Part shown: in pieces, positions 1 through 64,000 of the stretch
Position numbering within the stretch: the first letter of the stretch is position 1
Layout of the letters: each line of letters starts with the position of its first letter
Assembly: GCF_000378105.1 (NCBI RefSeq)
Contig: NZ_KB899250.1
Span: 62,001 to 126,000, forward strand
Source: Rubritalea marina DSM 17716
Lineage (GTDB): Bacteria > Verrucomicrobiota > Verrucomicrobiia > Verrucomicrobiales > Akkermansiaceae
Direction: 5' to 3'
Length of the DNA: 64,000 nucleotides
Notes under the pieces: model-generated
The model's database searches: none
Seen by the model: the letters and a program-made list of their open reading frames with translations, nothing else
What the model was told of the DNA's origin: nothing
Program-made: the position numbers and the translations under genes

Positions 1-1
1 C

Positions 2-487
2 GAAGAAACCAAGGAACGCTTCATCCCTCACGTGGTGGAACCATCCGCTGGGTGTGATCGCACCGTACTCGCGGTTCTCTGCGAATCCTATGACGTCGAA
101 GACCTCACCAAAGAAGGTGCTAAGAAGAAGGACGAACGCACCGTCATGCGCTTCAAACCATGCATCGCGCCAATCAAAGCCGCGATCCTCCCACTCCTTA
201 AAAACAAGCCTGAGCTCGTGGCCAAGGCCAAGGAAGTCCAGCACCTTCTTCAGCCATTCATGAATGTCTTCTACGACGAGACCGCTGCCATCGGCCGCCG
301 CTACCGTCGTCAGGATGAAATCGGCACACCCTTCTGTATCGCCATCGACTTCGAGACTCTCGGAGAAGAAGGCCCGAACGGTGAAGACCTCACGGACACC
401 GTCACCGTGCGCCACCGTGACTCCATGGAGCAAGAACGTATCGCGATCAGCGATCTTCTTCCATGGCTCCTCGAGCGCCTTCGCTAA
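2..487 (+). CDS. glyQS: Glycyl-tRNA synthetase, C-terminal part (5' truncated)
   Basis: The last 161 codons of a class II glycine-tRNA ligase of the single-chain dimeric type; the gene enters from the left edge in frame 2. The visible part begins in the motif 3 region (FIPHVVEPSAGCDR, where the family usually has PSxGxDR) and continues through the anticodon-binding domain with CIAPIKAAILPL and the end motif SMEQERI. It charges tRNA-Gly in the cytoplasm. The stop at 485-487 is followed within about 30 bases by a strong terminator, so this is the end of a transcript. Family assignment is secure from these motifs; the start lies outside the window. Confidence 0.93.
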   Translation, partial: EETKERFIPHVVEPSAGCDRTVLAVLCESYDVEDLTKEGAKKKDERTVMRFKPCIAPIKAAILPLLKNKPELVAKAKEVQHLLQPFMNVFYDETAAIGRRYRRQDEIGTPFCIAIDFETLGEEGPNGEDLTDTVTVRHRDSMEQERIAISDLLPWLLERLR

Positions 488-518
488 TCACGGCGAAAAG
501 CTACGATCCTTTAGACAA

Positions 519-548
519 ACGCAGAGCTTCGGCTCTGCGTTTTTTTTT
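519..548 (+). terminator. Rho-independent terminator of the glycyl-tRNA synthetase gene
   Basis: A perfect 9-bp stem (ACGCAGAGC/GCTCTGCGT) closed by a TTCG tetraloop is followed directly by eight T residues. Confidence 0.93.
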
Positions 549-632
549 GCGTAGCTTTTTCACAATCCCCTCACCGTTCATAGATTGACTTGGAGCACAA
601 AAGGGAGTAATTGAGCGATTCTAAATCTATCT

Positions 633-2018
633 ATGAGTGTGAATAAAACCATCGTTGGTAGCGCAGAATGGCTTGCGTTACCACAACTCCAAGTCCCAGC
701 GATCAAGGCGCGCGTTGACTCAGGCGCCAAGACATCATCGCTCCACGCTTTCAATATCCATAGCTTCAAACGCGACGGAGAAGCATGGGTTTCCTTTGAA
801 GTCCACCCAATCCAAAAGAACCGCAAAACCGTGGTACGCTGCGAAGCGATGGTCGTGGATCGACGCATCATCAAGTCCTCCAATGGGGAACGTGAAAAAC
901 GCTACGTCATCCGCACCGCCATGGAGCTGGCTGGGGAATCCCATTCCATTGAGATCACACTCAGCAACCGTGACAACATGGGCTATCGCATGCTTCTGGG
1001 CCGAGAAGCCATGGTTGGCCGCATTCTAGTAGATCCATCTGAGGAACTCTCACATGGCGACCACAGCAAATCTGAAATCAGCACCATGTACGGCGAGGTC
1101 GAGGAAGTAAAACGTGGCCTTAAGATCGGCATACTCGCTTCCAACCCTGAATTATACAGTAATCAACGTATCATCGAAGCAGGTGAACAACGCGGGCATC
1201 AAATGCAGTTTCTCAATGTGAAGCATTGTTACCTCAAAATGGATGCTGATCACCCAGAAGTGCTCTCGCGGGGTGGCTCAAGTCTCAATGGGCTCGACGC
1301 AGTGATCCCACGCATCCGCCCCAGTGTGACCTTCTATGGTTGCGCTCTCACCCGACAGTTTGAAAGCCTGGGCAAGTTTGCACTGAACTCGGCAGATTCG
1401 ATCAGCCACTCACGAGACAAGCTCTTTTCCATGCAGCTGATGCTGAAGAACGGCTTGGATATCCCCACCTCTGGCTTCGCCAATTCCCCCATGGATACCA
1501 ATGACCTGATCGACATGGTCGGCGGAGCTCCATTGATCGTGAAATTATTAGAAGGAACTCAAGGTAAGGGTGTCGTCCTCGCGGAAACGAAGAAAGCCGC
1601 CGAGTCAGTGATCAATGCATTCAAATCCTTGAACGTAAACCTTCTGGTTCAAGAATTCGTCAAAGAAGCCAATGGCAAGGACCTAAGATGCTTCGTCATC
1701 AATGGTAAGGTCGTGGCATCCATCGAACGTACCGCTGCTGCTGGAGAGTTTCGAGCCAATATCCATCAAGGTGGTAAAGCGGCCATTGTCAAAATCACTC
1801 CAGAAGAACGCACGCTCGCCATCAAAGCAGCCAAGGCTTTCGGCCTAGATGTCGCGGGTGTCGATCTCATCCGTTCATCGAAAGGACCTCTCCTACTAGA
1901 AGTGAATTCCTCACCTGGCTTGGAAGGCATCGAATCAGCCACTGGCAAGGACATCGCAGGACTCATGATCCAAGCGATTGAAAAAAAGCTCGGCTGGGAA
2001 CCTAGCGAAGAAACTTAA
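633..2018 (+). CDS. rimK: RimB-RimK fusion: retropepsin-like protease plus ATP-grasp ligase
   Basis: A 461-residue protein with two domains. Residues 1-150 match the RimB/DUF785 (ATP-dependent zinc protease, PF05618) domain, with the retropepsin-like signature VDSGAKTSSLHA around D29 and MLLGREAM near its end. Residues about 163-455 are a RimK-type ATP-grasp ligase: N-terminal KIGILASNPELYSN, central VKLLEGTQGKGV, and the metal-binding LLLEVNSSPGLEGIE near 423-432. RimK adds glutamates to the C terminus of ribosomal protein S6 and RimB is the protease of the same modification system, so the fusion joins addition and processing in one chain. It stands alone, without rimA nearby. The 3' end overlaps the convergent gene by 4 bases. 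The exact target in this organism is not known. Confidence 0.88.
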   Translation: MSVNKTIVGSAEWLALPQLQVPAIKARVDSGAKTSSLHAFNIHSFKRDGEAWVSFEVHPIQKNRKTVVRCEAMVVDRRIIKSSNGEREKRYVIRTAMELAGESHSIEITLSNRDNMGYRMLLGREAMVGRILVDPSEELSHGDHSKSEISTMYGEVEEVKRGLKIGILASNPELYSNQRIIEAGEQRGHQMQFLNVKHCYLKMDADHPEVLSRGGSSLNGLDAVIPRIRPSVTFYGCALTRQFESLGKFALNSADSISHSRDKLFSMQLMLKNGLDIPTSGFANSPMDTNDLIDMVGGAPLIVKLLEGTQGKGVVLAETKKAAESVINAFKSLNVNLLVQEFVKEANGKDLRCFVINGKVVASIERTAAAGEFRANIHQGGKAAIVKITPEERTLAIKAAKAFGLDVAGVDLIRSSKGPLLLEVNSSPGLEGIESATGKDIAGLMIQAIEKKLGWEPSEET

Positions 2019-2611
2019 GCCAAGAGCATCCACGCAGCCATCGCCACCATGCCAAGATTTTCAATCAACGCAACGGTGGTGAGTGGCACATTGAGTGTGG
2101 CGCCCATACAGGCACACTGTAAGCCATCGCGCTTCGGTAGCGCCAACAATACCCCCAAGCTCCCGCTCCCCATAATCACCAATGTCGCAGTGTAGACCAC
2201 CTCGGGTCTCCAACCACTGAGGTAGCCCAGCCCCAGCAGCAATTCAATCAAGGGATAAACACCCGCGTATGCTGGGACTGCTTTCGCCACCAAGTCGTAC
2301 TTCCGAAAGGCCTTCGTAAACCCGTCGACATCAAACAACTTCAACATGGCAAAGATCATCAAAAAAGACCCCATCATGTCGTGCATCCAAAGACGCGCGC
2401 CCATGGACTGAACAGCCTCAACGGCAAACTCCCCTCCAACCACAACACTCAATGATGGCAGCATCTTTAGCTGCATGTATTGGTAATTCTTGGCACAGGC
2501 AAAAAGCAGCGAGAGACCAATCACGATAATCAGTGGACGATACGCCTTGATACCGGGCTTTTGCGCCTTGCTAGGTGTATTTTCTTGCTTGGGTGCACAA
2601 CATGAGCTCAT
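2015..2611 (-). CDS. MauE/DoxX-like membrane protein
   Basis: A 198-residue protein with about four hydrophobic helices after a Cys-containing start (MSSCCAPKQ). The C-terminal half has the spaced cysteines LQCACMGATLN next to a helix, as in MauE/DoxX-type redox-associated membrane proteins. Such proteins often support thiol or metal chemistry in the inner membrane, but nothing nearby fixes the role. The ATG at 2611 is the only good start. It converges on the RimB-RimK gene with a 4-base overlap and may share a transcript with the AI-2E family gene upstream on the minus strand, 47 bases away. Function inferred only from fold resemblance. Confidence 0.6.
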   Translation of the reverse strand: MSSCCAPKQENTPSKAQKPGIKAYRPLIIVIGLSLLFACAKNYQYMQLKMLPSLSVVVGGEFAVEAVQSMGARLWMHDMMGSFLMIFAMLKLFDVDGFTKAFRKYDLVAKAVPAYAGVYPLIELLLGLGYLSGWRPEVVYTATLVIMGSGSLGVLLALPKRDGLQCACMGATLNVPLTTVALIENLGMVAMAAWMLLA

Positions 2612-2658
2612 GCATCACCCATAGCACCGATACCCAAACATGCAATCATGGCTGCAAC

Positions 2659-4020
2659 TTATTCAGCTTCAGGAAACATCTTGGTGAGGTCCGCAGCCTT
2701 GCGTCTTTCTTCCTCTTCCTTCTCTTGCTTATGCGCCTCAGCTTCCGCAATGGCTTCTTTGATTTCCTCTACCTCATGGGATTTCCCTTGCTTATCCTCT
2801 TGGCTGATCGCGACAGCGATCCAGCGGAAGTCGGCACTGTTGTCTAGGGCCACCTTCACCAACATCGTCAATGGGACCGCAAGCAACATACCGATAGGAC
2901 CCCAAATCCAGCCCCAAAAGAGCACAGAAACCACCACCACCAAGGTCGACATCCCAAAGCGTCGGCCTAGCAAGGTTGGTTCCAAGAAGTTGCCAAGCAC
3001 CCCGTTGATCGCAAGGTAGCCCGCAGCAACGATCACTGCATCCTTGATGTCGCCAGTCAGCAACAAAGAAAGCAAAACCGGTGGGATGCCAGCCATCACC
3101 GACCCAATCGCCGGAATGTAATTCAGGGCAAAAGCTAAGATACCCCAAAGCAATGGGAACTCTAAGCCCACTGCCCAACATAGCACTCCAGCCAAAAACC
3201 CAGTAGTCAAACTAATCAAGGTCTTGATCCCTAAGTACCTTTGAATATCGCGAGTCGCACTCACCATGCGCTGTAAGTTCGGCCCCTTTGCTTCACAAAT
3301 CGCATTGAAGCGACGCGCAAACATCCGCGCCTCACTCAGCATGAAAACCGTCAATAACAAGACCAGAAAGGTCGTGCCTAGAAAGGATACCAACTTGCCT
3401 AGAAAATCAGTGCCCATCTGCAGCACTTTATTCACGCTCAGATGCTTGAGAAGCTCGTCCGATAGTATATCAAGATTCGATTGGGTCAATGCCACCACCG
3501 CATCTCCCCGCTCTAGATTTTCAACTTCGGTTACTTGGCTCGCCACCACGTCTCCTTCTGTGTCAAATATGTCTGGCTCTGGCACCACAAGTGCCAGCGG
3601 TGCCGATTCCTCGCCGGAGGCAACAGCATTCTTATCCTGATCCGCCAGCATTCCAAAACGATCCATCGTGCTAGACACATTGTCAGCGAGCTGCGTCACA
3701 CGGGTCTTGGTGAGCTCGTAGTACTTACTCTCCCACTTATTCTGGAGTTCACCCACCAACATGATACCTACCAGCACCACGCCAGCCAAAAACGCAAAGT
3801 CAATCAACACTGTAAAGAACACCGCAAGCACCCGAGGCACTCGATGCTTACTCAGCCAATAGGTGATGGGGTAACTGACTGTAGCAATGAAAAATGCCAA
3901 GAGTAAGGGCACCACAAAATCTGCCGAGGCCTTCGCCCCAGCCACGACTAGCACCACGCTGGCTAGTACGATTAGAATCCGTGCTGCTTCAGCTCCTCTC
4001 TTCTTTGGCTTCTCTTCCAT
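2659..4020 (-). CDS. AI-2E family transporter (PF01594)
   Basis: About 453 residues. The N-terminal helices (ARILIVLASVVLVVAGAKA and FVVPLLLAFFIATVSYPI), a long soluble insert rich in acidic residues at about 110-200, and the C-terminal block FALNYIPAIGSVMAGIPPV with YLAINGVLGNFLEPTLLGRR are characteristic of the AI-2E transporter/PerM family. Members are multi-pass inner-membrane proteins; some export autoinducer-2 and others exchange Na+/H+ or have unknown cargo. The ATG at 4020 is preferred; a TTG at 4035 in the same frame would add five residues (MIIEP). The C terminus carries a charged Glu/Lys tail (EAHKQEKEEEERRKAADL) predicted to be cytoplasmic. Confidence 0.85.
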   Translation of the reverse strand: MEEKPKKRGAEAARILIVLASVVLVVAGAKASADFVVPLLLAFFIATVSYPITYWLSKHRVPRVLAVFFTVLIDFAFLAGVVLVGIMLVGELQNKWESKYYELTKTRVTQLADNVSSTMDRFGMLADQDKNAVASGEESAPLALVVPEPDIFDTEGDVVASQVTEVENLERGDAVVALTQSNLDILSDELLKHLSVNKVLQMGTDFLGKLVSFLGTTFLVLLLTVFMLSEARMFARRFNAICEAKGPNLQRMVSATRDIQRYLGIKTLISLTTGFLAGVLCWAVGLEFPLLWGILAFALNYIPAIGSVMAGIPPVLLSLLLTGDIKDAVIVAAGYLAINGVLGNFLEPTLLGRRFGMSTLVVVVSVLFWGWIWGPIGMLLAVPLTMLVKVALDNSADFRWIAVAISQEDKQGKSHEVEEIKEAIAEAEAHKQEKEEEERRKAADLTKMFPEAE

Positions 4021-4214
4021 GGGTTCAATGATCAAAAAAATTCCAAGTACGCCGCAGGAGTATCAAAGCGACATAGAATGACGCACACAAGAGCCGTCAC
4101 CATGCTGAATTTTCTGCCATTCTAGCCAGATTTGTATAACAAGCCAGAGTTTTTCTGACATTGCTACAAAGATGTTAGTACCGCCCACTCTCAGGCCTAA
4201 AAATCCCGCCACTA

Positions 4215-5567
4215 TTACGATTGGGCTGCCTGCATCTTGGCCTCAAACACATTCCAGCATTCGATAAAACCAGGTGCAAAATCCTCCGGCCGGCGATCGA
4301 TCCATTCACGCACTAATTCCATGCTAAACCACTGCACTGAGTGCACTTCACTACAAGGATAACGCAGCGCTCCGTCATGGCGTGCTAGATACAACTGAAT
4401 CCATTCCCATCCAGTATTCTCACAAGGTGCAAGCTTGGCAATAGCCTGAGTCTCTACGTCATGGATTCCTAGCTCTTCTTCCAGTTCGCGGCTCGCACAT
4501 GCTGCATAGCCTTCCCCTGCATCGAGGTGACCAGCAGCGCTGCTGTCCCAGTGGTTTGGAAACTTATCTTTCAGACCCGAGCGCTTCTGCAGCAACACCT
4601 CCTTGTGCTTGTTGAATACAAAGACATGCACCGCGCGGTGCTTCAGCGCTTTTTCATGCACCACTGCACGCGTCTCCTGCCCAATCACTTGATCTTCGTC
4701 ATCCACCACATCGAAAAGCTCATCGTGATCTTGAGCCACATCTTTGAGCGGGTGAGGGTCATACTGACGCGTGATTTCAACCCATTGCTCGAGGGTGATT
4801 TCTTCCGCACGTGCGGTTACTTTCAGCCCAAGCACCTCTGCCACTTCTGCCCAATCGCGGTTCTCTGGTAGCTGCTTTTTGATTTGCTTGCGGCGCTGGG
4901 CGAAGCCACGACGGATCAATTCATCAAACAAGCGAGCATCATAGTTTGGTAAAGCACCCTGGGGCTTTGGCACACAGGTCATCACCGTGGAGTCGATCAA
5001 TGGACGCGGAAAAAATGCCTCAGGCGGCACAGTCTTCACGGGTTTGCTCTCCCATTCACTCTGCATCCGCAAGCTCAACACTCCATAGGCTTTGGTGCGC
5101 GGCACCGCCACAATCCGATCAATAAATTCTTTCTGTAGCATCAAAACTGCCCGAGAAATCATCGTCGGGCGTTGCATGAAATTACGCATGATCGCGCCGC
5201 CTGCTGAATACGGAAGATTTCCCAAGAACTTGATCGGTCCCTCTTTGAAAAGAATACGCGTATCAAAGCGTGCTCCGTCGGCATGGTAGATCGTCACCTT
5301 CGGGTTGTCCGCAAAGCGCTTGCTCAGGTATTCATAGAGACGGGCGTCAAATTCGACCAAGATCACCTTGGCCACCAACTCCACCAGATGCTCCGTGAGC
5401 GCCCCTGTACCAGGACCACATTCCACCACAACATCGTCCGCTTGCGGTTGCAGTTGCTCAACAATCCAGCGCGCCACATTCGAGTCGCAAAGGAAGTTTT
5501 GTCCCAACTTTTTCGATGGGATCACTCCCGCTTCATCGAGCACTTGTCTGATATCGCCGCCAGTCAT
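4215..5567 (-). CDS. rsmA: RsmA (KsgA) 16S rRNA dimethyltransferase fused to a Nudix hydrolase
   Basis: A 450-residue fusion. Residues 1-270 form RsmA/KsgA, which dimethylates two adjacent adenosines in the 3' helix of 16S rRNA: KKLGQNFL at 19-26, SAM loop ECGPGTGALTEH at 49-60, catalytic NLPY at 117-120, and FFPRP near 185-189. Residues about 283-445 form a Nudix domain of the IDI/YfcD type; its box GHLDAGEGYAACASRELEEE begins at 346 and fits GX5EX7REUXEEXGU without mismatch. RsmA alone is about 270 residues, so the addition is a full extra domain, not a read-through. No frameshift or stop separates the parts. Both active sites look intact. What the Nudix part hydrolyses is unknown. Confidence 0.9.
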   Translation of the reverse strand: MTGGDIRQVLDEAGVIPSKKLGQNFLCDSNVARWIVEQLQPQADDVVVECGPGTGALTEHLVELVAKVILVEFDARLYEYLSKRFADNPKVTIYHADGARFDTRILFKEGPIKFLGNLPYSAGGAIMRNFMQRPTMISRAVLMLQKEFIDRIVAVPRTKAYGVLSLRMQSEWESKPVKTVPPEAFFPRPLIDSTVMTCVPKPQGALPNYDARLFDELIRRGFAQRRKQIKKQLPENRDWAEVAEVLGLKVTARAEEITLEQWVEITRQYDPHPLKDVAQDHDELFDVVDDEDQVIGQETRAVVHEKALKHRAVHVFVFNKHKEVLLQKRSGLKDKFPNHWDSSAAGHLDAGEGYAACASRELEEELGIHDVETQAIAKLAPCENTGWEWIQLYLARHDGALRYPCSEVHSVQWFSMELVREWIDRRPEDFAPGFIECWNVFEAKMQAAQS

Positions 5568-5723
5568 GCCACACTACTATGCCCACTTGTTTAAACAAGC
5601 AATGGCAATTTGAACTCGCTTCCCATGCAATCCCCTCTAAAATTATCCTCTCAAATTTCTCAGAATGTATCATTGCCGTACGCTAGGATTCCTGCCATTG
5701 CTATCCCACTACACAAAGAAACT

Positions 5724-6386
5724 ATGAAAAAATCCAATCATCATTCTAACCGAAATGGTTTCTCGCTCGTCGAATTGCTCGTTGTCATTGCCATCATTGC
5801 GACCCTCGCAGGTGTCTCAGCTCCAGTAATCATGGGCCAACTCAAGAAAGCCAAGATCACCGAAGGCCAAAAAATGGCCCACGACATCATCTTTGCCATC
5901 GAACAATTCGAACAAAAATATGGCTACCTTCCCTACCTCAGCTCCAAGAGTTACATCCGTGGTGAGAAGGAAGAAAGCCAAGCTCAAAGCACCAGCGGCG
6001 CTCCTGGCGATGTAGAAATGTACGTCACCATCAATGCCCGCCTCCTCAATGTGCTCATGGGTAAAGATGACGATGTGAACCCAAACAACGTGCAATTCTT
6101 CGATGCCCAAGACGCAAAAAACGGAGTCAATGGCATCGTCTATGACGACGACGGCGAACCTAAAATGCTCATGGACCCATGGGGCTATCCATTCGCAGTT
6201 GTTATCGACTACACTGGCGAAAATAAAATCAACTTCGCCCACGTGCCAGCCCTCAAAAACGTCGACTTCAAAGTCTACCAAGACAAAGATGGCAACCCAA
6301 TGCGCATCCACTCCGTCCCAGCAGTAGTCGCTAGCCCAGGACCAGATGGCATCTTCGACGACATCGATGATGTGAAGACCTGGTAA
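5724..6386 (+). CDS. Type II secretion/pilin-like protein with prepilin N-terminal motif
   Basis: About 220 residues from ATG 5724 (MKKSNHHSNRNGFSLVELL). The start is set by the prepilin leader: basic residues, then G|FSLVELLVVIAIIATLAG, the cleavage and N-methylation signal for a PilD-type peptidase, followed by the helix that anchors the pilin in the membrane. The longer open frame from 5610 would place 38 unlikely residues before the leader. The rest is a soluble domain of about 160 residues with several Asp/Gly loops (PGPDGIFDDIDD) like the calcium-binding tail of GspG-type pseudopilins. A terminator follows at 6412. Verrucomicrobia carry many such single pseudopilins. Confidence 0.85.
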   Translation: MKKSNHHSNRNGFSLVELLVVIAIIATLAGVSAPVIMGQLKKAKITEGQKMAHDIIFAIEQFEQKYGYLPYLSSKSYIRGEKEESQAQSTSGAPGDVEMYVTINARLLNVLMGKDDDVNPNNVQFFDAQDAKNGVNGIVYDDDGEPKMLMDPWGYPFAVVIDYTGENKINFAHVPALKNVDFKVYQDKDGNPMRIHSVPAVVASPGPDGIFDDIDDVKTW

Positions 6387-6411
6387 TCCCCGTCCACCCC
6401 TATTTCACCCA

Positions 6412-6442
6412 AAGCACGCCGAGCCCGCTCGCGTGCTTTTTT
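6412..6442 (+). terminator. Rho-independent terminator after the pilin-like gene
   Basis: The stem AAGCACGC/GCGTGCTT with an 11-base loop is followed by a short T run. Confidence 0.85.
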
Positions 6443-6579
6443 GCTTTCGCTATCTAGCAAAGCCGCTACCCTCAGGGTCACGCTTTCTCTAACTGATAGT
6501 GAAAATGGCAATTTCCTAAGCAAAGCATCACCCACAGGTGCGCTATGCAGAAAACCAGATTGTACAAAAATTCCACGCA

Positions 6580-9489
6580 ATGAAGTCATCCGTTCCGTTC
6601 ATCTCCGCCCTTGGCCTCACCCTCGTAGGAGCTCTCGTCGTCGCCCAGAATGCCGATAAGGCGACTCCGAGCACTGAGCTCGTGAGCAGCAAGTCTGACA
6701 CCAGTCGCGCCACAGGCACCCCGCGTCCGTGGGCTGCCACCAGTTCAGACATCGCCCAGGACTCCGCCGTCACATACGGAACACTCGACAATGGAATGCG
6801 CTACATTATCCAACGCTCCCCTTTACCGGCCGAGCGCGTCAGCATGCGACTCCACGTTGATGCTGGTTCACTAGACGAAACTGAGCAACAGCGAGGGCTC
6901 GCACACTTCCTGGAACACATGGTCTTCAATGGCACACGCCACTTCCCCGATGCCACCAAACTCGTGCCGCAAATGCAGCGGCTCGGCATTGCCTTCGGAG
7001 CCCACGCCAATGCCTACACCTCATTCGATGAAACCGTCTACATGCTGGACCTTCCCAACATCGAAGAGAGCACCCTAGACCTCGGCTTCGCAGTCATGAG
7101 TGACTTCGCCGATGGCGCCCTGCTCGAAGAAAAAGAAATCCAAGAAGAACGCGGCGTCATTTCCTCAGAAAAAACTACCCGTGACTCGGTGGGTCTCCGC
7201 ATGTTCCAACGACAATTTGAGACACTCTTCCCGAATTCAATGATCGGAAAGCGCCTTCCCATCGGCACCGAAGAAGTCATTCAAAACGCACAACGCGACC
7301 TCTTTGTAGATTTCTACACCAAATTCTATGCGCCAGAAAAGCTCACCTTCATCTACGTCGGTGACCTCGATGTCGCCGAGGCCCAACGCCGCATCAAAGC
7401 AGCCTTTGGCAACATGCAAAACCCAGCCAAAAAAGCCCCCAAGGGCGACGTCGGCGATGTGACCACCAAACCAGGCTTCCAAGTCCACGTCTTCAATGAC
7501 AAAGAACTACCAGCCACCGAGCTCACCCTCCTACGCTCCCGCAGCTTTGAACACAAAGTCGATAGCAAAGCGCAGCGACTCGAATCGCTCAAGCTACACC
7601 TCGCGCACTCGATCATCAACCGCCGCCTCGCCCGCATTGCCAAGGAAGACGACACTAGCATCCTCAGTGGCGGCGCCTCACGCAGCATCTACTTCCGCGG
7701 TCTCGAGCTCGGAAGCATCGATGTCACCCCACTCGAAAACGATTGGATCGCAGCCCTCCCTGTCTTGGAGAATGAATTCCGCCGCGCCCTCCTCTACGGA
7801 TTCACCAGCAGTGAATTCAACGAAGCCGTCGCCGACATCCTAAACTACTACGAACAAGCAGTGAAGTCTGCTCCCACGCGCAAGTCCAATGACATCGCAA
7901 GTAGCCTCGCACGCCACATCCACCGCGATGAGATCTACTCAACCCCTGAGATGGATCTCAGCATCGTCCAAGAACAACTGCAGAGCCTCGACCCAACAAG
8001 CATCCATCAGTCATTCACAAGCTTCTGGAACACCGAAGACATCAGTTTAATCCTCACCACCCAGGCCTCAGGCACCGACACAGCAGGCACCCTCAAAGCG
8101 CTCTACCTCAAAGAGAAACAATCGCAAATCGATGCGCCAGAGGAACGCGAAACACAAGCATTCGCCTACGCCAGCGACGCAAGCCACAGCCAAGCCACCG
8201 TCGAAAACCAACAACACATCCAAGACCTCGACATCTACCAATGGCAGTACGGTAATGGTGTCGCAGTAAACTTCAAACAAACCGACTTCGATAAAAACTC
8301 GGTTGGCATCAGCATCAGCTTTGGGGATGGCCTCGCCAGCATGCCACTCGAGCACCCAGGCCTCAACGCCCTAGCATCTGCAGTCTTCACAGCAGGCGGA
8401 CTAGGCCAGCACAGCAGCGACGACCTACGCACCATCCTCGCTGGTCGCAATGTCGGCGCCACCTTCACCATCGGCGAAGGCAGCTTCAACCTCAGCGGCT
8501 CCACCACCCCAGAGGACCTCACACTCCAGCTTGAACTACTCAAAGCCTACCTCACCGACCCCGGCTTCCGACCAGAAGCGGAACGCCAATACAAATCGAG
8601 CCTCCCGCAACAATACGCCCAGCTGCGCCACACCGAAAGCGGCGCCATGCGCCAGCTCCAAAGCTGGCTCAGCGGCGGTGATCCGCGCTTTGCCTACCCA
8701 AGCCTCACCGAAGCGCAAGCACTTCACTCAGAACAAGCCAAAGCGTGGCTAAGCCCGTTCCTCGACGGCGCACCGCTCGAGATTTCCATTGTAGGCGACT
8801 GCAGCCTCGAAGACGCACAAACCGCACTCTCCCGCACCTTTGCGCAGCTACCAGAGCGTGGTACCAGCACCGAAGTACCACTAGCTGAGAGAACACTCAC
8901 CTTCCCAGACACTCCAAGCCAACAAGCATTTACCTACGAAAGCGATATCGAGAAAGCCATGTCCGTGGTACTCTGGAAAGCCGGAGACAACACCGAGCGC
9001 GACATCAAGCGACTCCGTCGCCTCAGCGTCCTCTCTGCCATCCTCCGCGATAGAATGCGCATCAAACTCCGCGAAGGATTAGGCGAAGCCTACAGCCCCT
9101 TCTCCTACGCCCAGCTCTCTAACACATTCAAGAATAGCGGCACCATTTCAGCCATCAGCCCAGGCAAGCCCGCGCACACTGAGAAAATCAATAAGATCAT
9201 CTCGGAGCTGGCACAGGAACTCGCCAACAACGGCTCCAATGAAGATGAACTCCAGCGCGTCATTCAACCTCGCCTTGGCATCCTCAAAAAGTCTCTGCGC
9301 CAGAATAGCTATTGGCTCGCCACCGTAATGAATCAATCCCAGCGCTACCCAGTACTCATCGAAGCAGCACGCGATCGCGACACCGACTACGCGAGTATCA
9401 GCGTCAGCGACATCAATGAGCTCGCCAAAGAAATCCTACAAAAAGACAACAGCGCGCAAATCTCGATTTCTCCGAAAAAGGCTGAATAA
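6580..9489 (+). CDS. M16 family zinc metallopeptidase (insulinase/pitrilysin type)
   Basis: 969 residues from ATG 6580; the start gives a signal peptide (MKSSVPFISALGLTLVGALVVAQ), so the enzyme is exported. The inverted zinc motif HFLEH lies near residue 109-113 and the third ligand falls in the EEKEIQEERG segment about 76 residues later. The chain has the usual two M16 halves; the second (from about 580) has the fold but no HxxEH, as in family members where it only closes the chamber. PqqL-like periplasmic proteases of this length digest peptides or small proteins. An in-frame GTG at 6538 would add 14 residues before the signal peptide and is not favoured. It converges with the next gene with 7 bases between. 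Confidence 0.9.
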   Translation: MKSSVPFISALGLTLVGALVVAQNADKATPSTELVSSKSDTSRATGTPRPWAATSSDIAQDSAVTYGTLDNGMRYIIQRSPLPAERVSMRLHVDAGSLDETEQQRGLAHFLEHMVFNGTRHFPDATKLVPQMQRLGIAFGAHANAYTSFDETVYMLDLPNIEESTLDLGFAVMSDFADGALLEEKEIQEERGVISSEKTTRDSVGLRMFQRQFETLFPNSMIGKRLPIGTEEVIQNAQRDLFVDFYTKFYAPEKLTFIYVGDLDVAEAQRRIKAAFGNMQNPAKKAPKGDVGDVTTKPGFQVHVFNDKELPATELTLLRSRSFEHKVDSKAQRLESLKLHLAHSIINRRLARIAKEDDTSILSGGASRSIYFRGLELGSIDVTPLENDWIAALPVLENEFRRALLYGFTSSEFNEAVADILNYYEQAVKSAPTRKSNDIASSLARHIHRDEIYSTPEMDLSIVQEQLQSLDPTSIHQSFTSFWNTEDISLILTTQASGTDTAGTLKALYLKEKQSQIDAPEERETQAFAYASDASHSQATVENQQHIQDLDIYQWQYGNGVAVNFKQTDFDKNSVGISISFGDGLASMPLEHPGLNALASAVFTAGGLGQHSSDDLRTILAGRNVGATFTIGEGSFNLSGSTTPEDLTLQLELLKAYLTDPGFRPEAERQYKSSLPQQYAQLRHTESGAMRQLQSWLSGGDPRFAYPSLTEAQALHSEQAKAWLSPFLDGAPLEISIVGDCSLEDAQTALSRTFAQLPERGTSTEVPLAERTLTFPDTPSQQAFTYESDIEKAMSVVLWKAGDNTERDIKRLRRLSVLSAILRDRMRIKLREGLGEAYSPFSYAQLSNTFKNSGTISAISPGKPAHTEKINKIISELAQELANNGSNEDELQRVIQPRLGILKKSLRQNSYWLATVMNQSQRYPVLIEAARDRDTDYASISVSDINELAKEILQKDNSAQISISPKKAE

Positions 9490-9496
9490 ACCAAGA

Positions 9497-9847
9497 TTAA
9501 GGTCTCGGCCTGATAGAGGAAACCATCAACACTTTATCAGCGCCAAAGACGAGCTCACGGGCAGCTCCATTGCTCACATGCACCAGCAGCACCCCGCCGA
9601 CCGCCTTCACCTCGCGCACCGCAATCCAGTCGTCCTCAAAGCCACTTTCCGGCCTAAAGATGATAAACTTCTCACCGGCGGGGAGCGCCCGACACGCTTG
9701 CTCAAATCCCTTAGCCAGCACCACCAGTTCATTGTCAAAGTCGATGGAAAAATTCGGTTTCAAAACATACGAGGGCCCCACCGCATAAGGATTGGCAAAC
9801 ACGCTCAAGCTCAGCCCAGCTGATAGAATTGTGATAAATAGTTTCAT
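9497..9847 (-). CDS. Small exported protein of unknown function
   Basis: 116 residues with a clear signal peptide (MKLFITILSAGLSLSVFA|NP). The mature part of about 98 residues has no recognised motif and no cysteines outside one (QACRAL), and is predicted to be mostly beta from its alternating hydrophobic pattern. It lies between the M16 peptidase (convergent) and the squalene synthase gene upstream on the same strand, 63 bases away. I do not recognise the family. Confidence 0.7.
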   Translation of the reverse strand: MKLFITILSAGLSLSVFANPYAVGPSYVLKPNFSIDFDNELVVLAKGFEQACRALPAGEKFIIFRPESGFEDDWIAVREVKAVGGVLLVHVSNGAARELVFGADKVLMVSSIRPRP

Positions 9848-9910
9848 GGATTACGACAGAGGTTGAAATCAAGGTCTAGCGTAACAAAGCCTATCGTATA
9901 ATAACAGAAC

Positions 9911-10831
9911 CTAATCCCACCACAGAGCACGCCACAAACATTGGCGCACCACCTTACGTGACACTTTCACTCCCGCTTCTAGATCCTCCCAGCTAGCCTC
10001 TTCTAGCAAATCAAGTGTCTCTCTAGCAATCAATGCGGGCAACACGGTGGCCACTTTACAGCGCCACGAACGCAGCGAGCTCGAGTAAGCTAGCCCAGAC
10101 TCCACATAGTCTCTAGCACGCGCGCGCCAGCGCTCGGCCTCATCCAGGATCAGCTGTTTATCGTTCATATCAGCCACTGGCAGGTAACAACGACCATTGG
10201 CAAAGTCCTCGGGAATGTCGCGCAAGATATTCACCAACTGCAGCCCAATTCCGTAATCCCCACCGAGTTCTTTCAGCTCTTCTGGCTCCAACCTCGAGAA
10301 ACGATACATCGACTGGATCCCGATCTCAGACCAGAACTCACCGACACAGCCAGCAACATGAAAGCAATATGACTCGAGTGCTTTTGAACTACTCAGTACC
10401 GATTGCGATTCGATGGAGAAATGCCGAATGTCCTGCATCTGCCCACGACAAATAAAGCCCAAGACGCGATCAATCGACTCGCGTTGCCAAGATGGCACCT
10501 GATCATACCAGGTAAAGACATCTGCCATCCGCTGCAGTAGCTGCTGTTCCTTCTCGTTGCTTTGATAGTGAATGAAATCATTTTCCAACAATTGTTGGAG
10601 CTTTACTCTCTCAGCCTGATCCCCCAGAGCATGAGTGAATCGATAAAGGCAATCTTCTCTCAGCTCAGCCGGCACCGCCGCAGTATCGGCAATCGTATCT
10701 GATGCCCTCGCCAGCAAATAGCCAAGTGCGATAGGCTGCCGCATCTTGGGGGGCAACAAACGAATCGTCAGATAGAAGGAACGCGACACCCCTTTCAACA
10801 CTGACTTACCGAGATCACTAGGCACTGGCAT
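9911..10831 (-). CDS. Squalene/phytoene synthase family protein
   Basis: 306 residues of a trans-prenyl head-to-head synthase. The first aspartate motif is ASDTIADT (D45-D49) after the family start SRSFYLTIRLLP; the second is NILRDIPEDFANGRCYLP at 201-218. These bind Mg-diphosphate, joining two farnesyl or geranylgeranyl diphosphates. The start SRSFYLTIRLLP and the second motif lean to squalene synthase, but phytoene or dehydrosqualene synthase cannot be ruled out from the sequence alone. There is no C-terminal membrane anchor. The HemW gene is divergent, 91 bases away. Squalene and carotenoids are known products of Rubritalea-type Verrucomicrobia. Confidence 0.85.
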   Translation of the reverse strand: MPVPSDLGKSVLKGVSRSFYLTIRLLPPKMRQPIALGYLLARASDTIADTAAVPAELREDCLYRFTHALGDQAERVKLQQLLENDFIHYQSNEKEQQLLQRMADVFTWYDQVPSWQRESIDRVLGFICRGQMQDIRHFSIESQSVLSSSKALESYCFHVAGCVGEFWSEIGIQSMYRFSRLEPEELKELGGDYGIGLQLVNILRDIPEDFANGRCYLPVADMNDKQLILDEAERWRARARDYVESGLAYSSSLRSWRCKVATVLPALIARETLDLLEEASWEDLEAGVKVSRKVVRQCLWRALWWD

Positions 10832-10922
10832 CGACCTATTGATACCTCAGATTCGCAATCTGGAAATAGAAATCGTCCCAATTCTCCTCTTCCATGCAAA
10901 TGAATCCTGAGCTGCTAGCAGG

Positions 10923-12101
10923 TTGCATTTGTCATTTCCAGACACTCTGCCTAGGCTCGGGAACCGCGCCATCCTCCATGGCCATCCTCACACCGTGCAA
11001 GTCTATCTCCATATTCCCTTCTGCCATCGCATCTGCCCGTATTGCTCGTTTTACAAGCACACACCGGGCAACACCGACATCAAGGCCTTCCTCGAAGCCC
11101 TACTGACCGAGGCCCGACACGCCACGCGTGACCAAGCCTTCCCGCAGCTCAGGACACTCTACTTTGGTGGAGGCACCCCCTCCATGCTATCTCCCACCCA
11201 CCTGCGCTTCCTCTTTGGCGAACTACGCAAGCTATTCGATTTCAGCCAAATCGAGGAACTCACCTTCGAAGCAAACCCTGCAACCTTCGACCTCAAGAAA
11301 GCACAGCTCTTCCGCGAACTAGGCGTCACCCGCATCTCTCTGGGAATCCAATCCTTTGATGACGCGGTACTCAAGACCCTGGGCCGCGAACATTCCGCCG
11401 CAGAAGCCCAAGAAGCCGTGCCCATCCTACGCGAAGCCGGGATTGCCCAAGTCAACATCGACCTGATGTTCTCAATTCCTGGTCAAAGCATCAACTCCTG
11501 GGAAAAGACCCTCGCTACCGCCATCGCACTCAAGCCCGACCACATCTCAGCCTACAACTTAACCTACGAGGAAGACACCGCCTTCATCGCAAAGCTCAGC
11601 AAGGGGGAATACCATGACGACCCTGAAACCAATGCCCGCTTCTTCAGCCTCGCTCACAACACCCTAAGCGCTGCCGGCTTCGACCACTACGAAACCTCCA
11701 ACTACGCAAAACGCAGCAGCTCCACCACTCGCTCCAGCCACAACAGCGGCTACTGGAAAGGCTCCAACTACCTGGGGCTCGGCCCCTCAGCCGTCTCGAC
11801 CATCGGTACCACCCGCTGGAAAAACCTCCCCGATACCGCCGGCTATATCAAACAAATCACCCATGTCGGCCACGCCAAAACCGAAATCGAAGAACTCAGC
11901 CGCGACGACCTACACCTAGAATACGTCGCCATGGCACTGCGCACCGCCGAAGGGCTCAGCCTAGAGCACCTCAGCTCCAATGAACGACAACGCGCCCAGC
12001 AAGTCGTGGATGGCGAACTAGCCACCCTACGCGACGGCCACTTGATTCTAACCCACCAAGGGCAACTCGTCACCGACTCGGTGATCGAGCACATCGTCTA
12101 G
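10923..12101 (+). CDS. hemW: Radical SAM heme chaperone HemW
   Basis: Up to 392 residues. The 4Fe-4S motif CHRICPYC (CX3CX2C) comes right after VYLHIPF, then YFGGGTPS, ANPATFD, GVTRISLGIQSF and SAYNLTYEEDT, which together are diagnostic for HemW rather than HemN. HemW inserts heme into respiratory enzymes. The start is uncertain: TTG 10923 gives 24 residues before the usual beginning, and GTG 10995 gives MQVYLHIPFC, which is closer to normal family length; neither has a strong ribosome binding site. It converges with the SpoU methyltransferase gene with 8 bases between. Confidence 0.87.
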   Translation: MHLSFPDTLPRLGNRAILHGHPHTVQVYLHIPFCHRICPYCSFYKHTPGNTDIKAFLEALLTEARHATRDQAFPQLRTLYFGGGTPSMLSPTHLRFLFGELRKLFDFSQIEELTFEANPATFDLKKAQLFRELGVTRISLGIQSFDDAVLKTLGREHSAAEAQEAVPILREAGIAQVNIDLMFSIPGQSINSWEKTLATAIALKPDHISAYNLTYEEDTAFIAKLSKGEYHDDPETNARFFSLAHNTLSAAGFDHYETSNYAKRSSSTTRSSHNSGYWKGSNYLGLGPSAVSTIGTTRWKNLPDTAGYIKQITHVGHAKTEIEELSRDDLHLEYVAMALRTAEGLSLEHLSSNERQRAQQVVDGELATLRDGHLILTHQGQLVTDSVIEHIV

Positions 12102-12109
12102 CCCCCGTG

Positions 12110-12685
12110 CTATTGACCGCGCTGACGCACCGCCTCATACAGGCAAACTCCCGTGGCCACACTCACATTGAGGCAGTCCACCTTGCCCGCCATCGGGATC
12201 TGAATCAACAGATCACAATTTTCCTCGGTCAGCCGGCGCATGCCATCCCCCTCAGCCCCCATGACGATACCGACACCGCCCTTGAGATCCATATCGTAGA
12301 GTGATTGCGTCGCCTTATCCGAAGTCCCGATCAGCCACACACCGTGGTCGTTCTGTAGCTTCTTCATCGTCCTAGCAAGGTTCGTAACACGCACAAACGG
12401 CACCGTAGAAGCCGCGCCCACAGCCACCCGCTGCACCGTTTCAGTGAGACCCACGGACTTGTCTTTTGGCGCGATCACCGCCGCCACTCCCGCGCCATCC
12501 GCAGTGCGTAAAATCGCACCCAAATTATGCGGATCGGTCACACAATCCAAGACCACCAAAAGCGGGTTCGGCTTGTGTTCTAAAATCGCATCAAGGGCAT
12601 CCTCACCCTTGGCTAAGCCACCGCCACCTTTGTTGTAGACATGCTTATTCTCTCTGGCTTGGCCTTCATTTCCTCGTTTGCGCAT
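12110..12685 (-). CDS. SpoU/TrmH family rRNA 2'-O-methyltransferase (RlmB-like, short)
   Basis: 191 residues from ATG 12685. The SPOUT knot motifs are present: [18 protein letters not shown] (motif 1), [20 protein letters not shown] (motif 2) and [22 protein letters not shown] (motif 3, interrupted by normal residues), as in the 23S rRNA Gm2251 enzyme RlmB and tRNA enzyme TrmH. The N-terminal L30e-like substrate domain of RlmB is missing; only a basic tail ([14 protein letters not shown]) precedes the catalytic domain. A GTG at 12733 would add 16 residues without restoring that domain. The exact RNA target is therefore open. Confidence 0.83.
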
Positions 12686-12787
12686 GCGCGCATTATGTCC
12701 AAATCCACCCTCGGTGCAAGCGCACTTCACCACAGCTCAAAAAAGTTCTCATGGTTGCCAGATCCAAGATCTACGTTAGACTAGGGC

Positions 12788-13156
12788 ATGGCTCTTCCCG
12801 CAGTTGTCACCATCCTACCGAAGCTTTTACCAGCCGCGAAATTCGCATACGAACATCGCGACAAGGCCCTCACCTTGTGGACCGAAATACAAAAACGCCG
12901 CAAAAAGCAACCCACCCTCACGGAGTCCAATAGCCCCGAACCACTCAGCGCCGATCAACAAATCGCTCGCCTGCAAAAACGCGTCCAGCAAAACGACGAA
13001 CTCCTCAACCAACAATCCGAACTCATCGCACAAATGGCAGGCGACCTCGCTGAACTCAGCACCTTGTGCAATAAAATGCGCATCCGACTTCAGTGGATCC
13101 GAGGGGTCAGCCTCATCGCCATCATCAGCACCATCATCTATTGGATCGTCAGCTAG
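12788..13156 (+). CDS. Small coiled-coil protein with C-terminal membrane anchor
   Basis: 122 residues: a short hydrophobic start (ALPAVVTILPKLLPAAKF), a basic stretch, a predicted coiled coil at about 53-95 (DQQIARLQKRVQQNDELLN), and a C-terminal transmembrane helix (GVSLIAIISTIIYWIVS) with only one or two residues after it. The topology is that of a tail-anchored protein with the coil in the cytoplasm. Unknown function. Two further tail-anchored coiled-coil proteins occur at 26421 and 27075. Confidence 0.65.
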   Translation: MALPAVVTILPKLLPAAKFAYEHRDKALTLWTEIQKRRKKQPTLTESNSPEPLSADQQIARLQKRVQQNDELLNQQSELIAQMAGDLAELSTLCNKMRIRLQWIRGVSLIAIISTIIYWIVS

Positions 13157-13187
13157 CACACTCGCTACCACCAACAATACTGACCAC

Positions 13188-13222
13188 AAAAAAACTGGCA
13201 TGCGCTCTCACACATGCCAGTT
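13188..13222 (-). terminator. Rho-independent terminator of the thrS-infC transcript
   Basis: Read on the minus strand, a perfect 10-bp stem (AACTGGCATG/CATGCCAGTT) around a 10-base loop runs into a run of seven T. It sits 40 bases after the infC stop. Confidence 0.9.
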
Positions 13223-13262
13223 GGAAATTGCTAGATAAAGAATCTAGAGCTATCTCAGACGA

Positions 13263-13907
13263 TTACTCGTCATCTTCGGCGAACTCTTCTTCCTCTCCGT
13301 CGTCATCCAAATCCTCATCTTCTTCCTCGAGCTGGCTATCATCTACCAAGAACTTACGCACGCGCTGTTCTTTAGGAAGCGGTGAAAGCAACATACTAAC
13401 TGCTCTACCTGCTAGTCGTGGCTTCTGATCCAGATTCGCCATTCCACTCAGGTCTTCGGCAACGCGCTGGAGAACAACAAATCCAAGATCCTTGTGCGCA
13501 TTCTCACGCCCACGGAACTGAAGCTGAACTTTCACCTTGTTGCCTTCTTCTAGAAATTTTTCAATCCGAGCACACTTCAAGTTGTAGTCATGATCCTCCG
13601 TGCGCACACGGAACTTCACTTCCTTCATCTTGGTAGTACTCTTCGGCTTACTCTTTTTGAGCTTGGATTGCTCATACTTGTATTTGCCATAATCACACAC
13701 CTTGCAAACTGGTGGATCAGCTTTCGAAGCGATCTCCACAAGGTCTAAGCCGATGCTCTTTGCTTTGGATACGGCTTCGCGGCTACTCATCACTCCGATG
13801 AGTTCACCTTTATCAGTAACAACTCGCACCTTTGGTGCGCGGATGTACTCGTTCACACGAGTCATGTCGCGACGGTTGTTTCTTTTGTATGGCTTCTTTG
13901 TTGCTAT
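13263..13907 (-). CDS. infC: Translation initiation factor IF-3 with AUA start codon
   Basis: IF-3 binds the 30S subunit, blocks early 50S joining and rejects wrong start codons. The core is plain: VNEYIRAPKVRVV, ELIGVMSSREAV, DYGKYKYEQSK and KVKVQLQFRGRE. An ATG exists at 13865, but the frame continues upstream as ATA GCA ACA AAG..., giving a basic start (ATKKPYKRNNRRDM) like other IF-3 N termini. The ATA at 13905-13907 sits 8 bases after GGAGG, the best ribosome binding site in the region; the ATG has none. With this start the protein has 214 residues. infC genes typically start at rare codons because IF-3 represses its own synthesis. The C terminus carries an unusual acidic tail of about 25 residues, almost all Asp and Glu. 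It follows thrS by 67 bases. Confidence 0.88.
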   Translation of the reverse strand: MATKKPYKRNNRRDMTRVNEYIRAPKVRVVTDKGELIGVMSSREAVSKAKSIGLDLVEIASKADPPVCKVCDYGKYKYEQSKLKKSKPKSTTKMKEVKFRVRTEDHDYNLKCARIEKFLEEGNKVKVQLQFRGRENAHKDLGFVVLQRVAEDLSGMANLDQKPRLAGRAVSMLLSPLPKEQRVRKFLVDDSQLEEEDEDLDDDGEEEEFAEDDE

Positions 13908-13920
13908 TTTTCTATCCTCC
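13905..13920 (-). promoter_or_regulatory. Ribosome binding site and AUA start deciding the infC start
   Basis: Minus-strand sequence GGAGG (13916-13920) followed after 8 bases by ATA (13905-13907). Spacing is ideal. The combination of a strong Shine-Dalgarno and a non-AUG codon is the classic device by which IF-3 level controls its own translation. Confidence 0.75.
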
Positions 13921-13974
13921 TAATTGGTTGGTATTGTGATACTTTGGTTCGTAAATATCAGACGATTGTTGGGC

Positions 13975-15855
13975 TTAAAGACTGCGATTTTTAAGCTCTT
14001 CGTTCAATTGATTGATGAAATCGTCTAACGATTGAGTACCCAAGTTTTCACGATCTCTATGACGAACAGAAACAGAATCGGTTTCGGCTTCTTGAGCGCC
14101 AATGACCAGCATATAAGGCACGCGGTCTAATCTGGCAAGGCGAATCTTAGCACCAAGCTTCTCTGAAGCGCGATCCACACTCACACGAGTACCAATATCA
14201 GCCAGGCGCTTGGCAGCAGCCTCAGCATGTTCGATGAATTTATCAGACAGCGGCAGCACCCTGACTTGCTCAGGAGCAAGCCAAGTAGGGAACTTCCCTT
14301 CAAAATGCTCGATCAGCAGCCCAACGAAGCGTTCTAACGAGCCAAAGGGAGCACGGTGAATCATGACTGGGCGGTGGCGGTTGTTGTCAGCCCCCACATA
14401 GGTGAGGTCAAAACGCTCCGGTAAGTTAAAGTCTAACTGCACGGTACCGAGCTGCCAGTCGCGACCGATCACATCCTTGACCACAAAGTCAATCTTCGGC
14501 CCATAGAAGGCGGCTTCACCGAGTTCTACAGTGTAATCCACACCGAGGTGCTCTACGGCCTTCTGCAGTGATGCCTCTGCTTTATCCCACACGTCGCGCG
14601 TGCCCACATACTTGTCGGAATCAGGATCTGAGAAGGAAAGGCGCACACGGTAGTCTTCCATGCCAAGCGTGCTCAACACCTTCTTCACAAGGTCGAGACA
14701 GCTTGCAATCTCATCGTCCACCTGGTCAGGCGTGCAAAAGATGTGGGCATCGTCTTGAGTGAAGCCACGCACACGTGTCATCCCGCCGAGCTCACCGGAT
14801 TGCTCCCAGCGATACACCGTGCCGAACTCAGCCAAACGCACCGGTAGGTCGCGGTAGCTGTGTGGGTCGCTATCGTAAATCTTAATGTGGTGCGGGCAAT
14901 TCATAGGCCTGAGCATGTAGCCCTCGATCTCGCCAGTAGAAAGGCCATTGGTCAGCGTCGAGCAACTCGCATTCTCATCCGAAAGCTTTTCCAAGGTATC
15001 GCGCTCAGCAATCGCTGGAAACTGGCTCTCTTGATAGTACGGAAAGTGGCCTGAAGTACGATACAAGTCGAGCTTACCAATGTGTGGAGTGTACACCTGG
15101 CTGTAGCCCTGGCGGTCGAGCTCCTCAGTGATGAAGTCTTGGAGCGAACGTCGAACCAGCGCCCCCTTAGGCTTCCAGAGAATAAGTCCCTGCCCCACGG
15201 CCTCGTCGATCGTGAAGAGCCCCAAGTCTTTTCCAAGGCGGCGGTGGTCGCGCTTCTTCGCTTCCTCCAAGGCTTCAAGGTGCTCGTTGAGCTCAGTCTT
15301 ATTCTTGAAACAAGTCCCGTAGACTCGCTGCAAGCTCTCTCTGTCCTTGTCACCTTTGTAAAAGGCTGATGCCACAGACATCACCTTGAATGCCTTACAA
15401 TTCCCCGTGCGACCAACGTGGGGCCCAGCACACAGGTCGATAAAATCGTTATTCTGGAACAAGGAAATCTCTTCGTCCTCAGGAATGTCGTTGAGCAGGT
15501 CTACCTTAAACTTCGATGCCTCACCACGCTCAGCAATCGCACCGAGGCGACCAGATTGCGCCATCTCAAGCGCCTCATCGCGGCTCACCACAGTCTTCTC
15601 AAATGGTGAATTTTCTTTCACTACCTTCTTCATCTCCGCCTCAATCTTCGCAAAATCGTCCGGAGTGATACGGTGCTGCAATTCAATGTCATAGTAGAAT
15701 CCATTCTCCACTGGAGGACCACCAGCAAGCTGAGCATCTGGCCAGATACGCGTGATCGCCGTCGCCAACACATGGGCACAAGAATGGCGCAAACGTTCCA
15801 AGTCACTCATCTGGTGACGTTCCTCAAGCGATTTTCTCTGTTTCGTATCTGACAT
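13975..15855 (-). CDS. thrS: Threonyl-tRNA synthetase without TGS domain
   Basis: 626 residues. It starts nearly directly with the editing domain (LRHSCAHVLATAI, His of HxxxH near residue 24-28) and lacks the usual N-terminal TGS domain of about 60 residues. The catalytic core has YMLRPMNCPHH with the zinc-binding Cys, motif 2 LAEFGTVYRWEQSGELGG, and motif 3 MIHRAPFGSLERFVGLLIEH at about 500. The anticodon domain follows to the end. Charges tRNA-Thr and deacylates Ser-tRNA-Thr. The thrS-infC order is common in bacteria and suggests one transcript ending at 13188. Confidence 0.94.
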   Translation of the reverse strand: MSDTKQRKSLEERHQMSDLERLRHSCAHVLATAITRIWPDAQLAGGPPVENGFYYDIELQHRITPDDFAKIEAEMKKVVKENSPFEKTVVSRDEALEMAQSGRLGAIAERGEASKFKVDLLNDIPEDEEISLFQNNDFIDLCAGPHVGRTGNCKAFKVMSVASAFYKGDKDRESLQRVYGTCFKNKTELNEHLEALEEAKKRDHRRLGKDLGLFTIDEAVGQGLILWKPKGALVRRSLQDFITEELDRQGYSQVYTPHIGKLDLYRTSGHFPYYQESQFPAIAERDTLEKLSDENASCSTLTNGLSTGEIEGYMLRPMNCPHHIKIYDSDPHSYRDLPVRLAEFGTVYRWEQSGELGGMTRVRGFTQDDAHIFCTPDQVDDEIASCLDLVKKVLSTLGMEDYRVRLSFSDPDSDKYVGTRDVWDKAEASLQKAVEHLGVDYTVELGEAAFYGPKIDFVVKDVIGRDWQLGTVQLDFNLPERFDLTYVGADNNRHRPVMIHRAPFGSLERFVGLLIEHFEGKFPTWLAPEQVRVLPLSDKFIEHAEAAAKRLADIGTRVSVDRASEKLGAKIRLARLDRVPYMLVIGAQEAETDSVSVRHRDRENLGTQSLDDFINQLNEELKNRSL

Positions 15856-16098
15856 TGCACCGCTTTCTCAACATTCCAGCCCGCTTTTTGCAACTCAATT
15901 TTGTTCTGATCCACCTCTTGTCACCAGCACCATCCAGCCAAAGTCTCAGCCACAACAACACCAACACACGCCATCTACTTGTATGGCTGACGCAAATTGT
16001 AATTATGAATGCCGCACCCATAAATTGAGCCAAAGGTCAGACCTGAGTACTGTTCTTCAGCTAAAAACCGTTTAGCCAACACAGTTAAATACACAATA

Positions 16099-16869
16099 AT
16101 GATGAAAAAACTAATCCCTACAGCAACTCTCCTCGTGAGCGCCTCGATCGCCCAGGCTGCCTCGCTGGTTCAGACAACCCTGACTTTAACAGATAACGAG
16201 AATGACACTCCGCCAGAAACTTATGTTTCGGTCAAAAGTGGAGCTGAATACTATGGCGGAACAATTGGTGGGTCCGTGTCACAGACGGCATTCAATAGCC
16301 CTGTCCAAGGCTATTCATTCTTCAATGCTGGTGGGGGGAGTAGCAATGAATATGCTACTTCAGGCGGCTACGTCTCTAATATCACCCTTACTGACGTATC
16401 TGGCACCGGCCAAAAGAGCTATATCAACCTATACACGACGAACAATCCGAATGTCTCAGGCACATTCGACGGAACAGCCAATTTCAGCTCGCATACCGAT
16501 GCTGTGGCTCGAATGGTTACAGGAGAGGTTGATGTCTCATCGTTCACTTCAGGCTCTGTCTACTTCTTTTTCGGAACATTTCAAGACGCTGCTCGCGTGA
16601 CTGCCACGCTTTCTGGCTCAGGTGGCCCTGACATTGTAATTGCTGGTGATGATCTCACAACAACGGGCTACGCAATGACACAATTTGATTTTGATACCTC
16701 GGGTGGCTATGACACCTTGTCTTTTGAGTACTTGAATGACGACAATGATGCCACCCCTGGTTCCCGAGCTAGATTTTCTGGCCTTGTCATCACGGCAGTT
16801 CCCGAACCAACCAGCGCCTCTCTGTTAAGCATTGGTATGACCACACTTCTTATTCGCCGCCGTCGATAG
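16099..16869 (+). CDS. PEP-CTERM sorting domain protein
   Basis: 256 residues with a signal peptide (MMKKLIPTATLLVSASIAQA|A), a Ser/Thr/Gly-rich beta-type middle and the exosortase sorting tail at the end: VPEPTSASLLSIGMTTLLIRRRR, that is PEP motif, hydrophobic helix, then arginines (the tail is 23 residues, shown in two parts: VPEPTSASLL and SIGMTTLLIRRRR). Such proteins are cut by exosortase (EpsH/XrtA type) and carried to the surface or into exopolysaccharide. No exosortase is in this window. The upstream region has an inverted repeat but no clear promoter. A strong terminator follows at 16898. Confidence 0.88.
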   Translation: MMKKLIPTATLLVSASIAQAASLVQTTLTLTDNENDTPPETYVSVKSGAEYYGGTIGGSVSQTAFNSPVQGYSFFNAGGGSSNEYATSGGYVSNITLTDVSGTGQKSYINLYTTNNPNVSGTFDGTANFSSHTDAVARMVTGEVDVSSFTSGSVYFFFGTFQDAARVTATLSGSGGPDIVIAGDDLTTTGYAMTQFDFDTSGGYDTLSFEYLNDDNDATPGSRARFSGLVITAVPEPTSASLLSIGMTTLLIRRRR

Positions 16870-16897
16870 ACTGAGAAGTTTTCACGCTATACATTCA

Positions 16898-16925
16898 AAA
16901 GCACGCTCACAAAGCGTGCTTTTTT
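16898..16925 (+). terminator. Rho-independent terminator after the PEP-CTERM gene
   Basis: Ten-bp stem AAAGCACGCT/AGCGTGCTTT with a 5-base loop, continuing into T residues. Confidence 0.9.
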
Positions 16926-16997
16926 GTAGTTAGATTTTTTAAATGACATTCTCAGAAAAAGGTGAGTGGGGTGAGAGTATTGAAAGTGAGCCTAAGG

Positions 16998-18128
16998 TCA
17001 TTCATCAGGCGTCGCCTGCTTGTCTTTGAGGCCGAGGACAGCATGAAAGGCAGGTTTTGCTTTGCCGGCTCTGTCGAACAGCAACGGATAACTGATCCGG
17101 CCCTTGATGGGCCAGTTGTTGAGCCAAGAGTACTTGTCCGTTGTCCCCCAGAAGGTGACTCGCTTGATCTTATCCTTGTGCTTGAGAAACAACTGAAAGA
17201 GATCCGCATAGCGTTTGGCCAGTTCCTGTTGCCTGGCCTCAGGTAACCCGTCGCGATATGGGTCCATACGCGCGTCGCCTACCAGGCGTTTGGCAACATC
17301 AGCACCCCACATGCCTTCCTTTCGAGGCAACATATCAATATCAAGCTCGGTAATATGGACACCCACACCCGCCTCTGAAAAGGCGATGATGCTGGCCTCG
17401 ATTTCCGAAATAGAAGGCCCCTTCTTGGACCAATGGCCTTGCAGGCCAACACCGTCAATTAGCACGCCCTTTTCTTTGAGTTCTCGGACCATTCTGACGA
17501 CGGCGTCCCTCTTACCTTTTCCCGTCATCGAGTAGTCGTTGTAGATCAACTCCACGCCCTCGGGCAGTTCTTCCTCAGCGATGCGGAATGCCTGTTCGAT
17601 GAAATCACTGCCAATGATACGAGTCCACTGGCTGTCACGGAGCTTGCCGCTGCCCATAAAGGATTCATTGACCACATCCCAGGCCTGGATCCTAGTTCCA
17701 TAGCGCTTTGATACATGTCTCACCCGTTCACGCATCCGCCTCAGAAGCTCCGCGCGGTCTACGGTTTCCCCCTTCTCGTCTAAAAAGACCCATTTCGGTG
17801 TCTGATTATGCCAGAACAAGACATGGCCAACGACATACATCTTGTTCTCCGTACCAAACTTCACATAGGCATCAGCCGTTTCATGGTTGTACACGCCAGG
17901 CTCAGGATTGAAGGAACCCCACTTCAGCATATTGCATGATGAAACGCTGCTGAACTGACCAGCCACCATGTTCAAAGTGGCAAACGTCTCCTCCTCAAAC
18001 AAAGGCTTCGAGATCGCAGCGCCAATCAAAAAATCACCTTTGAAGGCCTGCTTCAAGGTCGGCTGACCACTCTGTTCTCCGTAACTGTGTGTGACCAGTA
18101 GCAATATAGCAATTAGCATGATTCTCAT
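16998..18128 (-). CDS. Endo-1,4-beta-xylanase, GH10 family
   Basis: 376 residues from ATG 18128, which has AGGAG seven bases upstream and begins a signal peptide (MRIMLIAILLLVTHSYG). GH10 hallmarks: GAAISKP, KWGSFNPEPG, GHVLFWHNQTP, acid/base Glu in WDVVNES (near 155), and nucleophile Glu in VHITELDID (near 261), with the late WGTTDKYSWL. It hydrolyses internal beta-1,4 bonds of xylan outside the inner membrane. No carbohydrate-binding module and no other xylan genes nearby, so it may be a lone scavenging enzyme. An upstream GTG/other start would put 12 extra residues before the signal peptide. Confidence 0.93.
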   Translation of the reverse strand: MRIMLIAILLLVTHSYGEQSGQPTLKQAFKGDFLIGAAISKPLFEEETFATLNMVAGQFSSVSSCNMLKWGSFNPEPGVYNHETADAYVKFGTENKMYVVGHVLFWHNQTPKWVFLDEKGETVDRAELLRRMRERVRHVSKRYGTRIQAWDVVNESFMGSGKLRDSQWTRIIGSDFIEQAFRIAEEELPEGVELIYNDYSMTGKGKRDAVVRMVRELKEKGVLIDGVGLQGHWSKKGPSISEIEASIIAFSEAGVGVHITELDIDMLPRKEGMWGADVAKRLVGDARMDPYRDGLPEARQQELAKRYADLFQLFLKHKDKIKRVTFWGTTDKYSWLNNWPIKGRISYPLLFDRAGKAKPAFHAVLGLKDKQATPDE

Positions 18129-18259
18129 TCGAGGTCTCCTATGTACGAACGTAAAGCACACCAATCACTGAACTCTCAGCGCGCTTTGTTTTTTGGTTAA
18201 TGTTTGGATTGGAAATTGGCTCGCTTCTCGACGGTGAGGGGATCGGGTGCAGCGTATTG

Positions 18260-18697
18260 TTAGGTAAGTTGATCGATTGCGGAAAACTCAGATTGACGCT
18301 TGAGGAAAACAACTAGCAGATAGACGCCTACAATAAGCCCAATAGGAAAAAGTAAGAGGCACCACAAAGCAGCCAAGATACAGACGCTCCTCAGAAACCA
18401 GAGTTCGCGATTGAAGCCACGGAATAGTGCAATGCTGACCAGGACAACTCCAATCAAACCAAACGTGGCACCGTAAGCTGTCGATAGTAACGCAATGCTA
18501 ATGTCGGAAGCTAGTTCTTCAGGATTAGCTCCATCTTCCTTCAGGGTCGAGAATGCTCGAATCATACCTATGATAGTAGCAATAGATCCAAATAATGGAG
18601 CCGCCAGTAGTAGCGTTCCAGGCACAGCTAGTTTACGAAAGTTTTGTGAAACTGTGATGGAAACTTCACTTGTTGGCGTTGCGTATGGTGAGTTCAT
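18260..18697 (-). CDS. Membrane protein resembling the MotA/TolQ/ExbB channel domain
   Basis: 145 residues with about four hydrophobic segments. The stretch FGSIATIIGMIRAFSTLK...DISIALLSTAYGATFGLIG resembles the conserved part of ExbB/TolQ/MotA proton channels (GLLGTVxGMIxAF...IxxALxTTAxGLxxAIP). The N-terminal cytoplasmic segment of ExbB is missing, and there is no ExbD/TolR gene next to it, so function is uncertain. The start lies 14 bases after a hairpin element ending in GTTAGGC; gene and hairpin together look like a cassette. Possibly an acquired orphan. Confidence 0.55.
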   Translation of the reverse strand: MNSPYATPTSEVSITVSQNFRKLAVPGTLLLAAPLFGSIATIIGMIRAFSTLKEDGANPEELASDISIALLSTAYGATFGLIGVVLVSIALFRGFNRELWFLRSVCILAALWCLLLFPIGLIVGVYLLVVFLKRQSEFSAIDQLT

Positions 18698-18710
18698 TTA
18701 TTTAGCCTAA

Positions 18711-18853
18711 CGTCTGAGAAATGGCGGCACCGTCCCTTACGGCGCCACTCCGATTCTCGTTACCGGATTCTAACCACCAAACGGAAATTCAACAAGGGCG
18801 CTGTAAGGTGTCGCCATCTTCGGCTTGTTCGCCTTGTTTTGATTCTTTGTTGG
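18711..18853. repeat. Two AAC...GTT-bounded imperfect hairpins (attC-like)
   Basis: Between two minus-strand orphan genes lie two long imperfect hairpins. The first spans about 18711-18765: CCTAACG...CGTTACC outside, GAGAAAT/ATTCTC, then GGCACCGT/ACGGcGCC around a 5-base loop, with one extra-helical base. On the minus strand it ends GTTAGGC, fitting the integron core site GTTRRRY. The second spans about 18771-18853: CTAACCA...TGGTTGGG outside and AACAAGGGCG/CGCCTTGTT inside; on the plus strand it ends GTTGGGC. The geometry resembles attC sites of integron cassettes, but the spacer lengths are not canonical and there is no integrase in the window. Confidence 0.4.
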
Positions 18854-18861
18854 TTGGGCGA

Positions 18862-19311
18862 CTAGAAGAAGACCTCTCTGATAAGAAGGATCAAAGCCCC
18901 AAGCAGTAGTCCTACTGCCAATCTCTTGCCCCTTGAAAGCTCGCGCTTCCACCACGGCTTGGGTGCCGGTCGGATCGATGCCTGTGCATCCCAGTCAGCC
19001 TGAGTGCCCCAGTCCGATTCAGTGGTGTAAGCCTCGCCCTCGTCACCAGTAACGACCCCACCAAAAATAGGCGCAATCGATGCCAGATACTCGATGATCC
19101 GCGGCCCATTGGGACTGCTCGTGAACACCGAATCAGCGCCGGAAGAATGGTGGAGAATCAAACTGTCGTCCCCGTCGAGAACGGCAGTGATGAAGTGCTC
19201 ATTCTCCTCAACGATTGTCAGCTCGGAACGCTCCGCAACAAAGTCTCTCCACTCCCGCGCGGTGATACCGGGGGGAGATGCACGTCTTGATAGAGTGATG
19301 TGGTAACCCAT
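18862..19311 (-). CDS. Orphan small protein with C-terminal membrane helix
   Basis: 149 residues. The N terminus MGYHITLSRRASPPGITAREW recalls small proteins beginning MGYxxHITR found scattered in bacteria, with an ITxxEW segment (shown here in parts: MGYHITLSRR, GITAREWRDF). The middle has a Gly/Asp-rich turn and GPRIIEYLASIAPIFGG; the end is one transmembrane helix (LAVGLLLGALILLIREVFF). Followed on the minus strand by the hairpin pair at 18711-18853. Function unknown; likely an accessory cassette-like gene. Confidence 0.6.
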   Translation of the reverse strand: MGYHITLSRRASPPGITAREWRDFVAERSELTIVEENEHFITAVLDGDDSLILHHSSGADSVFTSSPNGPRIIEYLASIAPIFGGVVTGDEGEAYTTESDWGTQADWDAQASIRPAPKPWWKRELSRGKRLAVGLLLGALILLIREVFF

Positions 19312-19608
19312 TCAGGATGGCAGGGTTCTGGGGCGAACATTATTAGCTCGCAGAAACGGCTTCAAAGGACTGTTGGCGCTCTGAATTGTCCTGATTGCAT
19401 AAAGGCACAACGACAGGCATCGCTGCCACCGACATTTGAAGCCTGGGATGCTGGCTTAGATAACTGTTAGGAATTATTCGCATGGTTTAGCATTAAACAA
19501 TCCTTGGGGTATCTGATAGCAAAAACTAAGATGTCTATTACTTTTGGCACTCTGTATAGTTTACACATTGATAGTTAAAAACTCTCAACATGGTCTACTT
19601 CAGGTGCG
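19312..19608. other. Intergenic stretch without a gene
   Basis: 297 bases between the orphan gene and mnmA. No credible reading frame. On the minus strand it has TTCCTAACAGTTATC and an inverted AAGCC/GGCTT pair that could be a decayed hairpin element like the one at 18711, but the similarity is weak. Confidence 0.4.
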
Positions 19609-20691
19609 CTAGGATTCTACTGATTCAAACACTCCGCCGCCTAGTAGGACTCCATTTTCGTAGAAGGCGCAGATCTGGCCAGGAGTCAGGGCGCGTTGTT
19701 GGCGGATAAATTTGAGATCCAGTTTACCATCTTCACGGGGGGTGACCCAACATGCTTCCGATTTGGCGCGGTAGCGTGGTTGCGCTTCGATTTTGCGTTT
19801 GCTGGTGACAGCTTGGTTGACCCATGAAACCGTGCCTACCACGCAATCGGTCGCAAAGAGCCCCGGGGTATCGGCTTCATTGTAGCCGAGCACGAGCTCA
19901 TTGCGTTCGATCTGCTTGCCAACCACGACATAGGCGACCCCATCACGAGGAGACGCCACGCCATGACCTTTACGCTGGCCAAGAGTGTAGAGGTGCAAGC
20001 CTTGGTGGCGCCCTAGGCGCTGCCCTTGGGTGTCCACGATATTACCGGGTTTATCCGGCACGTAGTGGCGCAGGAAGTCGCTCATCTTGACATTGCCGAT
20101 GAAACATATCCCTTGGCTGTCTTTCTTTTGAGCAGTCGGAAGCTCAAACCGTTCAGCCGCTTGGCGCACTTCGGGTTTGAGAAGCTCGCCGCATGGGAAC
20201 AGCGCGTGCTTTGCTTGGTTTTGCTCCATGAGAGAAAGGAAATAGCTCTGGTCTTTGTTGGTATCTGAACCACGCAGGATGTCGCAGCTGCCATCGGCGC
20301 GTTCGCGTTTGCGCGCGTAATGCCCAGTGGCCACGTACTCGAATCCCTGACTCAGGGCGTAGTCTAGAAAGACTCCAAATTTCATCTCGCGGTTGCAATA
20401 CACGTCAGGATTCGGCGTGATCCCACTGCGGTACCCCTCGAGCAAGTAGTCTACGATGCGGTCTTGGTATTGGTCGATCAGATCTACCACCCGGAACTCG
20501 ATCCCGAGCTGCTTCGCCACAGCATGTGCATCTTCCACATCATCCTCCCAAGGGCAGTCGCCAGGCACGGCATCAGCATTGATCCAGTTCTTCATATAGG
20601 CTCCCACGACTTCATGCCCTTGCTCAAGGAGCAGGGCAGCCGCCACGCTGGAATCGACACCTCCAGAGAGTCCTACCAAAATCTTAGCCAT
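19609..20691 (-). CDS. mnmA: tRNA-specific 2-thiouridylase MnmA
   Basis: 360 residues from ATG 20691 (a GTG at 20697 would add two). Installs sulfur at U34 of tRNA-Lys, Glu and Gln. The PP-loop SGGVDSS is at the start (MAKILVGLSGGVDSSVAA), followed by the first catalytic cysteine in NPDVYCNREMKFG, GHYAR, DQSYFL, and the second cysteine in SQGICFIGNVKMSDFL. All key residues are present and the length is normal. It is divergent from the two-helix protein at 20823. Confidence 0.95.
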   Translation of the reverse strand: MAKILVGLSGGVDSSVAAALLLEQGHEVVGAYMKNWINADAVPGDCPWEDDVEDAHAVAKQLGIEFRVVDLIDQYQDRIVDYLLEGYRSGITPNPDVYCNREMKFGVFLDYALSQGFEYVATGHYARKRERADGSCDILRGSDTNKDQSYFLSLMEQNQAKHALFPCGELLKPEVRQAAERFELPTAQKKDSQGICFIGNVKMSDFLRHYVPDKPGNIVDTQGQRLGRHQGLHLYTLGQRKGHGVASPRDGVAYVVVGKQIERNELVLGYNEADTPGLFATDCVVGTVSWVNQAVTSKRKIEAQPRYRAKSEACWVTPREDGKLDLKFIRQQRALTPGQICAFYENGVLLGGGVFESVES

Positions 20692-20822
20692 GCCCACCCG
20701 TACGACACATTCTCACATTGTGCAAGAACGAGCTGACAAGCGATACCCAGCCGCCACCAACGGGCACGAGTTCCGTATGATTAAGCTTGAAAGATCTGGT
20801 TCCCTCCCCCATCACCCAAGGC

Positions 20823-21629
20823 ATGGCTGAACCGAATATTGAAGCTACCGGAAAACCAACTCCCATCGCAGGCTGCGCAATTTTCCTCGTCATCCTTGGC
20901 ATGGTCGCATTCCTCGCGATTTTCGCCACGTATCAATACAACGGCTACAAACGCGAAATCATCAACATTTCGCAAACCGAATCGAATCCCACTACCCTCG
21001 CAGACACCAGCGACACCGCTCAAGTGGATGCTTTGGTGAAAAAGTTCGACGACTTCAGCAATAGCGTGCTCGATGGCCAAGCAGCCACACTCACACTCGA
21101 CGTGCAGGAGATGAACCTCGCCATCGCCCACTTCCCGAAGCTCAAGACCTTCCGCAACAAGTTCTCCATCGCCAGCATCACGCCAGAAAAAATCATCGCT
21201 GACATTGCCTTCGAGGTACGCGCTGGATTTGAGGGCATCCGCTACCTCAACGGCACCATGGTCATGGAGCCAGTGATCGCCATGGGCTCGCTCTTTCCGA
21301 TCGTCACTGAGATTCACCCCGACACAGGCAACCCAGTACCTCAAAAGATGACTAAGGAATTCCCCACCTTCCTCTTCACCGAGTACCGCAACGACGAAGA
21401 TCTCGCCCCGATCTTCCACAAGCTCAGCAAAGTCACCCTCAGCGAGGGCTCCATCAGCATTCTCAGCGACCCCAAGGTCCCGCAGCCCGACGCCCTGCCA
21501 GATGACGTCAGCGAAGAGGTCGATAAATCACTCGCCCTCTTCGGCCTACTGGTCTTCATGTTCGGCTCCACCGCCGCCTTCCTCTTCTGGCTCAGAAAGA
21601 GAAAACAAAAGCAATCTGAAGAAGCGTAA
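20823..21629 (+). CDS. Uncharacterised two-helix membrane protein with large external domain
   Basis: 268 residues from ATG 20823. A short cytoplasmic start, transmembrane helix CAIFLVILGMVAFLAIFATYQY, a soluble domain of about 180 residues with low similarity to anything I recognise (contains LTLDVQEMNLAIAHFPKL), a second helix LFGLLVFMFGSTAAFLFWL and a basic tail RKRKQKQSEEA. The soluble part is predicted outside the inner membrane. Divergent from mnmA with 131 bases between. The helix of the first segment is longer than 20 residues when flanking residues are counted. Function unknown. Confidence 0.65.
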   Translation: MAEPNIEATGKPTPIAGCAIFLVILGMVAFLAIFATYQYNGYKREIINISQTESNPTTLADTSDTAQVDALVKKFDDFSNSVLDGQAATLTLDVQEMNLAIAHFPKLKTFRNKFSIASITPEKIIADIAFEVRAGFEGIRYLNGTMVMEPVIAMGSLFPIVTEIHPDTGNPVPQKMTKEFPTFLFTEYRNDEDLAPIFHKLSKVTLSEGSISILSDPKVPQPDALPDDVSEEVDKSLALFGLLVFMFGSTAAFLFWLRKRKQKQSEEA

Positions 21630-21918
21630 GCTAGCGAAAGAATAGGCTCAACACAAGCTACCAAGGCATGCCTTGGCGGACCAGACTTTGAAACCCAGCT
21701 TCAGCTTACTGACTATGGGTACTACCTCCCATAGATGACCAAATTTGCTTCCCAGCCTCACTTACTTGCGTGGCAAATCTTATACTTGTCACCACCACCA
21801 CTGCGCGGTACTCTGATGCCTAACACTAGCTACTTGTTAGCCTCACATACTAACAAGAGCTAGTACACCAATCCATATTTGGCCAACTCAATAAGTGAAC
21901 TCTCACCCACTAAAACCA
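21630..21918. other. Intergenic stretch with two perfect palindromes
   Basis: 289 bases with no reading frame of note. It holds the 16-bp palindrome CCAAGGCATGCCTTGG (21661-21676) and the stem CTATGGG/CCCATAG (21714-21735, 8-base loop). Neither is followed by a T run, so these are not ordinary terminators; they may be hairpin repeats or a binding site. Confidence 0.55.
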
Positions 21919-22140
21919 ATGAAATCCACACTTCTCACACTATTCTCACTCGCATGCATCACGGCCCTCTCCAGCTGCGTTGGCCTTGCCGTCAAAGGCG
22001 CCGATGAAGGCAGTAAAGCGATGGAAAAACACGACAATGAAGTCGTTTCCGACACTGGCGAAGCCATTCAAAAAGGAGTCAAGCCGATCAACGACGCTAA
22101 AGACAGTGTGGTTGACGCGGTGAAAGACGCCATGGATTAA
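21919..22140 (+). CDS. Small lipoprotein
   Basis: 73 residues from ATG 21919. A lipoprotein signal (MKSTLLTLFSLACITALSS|C) with the Cys at about 21, then a mature part of about 50 charged residues containing repeated DAKDSVVDAVKDAMD-like helix. Lipid anchored in the inner or outer membrane, function unknown; the amphipathic short helix resembles entericidin or Lpp-like small lipoproteins only in size. An upstream in-frame start at 21895 is not favoured. The stop overlaps the convergent acyltransferase gene by 4 bases. Confidence 0.7.
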   Translation: MKSTLLTLFSLACITALSSCVGLAVKGADEGSKAMEKHDNEVVSDTGEAIQKGVKPINDAKDSVVDAVKDAMD

Positions 22141-22790
22141 GCTCCCATCATGTCCGCTTCAAGCTTGGAGCGGACGGCCTCAAATTCCTCCTCGGTCATC
22201 TCATTCGAGGCGTAGCGCTTAGGGCCGAGGGTGACCTTCACTTTAGAGAAGGGTAATGGGATGCGCAGTGCGTCCCAGGTGGAAAGCTTGATGGCATACT
22301 TGCACTCGACGGTGATGGGTACCATTGGCGCGCGGGTTGCTTGTGCCACCTTCACAATGCCCGGCTGTAGCTTGTAGCGCGGGCCACGCGGCCCGTCTGG
22401 GGTGATGCAGACATCACTGCCAGATTCAATCGCCTTGCGCAGGGCTATCAATGCAGCCACCGCACGGCGCGAGCTGGAGCCGCGCACGGCGCCAATCTCG
22501 CAAACATTGACGGCACTCTCGAGGATTTGACCATCAGGGCTAGCACTGGCGAGCACCACCACCTTGCGCGGGCGAAAAGCTTTGATGCGCACATAGGGCA
22601 TCACAAAAATCGTGTTGTGCCAGAACGACCAGAGCACCGGCTCTGAGCCATCGACGATGTCGGTGTCCACGCCTGACTGATTGTCGATCTCGATGCGCAG
22701 GGTCGAGCCCAAAGCACGCAGGCACCAACCGATGGCGGAGCCAATGATACGTTGCTTGCGTCCTCCGCGAATGGCATGGTGGTCACTCAT
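22137..22790 (-). CDS. Lysophospholipid acyltransferase-like protein (DUF374)
   Basis: 217 residues. The DUF374/LPLAT signature is present: VLWSFWHNTIFVMPY (catalytic His), ASASPDGQILESAV, VRGSSSRRAVAALI, and DVCITPDGPRGPRYKLQPGI. Family members act at the inner membrane in phospholipid or lipid A acylation, by resemblance to LpxL and PlsC; the true substrate is not shown. The start ATG is at 22790. The end overlaps the lipoprotein stop. Confidence 0.85.
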   Translation of the reverse strand: MSDHHAIRGGRKQRIIGSAIGWCLRALGSTLRIEIDNQSGVDTDIVDGSEPVLWSFWHNTIFVMPYVRIKAFRPRKVVVLASASPDGQILESAVNVCEIGAVRGSSSRRAVAALIALRKAIESGSDVCITPDGPRGPRYKLQPGIVKVAQATRAPMVPITVECKYAIKLSTWDALRIPLPFSKVKVTLGPKRYASNEMTEEEFEAVRSKLEADMMGA

Positions 22791-23038
22791 GAGTATGGAG
22801 CAACAAAGCTTGGATTCCTAAATTTGGCAAGCAAAGGGAGCAACTTTTGTACAGGAGCCATTGCTTCGTGTCGGGCTCGGAGCAAAAAAATCTCCCCATA
22901 TAAGAATCCATCACCTTAAGCAAAAGGCTGGAATCAACGTGGCCTAAGTATGATGGAGCCAACGATACCTCCATCGACTTGATCAAAGCACACACATTCT
23001 GCTTGCAAGTCCTTGCCGCTGCGCCAAGTATCCGCCCC

Positions 23039-23509
23039 ATGAGTGAATTTGAGGAGAAAGTCCGCGAGACGCTTGCCAACCCACAGAACCAAGGAGAAAT
23101 GTCAGATGCCGATTCAGTAGGCACTGTCGGGTCTCCCGACTGCGGCGACATGCTAAGAATGTGGCTCAAATTCACCGAAAAAGACGGCAAGAAGGTCATC
23201 GACCGCGCTTCCTTCCAGTCCTTCGGCTGCCAGACAGCCATCGCAGTAGCATCAATGGCAACTGAAATGCTCAAGGGCATGACGGCTGATGAAGCCGCCA
23301 AACTAGATGCTCAAGAGCTCAGTGGCGAGCTCGGCGCACTGCCACCGATGAAAATCCACTGTGGCCAACTCGTGGAGGGAGCACTCAAAAATGCTCTTTC
23401 CCCCGATGACAGCTCTGAGGCAAGTCAGCCCAACACCAGCAACACTCTGGCCGGCGACATCCATGCCCCCGCCAAAGGTTCCATCCGCATCGTTCCTCTG
23501 GAGGACTAA
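23039..23509 (+). CDS. IscU/NifU N-terminal-type Fe-S scaffold protein
   Basis: 156 residues from ATG 23039 (MSEFEEKVRETLANPQNQGE). The three scaffold cysteines are in VGSPDCGDMLRMWL, SFQSFGCQTAIAVASMATEM and MKIHCGQLVEGALK, the IscU/NifU order, and the LPPMKxHC context replaces the usual LPPVKxHCS. A C-terminal extension of about 35 residues after the third Cys has no known domain. It would build Fe-S clusters in the cytoplasm, yet no cysteine desulfurase, HscB or IscA lies near. An upstream start at 22979 is not needed. Confidence 0.85.
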   Translation: MSEFEEKVRETLANPQNQGEMSDADSVGTVGSPDCGDMLRMWLKFTEKDGKKVIDRASFQSFGCQTAIAVASMATEMLKGMTADEAAKLDAQELSGELGALPPMKIHCGQLVEGALKNALSPDDSSEASQPNTSNTLAGDIHAPAKGSIRIVPLED

Positions 23510-23548
23510 GGTCCCTTCGAGATCTTGAAATCCAGTGTACCGTAGAGC

Positions 23549-24145
23549 ATGAAGCTTCGCTACCTCAGATTCGTACGCAAAAGCTACCGCTACCTGCGCC
23601 ACCCAAGGCTTCGCAGGATCAAGTGGCTCGAGCCACTGACGCATGCGATCTTCGACAAGCAATTTTGGAAACCATGCCGCGACACCGTGGCTAGCGGGCT
23701 CTCGGTGGGGCTTTTCTGCGCCATGCTGCCGGTTCCCATGCAGATGATTTTGGCCGCGATCGGCTGCATCCGCACCAAGGGCAACATTCCCGTAGCACTT
23801 GCCACATGCTGGATCACGAACCCGATCACCCAGCTCCCCATCATGGTGACCCAGCACCAATTTGGCGCTTGGCTCCACAAAACCATCGGCATTCCTCGCC
23901 CCCCAATCATCTCCAATCTCGAGAAAAAAGTCACAGCAGAAGACCTCTACCTATTCGGCGTGCAGATCCTTGAAGCAGGTGAGTTCACTGTCAACGTGGG
24001 CGACTTCGTACTCGGTTTCTTCAGCGCTGCCGTCCTTCTCAGCCTCATCGCATTCCCCATCGTTTGGGGCGTTTGCCTGTTCTTACCCAACCTAGGGAAG
24101 CACCCGGATCGCATGAACAAGCAGCCCAACCAAGAACAATCATAG
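23549..24145 (+). CDS. DUF2062 membrane protein
   Basis: 198 residues. A basic start (KLRYLRFVRKSYRYLRHPRL) is followed by the DUF2062 core: ASGLSVGLFCAMLPVPMQMI, IPVALATCWITNPITQLPIM, then a second pair of helices (DFVLGFFSAAVLLSLIAFPI). Multi-pass inner-membrane protein of unknown role. It lies 39 bases after the Fe-S scaffold gene on the same strand and may be co-transcribed. Confidence 0.82.
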   Translation: MKLRYLRFVRKSYRYLRHPRLRRIKWLEPLTHAIFDKQFWKPCRDTVASGLSVGLFCAMLPVPMQMILAAIGCIRTKGNIPVALATCWITNPITQLPIMVTQHQFGAWLHKTIGIPRPPIISNLEKKVTAEDLYLFGVQILEAGEFTVNVGDFVLGFFSAAVLLSLIAFPIVWGVCLFLPNLGKHPDRMNKQPNQEQS

Positions 24146-24180
24146 GCGGAGCGTCCTCACGAAAACGCAAGTGCACGCAC

Positions 24181-24213
24181 AAAAAAAAACGCCGAGGAAT
24201 ACCTCCCCGACGC
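24181..24213 (-). terminator. Rho-independent terminator of the methyltransferase operon
   Basis: On the minus strand a 9-bp stem with two G-U pairs (CGTCGGGGA/TCCTCGGCG, 5-base loop) runs into nine T residues. It lies 38 bases after the methyltransferase stop. Confidence 0.85.
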
Positions 24214-24250
24214 TTGATCTTTAGCTGCCGTGTATGCCACTCGCCCGCGC

Positions 24251-25009
24251 CTAGCTGGCGCGCTTTTTCCACAGGCTGACCTTGGAGACACCAAGCTGAA
24301 ACTTTCGCCCGTGCTCGCGAATGATGAAAGGTTCATCCGAATCGCGCACAAGCTCAAAGTGAGGCTCTAGCTGCTGCTGAAGCCATTCCCACGAGTCACC
24401 TTGCGGCCACTTCTCTTTGGGAGTGTATTGCTCTAACCATGAAAATGGAGTGGCCAAAACCAACTCGCCACCATCAGCAAGCATCCCAGGCAGAGAATCC
24501 AAGAATGCTAGCGGATCCGGAAGACGACAAAGTAGATTCGATGCATGCACCCGATCAAAGCCCTTGAAGCCAGCCGGCAGGTCCATCGCATCCCCCTGAG
24601 CAAAGCGCACTTTTTCAGGGTCAACCTCAGGTGGCAACTCCGCCACCGCATCGACCCAGCGCTCGCCTTCCTCATGCATCTTGTAGGCGATGCTGCCCTC
24701 CTCTTTTAGCGTGTTGGCTGCATCGATAAAGCTCTGAGAAAAATCGATCCCTATCACCTTCTTAGATGTCTTGGTGAGCAGAAAGCTCGTGCGCCCGACA
24801 GCACACCCGAGATCGAGACTCAGACCCACGCGCTTGGGTGAAAAGTACTCCACCGTTCGGCTCACAAAGTCGAGCGATCCAATGCCACCGATCACCCAGG
24901 GCATGCGCTCTTCATCTTTACCATAATGCATCAGCAAATACTCGCTGAGCAACTTCACAGATTCGTAATCTTGCATCGAATGGATTGGTCTATACGAAGT
25001 AGATTCCAT
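24251..25009 (-). CDS. SAM methyltransferase resembling the OvoA C-terminal domain
   Basis: 252 residues, class I methyltransferase. SAM loop LDLGCAVGRTSF, motif II VIGIDFSQSFIDAA, then RVHASNLLCRLPDPLAFLDSL and GGELVLATPFSWLEQYTP. This order, above all the NLLxRLPxPxxFL and TPFSWLExYTP blocks, is that of the C-terminal domain of OvoA, the putative 4-mercaptohistidine N1-methyltransferase of ovothiol synthesis, here as a separate protein without the sulfoxide synthase part. Its ATG shares one base with the upstream stop (TAATG), so translation is coupled to the M29-like gene. That it methylates a mercaptohistidine is inference from similarity. Confidence 0.72.
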   Translation of the reverse strand: MESTSYRPIHSMQDYESVKLLSEYLLMHYGKDEERMPWVIGGIGSLDFVSRTVEYFSPKRVGLSLDLGCAVGRTSFLLTKTSKKVIGIDFSQSFIDAANTLKEEGSIAYKMHEEGERWVDAVAELPPEVDPEKVRFAQGDAMDLPAGFKGFDRVHASNLLCRLPDPLAFLDSLPGMLADGGELVLATPFSWLEQYTPKEKWPQGDSWEWLQQQLEPHFELVRDSDEPFIIREHGRKFQLGVSKVSLWKKRAS

Positions 25010-26202
25010 TACTCGCTACAGAGCGCGTCCATGATGTAGGCGCTCGGGCGGAAATGCTGGATGATGACTTCTTCCTGCTCGCCGCGCTGCATGCGCACCT
25101 CGCTGATGTCGAAGTTTGGCGTTTTGTGTGGTGCGAATAAAATGTCATCATGCGTGCTATTCTCATGCTTCTTGAACATCTCTGGCACGATGTCGCCACC
25201 GAGGTGGTCATCGCGACCTGTAGCCAGGTGGCAAGTACCGAGTACTTTCTCATCTTGGATGTCTTGATAAGAAACCGGAAGCACCTGAGTGCCGAAGCCT
25301 AGCTCGCCGAGCGTGCCAGTCATTGGATCATCCGCGAGGCGCGCATTGTGCTCATCGATCGTGGACTGCTCGCCTTCAATCAAGGTCGACTTGATGATGT
25401 TGCGATTCTCCACCGTAAGCACACCGAGCGTGCCATCTTCATACTTCATCGGGAACTCTCCTCTGGCATCCACAGGAACAAAATACACTTCACCAGCCGG
25501 AAGGTTCGCCACATCGGGCTTCATCCCCTTACAAAGCCCGTGCGACTTCTGCGCGTCTTGAGCATCGAGCCCAAGCCAGGCAGTCAGCACGCGGCCGTCT
25601 TCTAAAGTGAAATCAATTTCAATCGAATCCGCATTGCTCATCGCATGGCGCACCTTCTCAGCGTCGCGCGACACCTCATCATAATCCACCGCCAGTCCAG
25701 AGCCTAAGATGATGTCATTCATCCCATGCATCGTCGCACCACGGAAACCATATTCCTTACACTTGGCTGTCAGGGGCGCAGTTGCACTCCAGGTAGAGAT
25801 ACAAAGGATGATGTCATACTTGCTGTAGATATCCTGATCCAATGAAAGCTCATTACCCTCTGAATCATAACAGGCATCGCGTAGGTCGAGATTTGACCCA
25901 TGCGTGCAGTAGTATGCGTACATCTCACCACCCGTCATGCCCAATTCCTCCATCACACCGTCACGGAATGTCTCATAGAAATTTTCGTATGCCTTGCGCT
26001 GCACGCTGTATGCGTCATTCGATAAAAAGGAAAAATCCTTCATCCACTTCTGAGGCTCATCAAAATCAATCAAGATGCACACGTTGCATCCATCGGTCGG
26101 CTCAAACACAGTCTTCATGAGCTTGGTCACCGAGAATGGAGGGAATTCACGCTGTTCTGGGTTCAGCATGATGTTTTCATTAAGGTATTCAGGTATCACC
26201 AT
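25009..26202 (-). CDS. M29-like metallopeptidase homologue with altered active site
   Basis: 397 residues. The C-terminal half fits the M29 aminopeptidase (AmpS/AmpT) pattern: NLPAGEVYFVP (E238), GELGFGTQ (E300), DEKVLGTCHLATGRDD (H325) and HDDILFAP (H351, D353), the expected metal ligands. Where M29 has HIALGxxY with a catalytic Tyr seven residues after the His, this protein has D332, so activity may differ. The N-terminal half has WSATAPLTAKCKEYGFRGATM, as expected for the family. It is the first gene of a coupled pair with the methyltransferase. Substrate unknown; a small peptide or thiol-histidine derivative is only a guess. Confidence 0.65.
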   Translation of the reverse strand: MVIPEYLNENIMLNPEQREFPPFSVTKLMKTVFEPTDGCNVCILIDFDEPQKWMKDFSFLSNDAYSVQRKAYENFYETFRDGVMEELGMTGGEMYAYYCTHGSNLDLRDACYDSEGNELSLDQDIYSKYDIILCISTWSATAPLTAKCKEYGFRGATMHGMNDIILGSGLAVDYDEVSRDAEKVRHAMSNADSIEIDFTLEDGRVLTAWLGLDAQDAQKSHGLCKGMKPDVANLPAGEVYFVPVDARGEFPMKYEDGTLGVLTVENRNIIKSTLIEGEQSTIDEHNARLADDPMTGTLGELGFGTQVLPVSYQDIQDEKVLGTCHLATGRDDHLGGDIVPEMFKKHENSTHDDILFAPHKTPNFDISEVRMQRGEQEEVIIQHFRPSAYIMDALCSE

Positions 26203-26420
26203 GATGCCTAACTTAACTAAATTTACTCCGGGATCAAGGAATGATCTGAAAAATATCTATACAAAAATTAGACAAGATGGAACCAGGCTTCGAAAAACCC
26301 AATCATTATTGCAACAATTGTTCATCGAGATTTAGTCAAGATTAATTAAATATTTCCTCGCCAATAACAGGCCATTTGTTATAAAACACTTAAACAAAAT
26401 CTCATCCTTTTTCATTCGCC

Positions 26421-27059
26421 ATGTCACGACTCACAGAAACTCGCCCTCAACGCATCAATGTAGCCCAGCCGCAACTCGACATGCGACCGAAGTCCGCCAA
26501 CGAAGCATCCCCACTTGCCGACGACTTTGAGTTGAAGATGGAGGCTGCAAAACGCGAGCTTGAAGAACTCCAGCACCAGCAGGAAGAAATCGCCGCCAAA
26601 GAACGCGAACTCAAAGAGCTCAACGAACGCAAAGAAGAATTTCTTAGAGGCCAAAATGACATCAGCGATCGCCTCACCACCTCACTCACCGCCATCGACC
26701 GCGAACTCTACGAACTGCGTCAGGACATCGAAGCTCTCGAAGAAACTCGCCAATGCTTTGCCGAGCACCAACAAGTCATCGATGGCATGAACCCGCAGAG
26801 CTGGTCCCGCGACAACCTTAAAGAAGAGCTCGACCAATCCATCGCCAAACTCGACCACGCGGAAGATGAATACGAAGAAGCCATGCTGCACTTCGCCAAC
26901 AGCCGCCGCGCCAACCTCTTCACCGCCCCAACCACCAAACCCGGTAAAGTGAGTGGACCACCGAGCGCCTTCATGAGCAACTTCAGCCAAGGACTCGCCT
27001 TCAACCTCCCACTCATCATCGTTGCCGGGATTGGCTACGCCATCTACCTCGCCAGCTAA
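26421..27059 (+). CDS. Tail-anchored coiled-coil protein
   Basis: 212 residues. A long coiled coil from about 38 to 105 (KREELEELQ type heptads rich in Glu, Lys and Gln) and a second at 125-155 are followed by a Pro/Thr linker and one C-terminal helix (FNLPLIIVAGIGYAIYLAS). No signal peptide, so the coil is expected in the cytoplasm. Together with the next gene (15 bases later) it forms a small operon. Function unknown; such proteins can organise membranes or septa. Confidence 0.65.
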   Translation: MSRLTETRPQRINVAQPQLDMRPKSANEASPLADDFELKMEAAKRELEELQHQQEEIAAKERELKELNERKEEFLRGQNDISDRLTTSLTAIDRELYELRQDIEALEETRQCFAEHQQVIDGMNPQSWSRDNLKEELDQSIAKLDHAEDEYEEAMLHFANSRRANLFTAPTTKPGKVSGPPSAFMSNFSQGLAFNLPLIIVAGIGYAIYLAS

Positions 27060-27074
27060 GCGCCTCTCCTGCTC

Positions 27075-27431
27075 ATGTTTGGGTCCAAAAAGAAAAAGGC
27101 CATCGAAGAAGCGCTGGAATCTGTCGAGTCCAGCGTCGACGAACAAAAGAAGCAGGTCTCTGCACACATCGCCGACCTCGAAACCTTCATCGCCAAAGCG
27201 CCTGAAGAACACAAATCAAAGCTTCGGGAACACCTCCAAACCATCCCAGCTCCAGAAGAGCTCGCAATACGCCAACGCGAAAACGCCTTTGCCGCGCGCC
27301 TATCCAAAGGCGAATTACGCAACGAACGCAGACAACAATCCAATAGCGCCTTTCTCCTATTATTGTTGTTAGTAACCATCGCCAGCCTGTCACTTTGGAT
27401 TTTCAAAATCATCTCGGAATCCTGGCGATGA
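27075..27431 (+). CDS. Tail-anchored coiled-coil protein
   Basis: 118 residues: basic start MFGSKKKKAIEEALESVESS, a coil over about 10-50, the segment TIPAPEELAIRQRENAFAARL and a transmembrane helix NSAFLLLLLLVTIASLSLWI followed by FKIISESWR. Co-transcribed with the preceding coiled-coil gene. Neither partner has a recognised family. Confidence 0.62.
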   Translation: MFGSKKKKAIEEALESVESSVDEQKKQVSAHIADLETFIAKAPEEHKSKLREHLQTIPAPEELAIRQRENAFAARLSKGELRNERRQQSNSAFLLLLLLVTIASLSLWIFKIISESWR

Positions 27432-27588
27432 TCCCGCACTCACATGCATTTTCTTTCATGTGATATCGACCCGCAATCCCTTGCCGTTCCGAGCTTCCTA
27501 GCACCTCAGTAGAAGAATCGAAAAAATCCGATACTTCCCGCTTGCACTGCGGGCATGTGCCACCTAGGCTGCGCCAGCTAAGGCGCCT

Positions 27589-28743
27589 ATGAAAGTTACT
27601 AACAAAGCTATTCTCGCACTTGAAGACGGCCGCACCTTTGAAGGTGAAGCGTTTGGACACTCTGGAACCACCACAGGTGAAATTTGCTTCAACACCTCCA
27701 TGACTGGGTATCAGGAGATCATCACCGACCCGTCATACCGTGGTCAGGTAGTCACCATGACCTACCCGCTCATCGGAAACTACGGAGTGAACCCAGAAGA
27801 CGCGGAATCATCGCAACCACACGTCCGCGGCCTCGTCATCGGTGAGCTCTCACCAGTGGCATCCAACTTCCGCTCCCGTCAAACACTCGACGAATACTTT
27901 GCTGAGCACAAGATCATCGGCATCGAAGACATCGACACCCGCACGCTCACCAAGCACCTAAGGACTGCTGGTTCCATGCGCTGCTGCATCAGCACCGAAC
28001 TCAGCGCCGAGGAAGCAGTCCAAGCGGCTAAAGACTCTCAAGCCATGGCCGGATCCGACTTCGTGAAAGAAGTCTCCACCGAGTCCAACTACCACTGGGA
28101 GGGTGAATCCCGACAGTGGAATATCCCAAGCCCATCACAGGAGCGCGAAGGCTACTACGAAGAACTCGCACCTGCAAAATACAAGCTCGTGGCATTCGAC
28201 TTCGGCATCAAGTACAACATCCTTCGCTGCATGCGCCAAGCTGGATTCGACGTCGAAGTCGTCAACTCACGCACCACCGCAGCAGAAGTGCTCGCGCTCA
28301 ACCCTGATGGCATTTTCCTATCCAACGGCCCAGGCGACCCAGCTGCACTCGACTACATCCACGCAGAAGTGAAGCAACTCCTCGGTAAAAAGCCCATCTT
28401 CGGCATCTGCCTCGGACACCAGATCCTCACCCACGCATTCGGTGGCAACACCTACAAACTCAAGTTTGGTCACCGCGGTGGCAACCAACCCGTGAAAGAT
28501 CTGCGTACTGGAAAAATCTCCATCACCTCGCAGAACCACGGCTTTGCCACTGACCCAGACAGCCTACCAGACGATGTAGAAATCACTCACATCAACCTCA
28601 ACGACGAGACCGTTGAAGGCTTCCGCCATAAAACATTCCCAGCATTCTCTGTGCAGTACCACCCAGAAGCTGCCCCAGGACCAAACGACGCGAAGTACTT
28701 CTTCGACGAATTTGCAGCTCTGATTGAGAACTTCGAAGGCTAA
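27589..28743 (+). CDS. carA: Carbamoyl-phosphate synthase small subunit
   Basis: 384 residues. The glutaminase subunit that supplies ammonia for carbamoyl phosphate in arginine and pyrimidine synthesis. N-terminal domain LEDGRTFEGEAFG, FNTSMTGYQEIITDPSY and SYRGQVVTMTYPLIGNYG; class I amidotransferase domain with FLSNGPGDP, nucleophile in GICLGHQIL, and HPEAAPGPNDA at the end. All catalytic parts are present. The large subunit carB is not adjacent. The 157 bases upstream show no recognised attenuator. Confidence 0.96.
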   Translation: MKVTNKAILALEDGRTFEGEAFGHSGTTTGEICFNTSMTGYQEIITDPSYRGQVVTMTYPLIGNYGVNPEDAESSQPHVRGLVIGELSPVASNFRSRQTLDEYFAEHKIIGIEDIDTRTLTKHLRTAGSMRCCISTELSAEEAVQAAKDSQAMAGSDFVKEVSTESNYHWEGESRQWNIPSPSQEREGYYEELAPAKYKLVAFDFGIKYNILRCMRQAGFDVEVVNSRTTAAEVLALNPDGIFLSNGPGDPAALDYIHAEVKQLLGKKPIFGICLGHQILTHAFGGNTYKLKFGHRGGNQPVKDLRTGKISITSQNHGFATDPDSLPDDVEITHINLNDETVEGFRHKTFPAFSVQYHPEAAPGPNDAKYFFDEFAALIENFEG

Positions 28744-28763
28744 TCGCCTTCCGATTGACCCAC

Positions 28764-30547
<1,784 letters not shown>

Positions 30548-30574
30548 TCGCCCCCTCATTCCTGATTCATTTAC

Positions 30575-30610
30575 AAAGCTCTCAGCGCCTCTGGCCCTGA
30601 GAGCTTTTTT
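30575..30610 (+). terminator. Terminator of purA, overlapping the convergent arsR end
   Basis: An 11-bp stem AAAGCTCTCAG/CTGAGAGCTTT with an 11-base loop is followed by T residues. On the other strand the stem also lies inside the last codons of the ArsR gene, so it may serve both transcripts. Confidence 0.85.
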
Positions 30611-30899
30611 GTGATTCATCGGCGCAGCACTCGTGCACTAAAAACTCAGAAAGATACTCAATTTTCTGATAATTGGGCAAGCAGCGCAGTGTCCGCCCCT
30701 CGCGGGTTTGTGTCAATAGCCCCGCCTTCACCAAAGCGGCGATGTGATGGGAAAGAGTGGAATTGGGGATCCCTAGAGCGGTCTGAATCTCTCCCACGGA
30801 TGCACCTTGGTACCCCGCACGCACTAAATGCTGGAAAATCCCCAACCTCGCTTCATGCCCCAGCTCCTTGAATGCCATCGCCACTTCTTTCATTTGCAT
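30582..30899 (-). CDS. ArsR family transcriptional repressor
   Basis: 105 residues, winged-helix of the ArsR/SmtB type: KELGHEARLGIFQHLV, helix ASVGEIQTALGIPNSTLSHH (recognition NSTLSHHI), then the wing TREGRTLRCLP. No canonical ELCVCDL metal motif; the tail FLVHECCADES has a Cys pair that could sense metal or thiols. Divergent from the permease gene, with a perfect palindrome between them, so it most likely represses that gene and itself. The final codons overlap the purA terminator. Confidence 0.85.
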   Translation of the reverse strand: MQMKEVAMAFKELGHEARLGIFQHLVRAGYQGASVGEIQTALGIPNSTLSHHIAALVKAGLLTQTREGRTLRCLPNYQKIEYLSEFLVHECCADESQKSSQGQRR

Positions 30900-30927
30900 G
30901 TTATTTCGATAATACCAGAAACACGAT

Positions 30928-30965
30928 TTGACAATGCTGAATTTATTTCTATATTTCTAGAAATA
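30928..30965 (+). promoter_or_regulatory. Permease promoter with overlapping ArsR operator
   Basis: TTGACA (30928-30933), a 16-base spacer and TATATT (30950-30955) form a sigma-70 type promoter. The 14-bp perfect palindrome TATTTCTAGAAATA (30952-30965) covers the -10 box. A second, imperfect ATTTC...GAAAC repeat lies at about 30902-30921 next to the ArsR start. Both have the half-site seen in ArsR-family operators; binding itself is inferred. Confidence 0.65.
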
Positions 30966-30980
30966 CAACAACAAATCATC

Positions 30981-31982
30981 ATGAACCCCGAAACCATCCA
31001 AGATCAACTCACACAAAGTCTGAGCATGTTTGCCTTTTTAGCACTAGAGCTCACCCTACTCTTTCTCATCATCAGCTATGCCGTCGGCGTGATTCAACAA
31101 TGGGTCACTCCCGAAAAGGTTCGCAGCATCCTCAGCTCAAAGAATGGGCGAGGCTACTTGATCTCAGCTGTGCTGGGGTCGATCACGCCATTCTGCTCAT
31201 GCTCTACCATTCCATTCCTCAAGGGTCTTCTCAGAGCGAAAGCTGGCTTTGGGCCTACCATGGTATTCCTCATCGCTAGCCCGCTTCTTAATCCGATCAT
31301 CATCGGCCTCTTTGTCGTCACCTTTGGCTGGCAGGTAAGCTTGTTCTATTTTATCACCGCCATGGCGGTGTCGGTGTCGGCAGGCTACTTACTTGAGGCC
31401 CTAGGCTTCGAGCGCTTTATCAAAAGCAATGAAGAAGATAGCGCTTGTGGCTCATGTGAGCCAGAGCCTGAAGTGAGCAGTGGCAACGATTGTTGCTCTA
31501 GCGAGGGCGAGCCGAAGGCTGAGCCTGCAGCTTCATCATGCTGTGAAAGCAAACCTAGCGCAGAGGCCAAGCGCCAACGCTGGATCACCCCTTGGCACCA
31601 AGCACTGAAGGATTTCAAGACCGTGCTCCCCTACCTACTGGTGGGAATCGGGATTGGTAGCCTGATCTACGGCTTTGTCCCGACAGAATTCATCGCGAAG
31701 CACACCGCCGTAGACAACTTATTCGCTGTGCCGATCTCAGCCATCATCGGCATCCCGCTCTACGTGCGTGCCGAGGCGGTGATTCCACTAAGCGCAGCCC
31801 TCGTCACCAAGGGGATGAGCCTAGGTGCAGCCATGGCCCTCATCATCGGCAGTGCCGGAGCCAGCCTCACCGAGGTGATTCTGCTGCGTTCCTTATTCAA
31901 AACTCCCATCATCATTGCCTTCCTCATCGTGGTATTGGGCATGGCCATTGTCGGCGGCTACACTCTCAACTTGCTGATTTAA
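30981..31982 (+). CDS. Permease of the PF03773 family (ArsP/Cu-Zn efflux type)
   Basis: 333 residues from ATG 30981. Eight or so helices, with the conserved block SITPFCSCSTIPFLKGLL, the CxC being family-typical, and FLIASPLLNPII. The second half repeats the fold with PLYVRAEAVIPLSAAL and GSAGASLTE. A cytoplasmic loop of about 35 residues holds seven Cys (ACGSCEP, NDCCSSE, SSCCESK). This family includes ArsP organoarsenical exporters and Cu/Zn transporters; the cysteine-rich loop points to soft-metal or arsenic traffic. Controlled by the divergent ArsR repressor. Confidence 0.85.
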   Translation: MNPETIQDQLTQSLSMFAFLALELTLLFLIISYAVGVIQQWVTPEKVRSILSSKNGRGYLISAVLGSITPFCSCSTIPFLKGLLRAKAGFGPTMVFLIASPLLNPIIIGLFVVTFGWQVSLFYFITAMAVSVSAGYLLEALGFERFIKSNEEDSACGSCEPEPEVSSGNDCCSSEGEPKAEPAASSCCESKPSAEAKRQRWITPWHQALKDFKTVLPYLLVGIGIGSLIYGFVPTEFIAKHTAVDNLFAVPISAIIGIPLYVRAEAVIPLSAALVTKGMSLGAAMALIIGSAGASLTEVILLRSLFKTPIIIAFLIVVLGMAIVGGYTLNLLI

Positions 31983-32073
31983 TTGGGGCTACATAGTTTC
32001 GGGGTGAGCGGCACGCCACTAATTTCCGAGCCTAGTACTATATGCCGCACACAAATACATCATGACAATATTT

Positions 32074-32144
32074 TGCCTTAGTGGGATAAATCCCGCACGG
32101 TTCGAGAGCGGTGATCAATCACCGCATTCCAGGGAGGGCCTGGG
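32074..32144. repeat. Hairpin repeat, copy A
   Basis: Contains GTGGGATAAATCCCGC (32081-32096) and the palindrome GCGGTGATCAATCACCGC (32108-32125) followed by ATTCC. A related copy B lies at 35241-35313. The flanking 31983-32274 stretch (292 bases) has no gene. Confidence 0.75.
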
Positions 32145-32274
32145 TACTGCTCAACTCGCTAGATGGGATTGAAAATCTAATCTGGGTAATCTGCTCAATC
32201 TGTGGAATCTGCGACCTTTCGAGGGAGAGCTGAAATTGTTGAATCCCCCTCGTCTCTAGCTATAAAGAAATGAG

Positions 32275-32718
32275 TCATTGCCCCAGCATGGACTTCTTCA
32301 CTTCAGACAAATCAGTAAGTACTAGGTTGAAAATGTATTTATGTTCAGTCTCGTTGTGCTTCCTCTTTTCTACATTTAGGAAAAGATTTGCCCCTAATGC
32401 CAAATCAGGAAGATCAGGATTGCTAATCAAGAGCATGGCTAGAATCTCTTCACTCTGAATAGACTTCACGGACTGTTCTATGACTTTTTTGGGCAGCATC
32501 ATTACAGTCCAATTATCACCGAGGTATTCTTCGATTTTCGATTTGATCGCATCAATTTCAAGGTTGGTATGATAGATGTAATTAGTTACAAATTCATTTC
32601 GAGTTTTGTCTTCGTATGACTCTTTACCCAAGAGTTGGGTAAAATCAGGCAGTTCCTTGGAGAGAGCACTGACACATGTGCTGATAAGAATAACAGTAGT
32701 AGCGAGTATTTTTAGCAT
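32275..32718 (-). CDS. Orphan exported protein
   Basis: 147 residues from ATG 32718, with a signal peptide (MLKILATTVILISTCVSALS|KE). The mature part is a DxxTQLLGKESYEDK-like helical domain with VIEQSVKSIQSEEILAMLL, ending LTDLSEVKKSMLGQ. No family recognised. AT-richer than neighbours. A hairpin element (32715-32835) sits directly at the start codon, so gene and element may be an accessory cassette. The longer open frame to 32826 would run through that element and is rejected. Confidence 0.62.
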   Translation of the reverse strand: MLKILATTVILISTCVSALSKELPDFTQLLGKESYEDKTRNEFVTNYIYHTNLEIDAIKSKIEEYLGDNWTVMMLPKKVIEQSVKSIQSEEILAMLLISNPDLPDLALGANLFLNVEKRKHNETEHKYIFNLVLTDLSEVKKSMLGQ

Positions 32719-32835
32719 AACGTGAAACACAACCGCCGAACTCTGTTCGGTCTGGGTGTTAAGCATAGCTATCAGACGTAGTGAATAGATCGAACATTTT
32801 CTGCTAGAACCACCCGGACGAAGCAACGGTTAGAC
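32715..32835. repeat. 121-bp hairpin element, copy 1 (attC-like ends)
   Basis: Bounded by GCATAAC and GTTAGAC (the latter fits GTTRRRY). It holds CCGAAC-tct-GTTCGG and an outer AACAC/GTGTT pairing. The right half (about 32795-32829: TTTTCTGCTAGAA... GCAACGG) is related to the right half of copy 3 at 35115. Homologous to copies at 34502 and 35115. Confidence 0.55.
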
Positions 32836-32914
32836 AAAGAAGAGACTCTGCGGAAGGCCTGTCTAAGAGCTTTTTTATTTGTCAGTCATGCCCCTCTAAC
32901 CTACCAACAAGGAC

Positions 32915-33529
32915 ATGCAAAACAACTCGGAACGTGGACTCTTGATCGTGATTGAAGGAATTGATGGCACAGGAAAGTCCTCGCAGGTGAAGTTGTTGGC
33001 AGAGAACCTGAAGGCAGGCGGCGCCTCCGCCCTCGCCGACCGCGAGCCCTCGGATGGCCCCTTCGGCAAGATCTTGCGTCAGTCGATGACCGAAGGCCGC
33101 CTTGAGCGCAACGAGGAGCTCGAGCTCTTCTACAAGGACCGCAAGCAACACGTAAACGATGTGATCACGCCGGCAATGGAGGCGGGCACTCACGTCGTGC
33201 TCGACCGTTATTACTTTTCTACAATGGCCTATCAGGGAGCCAATGGCTTCGACATCGACACCATCCGCAAGGACAATGAAGCATTTGCGCCAAAACCGGA
33301 CTTGCTCTTCATCCTCGATCTCGACATCGACACCGCGCTCGAGCGCATTGGCAGCCGCGGCGACACAGCCAACGAATTCGAACAACGTGAATCATTGGAG
33401 TTCTGCCGCAATGTCTTCCTCAGTGTGCAGGGCGAAGCCTACGCCCACGTGATCGACGCCTCACAGGATATCGAGTCGATCCAGCAACAACTGGTAGCAC
33501 GCGTGCGCGCAGCCATCCACTCTGAGTAA
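32915..33529 (+). CDS. tmk: Thymidylate kinase
   Basis: 204 residues. Phosphorylates dTMP to dTDP. P-loop IEGIDGTGKSSQ, the DR(Y) motif VLDRYYFSTMAYQG, and the acceptor/lid region with LLFILDLDIDTALERI. No DRH/LID lysine deviation noted. Length is normal for bacterial Tmk. It stands alone between accessory regions on both sides. Confidence 0.95.
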   Translation: MQNNSERGLLIVIEGIDGTGKSSQVKLLAENLKAGGASALADREPSDGPFGKILRQSMTEGRLERNEELELFYKDRKQHVNDVITPAMEAGTHVVLDRYYFSTMAYQGANGFDIDTIRKDNEAFAPKPDLLFILDLDIDTALERIGSRGDTANEFEQRESLEFCRNVFLSVQGEAYAHVIDASQDIESIQQQLVARVRAAIHSE

Positions 33530-33636
33530 TCACAGCGCCCTCTCCCTAGCTCCTAGGCTCGACTGCTTGTGTACTTGCGTTGAGGCATGCGAATCTGCGT
33601 ATCTGCCGAGCTTTCAGCTCTGCTTGTACTTTCTTA

Positions 33637-33683
33637 CCGATATCATGGGGTGGCGCTCGCGCTTCACCCCATGCTGGTATCGG
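33637..33683. repeat. Long imperfect hairpin
   Basis: CCGATATCATGGGGTG pairs with CACCCCATGCTGGTATCGG across a 12-base loop (GCGCTCGCGCTT), interrupted by a few mismatches. No T run, so not an obvious terminator. Confidence 0.65.
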
Positions 33684-33878
33684 ATACACCCTTGGTGTGA
33701 GTCCGTGAATCAATCGAGAGTGATGGCATTACGGAAGCGCCTAGATCTACCCTGCAGCTGGCAGCGATGGCTCACTCTGCTGACCAGAGTTTGAGGCCGC
33801 GAGGTGACATTAGAAGATAAAACCTCAGATCCTATCTAATCAACATCACCAGGCTCTGCAGGAGCCAAACATACCAGA

Positions 33879-33912
33879 CTAGGGTAAGGCGCAGCATGCG
33901 CCGCAACCCTAG
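33879..33912. repeat. Hairpin with two stems
   Basis: Outer stem CTAGGGT/ACCCTAG and inner GGCGCA/TGCGCC around GCA, with short internal bulges. REP-like in size. Confidence 0.65.
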
Positions 33913-33982
33913 GTTCATGTAATCAAAATCCATTCCCTGAAGGGGAATCTCATAAGGGCCAGATTCAAGGCTATCCCCCATT

Positions 33983-34056
33983 CATCTCCTTACGAGCCTG
34001 GCACCATATGCCACAAGGCCATCTCCTTACGAGCCTGGCACCATATGCCACAAGGC
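33983..34056 (+). repeat. Exact tandem duplication of a 37-bp GAGCCTGGCACC repeat
   Basis: Two back-to-back identical 37-bp units (33983-34019 and 34020-34056), each with CTTACGAGCCTGGCACCATA and then TGCCACAAGGC. The unit contains TGGCA-ccata-TGCCA, a small hairpin. Other copies of the same repeat occur at 34097, 34557, 45561, 47083, 47765 and 48326. Confidence 0.85.
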
Positions 34057-34096
34057 TGATTCTCTATTTATTAGTTATATCCGGACGCTCTTTCTT

Positions 34097-34130
34097 CATC
34101 GCCTTACGAGCCTGGCACGATATGCCACAG
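34097..34130 (+). repeat. GAGCCTGGCAC repeat, third copy
   Basis: CATCGCCTTACGAGCCTGGC, then ACGATATGCCACAG; differs from the tandem units by two bases over the first 33. Confidence 0.8.
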
Positions 34131-34196
34131 AAAACGGTTAAATGTACTGTATTCATCTTCTCACTCTATCTTGTTAGACCAGGCAGTTGCATAGGG

Positions 34197-34454
34197 TTAA
34201 TCCTCGTATTCTATAAATTCCCAATCAATCTCCTCTCTAAAAATCTTAATACAAAACTCTAGCTCTTCGAGAGAGATTTCTTTCGAGCTCAGTGAGACTG
34301 TTCTAGTTCGGTCTGTATCGTCTCTGAATATCTCACAAATGAATTTGTCGCTTCTGAGGAACTTCCCTTTACGGTAGATTTCTACACCAATTCCATCTCG
34401 GGCAGCAACGTCACTAGCGCGTATGATTTTGTAGTTAGATTTATCAAAAGGCAT
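34197..34454 (-). CDS. Orphan small protein
   Basis: 85 residues from ATG 34454 (MPFDKSNYKIIRASDVAARD). A small alpha/beta domain with GIGVEIYRKGKFLRSDKF and repeated charged segments (REEIDWEFIEYED at the end); no family known. Low GC content compared with the housekeeping genes, surrounded by hairpin repeats. The longer open frame to 34544 passes through a repeat and is rejected. Likely an accessory cassette-like gene. Confidence 0.6.
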   Translation of the reverse strand: MPFDKSNYKIIRASDVAARDGIGVEIYRKGKFLRSDKFICEIFRDDTDRTRTVSLSSKEISLEELEFCIKIFREEIDWEFIEYED

Positions 34455-34501
34455 TCGAAAGAGAATATAGAATAGGTATGGGTAATTTAGCCGAACAATT
34501 A

Positions 34502-34554
34502 AGCACACCCGCCGGGCTTGTTCGGTCGGAGTGCTACATATCAATAACAGTCAT
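34502..34554. repeat. Hairpin element, copy 2 (53-bp left part)
   Basis: Identical at 50 of 53 positions to the left part of copy 3 (35115-35167). The inner stem CCGAAC/GTTCGG is changed to CCGGGC, which breaks two of its pairs. Confidence 0.75.
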
Positions 34555-34556
34555 GC

Positions 34557-34617
34557 ACCTTACGAGCCTGGCACCATACAGTGCGACGAGCCTAATGCGA
34601 CGAGCCTGGCACCATAC
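34557..34617 (+). repeat. GAGCCTGGCACC repeats, two further copies
   Basis: TACGAGCCTGGCACCATAC at 34561-34579 and CGACGAGCCTGGCACCATAC at about 34598-34617, with a decayed partial GACGAGCCTAATGC between. Confidence 0.75.
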
Positions 34618-34626
34618 TTTCACCGT

Positions 34627-35097
34627 TTATTCTTGGGGAAGAGCCTTAAGCAGCTCTTGTTTAATAATAACAGTAACGTCATCGATAGTTATTTTTGAGT
34701 AAATCAATGAACTGCGATAGTCATCTTTAAATACAAGATCGTATCGCCCGTCAAAAATTACCTCAATAAGCTCCAATAAGTGCTTCTCGCACAATTGCTG
34801 AACCTTCTTTTTATCGGTATCATCATGCATGAAGCTCTTCGCTGCCTCCATCGGGTTGAAGCTTTCGCCCCTCACTATCTTCTCTTGCATTCGATTCTGC
34901 GCCTCTTTTTCCGCTCGCTTCTTAGCATAGTAGCGATCCCTGAGTTCATTATTTCCTTTTTTGCTAAGTACGACCTTAACTAGTAGATCATCAACTTCAT
35001 TGAAGTCTACCTTCGCTACCGCAATGCGAGCGGACTCTTCGGCAGGTGCAAAAGTAACAATGAACAGTAGCAAAATGGAGGTGAGTATTCTTTTCAT
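34627..35097 (-). CDS. Orphan exported protein with coiled coil
   Basis: 156 residues from ATG 35097 with a signal peptide (MKRILTSILLLFIVTFAPAE). The mature part has a basic coil RDRYYAKKRAEKEAQNRMQE and helix QLCEKHLLELIEVIFDGRYD, ending VIIKQELLKALPQE. Family not recognised. Low GC, flanked by hairpin elements on both sides, like the two other orphan genes of this region. Confidence 0.62.
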   Translation of the reverse strand: MKRILTSILLLFIVTFAPAEESARIAVAKVDFNEVDDLLVKVVLSKKGNNELRDRYYAKKRAEKEAQNRMQEKIVRGESFNPMEAAKSFMHDDTDKKKVQQLCEKHLLELIEVIFDGRYDLVFKDDYRSSLIYSKITIDDVTVIIKQELLKALPQE

Positions 35098-35114
35098 AAT
35101 TAATTTTTTAATTC

Positions 35115-35220
35115 AGCACACCCGCCGAACTTGTTCGGTCGGAGTGCTACATATCAATAACAGCCATAAGGATTATATCGAACGTTTTCTGCTAGAATCC
35201 ATCGAACGGAGTAACGGCTG
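35115..35220. repeat. Hairpin element, copy 3
   Basis: Left part AGCACACCCGCCGAACTTGT with stem CCGAAC-tt-GTTCGG and outer AGCAC/GTGCT; right part TTTTCTGCTAGAATCC... GTAACGG matches the right part of copy 1. It lies 18 bases upstream of the start of the orphan gene at 34627. Confidence 0.6.
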
Positions 35221-35240
35221 GAGGTCCACCATGCGCGATG

Positions 35241-35313
35241 TTTTGTCATCGTGGGATCAATCCCACCCCGCCCTAGGGCGGTGATCAATTACCGCATTCC
35301 AAAAAGGGGATGG
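35241..35313. repeat. Hairpin repeat, copy B
   Basis: Three consecutive stems: GTGGGATCAATCCCAC (35250-35265), CGCCCTAGGGCG (35268-35279), and GCGGTGATCAATTACCGC (35277-35294), then ATTCC. Related to copy A at 32074. The rest of 35098-35454 has no gene. Confidence 0.75.
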
Positions 35314-35454
35314 GTTACGCACATGCCACTAGAGATCTTAGAAGAAGCCACGCCTCACGTGCCTTGCTTTGATCAAATGCAATTTCGGTGAACACCATGA
35401 TGCTATCGTCTGTGGCTTGACCGTGAGGCGTTCCGGGCGTAAAGAGAACTCGGC

Positions 35455-36306
35455 ATGGCAGGATTTTTTAAGAAGCTCATCAACAAAGTCACCAATCGCG
35501 CAGAAATCGATTGGGAAGAACTCGAAGCAGACCTCATCGGCGCCGACCTCGGAGCTCGCCTAACCATGCAAATCGTTGATGAACTTCAAGAAATGGGCCG
35601 AAAAGTTTCTGCTGAAGATATCGTCGCTGTCACCAAACAACACATTGCCGAAATCCTTCCAGACGATTTTGCTGCATTGACTCCGCGCAGTGACGGGCTC
35701 CCGCACATCATTCTCATGGTAGGTGTCAATGGCACCGGCAAGACCACCTCGACCGCCAAGCTAGCCAGCTCTCTCAAAAACCAAGGCCACTCCGTGATGG
35801 TAGCCGCTGCCGACACCTTCCGCGCAGCCGCCGTCGAGCAACTTGAAGTCTGGGCAGGGCGTCTCGAGATACCGATCGTCAAAGGCGCCCCAAATGCGGA
35901 TCCTTCCTCGGTCTGCTACAAGGCACACCAAGAAGCCATTCAGTCTGGCACCCAATTCCTCATCATCGATACCGCTGGCCGACTCCACACACGCCACAAC
36001 CTGATGGCGGAGCTCGAGAAGATCCAACGCACGATTGCCAAGCAAGACCCGAGTGCCCCCCACACCAAGATGATTGTGGTCGACGCCACCACCGGCGGCA
36101 ATGCCCTCAACCAAGCGCGCGAATTCAACAAAGCCATCGCACTCGACAGCCTAGTGGTCACCAAACTCGACGGCTCCGGTAAGGGAGGGATCGTCGTTTC
36201 CATCTACCAAGAACTCAAAATCGCTCCTCGCTACATTGGCATGGGCGAAGAAGCCCACCAATTCAAAGCCTTCCAAAGGCAAGAATTTGTGGAAGAAATC
36301 ATGTAG
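35455..36306 (+). CDS. ftsY: Signal recognition particle receptor FtsY
   Basis: 283 residues, NG domains only. GTPase motifs: G1 GVNGTGKTTSTAKLA, DTFRAAAVEQLEVWA, DTAGRLHTRHNLM, TKLDGSGKGG and RYIGMGEEAHQF. It receives ribosome-SRP complexes at the inner membrane. The acidic A domain of E. coli FtsY is absent; a short N-domain starts MAGFFKKLINKV, an amphipathic membrane-binding helix. The 149 bases between the repeat copy B and the ATG hold no gene. Confidence 0.96.
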   Translation: MAGFFKKLINKVTNRAEIDWEELEADLIGADLGARLTMQIVDELQEMGRKVSAEDIVAVTKQHIAEILPDDFAALTPRSDGLPHIILMVGVNGTGKTTSTAKLASSLKNQGHSVMVAAADTFRAAAVEQLEVWAGRLEIPIVKGAPNADPSSVCYKAHQEAIQSGTQFLIIDTAGRLHTRHNLMAELEKIQRTIAKQDPSAPHTKMIVVDATTGGNALNQAREFNKAIALDSLVVTKLDGSGKGGIVVSIYQELKIAPRYIGMGEEAHQFKAFQRQEFVEEIM

Positions 36307-36393
36307 GTGTCGCCTCCTACGTCACACAGCCAATCATGGCTAGACAAGGCCCGCCCTATAACTGGCCTGATCAAGTAATCACCACACCACTCC

Positions 36394-36600
36394 ATGCTCA
36401 TCCTCAAGGCCATCATTCTCGTACTTCTAGTGACTTGGACCCTCATCGGTGTGTGGATGGCCATCCGCTACACCACCCTCTTTGGACCACACCGTGACGA
36501 TCCAGCAGAGAGCGCAGGTGCCCGGAGCTTTGGAGTGGCTCACATGATTGCCGTCTGGGTATTTGGAGAAGCGCTGGGGATCTACTTCCTGTTTCAGTAA
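36394..36600 (+). CDS. Small two-helix membrane protein
   Basis: 68 residues: helix ILKAIILVLLVTWTLIGVWM, a polar turn GPHRDDPAESAGARS, and helix MIAVWVFGEALGIYFLF. No family recognised. It begins 87 bases after ftsY on the same strand and may be translated from the same message. Confidence 0.5.
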   Translation: MLILKAIILVLLVTWTLIGVWMAIRYTTLFGPHRDDPAESAGARSFGVAHMIAVWVFGEALGIYFLFQ

Positions 36601-36754
36601 CCCCGATACAAGCGATTGCGCTGCCGCAAAAATCCGGCCATCGCGTGCACCACTCACGCGTCGTTTTGTCATACGAGACTCGCCAAATCCACCGCGATTA
36701 CATCTCTTCGCGGAGGAATTACGCAGATGAACACCAGCAGACCACTGAGCACCC

Positions 36755-37699
36755 TCAGCGGAACATCAAGACAATCGGGATCGGCAACACAATTGCCAGA
36801 TCCGCAAGCACTCGCAGTGCCGACAGAGTGAACTTGTATCGCTTCCGATTGAGAAAATGTAACATCGCCGCTGAAGCCATCGCAACATAAGCCACGATCG
36901 CATCCACTTCCGTGTGATTCCAAGAGAGGATAAACACTGAGGCTGCAACCATCATAATGAGGCCCAATGACAGAGCCAATTCGCTCTCCTGCTTCACCTC
37001 CACATCGGTACTGCGACGGGCACGCTCCCAAAGGTCAATCGCATTGATATTCATCGTACAAAGCAAGGCGAAGAGCATCACTGCTGGTGAAAATAAGACA
37101 GTGCGCACCGTCAACACCACCACGAGGAAAAAATTAAACGCAGCCTGAATCACCCCGACGAGACTAAATCCCTCAGCCCCTAGAGGAGCAAGCGCGTCAT
37201 TGAGAACCAAGGGAAGTTGTTCAGAACTCACCACCACCGGAGCACAGACGCCAAAGGCAAAGGTCAAACCAGCAATCAAGTTCTTAAAATACGCCACCTC
37301 AGAGCGATCCACCTTCGCAGCAAAGCCAAAGAAAAGCACGAGTACCAAACCCGTAAAGCCAACCGTCAGCATATTCTGCGGCAGCACGAAAAAGGCGTAA
37401 TACAAGGAAGTGAAAAAGGCGACACCCACTGCGGGCACGAGCCACTTCCGGTTCCTCCAATGGAAGGCGTGGCGCGGTGAATCCTCGGCGTCGAGCAGGC
37501 TGGGATCACGCCGTACATCGAGGAGGCGATCCACGACATACACCCCCCAAACCGAAAACGCTAAGACACCATAAATCATGGTGTCTAGGTACTGCACTTT
37601 CTTACCGTGCGCCATCAGCCACATCCACACCAATGCTACGAAAGGCGCGTCTAGGCTGGTTAAGTTTGGGATCAGCCAAAGAGGAGAACGTTTCTTCAT
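36755..37699 (-). CDS. UbiA-like polytopic membrane protein
   Basis: 314 residues from ATG 37699 (AGGGG upstream). Eight or more helices; early segment LAFSVWGVYVVDRLLDVRRD has the DxxxD-like acid pattern (VVDRLLDVRRD) of UbiA-type prenyltransferases, but the classic NDxxDxxxD is incomplete, so it may have another substrate or be a distant relative. Last gene of the minus-strand series behind the iron-type ABC transporter and a His-rich lipoprotein. Function inferred weakly. Confidence 0.5.
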   Translation of the reverse strand: MKKRSPLWLIPNLTSLDAPFVALVWMWLMAHGKKVQYLDTMIYGVLAFSVWGVYVVDRLLDVRRDPSLLDAEDSPRHAFHWRNRKWLVPAVGVAFFTSLYYAFFVLPQNMLTVGFTGLVLVLFFGFAAKVDRSEVAYFKNLIAGLTFAFGVCAPVVVSSEQLPLVLNDALAPLGAEGFSLVGVIQAAFNFFLVVVLTVRTVLFSPAVMLFALLCTMNINAIDLWERARRSTDVEVKQESELALSLGLIMMVAASVFILSWNHTEVDAIVAYVAMASAAMLHFLNRKRYKFTLSALRVLADLAIVLPIPIVLMFR

Positions 37700-37726
37700 A
37701 ATACCCCTCTTGGCCACACTAAATCA

Positions 37727-37906
37727 TTAGTGTGCAGCTTCAGACTTGTGCCCATCCTTCTTGTCTTGGCCGTGATCGTCGCCATGACCGTGAGCGTCAT
37801 CTTTTGACTCAAAAATTTTCTTTGTGTCTTCCCAATCATGCTTTTCGCAGGAAGAAAAACCAATCAAAAGGCCAAGTGAGCTAACAATGAGTGTAAGTGC
37901 TTTCAT
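37727..37906 (-). CDS. Small His/Asp-rich lipoprotein
   Basis: 59 residues from ATG 37906. It begins MKALTLIVSSLGLLIGFSSC, a lipoprotein signal with Cys at 20, followed by EKHDWEDTKKIFESKDD and the metal-binding-like stretch AHGHGDDHGQDKKDGHKSE, ending AAH. Seven His with Asp in between could bind Zn, Cu, Fe or Ni. It lies 85 bases after the ABC permease gene and 27 before the UbiA-like gene, all on the minus strand. It could hand metal to, or shield, the neighbouring transporter, which is inference. Confidence 0.68.
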   Translation of the reverse strand: MKALTLIVSSLGLLIGFSSCEKHDWEDTKKIFESKDDAHGHGDDHGQDKKDGHKSEAAH

Positions 37907-37991
37907 TTCGGGAGAGACTCTTAACTAGCAATCTAGGAAAATCAAGCCTTCTGTGAATGATATCTAAGCAAGCTTCAGATCTGAATTTCAC

Positions 37992-39689
37992 CTAGAACCT
38001 GAATAGATTGCCACCCTTCTTACCCACCACCAGCAAGCCCCCAGAAATGGCCAAGGCAAGAAACAACATCGCCCAAACACCCAGAGCAGATGCAAGCTCG
38101 TGACCATTCCCCAGCGTGCTGAGCAAGGAGTAGATCGCCTTGGTAATCGGAAAATGCTCTGACTGCTGAGCCAGCATCAAGCTGTCCGAAACCTCGAGCA
38201 TCGCAAAGGCAAAGCTCAGCACCGCTCCAGCCAGTAGGCTAGATCCAATCAATGGGATAGAAATCTTTAGAAATGAGCGCGACGGAGTGACACCCAAAGA
38301 CAACGCAGCTTCTTCCAACTCGATATTACTTTGCTCCAATCCTCCCACAACCGCACGCACCACAAAAGGCAAACGGCGGATCGCGTATGCTAAAATTAAA
38401 ATCATCGCCGGGTTTCCTGATGCTGGCACCAAAAACCCAAAGAACCCTGAGCTCGCAGTGAGCGAGAGAAAGCCGAAAGCCAACACGATACCAGGAACTG
38501 CAAGCGGCAGCATCATCATCGCATCGAGAATACGACGTCCCCAAATCGTACTACGCACGATCACCCAAGCAATACCTACACCCAGAAGGACATCAAGGAA
38601 AGTCGCCCCCAAGGCATAAACCAAGCTATTGCGGATCGAACTAACCACCTGGGAATGACCAAGCCCTTCTCCATAGTGAGCAAGGGTGAAGCCGCTAGGC
38701 AGCACGGTGCCGTACCAGTCCTCAGACACGGAGAGGAAAAAGACCCCGAAATGCGGAATCGTCGCCACAATGAAAACCCCCAAAAAAGCCACAGAAACCA
38801 TCGCCCCATGTACCAAAGGCAATGGCCGAGCCATCGATTGAGATTTTGTTTTCGATGAATGACCTAGCTGACTGCGCCCCAAAATGACGCGCGAGCTAAA
38901 GTAAATCAGCACTGAGACCAAAAGCATCACAGCCACCAGAACATACGGGATAGGATTGCCTTGAAGGTCCTTGATCCCATCGTAGATCTGCACAGGCGTC
39001 ACCCGGGTATAATCAAAGACGAGAGGCACCCCGAGCTCGGTAAACGACCAAATAAATACGATCGCCGCACCCGCAAACACGCCCGGCATACACAATGGTA
39101 GCGTGATCTTTTTGAAGCGAGTCCATGGTGAAGCTCCCAGATTTTGCGCCGCTTGTTCCATCCTCGGGTCTAGACTTGAGAGCGAGCTTAGGATGTTCAT
39201 GTAGAGGATCGGATACAGGTGCAGGGCATTCATCAATACGATGCCCCAGAACTTGCTAGCGCCCAACCAGTCCACTGGATTGTCACCTGACACCAGGCCA
39301 ATCGTTGATAAAAGCGCGTTGAGAGAGCCCTCTGTCCCCAAAATGTGGCGAACCCCCACAGCACCAACAAAGGGCGGCAATACCAAGGGTGCCAAAACCA
39401 TCAGGGTCAGCCACCTCTTGCCTGGAAAAACCCAACGATGCGACATCACCGCCAAGGGCAAAGCCACCAAAAATGTCACTAATGTACTCGCCACCCCCAG
39501 CAGGAAGGCATTGCTCAGTCCCTCAAGGTAGATCGGATTACTCAGCACCGATAGGGTGCTGCCAATCGTGAACTCGCCGGACTCGGTGAAAAAGGCGCGT
39601 TCTAACACCCCAGCTACCGGCCAAAAGAAAAACACGCAGAAAAATGCCAGCGTGACGAGCGTGATGATGATCGCGTATTTCTTCGACAT
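37992..39689 (-). CDS. Fe3+-type ABC transporter permease (two-domain)
   Basis: 565 residues with about 12 helices in two homologous halves, as in FbpB/SfuB. Each half carries the EAA loop (EQAAQNLGASPWTRFKKITLPL and ELEEAALSLGVTPSRSFLKI, shown in short pieces of the whole). It is the membrane channel of the transporter whose binding protein (39692) and ATPase (41218) are encoded just before it on the minus strand. Start ATG 39689 follows the binding-protein stop by 2 bases, so translation is coupled. Substrate Fe3+ or another anion complex such as 2-aminoethylphosphonate cannot be told apart here. Confidence 0.88.
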   Translation of the reverse strand: MSKKYAIIITLVTLAFFCVFFFWPVAGVLERAFFTESGEFTIGSTLSVLSNPIYLEGLSNAFLLGVASTLVTFLVALPLAVMSHRWVFPGKRWLTLMVLAPLVLPPFVGAVGVRHILGTEGSLNALLSTIGLVSGDNPVDWLGASKFWGIVLMNALHLYPILYMNILSSLSSLDPRMEQAAQNLGASPWTRFKKITLPLCMPGVFAGAAIVFIWSFTELGVPLVFDYTRVTPVQIYDGIKDLQGNPIPYVLVAVMLLVSVLIYFSSRVILGRSQLGHSSKTKSQSMARPLPLVHGAMVSVAFLGVFIVATIPHFGVFFLSVSEDWYGTVLPSGFTLAHYGEGLGHSQVVSSIRNSLVYALGATFLDVLLGVGIAWVIVRSTIWGRRILDAMMMLPLAVPGIVLAFGFLSLTASSGFFGFLVPASGNPAMILILAYAIRRLPFVVRAVVGGLEQSNIELEEAALSLGVTPSRSFLKISIPLIGSSLLAGAVLSFAFAMLEVSDSLMLAQQSEHFPITKAIYSLLSTLGNGHELASALGVWAMLFLALAISGGLLVVGKKGGNLFRF

Positions 39690-39691
39690 TC

Positions 39692-41197
39692 CTATTTATA
39701 GCCCTCCGTGAGTCGTTGCGTTTCCACGTAGTTGCGTTTAAAGACACCTGATAAGCGCTTCATGATCAACGCAAATTCCCCGCGATTGCGCGATTCTAAG
39801 TCGCTACGAAACTCCCCACTCGCCTTGGTGTAGGACACGTAGGAAACATCTTGAAAATGGTTCAGCGCAAGATCCGGCATGTCCGCTTTGATCAAATCCG
39901 CCCAAGCAGCTCTGAGTTCATCATGCACGTCAATGCACATTCCCTTGAGCACCGCGCGCAAGACCCCAAACAGTGGCCCAGTCACCTCCGGCAGGTAGAC
40001 CAATTGCGCATCGTTGGCATACGCGTCCTGCAGATCAAAGGCAAAGCGCGAGCGGTGCGACGCACGGTATAGCTCAGGCCGTATCGGTAGGCGCCCCAGC
40101 GCACGATGACTTGGCCCTCCAAGGCTCCCAGATCGATACGCCCAAATCTTCTGCCCTGCCTCGCTGAGGAGGAACTCGACAAATCCTTGAGCAAGCTCAG
40201 GCTCAGCCGCATGCTTCATCACAGCAACTGCGTCGGCACTCATCGTCGTGCCCAAGGCCGGCGCAACCCAACGCAGACGACCCGGTTCGCCACCCTCCCC
40301 TCGTAGTTTTCGCTCGTAAGCGCGCCCATAGAAGTCGATGCACATGCCCGCTGCGGCATCTCCCTGCGCCACATCGTGGACGATCTTTGTGGCAGAATCG
40401 GTGAAGTAACGAGCATTGGCAGTGATGCGTTGGATCAAGCGCAATCCTGAGGCCCAGCCATCACGAATAGCGCGGTTGCGACGATCAGTCTCCGTCTCGC
40501 CAGTGGCGCGCTGCGTGCTGACCAAGTGCTCGGCAATTTTCTGCTGCATCATCATCTCAAACGCCTTAGTCACCGAGCCACTCTTCAGTGGGTCTGCCAT
40601 GGCTATAAGACCAAAATACTCTGGCTTTCCAAGGTCATCCCATGTGCGTGGTGCTTCTATCCCATGCTTGTCTAGCACATCAACATTGTAACAAATACCG
40701 AACTGGGAAAGACAGGCTCCCACCCAAACCCGCTCTGAGCTGTAGAAACGCTCACCCAGGTGAAACATCGGAATCCCCTGCTTGTCGTCAAACCACTCAG
40801 GGTGTTGCTCGAACACAGCAAGCTCCTCAAACAGGCCACGCTTCGCTAGCGACTCAAATAAATACTCACCACCACCAAAAAAAACATCCAAGCCCAGCGG
40901 CTTCTGCTTGCGCTCCGAGGCCTCCAATGACGATTCAACCACCTTAAGAATCTCCGCCGTCCCACCTGGAGTGCGCCAGTCAATGTAGACCTTCTCGCCA
41001 GTACGCTTTTCCCAGTATGATTGGAATGCCGTGGTGAACTCATTGCGGATCGTTTCATTGTGCGGCGATATGATCACCAAAGAGCGATCACTGGCACGAC
41101 GACTCAGGTGCTCCGACTGCTTGAATATCAATGGAAGCACGGCCACCACAATCAGGGCCGCCACAAAAATCACTCGCTTTTTCCAATAGCTATTCAC
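39692..41197 (-). CDS. Extracellular solute-binding protein of the Fe3+-type ABC transporter
   Basis: 501 residues, longer than usual (about 330-350). An N-terminal helix (KKRVIFVAALIVVAVLPLIF) works as a membrane anchor. The binding-protein fold is seen in SLVIISPHNETIRNEFTTAF, VDWRTPGGTAEILKVVESS-type segments, GICYNVDVL, PRTWDDLGKPEYFGLIAMAD and DAVAVMKHAAEPELAQGFVEF (each shown in part). The C-terminal 150 residues form an extra region with many basic residues. Belongs to family 1 iron/polyamine/phosphonate-type binding proteins. Coupled with the permease gene downstream. Confidence 0.83.
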   Translation of the reverse strand: MNSYWKKRVIFVAALIVVAVLPLIFKQSEHLSRRASDRSLVIISPHNETIRNEFTTAFQSYWEKRTGEKVYIDWRTPGGTAEILKVVESSLEASERKQKPLGLDVFFGGGEYLFESLAKRGLFEELAVFEQHPEWFDDKQGIPMFHLGERFYSSERVWVGACLSQFGICYNVDVLDKHGIEAPRTWDDLGKPEYFGLIAMADPLKSGSVTKAFEMMMQQKIAEHLVSTQRATGETETDRRNRAIRDGWASGLRLIQRITANARYFTDSATKIVHDVAQGDAAAGMCIDFYGRAYERKLRGEGGEPGRLRWVAPALGTTMSADAVAVMKHAAEPELAQGFVEFLLSEAGQKIWAYRSGSLGGPSHRALGRLPIRPELYRASHRSRFAFDLQDAYANDAQLVYLPEVTGPLFGVLRAVLKGMCIDVHDELRAAWADLIKADMPDLALNHFQDVSYVSYTKASGEFRSDLESRNRGEFALIMKRLSGVFKRNYVETQRLTEGYK

Positions 41198-41217
41198 TTC
41201 TCCTTTTTCTTAGCGCA

Positions 41218-42309
41218 TTAAGGCTGCAGCATCACCACATCATTCGAGCGCGCGGTCAGCTTCACCTGTTGCCCCGCAGGACGTAACGCGAGTGGGTTCA
41301 GCTCCGAGACCTGCACGTAAATGCCGTGGTCACTGAGCACCAAATATTGAATCGTCGGTCCTTGATAGACACTATCGATTATCTTGCCCGTCACCTGGTT
41401 CAGCACATCGCCAGAATCGTCAAAACGATAAGCCTCGGGGCGAATCGCCACCATCACCATATCTCCAGCCTCAGGCCTCCAATCATCAACAGTCACCTGA
41501 CCTTGGAAAATCTCTCCCACCATCGAAACCACACGCACGCTGTAGCCGCGGTGATCATCAAACACCACAGTATCTACCTGCGCGTTGATCGTATTCACCT
41601 CTCCAATAAAATCAGCCACGAACTTGTTGCTCGGATGACGGTAAATATCACGCGGTGTTCCCACTTGCTCGATCATGCCATCGCGCATCACGGCCACTTT
41701 GTCTGCCACTGAAAGCGCCTCCTCTTGATCGTGAGTCACGTAAACTGCCGTGAGGCCGAATTCTTTTACTATCCGACGAATCTCCGTACGCATTTCTAAA
41801 CGTAACTGAGTATCCAAGTTAGACAGCGGCTCATCCAACAAGAGGCACTTCGGGCGAACCACCAAAGCCCTAGCCAATGCCACGCGCTGTTGCTGCCCAC
41901 CTGAAAGCTCATCAATGCGGCGATCTTCGTAGCCATCGAGCTGCACTCCCTTGAGCGCCTCGAGTGTGCGATCCACCAGCTCATCACCGCGAACCCCACG
42001 TTCCTCAAGCCCAAAAGCCACATTATCTCCCACGGACATGTGCGGCCACAGGGCGTAGGACTGAAATACCATCGCAGCCTCACGCTTGTGCGTCGGGACT
42101 TTGGTCACATCCTTATCACCGAATAAAATGGTGCCAGTGTCGAGATCTTCAAGACCTGCTATCGCACGCAACAAGGTGGTCTTACCACAGCCGCTGCTGC
42201 CTAGCAGAAAGAACAGCTCACCTTCTTCGACCTTGAGGTCCAGAGTATCCAGAGCCTTGGTGCCGTTGCTGTAGGTCTTACTGAGGGACTGAATGGTGAT
42301 GGATGACAT
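41218..42309 (-). CDS. ABC transporter ATP-binding protein (FbpC/PotA type)
   Basis: 363 residues. Walker A GSSGCGKTT, signature LSGGQQQRVALARAL, Walker B LLLDEPLSNLDTQL, switch YVTHDQEEALS, and a C-terminal TOBE region from about 240 (INAQVDTVVFDDHRG). Energises the transporter encoded by the next two minus-strand genes; 20 bases separate it from the binding-protein gene. First ABC gene of the operon, 11 bases after the dCMP deaminase stop, so that gene may lead the transcript. Confidence 0.92.
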   Translation of the reverse strand: MSSITIQSLSKTYSNGTKALDTLDLKVEEGELFFLLGSSGCGKTTLLRAIAGLEDLDTGTILFGDKDVTKVPTHKREAAMVFQSYALWPHMSVGDNVAFGLEERGVRGDELVDRTLEALKGVQLDGYEDRRIDELSGGQQQRVALARALVVRPKCLLLDEPLSNLDTQLRLEMRTEIRRIVKEFGLTAVYVTHDQEEALSVADKVAVMRDGMIEQVGTPRDIYRHPSNKFVADFIGEVNTINAQVDTVVFDDHRGYSVRVVSMVGEIFQGQVTVDDWRPEAGDMVMVAIRPEAYRFDDSGDVLNQVTGKIIDSVYQGPTIQYLVLSDHGIYVQVSELNPLALRPAGQQVKLTARSNDVVMLQP

Positions 42310-42320
42310 TGCCGTAGATC

Positions 42321-42767
42321 TTAGTGTTCGTCTTGCTCAAGATTGAGAGGGTAGTCGGTCACTTGCTCAAGTGTAATCCCGTAAATTTTAGCGATTTCCG
42401 GAGCATCAGACTTCTTGTACACCTCGCGGTAGTAGATCTCTTTCACTCCATACGCACACAGCGTCTGCATGCACGCAGTGCAGGGCATCGTCGTCGTTGC
42501 GATCACCTTGGCCTCACCGCGTTTGAACAAACTGCAGAGATTCACCTCAGCATGCAACATGAACTTCTGGCGACTATCGCGGTCGTCCCAAAACCCGTTC
42601 GGCGCGTCAAATCCTGGGGCCAGCCCATTGTATGCAGTGCCAATCACACGGTTGTCATAATCCAAGGCAGCAGCACCGACCTTGCGGAACGGGTCCTCAC
42701 TGCGCAGACTCGCCACATGAGCCAGTGCCATTGCGTATTGCGGAATTGATAAACGCTCAGATGCCAT
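42321..42767 (-). CDS. dCMP/cytidine deaminase family protein
   Basis: 148 residues. Zinc site: HAEVN (residue 74-78) and PCTACMQTLC (PCxxC). FRKVGAAALDYDNRVIGTAYN is typical of ComEB/deoxycytidylate deaminases, which make dUMP from dCMP. Length matches. It lies just upstream of the ABC ATPase gene on the same strand, though no functional link is obvious. Confidence 0.88.
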   Translation of the reverse strand: MASERLSIPQYAMALAHVASLRSEDPFRKVGAAALDYDNRVIGTAYNGLAPGFDAPNGFWDDRDSRQKFMLHAEVNLCSLFKRGEAKVIATTTMPCTACMQTLCAYGVKEIYYREVYKKSDAPEIAKIYGITLEQVTDYPLNLEQDEH

Positions 42768-42963
42768 AGCACGAATTCAACACGCCGAGCTCCTATTGCT
42801 CAATACTTTTATCAGATTTCTCTAGCTTCTCTAACAACGTAATTCCTTCGATCAAGCACCAGAACTCCAGCAGCACGATCACGCCCAATCACGTAGACCA
42901 GAACTTGGCGAAATTAAGATTGAGTTTTTCCTCACCCGATCCAGCATCGGGCAGCAAAGCAGC

Positions 42964-44133
42964 ATGAACTCACCATCACAGGACCACCATGGCGCGTGGT
43001 CAAGATTGCTCGCGCAATTCCAGCGCCACCCTAGCTCCGGCCGCTACATGCCGGAGATCGATGGCCTGCGCTTCGTTGCGATCATGGCCGTTCTCCTCTA
43101 CCACGCACACATCTTTTACTTTGCCGCTCCTATCCCCCAGACCATCGAATCGCCCCCGAGCTTCCAATGGCTCAACTTTGCCATCGGCCACGGCTGGTTT
43201 GGAGTTCAAGTCTTCTTCGTCATCAGCGGCTTCGTACTTGCGCTCCCCTTCGTCAAGCACCACTGCAAAGGCGGCCGTAGCGTCGATCTGAAAAACTATT
43301 ACACACGTCGCGTCGTGCGCATTGGTGTCCCTTACTACATCGCGCTCACGCTCGGCCTAATCACCACAGTCATTGGTGGCATGCCGCTTGCCGAGGGGCT
43401 CCAACGCTTCCTTGCAGGCCTACTCTACAGCCATGGCATTCTCCATAACGGAGCCCTCAACCCGATCCTCTTTGTTTCATGGACACTCGAGATCGAGGTG
43501 CAGTTTTACCTTCTAGCACCTCTCCTCTGTAAGGTCTTCCTGATCCGACAGCAAGCCCTGCGCCTCATCGTCCTGTGCCTCGCAATCTTCGGTATTCAGC
43601 AGCTCAGTGGCCACCTCAACACGCTACATCCATCCCCACTGTGGTCGCATTCAATCATCGGCCAAATGCAGTTTTTTCTAGCTGGCATTCTGCTAGGTGA
43701 CCTCTACATCAACCAATGGAGAGACAGGGAAAATGCGAGGCTATCACGCTTCTTCGCCGACCTCCTTGGCATCGCCGCCTGGCTCTTCATCCCCTTCGCT
43801 CTCAACATCACTGGCTCACACCAATGGCTTGCTTATTTGCTGCTACTGGCCTTCAGCTGTGTGCTGAGAGGCCAGTGGCTGAAGCGCCTCCTCTCCCTGC
43901 CCCTAGTTTCCAGCATTGGAGGCATGTGCTACTCGATCTACCTCTTCCACGGCTATGTCTTGTACATGAGCTTCTATAAAGTTCTCAACCCCGCTTTCGC
44001 TATCGAAAAAGGCAATTGGCCAGTGAACCTCATCCCGATGTCTCTCAGCGTCATCATCTGCCTTATCGTCTGCAGCCTAGCCTACAAATGGATCGAGAAA
44101 CCCACCATGAATTGGGGGAAGAAGCGCCCCTAA
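42964..44133 (+). CDS. Acyltransferase 3 family membrane protein
   Basis: 389 residues, about ten helices. Family start: RYMPEIDGLRFVAIMAVLLYHAHIFY, with the catalytic His in LYHAH; then GVQVFFVISGFVLALPF, NYYTRRVVRIGVPYYIALTL and SWTLEIEVQFYLLAPLL (each within the family consensus). Transfers acetyl or other acyl groups to carbohydrate at the membrane, for example in O-antigen or exopolysaccharide. It lacks an adjacent glycan cluster, so the target is unknown. Confidence 0.9.
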   Translation: MNSPSQDHHGAWSRLLAQFQRHPSSGRYMPEIDGLRFVAIMAVLLYHAHIFYFAAPIPQTIESPPSFQWLNFAIGHGWFGVQVFFVISGFVLALPFVKHHCKGGRSVDLKNYYTRRVVRIGVPYYIALTLGLITTVIGGMPLAEGLQRFLAGLLYSHGILHNGALNPILFVSWTLEIEVQFYLLAPLLCKVFLIRQQALRLIVLCLAIFGIQQLSGHLNTLHPSPLWSHSIIGQMQFFLAGILLGDLYINQWRDRENARLSRFFADLLGIAAWLFIPFALNITGSHQWLAYLLLLAFSCVLRGQWLKRLLSLPLVSSIGGMCYSIYLFHGYVLYMSFYKVLNPAFAIEKGNWPVNLIPMSLSVIICLIVCSLAYKWIEKPTMNWGKKRP

Positions 44134-44151
44134 CAAAGGATAGAGCAACCC

Positions 44152-44892
44152 TCAGTCGTTTCTACGCAGCAGGAAAATATCCACAGATACTGTCTGGGCT
44201 GCGAGCGCCGAGACCGGTGCCACCGTTGGGGCATCGAAGCCACACAGTGGAAAGAGTCGGGTAGAGTATTGTTTCGCTACTAGCTCCTGATATTCATAGG
44301 GTGGATGGTGGACTTGACCGCTGTAGATTGTGCCACATTTATCGCTGAATAGACGGTAACGTTCTAATAGAAAGAACTCCAAACTTCCCGGCTCTGCGGT
44401 CATCGTATGGCTCAGTCTACTTGGGTAGCGAAAGGTCTGCGTCGTATCATCGCCCCGGCGTTGCGATTGGTAGATCACTTCACCATCCTTGGTTTCCGCA
44501 GACATCTTGGCATGATTATAAGGTAGGTGAAACAGCGTCCTTGCCAGCTTCACAGCCAGTGATTGGTTGCAGTCGAGCGTGTAAAACCATACACCGGGTC
44601 GACCTTGAGCATCGTGCACATAGGTCCGTAAATTGAGCTCTAAAAACCATGAAATACCCGGGACACAAGGACTAAACCGCGGGCGAACTTTGTTCATAGA
44701 AAATGGAACCACACCAAGGTAGGCGCGCCCATCATGGCGGTCGACAAAGAGACCATCCGGCAGAGTACTTTGGATTAGCTGAGGATCAAACTCCCAGTGC
44801 AGGAACAAGAGCTTGGCCCAATCTTGTCGCATGACCACTGGTGCGGTAGGACGCTGGCGCTCCTCTAATCTCTTTTCTAGATCTACCATCAT
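44152..44892 (-). CDS. DUF2071 family protein
   Basis: 246 residues. The YqjF/DUF2071 pattern is clear: VVMRQDWAKLLFLHWEFDP, LPDGLFVDRHDGRAYLGVVPF, RPRFSPCVPGISWFLELNLR and GVWFYTLDCNQSLAVKLAR (in parts). Function unknown. Start ATG 44892 overlaps the flavin reductase stop by 4 bases (ATGA-type coupling), suggesting a redox-related partnership. Confidence 0.83.
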   Translation of the reverse strand: MMVDLEKRLEERQRPTAPVVMRQDWAKLLFLHWEFDPQLIQSTLPDGLFVDRHDGRAYLGVVPFSMNKVRPRFSPCVPGISWFLELNLRTYVHDAQGRPGVWFYTLDCNQSLAVKLARTLFHLPYNHAKMSAETKDGEVIYQSQRRGDDTTQTFRYPSRLSHTMTAEPGSLEFFLLERYRLFSDKCGTIYSGQVHHPPYEYQELVAKQYSTRLFPLCGFDAPTVAPVSALAAQTVSVDIFLLRRND

Positions 44893-45500
44893 TCAGGTCG
44901 GGCGTATGGGAGTCTTCCAATCTCTTGGATAGAAAAGTAGGTATCCAGCGCAGTGGAAGCCAGGCAACCTAGTCCAGATAGATCGAGATGGCCAGATGCT
45001 TCAAGAGCGACGTCAGGAAGGATAATCTGCTGGACGCTCCCAACAATCAACTTCGTGCCGTTCGACTTGATGTCGATGACCTCCTCCAACTCGAGAGAAA
45101 ATTTCACCGGGCTCTCAGCAACGAAGGGAGCAAAGCCTCCAGCTTCGTAGTGGGCTGTCAATCCTGTGGCCTCAAACTCAGAGACCCCGCCAGGGTACTT
45201 TGCAGAGCATTGATGCGCGGCTTGCAAAAATTCCTCCGTAATGTGGTTCAAAGTCCAAGCCTTGGAATCCAAGATATTCTGAAGCGTGTGCCGCTCCACC
45301 GTGTCGGGACGCGTGACCATCCCAATCAAGAGCGGGTTCGAGCCCAGATGCGTGATGCTCGAAAAGGGTGCTAAATTCTCAACGCCAGCCTGGCTTTTTG
45401 TCCCAACCAGACAGATCGGCTTGGCTCCGGGAAGGCTAGTCGCAAGCTGCACCTTCTTACGAATCTCCATCTGGTCGAGCTCCCCCTTTGAAATGATCAT
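44889..45500 (-). CDS. Flavin reductase family protein
   Basis: 203 residues of the flavin reductase-like FMN-binding split-barrel: RPICLVGT-like start (KPICLVGTKSQAGVENLAP), FSSITHLGSNPLLIGMVTRP, RHTLQNILDSKAWTLNHI and later EVIDIKSNGTKLIVGSVQQI (given piecewise). Such enzymes reduce free FMN or act as small FMN-dependent oxidoreductases. First gene of a coupled pair with the DUF2071 gene. Confidence 0.85.
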   Translation of the reverse strand: MIISKGELDQMEIRKKVQLATSLPGAKPICLVGTKSQAGVENLAPFSSITHLGSNPLLIGMVTRPDTVERHTLQNILDSKAWTLNHITEEFLQAAHQCSAKYPGGVSEFEATGLTAHYEAGGFAPFVAESPVKFSLELEEVIDIKSNGTKLIVGSVQQIILPDVALEASGHLDLSGLGCLASTALDTYFSIQEIGRLPYARPE

Positions 45501-45810
45501 AACCCTAGCTTAGCGAAGAGAGAAAGATGTGCAAGCAAGTCCCTCCTCCTCTATTTTCTCCTCCTTATCGAGCCTGGCACTTTATAAGAAAATTCAAAAA
45601 TCATCCCCTTATCTGCCGCACACATCGCTTAGAATTATTCGTATCCAATCTAAATCTATGTGATGTAGTCGTTCATTGGCCGAGGGCCGAATTTAGAGCA
45701 ACAAAATAGCCGCAAGTATGAAAAACTGTGCCATGCAGACACGGTAGTGCTGAGCTTAAAACATAACGCTAGTTAGAGAGGAAGTAAGCCTGAGCCAACT
45801 ATTCTAATTT
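45501..45810. other. Intergenic stretch downstream of the transposase
   Basis: 310 bases, AT-rich, with no gene. Holds one GAGCCTGGCAC repeat (45561-45587) and, at about 45766-45782, ACATAACGCTAGTTAGAG, two attC-like core fragments set side by side. Confidence 0.5.
45561..45587 (+). repeat. GAGCCTGGCAC repeat
   Basis: CTCCTTATCGAGCCTGGCAC then TTTATAA. It flanks the transposase gene on its 3' side. Confidence 0.75.
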
Positions 45811-46992
45811 TCAATGCACTTCACACGCATCCTTCAAATGCTGCCGGTGGGCGTAGATGCGAGACTCTTTAGTATACAGCATCTTCTTCGCTCCATGGGT
45901 GCGATTCGCATAAGCCTCGCCGCATTGATCCTGCAGCGCTTGAAAGCCATCCTCGACAAATTCTTTAGAACCAAAGATCACACCATCCACGGCGAAACGT
46001 AGCTTGCAGCGCAGCATCTGACGCCAGTTCAACTTGCCTCCCTCGTTGAGGATTTGCTCTACCTCTTTTCTATCAAAACCTAGCTTACGCTTCCTCCGCG
46101 CCGACTGTGACTCACTAGGAATGGCATCTCCTACAGCCGCCTCCCCTTCTTCTGCTAGCATGCAACGATAGCGCGCACTCTCGCTTCTGAAGTCGAAGCT
46201 TCTCTCCTCTTTCAGACTTCCCTTCTTGTCGTGTTCAGCTTGCCTCAAACTGGCCAAGTATTCATGCATCTTCTCCCTGCCGACCGCCTTCCACGCCTCG
46301 CAGAGCTCGAAGCTACTCTCATGCAACATCAAGGCCTGCAATCCACCTTGGGCTTCCTTTGAGCTCCCATAAGCTGCTGCGTAGCCGCACCATCTGAAGT
46401 CCAGCGGTTCCTTCACGATTCCAGCTCGTAATGGGTTGAGGTCAATGTATGCAGCGATAAAGCGTGCATGCCAGCCACCTTGGACTTGCACGCTGGTAAA
46501 GCGCCCCTGCCACAAGGTTCCTTCTTTGCCCTGTTCCTTGTTGAACCATCGGCTGTAGCCTTGCTTGATTGAACGCATGAACTCCGAAAGGTTCCACATC
46601 CTGCGGGTGTAGGGTTCTCTTATCGCACGCACAGCAGCATCACGCTTTTCAACATCGGGTATCGCGCGGGCTGTGGCCAAGCGCTGCTGCATATCATCGA
46701 TCAATTCCTGCGAATACAAATGCGAGAGTTGCTTGAGAAATTGATGATCGCTGAGTTCATCAGCCTTGCCTGGCGGCACGTAGACCATCACATAAATGTG
46801 ATTGCTCATAATGCAATACGCCAGCACCTTAAGATCGCCAAAGGCCTCGTACTTGCGCATCAGCTGCACAAAGAACTCACGGCCATGATCATCAAATACA
46901 AACTCGCGCCAAACAGCACGAGTCACACAATGGTAAATACCACCCTGAGTGTCTTGGTGGCACGATAACAAATACTTACGGGGAATTCGCAT
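45811..46992 (-). CDS. Y1 (REP-type) transposase, probably inactive HUH site
   Basis: 393 residues. The N-terminal Y1_Tnp domain has GGIYHCVTRAVWREFVF, YCIMSNHIYVMVYVPPG, and the nucleophile Tyr in SIKQGYSRWFNKE (Y146), then GTLWQGRFTS and YIDLNPLRAGIV. The HUH metal motif normally reads SNHxH; here it is H65-I66-Y67, because one base (codon TAT at 46792-46794 instead of CAT) replaces the second His. The C-terminal 170 residues are an extra region common in large Verrucomicrobia members. It resembles RAYT proteins that act on REP hairpins, and GAGCCTGGCAC repeats flank it on both sides. Confidence 0.85.
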   Translation of the reverse strand: MRIPRKYLLSCHQDTQGGIYHCVTRAVWREFVFDDHGREFFVQLMRKYEAFGDLKVLAYCIMSNHIYVMVYVPPGKADELSDHQFLKQLSHLYSQELIDDMQQRLATARAIPDVEKRDAAVRAIREPYTRRMWNLSEFMRSIKQGYSRWFNKEQGKEGTLWQGRFTSVQVQGGWHARFIAAYIDLNPLRAGIVKEPLDFRWCGYAAAYGSSKEAQGGLQALMLHESSFELCEAWKAVGREKMHEYLASLRQAEHDKKGSLKEERSFDFRSESARYRCMLAEEGEAAVGDAIPSESQSARRKRKLGFDRKEVEQILNEGGKLNWRQMLRCKLRFAVDGVIFGSKEFVEDGFQALQDQCGEAYANRTHGAKKMLYTKESRIYAHRQHLKDACEVH

Positions 46993-47082
46993 GGGAGGAG
47001 GGATTGAAAGTTAGACATCAGCAATCGCTGACATCAACTCACAGACTACTCCTACTCAACCAGTAACGCGATCTAATTCTCT

Positions 47083-47110
47083 GTATTGAGCCTGGCTCCA
47101 TGTATGCTAT
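47083..47110 (+). repeat. GAGCCTGGCAC repeat, 5' side of transposase
   Basis: GTATTGAGCCTGGCTCCATG, then TATGCTAT; one substitution in the core. Confidence 0.7.
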
Positions 47111-47142
47111 GTGTTACATGTCACTATGTATTACGGTGTGCT

Positions 47143-47757
47143 CTATTTATGAGGCAACAGGCATTTGTATGCACACAATTTTAGCATTTCAGCCAACATT
47201 GTCAGTTTTAATTCACTGGCTAACCTCATCTTGGAAACACTTTTTACATCTTCGTCTGTAATCCAAAGAGGACTTTGACGCTCCCATACAACAACTGAAG
47301 TAGAATCTATTAATTCGTATACATGTAGGTTGCTATCGAGTTCCTCACCTTTCCAACATTTTCCATTTAATAATTCTGTATCGATGGAATCTAGAACATC
47401 GATGAGATTCTTAGTCTTTTCACAAGAAAGGACCATTAGAGCGTTATGTACCATTTCATGGTGAAAATCACCCTCACATAGCGCCTCATCTCTATTAATT
47501 ACCTTTAGCCTTCTAACGCGTAAGTTTGATTGCTTGGTATCGTCATTAGGTATCTGCCAGGACAGCTGGGTTGCCTCGCCATCAGAATTTATAATCGTAA
47601 TTCTCAAAAACCCGCAATCGTTAAAGTTCAATTGATTTGGCGAAAATTCTTTAAACTTACTCAAATATGATTGAGTCGTAGGACACAAAGATACATCTGA
47701 ACAATAACAAATAGGACTTAAACTAAATATAATTAAAATAACTAAAAAAGGATTCAT
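47143..47757 (-). CDS. Orphan exported protein
   Basis: 204 residues, AT-rich. Signal peptide MNPFLVILIIFSLSPICYC|S; the mature part has Cys-containing segments (SLCPTTQSYL, NFNDCGFLRI, LSCEKTKNLI, GKCWKGEELD) and ends LKLCAYKCLLPHK. I do not recognise it. It lies between two GAGCCTGGCAC-type repeats, suggesting an accessory insertion. Confidence 0.6.
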   Translation of the reverse strand: MNPFLVILIIFSLSPICYCSDVSLCPTTQSYLSKFKEFSPNQLNFNDCGFLRITIINSDGEATQLSWQIPNDDTKQSNLRVRRLKVINRDEALCEGDFHHEMVHNALMVLSCEKTKNLIDVLDSIDTELLNGKCWKGEELDSNLHVYELIDSTSVVVWERQSPLWITDEDVKSVSKMRLASELKLTMLAEMLKLCAYKCLLPHK

Positions 47758-47764
47758 GACTTAA

Positions 47765-47793
47765 ATCTATTGAGCCTGTCACTATGTATGATG
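47765..47793 (+). repeat. GAGCCTGTCAC repeat
   Basis: ATCTATTGAGCCTGTCACTA then TGTATGATG; variant with GTCAC for GGCAC. Confidence 0.7.
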
Positions 47794-47848
47794 CTCATTC
47801 TGATCGGGTCTTGGAGCCCACAAGGTAAGACTGATTGAAATACAAAGT

Positions 47849-48133
47849 TCACCCTTTACGGCGAGTCGCCTCGAATGCCGTAAGTTCGACATAAAACGAT
47901 GTCACCTCTTCGGTATTGAGCTTGTCTATTTCTGAAAACAATTGCTTGTGGTGTACCTTCTGTGCGGAATCGGCATCGATCCCAAATTTACAGCGGAAAT
48001 CCCAAAAGTTGGCATCGGGGCTTAGCTGCTTGTTGCGTTCGCGTTTCACGTACTTATTGATCGTGCTTTTAGCCGCCTCAATCATTCGGGCTGGCTTCTT
48101 TTTGGGATCTGCAATTTGAAATACTTTCTTCAT
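47849..48133 (-). CDS. DUF6172 family small protein
   Basis: 94 residues: MKKVFQIADPKKKPARMIEA, ANFWDFRCKFGIDADSAQ and VTSFYVELTAFEATRRKG, the pattern of the DUF6172 family (KKxFxLxxPKxKPARxxEA, xNFWDFxCKFG). Basic and possibly nucleic-acid related; function unknown. Located in the repeat-rich accessory stretch. Confidence 0.72.
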   Translation of the reverse strand: MKKVFQIADPKKKPARMIEAAKSTINKYVKRERNKQLSPDANFWDFRCKFGIDADSAQKVHHKQLFSEIDKLNTEEVTSFYVELTAFEATRRKG

Positions 48134-48413
48134 CGTTGAAATGTCATGGTTGACTGTAGTCTTTGGGTACTAGGAAATGATTCGTAATCAATACATTGTT
48201 TAGATTAAGGGCACTTCCAGCAACCTCTTCTGTTGATCTACGTGTTCTATCATCTTAAAACTGCGAGTGGAGCACGTCATAGCAAATAGGCGCCCTTGAA
48301 GCTGGAAATCCTTTCCTATAGAGTCCCTATAGTGACAGGCTCGATGAGGAAGGCTGTTAGAAATTTGTGCTGAGCGCATCAGCTTGTGTTTGGCTAAGAG
48401 CTTAGAACCTCTT
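48134..48413. other. Intergenic stretch without a gene
   Basis: 280 bases, no reading frame of note. A minus-strand GAGCCTGTCAC repeat lies at 48326-48350. Confidence 0.5.
48326..48350 (-). repeat. GAGCCTGTCAC repeat, minus strand
   Basis: On the minus strand TCCTCATCGAGCCTGTCACT followed by ATAGG; the only copy in the opposite orientation. Confidence 0.68.
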
Positions 48414-50534
48414 CTACGAGTAGGTCTTAATCAGCTCGACGAAGCGGGCTAGGTAGCGGTCGGCCTTTTTCTCCCCTACGCCGGGGACTGAGCGACCAGA
48501 GCGTACCGAATTGGGCCGCAGGCGCGTCATTGCCTCCAATGTTTTGTTGGAAAAGATTTGGTAGGCGGGGACTCCTTCGTTGTGGGCGATTTCGGCGCGG
48601 AGCTTGCGCAGGCGTTCGTAGAGTTCTGCGTCAAAACCCAGCGTGCTTAAATTCAGGCCATCGGAGCGCTGCTCCTTAGTTTTGAGGCTAGCCGCAGAGC
48701 CTGGCCAAACGACCAGGGGCTTGGCCCTATCTAACATCACCTCTTCGCCGCGGGCGGAGAGGCTGACGAGCGGGTATTCCCCTTTCTGGGTTTGCACGAG
48801 CCCGGCGTCATGAGCCGACTGCATCAAATCATTGAGATAGGCGGTGCCTAGGTCTTTGAGGAGCCCGTAGGTGCTGAGTTCCTCGAGTCGGTTTTGGAGA
48901 ATTTCTTTGGCCTTGCTGCCAACAAGCATCTGCACCACGCGGCCTCTACCAAAGCGCCCCTCCCACTGCCCATTCACCTTGCGACTCATGCGGGCGACGC
49001 CGCTGAGCATCTTACGCAGGTTCATGACCTGCTCAGGCGATCCTTCACTGGCGCCCTCACCGAGCTTACCGACACAGACATCGCAGCTACCGCAGGTGCC
49101 AGCATCACGCTCACCAAAATATTCCATAATCCATTGCTGGCGGCATTGGTGTGAGTAACAAAGCTCGACCATCGCGGCGAGTTTCGACTTATCGCGGCGC
49201 TCCTTTTCCTCGAGGGCGTGCCGGTCAATCTCTAACTTGCTGGTCAAGACATTCGGCTTCAACAAGCGAGTCCCCATCACTCGCGAGCCATTGACCTTGA
49301 AACGTTCAATCATGCCTTGGCGCATCAAGACCCCCAATGCAGCTCCAACCGACATCCCATTCTTCACATCCGCACCAATCTTCATTTGGTCCAAAGTCTC
49401 ATGCACCTCGAAATCCGTATTCACCTGATTCAAGAGATGCTGATAGAGATCACAAATCGTCTTGTAGGTCGGATTCACTCCCTCGATGAAAAACTCCTGG
49501 GTGCGGGTGTCTGCGTAGTTGAACAAAAGCTCACAATGCGAAGGCTTGCCATCACGTCCCGCACGCCCAGCCTCCTGATAGTATGCTTCCACGCTACCTG
49601 GAACTTCAAAATGCATCACGAAGCGCACATCGGAGCGATCAATCCCCATGCCAAAGGCGTTCGTAGCCACCGCCACATCGGCCTCTCTCTGAATGAAAGT
49701 ATTCTGGGTTTTCTCACGTTGTTCATCGCTCATCCCCCCGTGGTAGGCAATGCAACTCACGCCCCAGTCGTGCAGCATCTCAGCGATCTCATCCACACGC
49801 TTGCGCGTGGCGCAGTAGACAATCCCAGTCTTCCATTGCTTGATGACCTCGCGGATGCGCTTGTACTTTTGCTCATGCTTCGAGACCGTCGTGATGTTCA
49901 GGCTTAGGTTACTTCGAGCGAAGCCACTCACTGTCTCGAAGGGATTTCTCAGCTTAAGCACCGACAAGATATCGCGACGCACATCTGCTGTAGCAGTGGC
50001 TGTGAGCGCCACACATTGTGGATGCCCAACTTTTTCTAACACTGCGCCCAAGCGCATGTAATCTGGCCTAAAATCATGTCCCCACTGACTCAAACAATGG
50101 GCTTCATCGATCGCAAAAAGTGAAATATCAACCTCTAGCAGCGCCTGAATAAAGCTCTCCACTTTAAAGCGCTCAGGCGCAACGTAGACCAGCTTATACT
50201 TGCCTGAGCGCATGCCGGAGACGCGCTCGCGTTGCTCGGCGAGGGTCAGCGTGGAATTGATCACTGTGGCTGGTACTCCACGCACCAATAAAGCATCCAC
50301 TTGATCCTTCATCAGGGCAATCAATGGGCTAACCACAATGCAGACACCTTCTAAGCACAGCGCTGGCAGTTGGTAACAAAGCGACTTACCGCCGCCGGTG
50401 GGCATGACGACTAGGCCGTCTGTGCCACTGATGATTTTATCTACCACATCGCCCTGCCCTTCACGGAAGGCCTCAAAGCCAAAGTGCTCGCGAAGTGCCT
50501 CGTGGGCGTCCTTGATCTGCCGTGGATTCTGCAT
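48414..50534 (-). CDS. recQ: ATP-dependent DNA helicase RecQ
   Basis: 706 residues. Helicase core: MPTGGGKSLCYQLPAL, LFAIDEAHCLSQWGHDFRPDY, and QEAGRAGRDG; zinc-binding cysteines in CYSHQCRQQ...CGSCDVC; RQC and, at the C terminus, an HRDC domain (VPAYQIFSNKTLEAMTRLRP, PGVGEKKADRYLARFVELI, in parts). Unwinds recombination and replication intermediates 3' to 5'. Start ATG 50534 follows the dgt stop with no gap. Confidence 0.95.
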   Translation of the reverse strand: MQNPRQIKDAHEALREHFGFEAFREGQGDVVDKIISGTDGLVVMPTGGGKSLCYQLPALCLEGVCIVVSPLIALMKDQVDALLVRGVPATVINSTLTLAEQRERVSGMRSGKYKLVYVAPERFKVESFIQALLEVDISLFAIDEAHCLSQWGHDFRPDYMRLGAVLEKVGHPQCVALTATATADVRRDILSVLKLRNPFETVSGFARSNLSLNITTVSKHEQKYKRIREVIKQWKTGIVYCATRKRVDEIAEMLHDWGVSCIAYHGGMSDEQREKTQNTFIQREADVAVATNAFGMGIDRSDVRFVMHFEVPGSVEAYYQEAGRAGRDGKPSHCELLFNYADTRTQEFFIEGVNPTYKTICDLYQHLLNQVNTDFEVHETLDQMKIGADVKNGMSVGAALGVLMRQGMIERFKVNGSRVMGTRLLKPNVLTSKLEIDRHALEEKERRDKSKLAAMVELCYSHQCRQQWIMEYFGERDAGTCGSCDVCVGKLGEGASEGSPEQVMNLRKMLSGVARMSRKVNGQWEGRFGRGRVVQMLVGSKAKEILQNRLEELSTYGLLKDLGTAYLNDLMQSAHDAGLVQTQKGEYPLVSLSARGEEVMLDRAKPLVVWPGSAASLKTKEQRSDGLNLSTLGFDAELYERLRKLRAEIAHNEGVPAYQIFSNKTLEAMTRLRPNSVRSGRSVPGVGEKKADRYLARFVELIKTYS

Positions 50535-51818
50535 CTAAACAATGTCTCCGATAGAGCCGTAGCCCGGCGTGAAAAGGCGCTTGTACAGGCGATTGACCGC
50601 AGCATCGGTAAGGCTCACGATGTAGTCACAGAGCACGCGCGATTTCGCGGCGCGATCCGCGCACTGCTCGATTTCCTTGGCCACGGGATCGGGCAGAATC
50701 CGGAACCCATCATTCGAATCTCCAAGCACATACTGACAGTGCAGAAGATTCCAAAGCTTGCTGAGCATGTGTCCGCCTTTGTACTCTAACTGGCTAAGCT
50801 CAGATGATTGAAACACCACTTGATAGGCTAGTGCCTTGTACACATCACAGACTGCACGTTGCTCAGCATCTATCAGTAATGTGTATCGATAACGATTCGA
50901 CTCACCACTCATGAAATTGACCACTTCATCAAGCTCGACCGCCTGGATAAAATCCCCAATTTTCCGCCCCACGAACGACTCCACCTTACCCCGGCGTATC
51001 GCCTTGAGCAAGTCGCCCAATGGAGACTCGGGTTGAATGGAATGGCCGTGCTCTGCAGCCCAATTCTCAATCGTTAGGACATCGAGAAAACCAGCTCTGA
51101 TAGAATCTGCTAGATCATTGAGTGAGTACGCCACATCGTCTGCCCAATCCATGATTTGGCATTCGATCGACTTGAAGGCATCTCTGGCTTTACCTGGAGT
51201 GTATTCGATTGGAAAATCGCGACCTTCATACACCCAATCTAAATACTTCACCTGCTCGTCGTATATAAAGTGGTTCTTTGGCGGCATGCCATCATTGGAT
51301 GACTTGAGCTCAGACCACAGCGTCTTGTACTTGAGCACTCCATCGAGGAAGGCACGGGATGGGTTCATCCCGGTGTTCTTGGACGAGAAGATCCGCTCCG
51401 TAATCAAACGCAAAGTTTGCGCATTCCCTTCAAAGCCTCCCTCCTCATGCATGAAGCGATTGATCACATTCTCACCAGCATGCCCGTAGGGTGGGTGCCC
51501 AAGATCATGGGACAAACATATCGCCTCCACCAAATCACTATCAATGAAGTACTCTTCACCCAGATATGAGGAAAATTTTTTAAGGTAATAACTAATGGAT
51601 CTACCGATTTGAGCCACCTCCAAGGAATGGGTCAGTCGTGTCCGATAGAAGTCATATTCACCACTCCAAAACACCTGAGTCTTGCTCTGCAGACTACGAA
51701 ATGAATCGGTATGGAGAATACGATCGCGGTCGATCTGAAAACACGAACGATAGTCGTCGCGTGGGGATTCTATGTTCAATCTTTCTTGGTCGAAGGCTGA
51801 GTAAAACGAATTCTCCAT
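50535..51818 (-). CDS. dgt: dGTPase-like HD-domain triphosphohydrolase
   Basis: 427 residues. HD-domain signature: RLTHSLEVAQIGRSISY, CLSHDLGHPPYGHAGE and later MDWADDVAYSLNDLAD. Family members cleave dGTP (or other dNTPs) to the nucleoside and triphosphate, controlling dNTP pools. The stop TAG is directly followed by the recQ ATG, so the two are translated in tandem. Not the short 330-residue type; the tail of about 90 residues is family-typical. Confidence 0.92.
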   Translation of the reverse strand: MENSFYSAFDQERLNIESPRDDYRSCFQIDRDRILHTDSFRSLQSKTQVFWSGEYDFYRTRLTHSLEVAQIGRSISYYLKKFSSYLGEEYFIDSDLVEAICLSHDLGHPPYGHAGENVINRFMHEEGGFEGNAQTLRLITERIFSSKNTGMNPSRAFLDGVLKYKTLWSELKSSNDGMPPKNHFIYDEQVKYLDWVYEGRDFPIEYTPGKARDAFKSIECQIMDWADDVAYSLNDLADSIRAGFLDVLTIENWAAEHGHSIQPESPLGDLLKAIRRGKVESFVGRKIGDFIQAVELDEVVNFMSGESNRYRYTLLIDAEQRAVCDVYKALAYQVVFQSSELSQLEYKGGHMLSKLWNLLHCQYVLGDSNDGFRILPDPVAKEIEQCADRAAKSRVLCDYIVSLTDAAVNRLYKRLFTPGYGSIGDIV

Positions 51819-51925
51819 GATGTCTGCCAGAGACTAACGCATCAGCCAACTGCGACAACAGTTTTCTTTAGCTCGAGCCGAACTCTACACTTGCGGAACA
51901 ATCCGAATCGGGCGATCACATGGAC

Positions 51926-52738
51926 ATGCCGGAACTGCCAGAAGTGGAAACTAGTTGTCGTGGGATCCGCCCTCACCTCGTGGGCAAATCCATCGACCAC
52001 ATCGAAGTCCTCAACGGCCAGCTTCGTTGGCCAGTTTCCGAAGAAATCCACTCTCTGCGTCAGGCTCAAGTCCACAGCGTCAGCCGCAGATCAAAGTACA
52101 TCCTCATCGAAACGGGTGATGGCCACATGATCATTCACCTCGGCATGTCTGGAAGTCTGCGTGTCATCGATGCCGATGAACCACTCAAAAAACACGACCA
52201 CCTGATCTTCCACCTGCCCGATGGCAAGCAAATGCGCTACCACGACCCACGTCGATTTGGTTGTGCTCTCTGGACTCATGAGTCACCGGCAAGGCACACG
52301 CTGATTCGATCACTCGGACCCGAGCCTCTCAGTGAAGCATTCACTCCTGAGCACCTTATCCAAAGTTGTGAAGGCCGCCAACGTACCATCAAGCAACACA
52401 TCATGGATGGACACGTCGTCGTAGGAGTCGGCAACATCTACGCCTGCGAGGCCCTGCATTTCTCCAAGATCAACCCTAAAAAACCTGCAGCCAAGGTCTC
52501 AAAGCCAAAGCTCAGGCTCCTCCATCAAAACATTCGTAAGGTACTATCCAATGCCATCGAACAAGGAGGCACGACCCTGCGCGACTTCACCAAAAGCGAT
52601 GGCCAGCCGGGTTACTTCCAGCAAGAGCTCTACGTCTACGGTCGTGAAGCTGAGCCCTGCAAAGTCTGCGATGGTACCATCAAGCGCGTCGTACTAGGGC
52701 AGCGCTCTACTTTTTACTGCCCTCGCTGCCAACCTTGA
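51926..52738 (+). CDS. mutM: Formamidopyrimidine-DNA glycosylase MutM
   Basis: 270 residues. The start is set by mechanism: the N-terminal proline after Met (PELPEVET) attacks the sugar, so ATG 51926 (MPELPE) must be used and not ATG 51920 (MDMPELPE), which would block the proline. Motifs: PELPEVE, KYILIETGDGHMIIHLGMSG, VVVGVGNIYACEALHFSKI and the C-terminal zinc finger CKVCDGT...FYCPRCQP. Removes 8-oxoguanine and formamidopyrimidines. Full-length and probably active. Confidence 0.95.
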   Translation: MPELPEVETSCRGIRPHLVGKSIDHIEVLNGQLRWPVSEEIHSLRQAQVHSVSRRSKYILIETGDGHMIIHLGMSGSLRVIDADEPLKKHDHLIFHLPDGKQMRYHDPRRFGCALWTHESPARHTLIRSLGPEPLSEAFTPEHLIQSCEGRQRTIKQHIMDGHVVVGVGNIYACEALHFSKINPKKPAAKVSKPKLRLLHQNIRKVLSNAIEQGGTTLRDFTKSDGQPGYFQQELYVYGREAEPCKVCDGTIKRVVLGQRSTFYCPRCQP

Positions 52739-52839
52739 ACATTGCTCGCTTTCTGCTCCTGTGCTACGCTGCAAGCTGAAACACCACCGAGGCGCCAGCA
52801 TACCATTGCTCAAGCATCGTTGCGAAACAGGAAACTGCC

Positions 52840-53595
52840 ATGCAGAAGATTCCAGTACACGTATTCCCCACCCGCGCAGACGCCGCAACTCAGTTAGCGT
52901 TAGAAACTGCCAGCCTGATCAAGGACAATGAAGCCAAAGGCAAACACACGGTCCTGGGCCTAGCCACCGGCGACACGCCCGTGCCCTATTACAAGGAACT
53001 CATCAAATGGCACCAAGAACGCGGCCTGAGCTTTGCAACTGTGACCTGCTTTAATCTGGATGAATACACAGGTCTCTGCCGCGACCACCCACAGTCATAT
53101 TGGCAGTTCATGCACAACCAGCTGTTCCAGCACATCGACATCTTACCCGAGAACATCCACATGCCATCAGGAACCGTTGCCGAGGCTGACATCCCTGCGC
53201 ACTGTCACGCCTACGAACAAGCGATCCTCGATGCCGGCGGGCTCGATATGCAAATCCTCGGGATCGGTCGCACCGGACACATCGGCTTCAACGAACCTGG
53301 CTCACCAATCGACTCACGCACACGGGCCGTTTCCTTGGATCCCGTGACCCGCGAAGACGCTGCTCGCACCTTCGGTGGTCTCGCCCAAGTGCCCACTTCA
53401 GCCATCACCATGGGCTGCGGCACCATCCTCTCAGCAAAACGCATTGTGCTCATGGCTTGGGGAAACTCTAAAGCGGACATCATCAACCAAGCACTCAATG
53501 GTTCAGTCAATAGCAGCGTCTCAGCCTCCTACCTACAACGCCACCCCAACACGGACTTCTACATCGACGCAGCGGCTGCCTCAGCACTTTCCTAA
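52840..53595 (+). CDS. nagB: Glucosamine-6-phosphate deaminase
   Basis: 251 residues. Converts GlcN-6-P to Fru-6-P + NH3. The chain has GLATGDTPVPYY, CFNLDEYTG, and GIGRTGHIGFNEPGSPIDSR (in parts); the family block GxGxDGHIxFNEP has Thr where E. coli has Asp. The same variant occurs in Bacteroidetes-type NagB. It converges with the porin gene with 53 bases between. The enzyme suits growth on chitin or peptidoglycan sugars. Confidence 0.9.
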   Translation: MQKIPVHVFPTRADAATQLALETASLIKDNEAKGKHTVLGLATGDTPVPYYKELIKWHQERGLSFATVTCFNLDEYTGLCRDHPQSYWQFMHNQLFQHIDILPENIHMPSGTVAEADIPAHCHAYEQAILDAGGLDMQILGIGRTGHIGFNEPGSPIDSRTRAVSLDPVTREDAARTFGGLAQVPTSAITMGCGTILSAKRIVLMAWGNSKADIINQALNGSVNSSVSASYLQRHPNTDFYIDAAAASALS

Positions 53596-53648
53596 CCCAG
53601 GCATCACCGGATTCGGCACCTATCGTTTGTCCAGGAAACCAGAAAACC

Positions 53649-55268
53649 CTACCACCAGGCTTCCGCCTGCACACCAATGTTCAGGCCTTGGGAATCATTG
53701 CCATAGTTTTGGGAGGATACTTTACCGATGAAATCATCCGACCACGCTGCGTAGGTCATAAAAAAACGGATCGACGGCCGAGAGAACATGTCGCGCCCAG
53801 GCGCAATCTGCGGCGCGATGGTAAACTTGTAGACCTCACCTGAGTCGCCTCCAGTTTCATTGGTATGATCGACACCCGCTTCGATTGCTAAAGAGAAAAA
53901 GTCATTGAAGAAGTAGACTGGGCGCACACCAAATGAAACCCAATTGACCTCCCCTCGTTCCTCCAAACTCGCGTCATAATAATCATAGACTAGCGTGCTG
54001 GATAGGTTCCACTGATCAGATGGTTTCATCACCAAGTCGTTCACGAAACGAAAATGATGCACGTCATTGTAGTCCACCAAAAGTGGTGGTTCCGTATCGG
54101 CTGGAGCAATGCCGCTATAATCTGGTTCAGTCGATCGAAAGTTCGATGCCGCGCCCACACCGAACTGCACCATGGCACGGTTGGTTCCACCAAAGACATC
54201 ATCCGCCTCGTGCAACAAGCCAATGGCAAATCCCGTATTCCCTTTCACCTCCACATTCGCCCCATTCGGCCTGACGCTATCCTTCACATCTGCAATATCG
54301 AGCCACAGCATCCCCTTACCGCCAGGCACCTCAATATCATGGATCCGGATATCCAGGCTATTCTTCCCCCCCAGTCGAGTGACTGCCTCACTACCAGTGC
54401 TGTCGAGACGGTCAATACTACCGCCTATCCAGGCCACTGAAAGCTTCGCAAGATCACCCAATTCAATATTCTCTACGCCACCGCCAAAGCCGCTCATGTC
54501 AAGGTAGTAGAAGTCGCTCATATGCACGTCATATCGATTATAAAACCTCTCACCCGCCCAAAATGATGCTTTTGGCTGGCCGGCCCACACCCCCTTGGCT
54601 TGAGCATATGCCTGACGCCATGAAAACGTCGATTTCGCAGCATTCGCATTCGGGACCGAATAGGAAGGCATAAACTTCACCGAAAACTCCACACCTTCAG
54701 GTAAGTCTAAGTTCGGGAAAGAATAGCCAAATGCTGTCTCCACATAGGTCTCTGCCTCGTTACCCAAACGGAACTTCGATTGAGCATTGGGCGCGCGAAA
54801 CGCCTCCATCGTGTTGCCACTGGCATCGGTGCCTAAGCCAGATCGAAAATAGCCACTGAAAGTAAAACCACGCGTCACATCATAAGCGTCCATCTCTTTG
54901 CGAATTTTTTCCACGCTCGCATCAGGAAGCTCTTCACTCGGCGTGGGAGGTGCCGGCGCTGCTTTGACGTTACGAATCGCTGCAGAGTTGGTGGCCGCTA
55001 CCGAACTCGCTGCTGCGGCCTGCTTTTCCACTTTTTCTAAAGTTTGTTGGTCTGCCTTTTTTTCCTGCTCCATCTCAGAAATCCTGGCTTCCAACTTGGC
55101 GATTCGGTCTTCATAAGACTGACGAATCGCAGACACTTCATCGCGTAGAGCACTCAGGTCTTCATCGCTCGCGGCATACACAATCGGCGCCGTGTGGCAG
55201 ACTAATGCCACACACGCGTAGCGCCAGGGAAACAACATGCGTGAACGAATTAATTGGGATTTTTTCAT
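53649..55268 (-). CDS. LamB-type (maltoporin-like) carbohydrate porin
   Basis: 539 residues. A signal peptide at the start (RYACVALVCHTAPIVYA|AS), a coiled coil (DLSALRDEVSAIRQ...EMEQEKKADQ) and a Pro/Ala linker precede a beta barrel from about 130: FTFSGYFRSGLG, SWRQAYAQAKGVWAGQPKAS, FWAGERFYNRYDVHMSDFYY and the end LNIGVQAEAWW (in parts), as in LamB (RFYxRxDVHxxDFYY). A trimeric sugar channel in the outer membrane; the N-terminal coil likely anchors it to the cell wall. Aromatic C-terminal residue is typical for outer-membrane proteins. Confidence 0.88.
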   Translation of the reverse strand: MKKSQLIRSRMLFPWRYACVALVCHTAPIVYAASDEDLSALRDEVSAIRQSYEDRIAKLEARISEMEQEKKADQQTLEKVEKQAAAASSVAATNSAAIRNVKAAPAPPTPSEELPDASVEKIRKEMDAYDVTRGFTFSGYFRSGLGTDASGNTMEAFRAPNAQSKFRLGNEAETYVETAFGYSFPNLDLPEGVEFSVKFMPSYSVPNANAAKSTFSWRQAYAQAKGVWAGQPKASFWAGERFYNRYDVHMSDFYYLDMSGFGGGVENIELGDLAKLSVAWIGGSIDRLDSTGSEAVTRLGGKNSLDIRIHDIEVPGGKGMLWLDIADVKDSVRPNGANVEVKGNTGFAIGLLHEADDVFGGTNRAMVQFGVGAASNFRSTEPDYSGIAPADTEPPLLVDYNDVHHFRFVNDLVMKPSDQWNLSSTLVYDYYDASLEERGEVNWVSFGVRPVYFFNDFFSLAIEAGVDHTNETGGDSGEVYKFTIAPQIAPGRDMFSRPSIRFFMTYAAWSDDFIGKVSSQNYGNDSQGLNIGVQAEAWW

Positions 55269-55400
55269 AGCAGCACCTCATAACATACTAACAGCTAAAA
55301 CAATGTCAACATCCCTCGTCCTCTGCCCTGCCGCAACCTAATGCAACGAATACGCCACAAGGGACTGATAGACGGAGCTTGAGCCCACTGGGGATTGCAC

Positions 55401-55440
55401 AAAAAAATGGCTCCACAGCCAGAAGCAATGGAGCCATTTA
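55401..55440 (-). terminator. Rho-independent terminator of the NHL-repeat gene
   Basis: Minus strand: stem AAATGGCTCCA/TGGAGCCATTT with a 13-base loop, followed by seven T residues. Confidence 0.88.
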
Positions 55441-55464
55441 AAATCAATGTGTTACGATCAGAGA

Positions 55465-56532
55465 TTATTTATCGAGCTTCTCAAGCTTGGTGACGCGACC
55501 CGCAACGTTCCAGTCTTGAACGTAGAGGTTGCCGTCTTTGTCAAAGCTTACACCGTGTGGTGCGGAGAAGACGCCGAGGCGGTAACCCTCTGGCTTGAGG
55601 TTGAACTTTGCCCATTCCTCTTTGTTGTCGTTCTCGCCGAGGTGTGCGAGGATTTTACCTTCTTTATCGAGGAGTGTCACACGCGCTTCTAGCTCAGCCA
55701 CAGCGACCAAGTCACCGAGGAATGAAACAGAACATGGGCGGTTCAGGCCGGAGCTGTGGATGCCGATGAACTCACCACCGAGGGTGAAGTGCTGGAGGCG
55801 ACGGTTTTCACGGTCACACACGAGGATGCGTGGCTCGTCAAAACGAAGATCAATCGAAAGTGTGTGCGGAGTCACGAACTTGCCATCGGTACGGCCTTGG
55901 CCACCAAAAGCATTGAGGTGCTTACCCTCTGGGCTGAAGGCGTGAATGAGGTTGGAGCCGTAGCCCATAGAACAGTAGATCGTGCCATCCGGAGCCACCG
56001 CGATACCGGTAGTGCCCTTGAAGCCGCCTTCTACTTCGCCAGTGTTCTCGTTCGGGATGGTCATCACGATTTCTCCGTCGAGCTTCATCTTGAGGAGGCG
56101 TGGTGGCTCGTTCTTTGCAGAGAGGAGCTGCGCACAGTAGATGAACTCTTCGCCATTTTCTTCGCGAATCGCCATGTGGTGGACACCACGAGCTTCCGGA
56201 GCAATGCTCTTCAACAACTTACCATCTTGGCCGAAGACGTGGATGGATGCGTGTGTGTCGGTAGAAACGTAGACTAGACCTTGCTTATCGATCACCACAC
56301 CACCGTGAGTTTGACCGAAACGCTTACCTTCCTCCATGCCACCCCATGTTGGGTCAGCCTTGAACATATAGCCTTCGGTGCCAGTGATGCCACCGGTCAC
56401 TTCTTTTGCTTCTGACTTATCGTGCTTATGGTCTTCACCTCCGTGGGCATGCAAATCTGTCATGCCAGCTGCGGCAACGAATGCTGCACCCGTTAGGGCG
56501 AAAAACTGATTACTCTTGGTAAATTTTTTCAT
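55465..56532 (-). CDS. Exported NHL-repeat (six-bladed beta-propeller) protein
   Basis: 355 residues from ATG 56532 (an earlier in-frame start at 56568 is less likely). Signal peptide to [18 protein letters not shown], so the mature N terminus is His-rich and could bind metal. The rest contains NHL-like blades with repeats of [46 protein letters not shown] and [16 protein letters not shown] (in parts). Function unknown; similar proteins serve as binding or lyase domains. Divergent from the Ski2-like helicase gene. Confidence 0.82.
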
Positions 56533-56661
56533 CTCCCACAGTACGAAGAAATCTATCAAGCTTTTCAACTCATTTTCTTTTTTTTTTATTTGAGTGAGCT
56601 GAGCCTAGAATTGCCTAAGAAATATGCTTCCACTCACCCAGATTCCCAGCATTCTAGCGAC

Positions 56662-59202
56662 ATGCAACTCACCAAGCCAGCAGGGCATATCGACCAGGAA
56701 TCAAGCTTGCAGCAATTTCTAGAGGCAGTCACTGCTGCAGGGCTGGATCTCTACGATCACCAAGAAGAAGCCATCTTGGAAATTTTTGAGAACCACAACG
56801 TCATATTGAACACGCCGACGGGCTCAGGGAAATCGCTGGTAGCCTTGGCACACCACTACAAGTCATTCTGCGCTGGCCGCATCTCTTACTACACCGTGCC
56901 CATCAAGGCGCTGGCCAACGAAAAATTCCTCTCGCTCTGCAAAACCTTTGGACCGGAGCATGTCGGCATGGTCACCGGCGACGCCACGGTAAACCCCAGC
57001 GCTCCCATCATTTGTTGCACAGCTGAGATCCTGGCCAATATCGCACTGCGCGACGGCAGCAGCGCCAAAGTAGATGATGTGATCATCGATGAGTTTCACT
57101 ACTACTCTGACGAGGAACGCGGCATCGCATGGCAAGTACCATTACTCACGCTGCCACAAGCGCGCTTCACCCTCATGTCTGCCACAATCGGCGATAACGA
57201 ATTCTTTGTGGATTGCCTCAGCAAACTCACCGGGGCCGTCACCACATTGGTACAATCCGACCAACGTCCCGTACCCCTAGAATTTGATTACTCGGAAATC
57301 CCCCTATCTGAAAAGGTTTCAGAACTCGTAGAAAACGACAAAGCCCCCGTCTACCTCGTACACTTTTCCCAACGCGCCGCCGCGGAATCATCTCAAAACC
57401 TTCTCTCGCAAAATTTCTGTAGCAAAGAAGAAAAGCATGCCATTGCCGAGCAACTCAGAGACGCCAACTTCCGCTCCCCCTATGGCAAAGAAATCAGCAA
57501 ACTCTTACGCCACGGCATCGGCATCCACCACGCCGGACTCCTACCAAAATACCGCATCCTCGTTGAGAAACTCACGCAACAAGGATTACTCAAAGTCATC
57601 TGTGGCACCGACACCCTAGGGGTTGGGGTCAACGTCCCCATTCGCTCAGTACTCTTCACCCAACTCTGCAAGTTCGATGGATCAGGTGTTAAAATACTAA
57701 CCGTACGTGATTTCAAGCAAATCGCCGGCCGGGCAGGACGCCGAGGCTACGACGACCGCGGCTACGTAGTGGCTCAAGCCCCAGAACACATCATCGAAAA
57801 TATAAGACTCGAAGCCAAAGCCGCCGCATCCACAAAGAAAAAGAAAGTCGTCAAAAAGAAGGCTCCGGAACATGGCTACGTCGCGTGGAACGAAGACACC
57901 TTCTATAAGCTTGAAAACTCAGCTCCCGAGCCACTGAAGTCCAGCTTCAGACTGCGCCACAACTTTATTCTCAATGTGCTAAGCCGTCGCCACGAAGATG
58001 GCTGCGCCTCGCTCCAAGCCATCCTTGAAAACTGTCACGAAAATGACAGCTCAAAACAAAAACTTCGCGAGCAAGCTCGCAAGATGTTTATCGCACTCGT
58101 CCGCGGCGGTGTCTTGACCATCATCCCACCGTCAGAACGCGCCGTCTCCGCAGCAGCTCCAAAGGTACAGTTACACATCGATCTGCAAGACGACTTCACC
58201 ATGAACCAAGCACTCGGCCTCTACCTCCTAGAGACCGTGCCAGACCTTGACCGCGAGCATCCTGAATACGCACTTCAAGTCATCAGCCTCATTGAGGCCA
58301 TACTCGAAGACCCAGCAGCCATCCTTAAAGCCCAAATCAGTAAGGCAAAAGGCAAGCTCATTGCCCAACTGCGAGATGAAGGCGTGAGCTACGAGGAACG
58401 CATGGAACGTCTTGAGGACGTGACCTACCCTCAGCCAGGCAAAGGCTTCATCTACGACACATACAACCAGTTTCGCGAAAAGCACCCGTGGGTACGCAGT
58501 GAAGGAATTCGCCCAAAATCGATCGCGAGAGAGATGTTCGAGGAATACCTCGACTTCGAAGATTACATCAAAGACTACAAACTAGAGCGATCCGAAGCCA
58601 TCCTGCTTCGCCACCTCAGTGAGGTCTATAAAGTGCTCGCGCAAACAGTGCCACCCAACCTCAAGAACGATACCCTGCTCGAGGCCGAGCAATACCTCAA
58701 GGAACATGTCAACAACATCGACTCCTCACTCATCGATGAGTGGGAACTCATGCAAAACCCAAATTTCCTCGAAGAAAAAGCCGCCAAAGCTAAAGAAACT
58801 GCTGAAAAACCACTCAGCCAACAAAAGCGCAAGCTTGATAAACTCCTACGCCAAAAAATCCTCCAAGCACTCAAATTCCTCGCCTACGATGAAATTGATT
58901 CCTTCCTCCAACAATTCGCTCCTAAAGACCAAAATGATCAAGCTTGGAACTTCGAACGCATCGACCCAATCATCGATACCTACTTCCAAAATCATCATAG
59001 TATGCGATTAGACCCAGAAGCTAGGAACTCCAAAAACACAATTATTAAAATTTCTGACGACCAGCAATTTTGGCAAATAAACCAAGTCATTTCAGACCCA
59101 GATGAACTCAATGATTGGTCTATCAATTGTCTATTAGATATTCACACAACTAACAAGTTAGGTGAACCGTATTTTATTTTGCAATCGATTACAGAGATTT
59201 AA
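56662..59202 (+). CDS. Ski2-like DEAD/DEAH helicase with DUF3516-type tail
   Basis: 846 residues from ATG 56662; a TTG at 56590 would give 870. Motifs: [47 protein letters not shown] (DEFH), [21 protein letters not shown] and [19 protein letters not shown]. The C-terminal third has [36 protein letters not shown] and [22 protein letters not shown], which matches the DUF3516 pattern known chiefly from actinobacterial helicases. Probably an RNA helicase; target unknown. A weak hairpin at 59211-59227 follows. Confidence 0.85.
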
Positions 59203-59210
59203 CTTTAGAA

Positions 59211-59227
59211 CACCCAGCATTCGGGTG
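59211..59227 (+). terminator. Possible weak terminator after the helicase
   Basis: CACCC/GGGTG stem with a 7-base loop followed by ATTTCTT, so the T run is poor. Confidence 0.4.
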
Positions 59228-59384
59228 ATTTCTTGAACGCGCCAACTAAGTTTGAAGTAACCAATTGAAAATAACACAAATTGCGAGGTGAATGAGACAG
59301 ATTGCTAAAAGTTAGATCTTTCAAACAATTAAGGGGAGCGGCATGCTAGCGTAGCTAAATCAGAAATAAGCCCTCCCCTATACC

Positions 59385-59939
59385 ATGACTACACAATTGT
59401 ACCTGAGCCACCAGGTCCAGACACACTTTGAACTCAACCCGTTCAAACTCAAAAAAGACACCGAAACCATCCTCGCATTTGACTGGCGTGCGATGTGGCG
59501 CTGCGAGCTCCTCATCTCTACAGAATCAAATGACGAGCACGTCTTTATATTCACCAATGCGGTGACCCGCTACTCCATCCTGCTGGTGGAGCGCGACCAC
59601 GAGATTCACAATCTCCTGCACGCCTTCCACGAGCAACTCATTGCCTTGTTTGGCGACACACTGGAAAGCCAAGATTTTGACCAATGGCTCATGCAACTCG
59701 ACCTCCTCAGTGACTCAGCGACATCGCTCGATGATCAAATGAGACAGATTGCAGACTTGAGCATCACGCAACTAGGAGCTCACGATGCCGACATCAGCGC
59801 TGCCGAACATGCAGTGAACAATGTCAGGCACGATCTCACGAGCCCAATGCAGCGCACTCAATCGCAACTATCGCACTCACGTCGCAGTACGATTCCACGC
59901 CGCAAGGTGCGTCGCCGCTTACCCAAGAAGTCGCTGTAG
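59385..59939 (+). CDS. Uncharacterised protein
   Basis: 184 residues. The first 120 form a small alpha/beta domain: MTTQLYLSHQVQTHFEL, FDWRAMWRCELLISTESNDEH, VFIFTNAVTRYSILLVERD (in parts), which resembles DUF6933-like proteins loosely. The C terminus is basic and Arg/Ser-rich (RRSTIPRRKVRRRLPKKSL). Its 3' end overlaps the convergent ilvA gene by 21 bases. No function assigned. Confidence 0.6.
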   Translation: MTTQLYLSHQVQTHFELNPFKLKKDTETILAFDWRAMWRCELLISTESNDEHVFIFTNAVTRYSILLVERDHEIHNLLHAFHEQLIALFGDTLESQDFDQWLMQLDLLSDSATSLDDQMRQIADLSITQLGAHDADISAAEHAVNNVRHDLTSPMQRTQSQLSHSRRSTIPRRKVRRRLPKKSL

Positions 59940-61448
59940 CGTCTCCTCACTCACCGGGCGGACGTCACGAATATCGCCACCCACCATTCCATTGAGCAAG
60001 TCGCGACAAGCATCTTTCGCAGCTTGATCTGGAAAATCCATGCCCACCAAGGCTCGGCCAACGCGCTCACCCGAATATTCGTAGTTGAAGTAACATAGGC
60101 TGCTGTAGTCGCTGACCTTCTCCATGAACTGCTGGAATGCTCCAGCGCGCTCAGGAAACTCGACATTGACGAAAAGCGGACAGGTAAAGAGGCTGGGATC
60201 GTAGTTGATGATCCGGTAGTCCACGATTTCCTCACTAGAGACGTCTGCTGCAGTCACACAACGCGCTTCGAGAAGCGCATCAACGGCAGCGTATTCTTCA
60301 GCTGAGCCAATCATGCCAATTACCGGATACTGCTCCTCCGTTCCGACGCGACCATATTGAAGATCGACGATACTGACCGCTTCAGGCAATGCCTTCAAGA
60401 AATCAAGCAAGGAACCATTACCTTCCGGAATAGGCACTCTGAGGAATCTACGGTGACGCGAACCAATGCCCGCACGACGAGAAATGTTTGCCAGCTGAGC
60501 AAAGTCCATATTCGCCCCACAGATGATCGTGAGCACCTTTTCACCTGGCTTGATTTTGCCTGCTGCAAAGTCTTTAGCGATCGCCGCCAAGCCCATGGCA
60601 CCACTTGGCTCGGGGATAGCGCGCACCGTCTCCCAGAGGCGGCGCACACCATGGCACACCTCATCATTCGATACCGTCACAATCTCATCGAGAAGATCCT
60701 TACAAATTTCAAATGTATTCTCACCCACCTTGCGCACTGCCGTGCCATCACAAAAAACATCGAGGTACTCGAGTTCCACCGGTTTGCCTGCTTCTATCGC
60801 CGCCTTCATCGAAGCCTGATCTTCACCTTCGACGCCGATCACCTTACATTCAGGCCAGTACTTCTTGAGCCAGCAGCTCACTGACGACGCAAGTCCACCG
60901 CCGCCCACGGCTATATAGACTCGATCAAATGGCCCATGGCCACTCATCACAATCTCATCCGCCACAGTTCCTTGCCCACCCATCGTGACAGGATCATTGT
61001 ATGGATGAATGTATTCAGCACCTACCTCATCACAATAGGCCCGCGCGGCAATTCCCGCCTCGTCGTATGAGTCTCCGATAAGGCGGATCTCTACGTGCTC
61101 GCCACCATGACGCTTCACCTCGTGTTGCTTCACCTCAGGAGTCGACACCGGCATGAACACAATTGCTTGGCACTGCAGCTTACGCGCAGCCAAAGCCACA
61201 CCTTGTCCGTGATTCCCCGCGGATGCTGCGATGATTCCTTTGGCGCGCTGCACCTCACTCAATGCCGCTACGGCATTGTAGGCTCCACGCCATTTGTAGG
61301 CTTTGATTGGCCCCAAATCTTCACGCTTTGCCCACAATTCAAAATCATATTCCGCAATCTCCAGCTGCTGCAGTGGGGTGACATCACCTGCTGCATACAC
61401 ACGCTGACGTGCCATCAAAATCTCTTGGAATAGTTGTTCTTGGTTCAT
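59919..61448 (-). CDS. ilvA: Threonine ammonia-lyase, biosynthetic (IlvA)
   Basis: 509 residues. Makes 2-oxobutanoate from threonine for isoleucine. PLP site YKWRGAYNAVAAL (Lys52), GIIAASAGNHGQGVALAAR (in parts), TMGGQGTVADEI and the Gly loop VAVGGGGLASSVS-type (VGGGGLASSVSCWL). The C-terminal half has two ACT-like regulatory subdomains (RFLRVPIPEGNGSLLDFLKA; LFVNVEFPERAGAFQQFMEK, in parts), so feedback control by isoleucine is expected. Full length and complete. Confidence 0.94.
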   Translation of the reverse strand: MNQEQLFQEILMARQRVYAAGDVTPLQQLEIAEYDFELWAKREDLGPIKAYKWRGAYNAVAALSEVQRAKGIIAASAGNHGQGVALAARKLQCQAIVFMPVSTPEVKQHEVKRHGGEHVEIRLIGDSYDEAGIAARAYCDEVGAEYIHPYNDPVTMGGQGTVADEIVMSGHGPFDRVYIAVGGGGLASSVSCWLKKYWPECKVIGVEGEDQASMKAAIEAGKPVELEYLDVFCDGTAVRKVGENTFEICKDLLDEIVTVSNDEVCHGVRRLWETVRAIPEPSGAMGLAAIAKDFAAGKIKPGEKVLTIICGANMDFAQLANISRRAGIGSRHRRFLRVPIPEGNGSLLDFLKALPEAVSIVDLQYGRVGTEEQYPVIGMIGSAEEYAAVDALLEARCVTAADVSSEEIVDYRIINYDPSLFTCPLFVNVEFPERAGAFQQFMEKVSDYSSLCYFNYEYSGERVGRALVGMDFPDQAAKDACRDLLNGMVGGDIRDVRPVSEETLQRLLG

Positions 61449-61599
61449 AGCGATTAGGGACTGCTGATAGTCACACGCATCCGTTGTTGGTCAATCGTAA
61501 AAACCTCCACCTTCCCCCCTTGCCATGATTGGCATTTCCAGACTAACATACGCCCCGTACGCACAGTACTGTGCCACAAAACCATACTTAATTATACCC

Positions 61600-62091
61600 A
61601 TGAGCATCAACGTAGGCGACAAAGCGCCAGACTTCACCCTCGTCACTCTAGGATCCAATGGCCCAGAGACATTCACTCTCTCTGAAGCAATTGGCTCCAA
61701 AAACATTGTTCTCCTCTTCGTGCCAATGGCATTCACCGGTGGTTGTACCAAGGAATTCTGCGATATTTCTCAGAACATCAGCACCTATGACCAACTCGAT
61801 GCGACGGTACTCGGCATCTCCGGCGACAACCCATTCGCACAAGCAGCTTGGGCCGAAAAAGAAGGCATCACCATCAGCCTACTCGCAGACTACGAGCATA
61901 GTGCCACAGAAGCATATGGAGTGGCTTACCAAAGCTTCCTTCCCGAAAAGAACCTGATCATGGGCGGTGTGCCTAAGCGTTCCGCCTTCGTCATCGACAA
62001 GCAAGGAGTCGTACAATACGCCGAAGTCCTCGAAGTCCCTAGCGACATGCCCGACTTCGAAGCCATCCAGCAGTGCCTCAAGGGCCTTTAG
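61600..62091 (+). CDS. Peroxiredoxin (AhpC/TSA family)
   Basis: 163 residues from ATG 61600 (MSINVGDKAPDFTLVTLG). Thioredoxin-fold peroxidase with FVPMAFTGGCTKEFCDISQN, in which the first Cys is the peroxidatic one; the family block is PxxxTxxCxxE and the second Cys four residues on may be the resolving one. Then GISGDNPFAQAAWAEKEGI and PKRSAFVIDKQGVVQYAEVL. Reduces hydroperoxides in the cytoplasm. An in-frame start at 61525 would add 25 residues and is not favoured. Followed by a terminator. Confidence 0.88.
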   Translation: MSINVGDKAPDFTLVTLGSNGPETFTLSEAIGSKNIVLLFVPMAFTGGCTKEFCDISQNISTYDQLDATVLGISGDNPFAQAAWAEKEGITISLLADYEHSATEAYGVAYQSFLPEKNLIMGGVPKRSAFVIDKQGVVQYAEVLEVPSDMPDFEAIQQCLKGL

Positions 62092-62117
62092 CCTAAGCAA
62101 CACCTCCTCTCTCAAGT

Positions 62118-62155
62118 AGCAGTCCCGCCGGTTTAGCCGGAGGGGCTGCTTTTTT
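62118..62155 (+). terminator. Rho-independent terminator of the peroxiredoxin gene
   Basis: Two stacked stems: outer AGCAGtCCC/GGGgCTGCT and inner CCGG/CCGG, then six T residues. Confidence 0.88.
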
Positions 62156-62297
62156 GTTGAACCCTAGCCAATGATTGAAGCCGCCCCTCATGGCCAAGCA
62201 GCCAACAGAACTGTAAATATTACAGCCTCAAGCCATCGCTTGCTGTAAGCCATACAGGAGCACAACTGCATTCATCACCCGTGGACAAACCCACAAC

Positions 62298-62352
62298 CCT
62301 TGACTTATCAAGGATCACAACCACTCACATCCATCTTGGCACAGTGCCTGTA
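62298..62352 (+). promoter_or_regulatory. Sigma-54-like promoter block A with upstream inverted repeat
   Basis: TGGCAC-N5-CTGTA (62337-62352) has the -24 box and an imperfect -12 box (GG-N10-GT). 24 bases upstream lies CCTTGA-CTTA-TCAAGG (62298-62313), a perfect inverted repeat. Block B at 63079-63131 is related. Confidence 0.5.
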
Positions 62353-62385
62353 TAAATAAACTAGCTTGCGCGTCCCCCGCAGCGC

Positions 62386-62460
62386 AACACCCCCAAACAC
62401 CCCCAAACACCCCCAAACACCCCCAAACACCCCCAAACACCCCCAAACACCCCCAAACAC
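62386..62460. repeat. Telomere-like 10-bp tandem repeat
   Basis: Seven in-register perfect copies of CCCCAAACAC (62391-62460) after a partial one. The minus strand reads GTGTTTGGGG, able to form G-quadruplexes. Not a gene: the open frame over it encodes a glycine-rich repeat only. Confidence 0.95.
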
Positions 62461-62490
62461 ATTGATCCTCATCCCCCCATGGGGATCAAT
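62461..62490. repeat. Hairpin after the tandem repeat
   Basis: ATTGATCC...GGATCAAT, with a loop containing CCCCCCATGG, directly adjoining the last repeat copy. Confidence 0.7.
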
Positions 62491-63078
62491 GCCCCCCTTT
62501 CCCCTCGATACCCCAATGCGATGAAATTGCTCACCCCCGCTAAACAATTTCACGCTAACAACACACTCTGGTAAACTAAGGTCCATTCGATCTGCTCACA
62601 CCCCAAGCAGGTCAAATTGATGATGCTGAGATCCATGATCAGTCAGCTGTAGATAGGAAACCAGAGTGTGTTTTTGGGTTTTAGTGGGCGTCCCCCCCCT
62701 CTCCCGATTTTCTCCGACGCCGGCAAGCATGCACATTCTCTCTGCACGGCAGTCCAGCCTCCCTCCAGTGCTTGCCACCCTTCCATCCATCTGGTCACCA
62801 GTACTTTGATCCTAGTCCACGACTCCAGGGGGCACCTCGGGTGACCGCAAGCTACCACATAGCCCCCCAATGAAGATGTGTCTCTTCTAGATCATGATGG
62901 CATTTCTAAAGTCTTCTTCATGAGAAGGAAATCCTCCCCCCCCGCTCTGATCAAGTGAGATGCTTCACCTCTTTTGAATGTTTTCTCCTGCTGTGTAATC
63001 TTTACGGATCACGTTCAATCAAGACGGTAAATTATACAGGTTTTTTTGAGCACCTTTGAGCCACCTGGCCACGAAACC
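62491..63078. other. Gene-free stretch with C-tracts
   Basis: About 590 bases without a credible gene. Several C runs of eight or more (near 62693 and 62936). No tRNA or known RNA recognised. Confidence 0.5.
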
Positions 63079-63131
63079 CTTGATTTAACAAGCTTTTGAA
63101 CCCTCTCTGAAAACTTGGCACAGTGGTTGCA
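63079..63131 (+). promoter_or_regulatory. Sigma-54 promoter block B
   Basis: TGGCACAGTGGTTGCA (63116-63131) fits the RpoN consensus TGGCACrnnnnTTGCw, with GG and GC exactly 10 bases apart. An inverted repeat CTTG-ATTTAA-CAAG (63079-63092) lies 23 bases upstream. It stands about 150 bases before the surface-protein ATG at 63284. Confidence 0.7.
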
Positions 63132-63283
63132 TAATAGTTCATCGAGCATCGGCCGCCGGCCAAGCTCCTCCACCTCCAGATAAAACATTGAACGCCTTCT
63201 CGGCTGAGTGATACCATCACTTAATCCCTAAACCGCGTGAATGTCAGGCTGGCTCACAAACCTCCAAACCAACCTTATAGACG

Positions 63284-64000
63284 ATGACTCCTAAACTCAC
63301 TAAAACGATCCTCTTCGCCGCAGCTCTAACCGTGCCAGCACTTACTAATCACGCAATCGCCGGCTCACTCCTCGTTTCAGTCTCTGACGCTGGCCAGACC
63401 ACCAGCGCCTTGGACAACACCAACGTGTTCGATTTTAACGACCTCTCCACAGGCTACAACTATGACGTCTCCATGGAAGGTGTCGGTTCATTTGATCAAC
63501 TCTTCATTTCTAACGCCAATGTATGGGGCGGCGCAGTGGACGAGAGCACAGGACAAGCTTCCAAGTTCTCTTGGGTAGGCAACCGCTGGTCAAACACAAC
63601 CACACTCAGCCTCAACTCCCCAAGCTCCTACTTTGGATTTTGGTGGTCAGCTGGCGACGCAAGCAACTTACTCACTTTCTACAGTGGCGCCGATGTGGTG
63701 GCTGAGTACACCACGGCTTCCATGTTCGACAACCTCGCTCTTGGCACTGACTATTATGGCAACCCACTCACAGGTGGCAACAAAGGCGAGCCTTATGCCT
63801 TCATCAACTTCTTTGGCGATGAGAACACCAGCTGGGATAGTGTCGAGCTTACCACCCAAGGAGGCGGCGGCTTCGAGTCGGACAACTACACCACCCGCAT
63901 CGAATCATTCAACCCACTCTCCGATAGCATCGCAGACATTGGTACCGTCGTAGGCGAAGTCAATGGCACCCAAACCACCACTGTAGACAGCGGCACCACC
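63284..64000 (+). CDS. Exosortase-dependent surface protein, Npun_F0296-like (3' truncated)
   Basis: 239 residues visible; the gene runs off the window. Start ATG 63284 gives a signal peptide (MTPKLTKTILFAAALTVPAL|TNHAIAG). The body has VFDFNDLSTG, SSYFGFWWSAGDASNLLTFY (20 residues), YYGNPLTGGNKGEPYAFINF and GFESDNYTTRIESF, the block order of the Npun_F0296 family of exosortase-dependent proteins. The sorting tail is expected beyond the edge. Preceded by a sigma-54 promoter, as is reported for PEP-CTERM genes. Confidence 0.75.
   Translation, partial: MTPKLTKTILFAAALTVPALTNHAIAGSLLVSVSDAGQTTSALDNTNVFDFNDLSTGYNYDVSMEGVGSFDQLFISNANVWGGAVDESTGQASKFSWVGNRWSNTTTLSLNSPSSYFGFWWSAGDASNLLTFYSGADVVAEYTTASMFDNLALGTDYYGNPLTGGNKGEPYAFINFFGDENTSWDSVELTTQGGGGFESDNYTTRIESFNPLSDSIADIGTVVGEVNGTQTTTVDSGTT

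Follow-up and report, generated by a model that had tools for sequence, protein, structure and literature searches.

A metalloenzyme-like protein of the M29/NicX superfamily is co-inherited with an OvoA-type methyltransferase in Verrucomicrobiota and may take the place of OvoA as its partner

The window analyzed here, a stretch of 64,000 nucleotides from the genome of Rubritalea marina DSM 17716, carries on its minus strand two adjoining genes: gene 1 (26202-25009), an open reading frame for a 397-aa metalloenzyme-like protein of a new subfamily of the M29/NicX superfamily, and gene 2 (25009-24251), coding for a 252-aa SAM methyltransferase (MT) of the OvoA C-terminal/OvoM type. The two are coupled and obligately co-inherited, and among genomes with this MT clade gene 1 stands in an either/or relation with OvoA, the bifunctional ovothiol synthase. 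Replacement of OvoA by gene 1 is well supported; provided that OvoA can stand in for gene 1 beside this MT, the substrate supplied by gene 1 is most likely the one that OvoA provides, or one similar to it. OvoA produces the 5-thiohistidine precursor (PMC12631010). We give about an even chance to the reading that gene 1 and the MT form one functional module, in which gene 1, a metal-dependent enzyme of M29/NicX fold, would do the work of the sulfoxide synthase OvoA by providing a thiohistidine-type substrate, and the MT would methylate this substrate, most likely on a nitrogen of the imidazole of 5-thiohistidine or of a very close analog. The original prediction was of a pathway acting on a histidine- or thiol-containing metabolite; the structures of OvoM and OvsM and the partnership with OvoA make the thiol-histidine type probable. 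The substrate class of the pair is thus something that we infer, and the chemistry of gene 1 is conjecture.

Both open reading frames lie as predicted, the stop codon of gene 1 and the start codon of gene 2 having in common one base, the A at 25009, within a TAATG stop/start overlap for translational coupling (25007..25011, minus strand). In many relatives, the junction between the two genes is a 4-base overlap or a gap of 0-15 nt. The description of a coupled pair holds for the overlap in the window and for the conserved functional pairing, but many species of the same family have the two genes far apart. The pair does have a terminator of its own: 3′ of gene 2 there is an intrinsic terminator (24215-24187, minus strand) made of a 13-pair stem followed by a T run, with a folding energy of −17 kcal/mol (z = −4.6), and the neighbor on the opposite strand, which is convergent with the pair, ends at 24145. 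Upstream of the gene converging on the pair, positions 22979-23509 encode an iron-sulfur scaffold protein of the NifU N-terminal type (PF01592), which is not conserved as a neighbor of gene 1 and the MT.

The MT matches the NCBIfam profile of the OvoA C-terminal domain (TIGR04345, ovoA_Cterm) over all of its positions (1-242 of 242) with 184.8 bits, for a cut-off of 170, and its predicted resemblance to this domain is thereby substantiated; Pfam finds in it only generic methyltransferase domains. Its top sequence matches in the PDB are OvoM (9bxl, 1.8e-40), OvsM, and OvoA. When the predicted structure (pLDDT 93) is compared using Foldseek, the first eleven matches are again OvoA, OvoM, and OvsM, at ~1e-25, and the next ones, unrelated enzymes, are found at 6.5e-10, a drop of 14 orders of magnitude. 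The nearest structures include OvoA_Th2 (8khq, the OvoA C-terminal domain, hereafter OvoA-C), OvoM with 5-thiohistidine (9bxn), and OvsM with 5-selenohistidine (9bxk). A comparison of alignment columns indicates that 37 paired MTs retain the residues on which OvoM, OvsM, and OvoA-C agree, both in the pocket and in the SAM site (e.g., Y15, Y24, N158, R162, P166, T196, W201, R231, R235, and W247). OvoM (9bxl-9bxn) and OvsM (9bxh-9bxk) are thus like the MT in fold, in pocket positions, and in their stand-alone form. The MT differs from these proteins and from OvoA-C in that it falls in a separate clade, has an M29/NicX-fold protein as a partner, and occurs in a genome without OvoA. In the phylogenetic tree, which is unrooted and has no outgroup, a 99/93 branch lies between the paired MTs and OvoA-C, OvoM, and OvsM. 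The MT thus belongs to a known family but to a clade of its own within it; since the paired MTs stand apart from the characterized types, their substrate, the exact nature of which we deduce from these homologs, may differ. A parallel with the N-methylation of bacillithiol by NmbA (PMC12719100) was discarded, as NmbA is absent from the PDB sequence matches of the MT.

The gene 1 protein of the window has no match in Pfam (E up to 1) or NCBIfam, nor one to PF02073 (Peptidase_M29), and searching the PDB sequences gives nothing significant, whether the query is the single protein or a profile built from 42 sequences. PF02073 is matched by 19 of these 42 relatives (E up to 1, best 4.9e-5), and an alignment with AmpS is reached only through a bridging profile. 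The AlphaFold2 model (pLDDT 96.2) has a fold for which comparison gives a Z of 26.6 with NicX (309 aligned residues, rmsd 3.6) and of 18.6 with M29 aminopeptidases. The fold is also related, by a much weaker match, to those of CgnE and CgnB from crocagin biosynthesis (6zsu and 6zsv, Z 13.4 and 11.8), proteins of a natural-product pathway that PMC10070186 describes as peptide-binding. Judging from sequence and model, the similarity to M29 is real but remote. Hence, the early description of gene 1 as an M29-like peptidase is right about the superfamily, but peptidase is too specific a term, as the NicX fold is nearer and the catalytic Tyr is gone. Relatives of gene 1, 48-84% identical, are found throughout Verrucomicrobiota: a scan of contigs gave 481 matches, and the best 80, which were kept, are all from this phylum. 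Collections of plasmids and phages gave either remote aminopeptidase-like matches or none.

The original prediction was that gene 1 keeps the metal ligands of M29 with an Asp instead of the catalytic Tyr, and this is what one finds in 156 of 156 distinct relatives. The invariant ligands are E238 (codon 25489..25491, minus strand, in NLPAGE; the AmpS counterpart is NIPTEE), E300 (25303..25305, minus strand, in GELG; GEVAL in AmpS and His265 in NicX), H325 (25228..25230, minus strand, in GTCHLATG; ACHLAIG in AmpS and a Leu in NicX), and H351 and D353, from the His351-Asp352-Asp353 codons (25144..25152, minus strand), an HxD motif common to NicX (HLD). H351 and D353 are assigned as M29 ligands by motif order, the alignment with AmpS stopping after H325. 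The position of the M29 catalytic Tyr, which we take to be seven residues past the first metal His, is occupied by Asp332, followed by His333 (25204..25209, minus strand, for both codons). D332 and H333 are themselves invariant among the 156 distinct proteins, as are K219, S220, C224, H159, and R330; Cys224 (25531..25533, minus strand) belongs to a KSHGLC motif and is absent from generic M29-like homologs. We know of no peptidase signature formed by the invariant K219, S220, C224, R330, and H333, which are specific to the paired proteins.

Gene 1 is thus in the same superfamily as the M29 proteins AmpS, PepS, and AmpT (1zjc, 4icq, 2ayi; PF02073), of which it keeps the five metal-ligand positions, but it departs from them by Asp332 in the place of Tyr and by the additional invariant motifs KSHGLC and GRxDHLGG. 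NicX, a 2,5-dihydroxypyridine 5,6-dioxygenase (7cup, 7cn3), is its nearest relative in fold and has the HxD ligands in common with it; NicX binds iron through H265, S302, H318, and D320 (PMC7910607). The equivalents of H318 and D320 are kept in gene 1, but, according to an alignment through a bridging protein (L218), H265 corresponds to Glu300 and S302 to Ala327. Conversely, NicX has Phe, His, and Leu at the positions that are Glu238, Glu300, and His325 in gene 1 and M29, from the same bridging alignment. The changed iron ligands rule out that gene 1 is a NicX, as the fold match would have it. With the ligand set of M29 and an Asp at the position of Tyr, gene 1 is therefore neither a standard M29 peptidase nor NicX. 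A sister M29/NicX-fold subfamily (L208-L216) is ~30% identical to gene 1; it has a GRSEHLGG motif, with a Glu at the Tyr position, and conserves both the Cys and the metal ligands. Its genes have no MT in their neighborhoods, and in some genomes one is found as a second copy beside a paired gene 1.

To assess the distribution of the two genes, we surveyed 387 Verrucomicrobiota genomes, among them that of the window (G000, 3.01 Mb, 95.5% complete). Gene 1 occurs in 57 of them; 64 have a stand-alone MT and 18 have OvoA. Every genome with gene 1 has the MT (57/57, Fisher p 6e-61) and none has OvoA (0/57), so that the pairing is conserved in relatives, as anticipated. In 44 of the 57, the MT is downstream of gene 1 on the same strand at 6.1 kb or less, and in 33 at 200 nt or less. 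The pairwise distances of the two proteins co-vary (r 0.71, for a permuted maximum of 0.20), also with unlinked genomes included (r 0.68), and shared descent accounts for part of this correlation. Within the family of the window (145 genomes), where the pair is single-copy and near-universal, 109 genomes have both genes, 7 only gene 1, and 7 only the MT; the pair is also present in several other families. We found no third gene conserved beside the pair: neighbors such as an MscS channel or a short-chain dehydrogenase are lineage-specific, and the genes lying between gene 1 and the MT in some genomes belong to no common family.

OvoA has an MT domain of the same kind, but its sulfoxide synthase domain is absent from both the window and the genome: in the latter, 95.5% complete, the profile of the OvoA N-terminal domain (TIGR04344) has no match over the cut-off, and the sole weak match is a protein with only the FGE-sulfatase part. 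The MT thus occurs without the sulfoxide synthase, as had been proposed. In the phylum survey, seven genomes have a stand-alone MT and lack gene 1, and all seven have OvoA. In two surveys of families, OvoA was taken to be a TIGR04345 match inside a frame of 700-800 aa, with no separate search for the N-terminal domain. In the first (110 genomes), there are ten genomes with fused OvoA, each with an extra MT and none with gene 1, and one genome has the pair without OvoA; in the second, OvoA is found in 10/10 genomes, the extra MT in 9/10, and gene 1 in 0/10. The only OvoA genome of its family without an extra MT has an OvoA split into two open frames (L229, G258:C1:2889965-2892704). In four other OvoA genomes (L078, L079, L080, and L081), genes for an amino-acid ABC importer (SBP_bac_3, BPD_transp_1, and ABC_tran) come after the extra MT, in the interval from roughly 4.1 to 7.3 kb or 6.1 to 9.3 kb of each locus, hinting at a possible uptake of a histidine-like compound.

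Putting together the three surveys, the MT clade is represented in 77 genomes, of which 58 have only the metalloenzyme, 19 only OvoA, none both, and none neither; an incomplete genome with a sub-threshold MT match (G504) is left out of this count, and the search for OvoA did not cover the 7 MT-only genomes of the window's own family. OvoA therefore has the partner role for the MT clade in 19 genomes. Because these correspond to about two independent lineages, the associated p of 2e-18 overstates the case, and when gene 1 and OvoA are considered alone their mutual avoidance is not significant (p 0.053). Seven of the 19 OvoA-linked extra MTs were placed in the tree, where they branch within the paired clade at two separate points. 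Gene 1 was thus probably lost twice, and the simplest history compatible with the tree is probably that the pair is ancestral and that each loss took place in an OvoA-bearing lineage. Two chance coincidences are unlikely, OvoA being in <5% of the sampled genomes.

If gene 1 and the MT are one module, the leading idea for the step of gene 1 would be a metal-dependent installation of sulfur on the imidazole of histidine, either by oxidative coupling or by transfer via the invariant Cys224. Gene 1 would then be a new thiohistidine-forming enzyme that places sulfur without a sulfoxide synthase, giving Verrucomicrobiota a way to ovothiol, or to a new 5-thiohistidine, that arose independently of OvoA. 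We propose this tentatively, as a possibility that is on balance doubtful: the metal ligands of gene 1 are of the hydrolase type, which counts against it, and we know of no homolog of gene 1 that forms C-S bonds. The main alternative is indeed hydrolytic, gene 1 being a metallohydrolase that cleaves a peptide, amide, or N-acyl conjugate, either taken up or produced elsewhere, and so sets free 5-thiohistidine (or ovothiol) for the MT to methylate. All five M29 hydrolase ligands are kept, N-acetyl-5-thiohistidine is present in other bacteria (PMC12631010), and a related MT adjoins the amino-acid importer in one OvoA-bearing family. Such a salvage nevertheless seems to us unlikely, given the loss of the catalytic Tyr, the lack of an importer conserved beside the pair of gene 1 and MT, and the single-copy presence of the pair in 109/145 genomes of the family and in several further families, a distribution more in keeping with core metabolism than with the use of a rare conjugate.

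One might also suppose that no sulfur is involved, and that gene 1 oxidizes or otherwise modifies an imidazole or another azole amino acid in the manner of NicX, the MT having shifted with it. The closest fold is indeed that of a heterocycle dioxygenase, and the MT clade is distinct from OvoA-C, OvoM, and OvsM; yet the iron ligands H265 and S302 of NicX are not kept, the pocket positions of the MT match those of OvoM and OvsM, and it is OvoA, a maker of thio-histidine, that takes the place of gene 1 with the same MT clade, all of which makes this alternative quite unlikely. The MTs of the 19 OvoA genomes raise a further issue. Because a fused OvoA already contains a ring-methylating domain, the stand-alone MT retained there may do something else, e.g., alpha-N-methylation. 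The enzyme making ovothiol B and C is not known (PMC12631010), and the MT in general could be this missing alpha-N-methyltransferase, acting after ring methylation on a metabolite that gene 1 supplies or protects. We consider this improbable, as the 58 genomes without OvoA would have no other ring methylase, and the pocket of the MT resembles that of the ring methylases OvoM and OvsM. Finally, although only 22/80 loci of Akkermansiaceae have the two genes linked within 8 kb, it is extremely improbable that these are unrelated genes on a conserved Verrucomicrobiota segment, since the pairing persists where they are unlinked, no other neighbor is conserved, the 44 close cases all agree in gene order and strand, and just 14/145 genomes of the window's family show a mismatch, all of them ≤93% complete.

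To our knowledge, no way into ovothiol biosynthesis other than OvoA has been described, and genomes lacking it are thus read as those of non-producers. If the module formed by gene 1 and the MT replaces OvoA, the range of thiol antioxidants would extend to much of Verrucomicrobiota. If gene 1 does install sulfur, it would be a second evolutionary solution for imidazole thiolation and a further chemistry for a fold so far known from aminopeptidases and NicX. Searches of open-access full text, which do not prove novelty, gave no paper that links M29/NicX-type proteins to ovothiol; for ovothiol in Verrucomicrobiota they gave one review containing both words and nothing else. The data bear out part of the earlier interpretation and refine its view of gene 1, from an M29-like peptidase to a partner that would replace OvoA.

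Two of the seven gene 1-only genomes are from one small-genome genus (G004 and G017; L224 and L225), in which gene 1 is intact and ~71% identical and the MT is neither nearby nor detected, suggesting that gene 1 may sometimes act alone. Among the best 80 of the 481 matches, the pair is near-universal in Haloferula, Roseibacillus, Luteolibacter, and similar genera, and these three are aerobes. The sampled members of another genus (g3), with complete genomes of 2.2-3.5 Mb, have neither gene, while the two have been retained in most of the family's remaining genera. The near-universal presence of the pair in aerobic genera and its absence from this genus make it plausible that the pair serves in redox protection under aerobic conditions or in an oxygen-dependent step.
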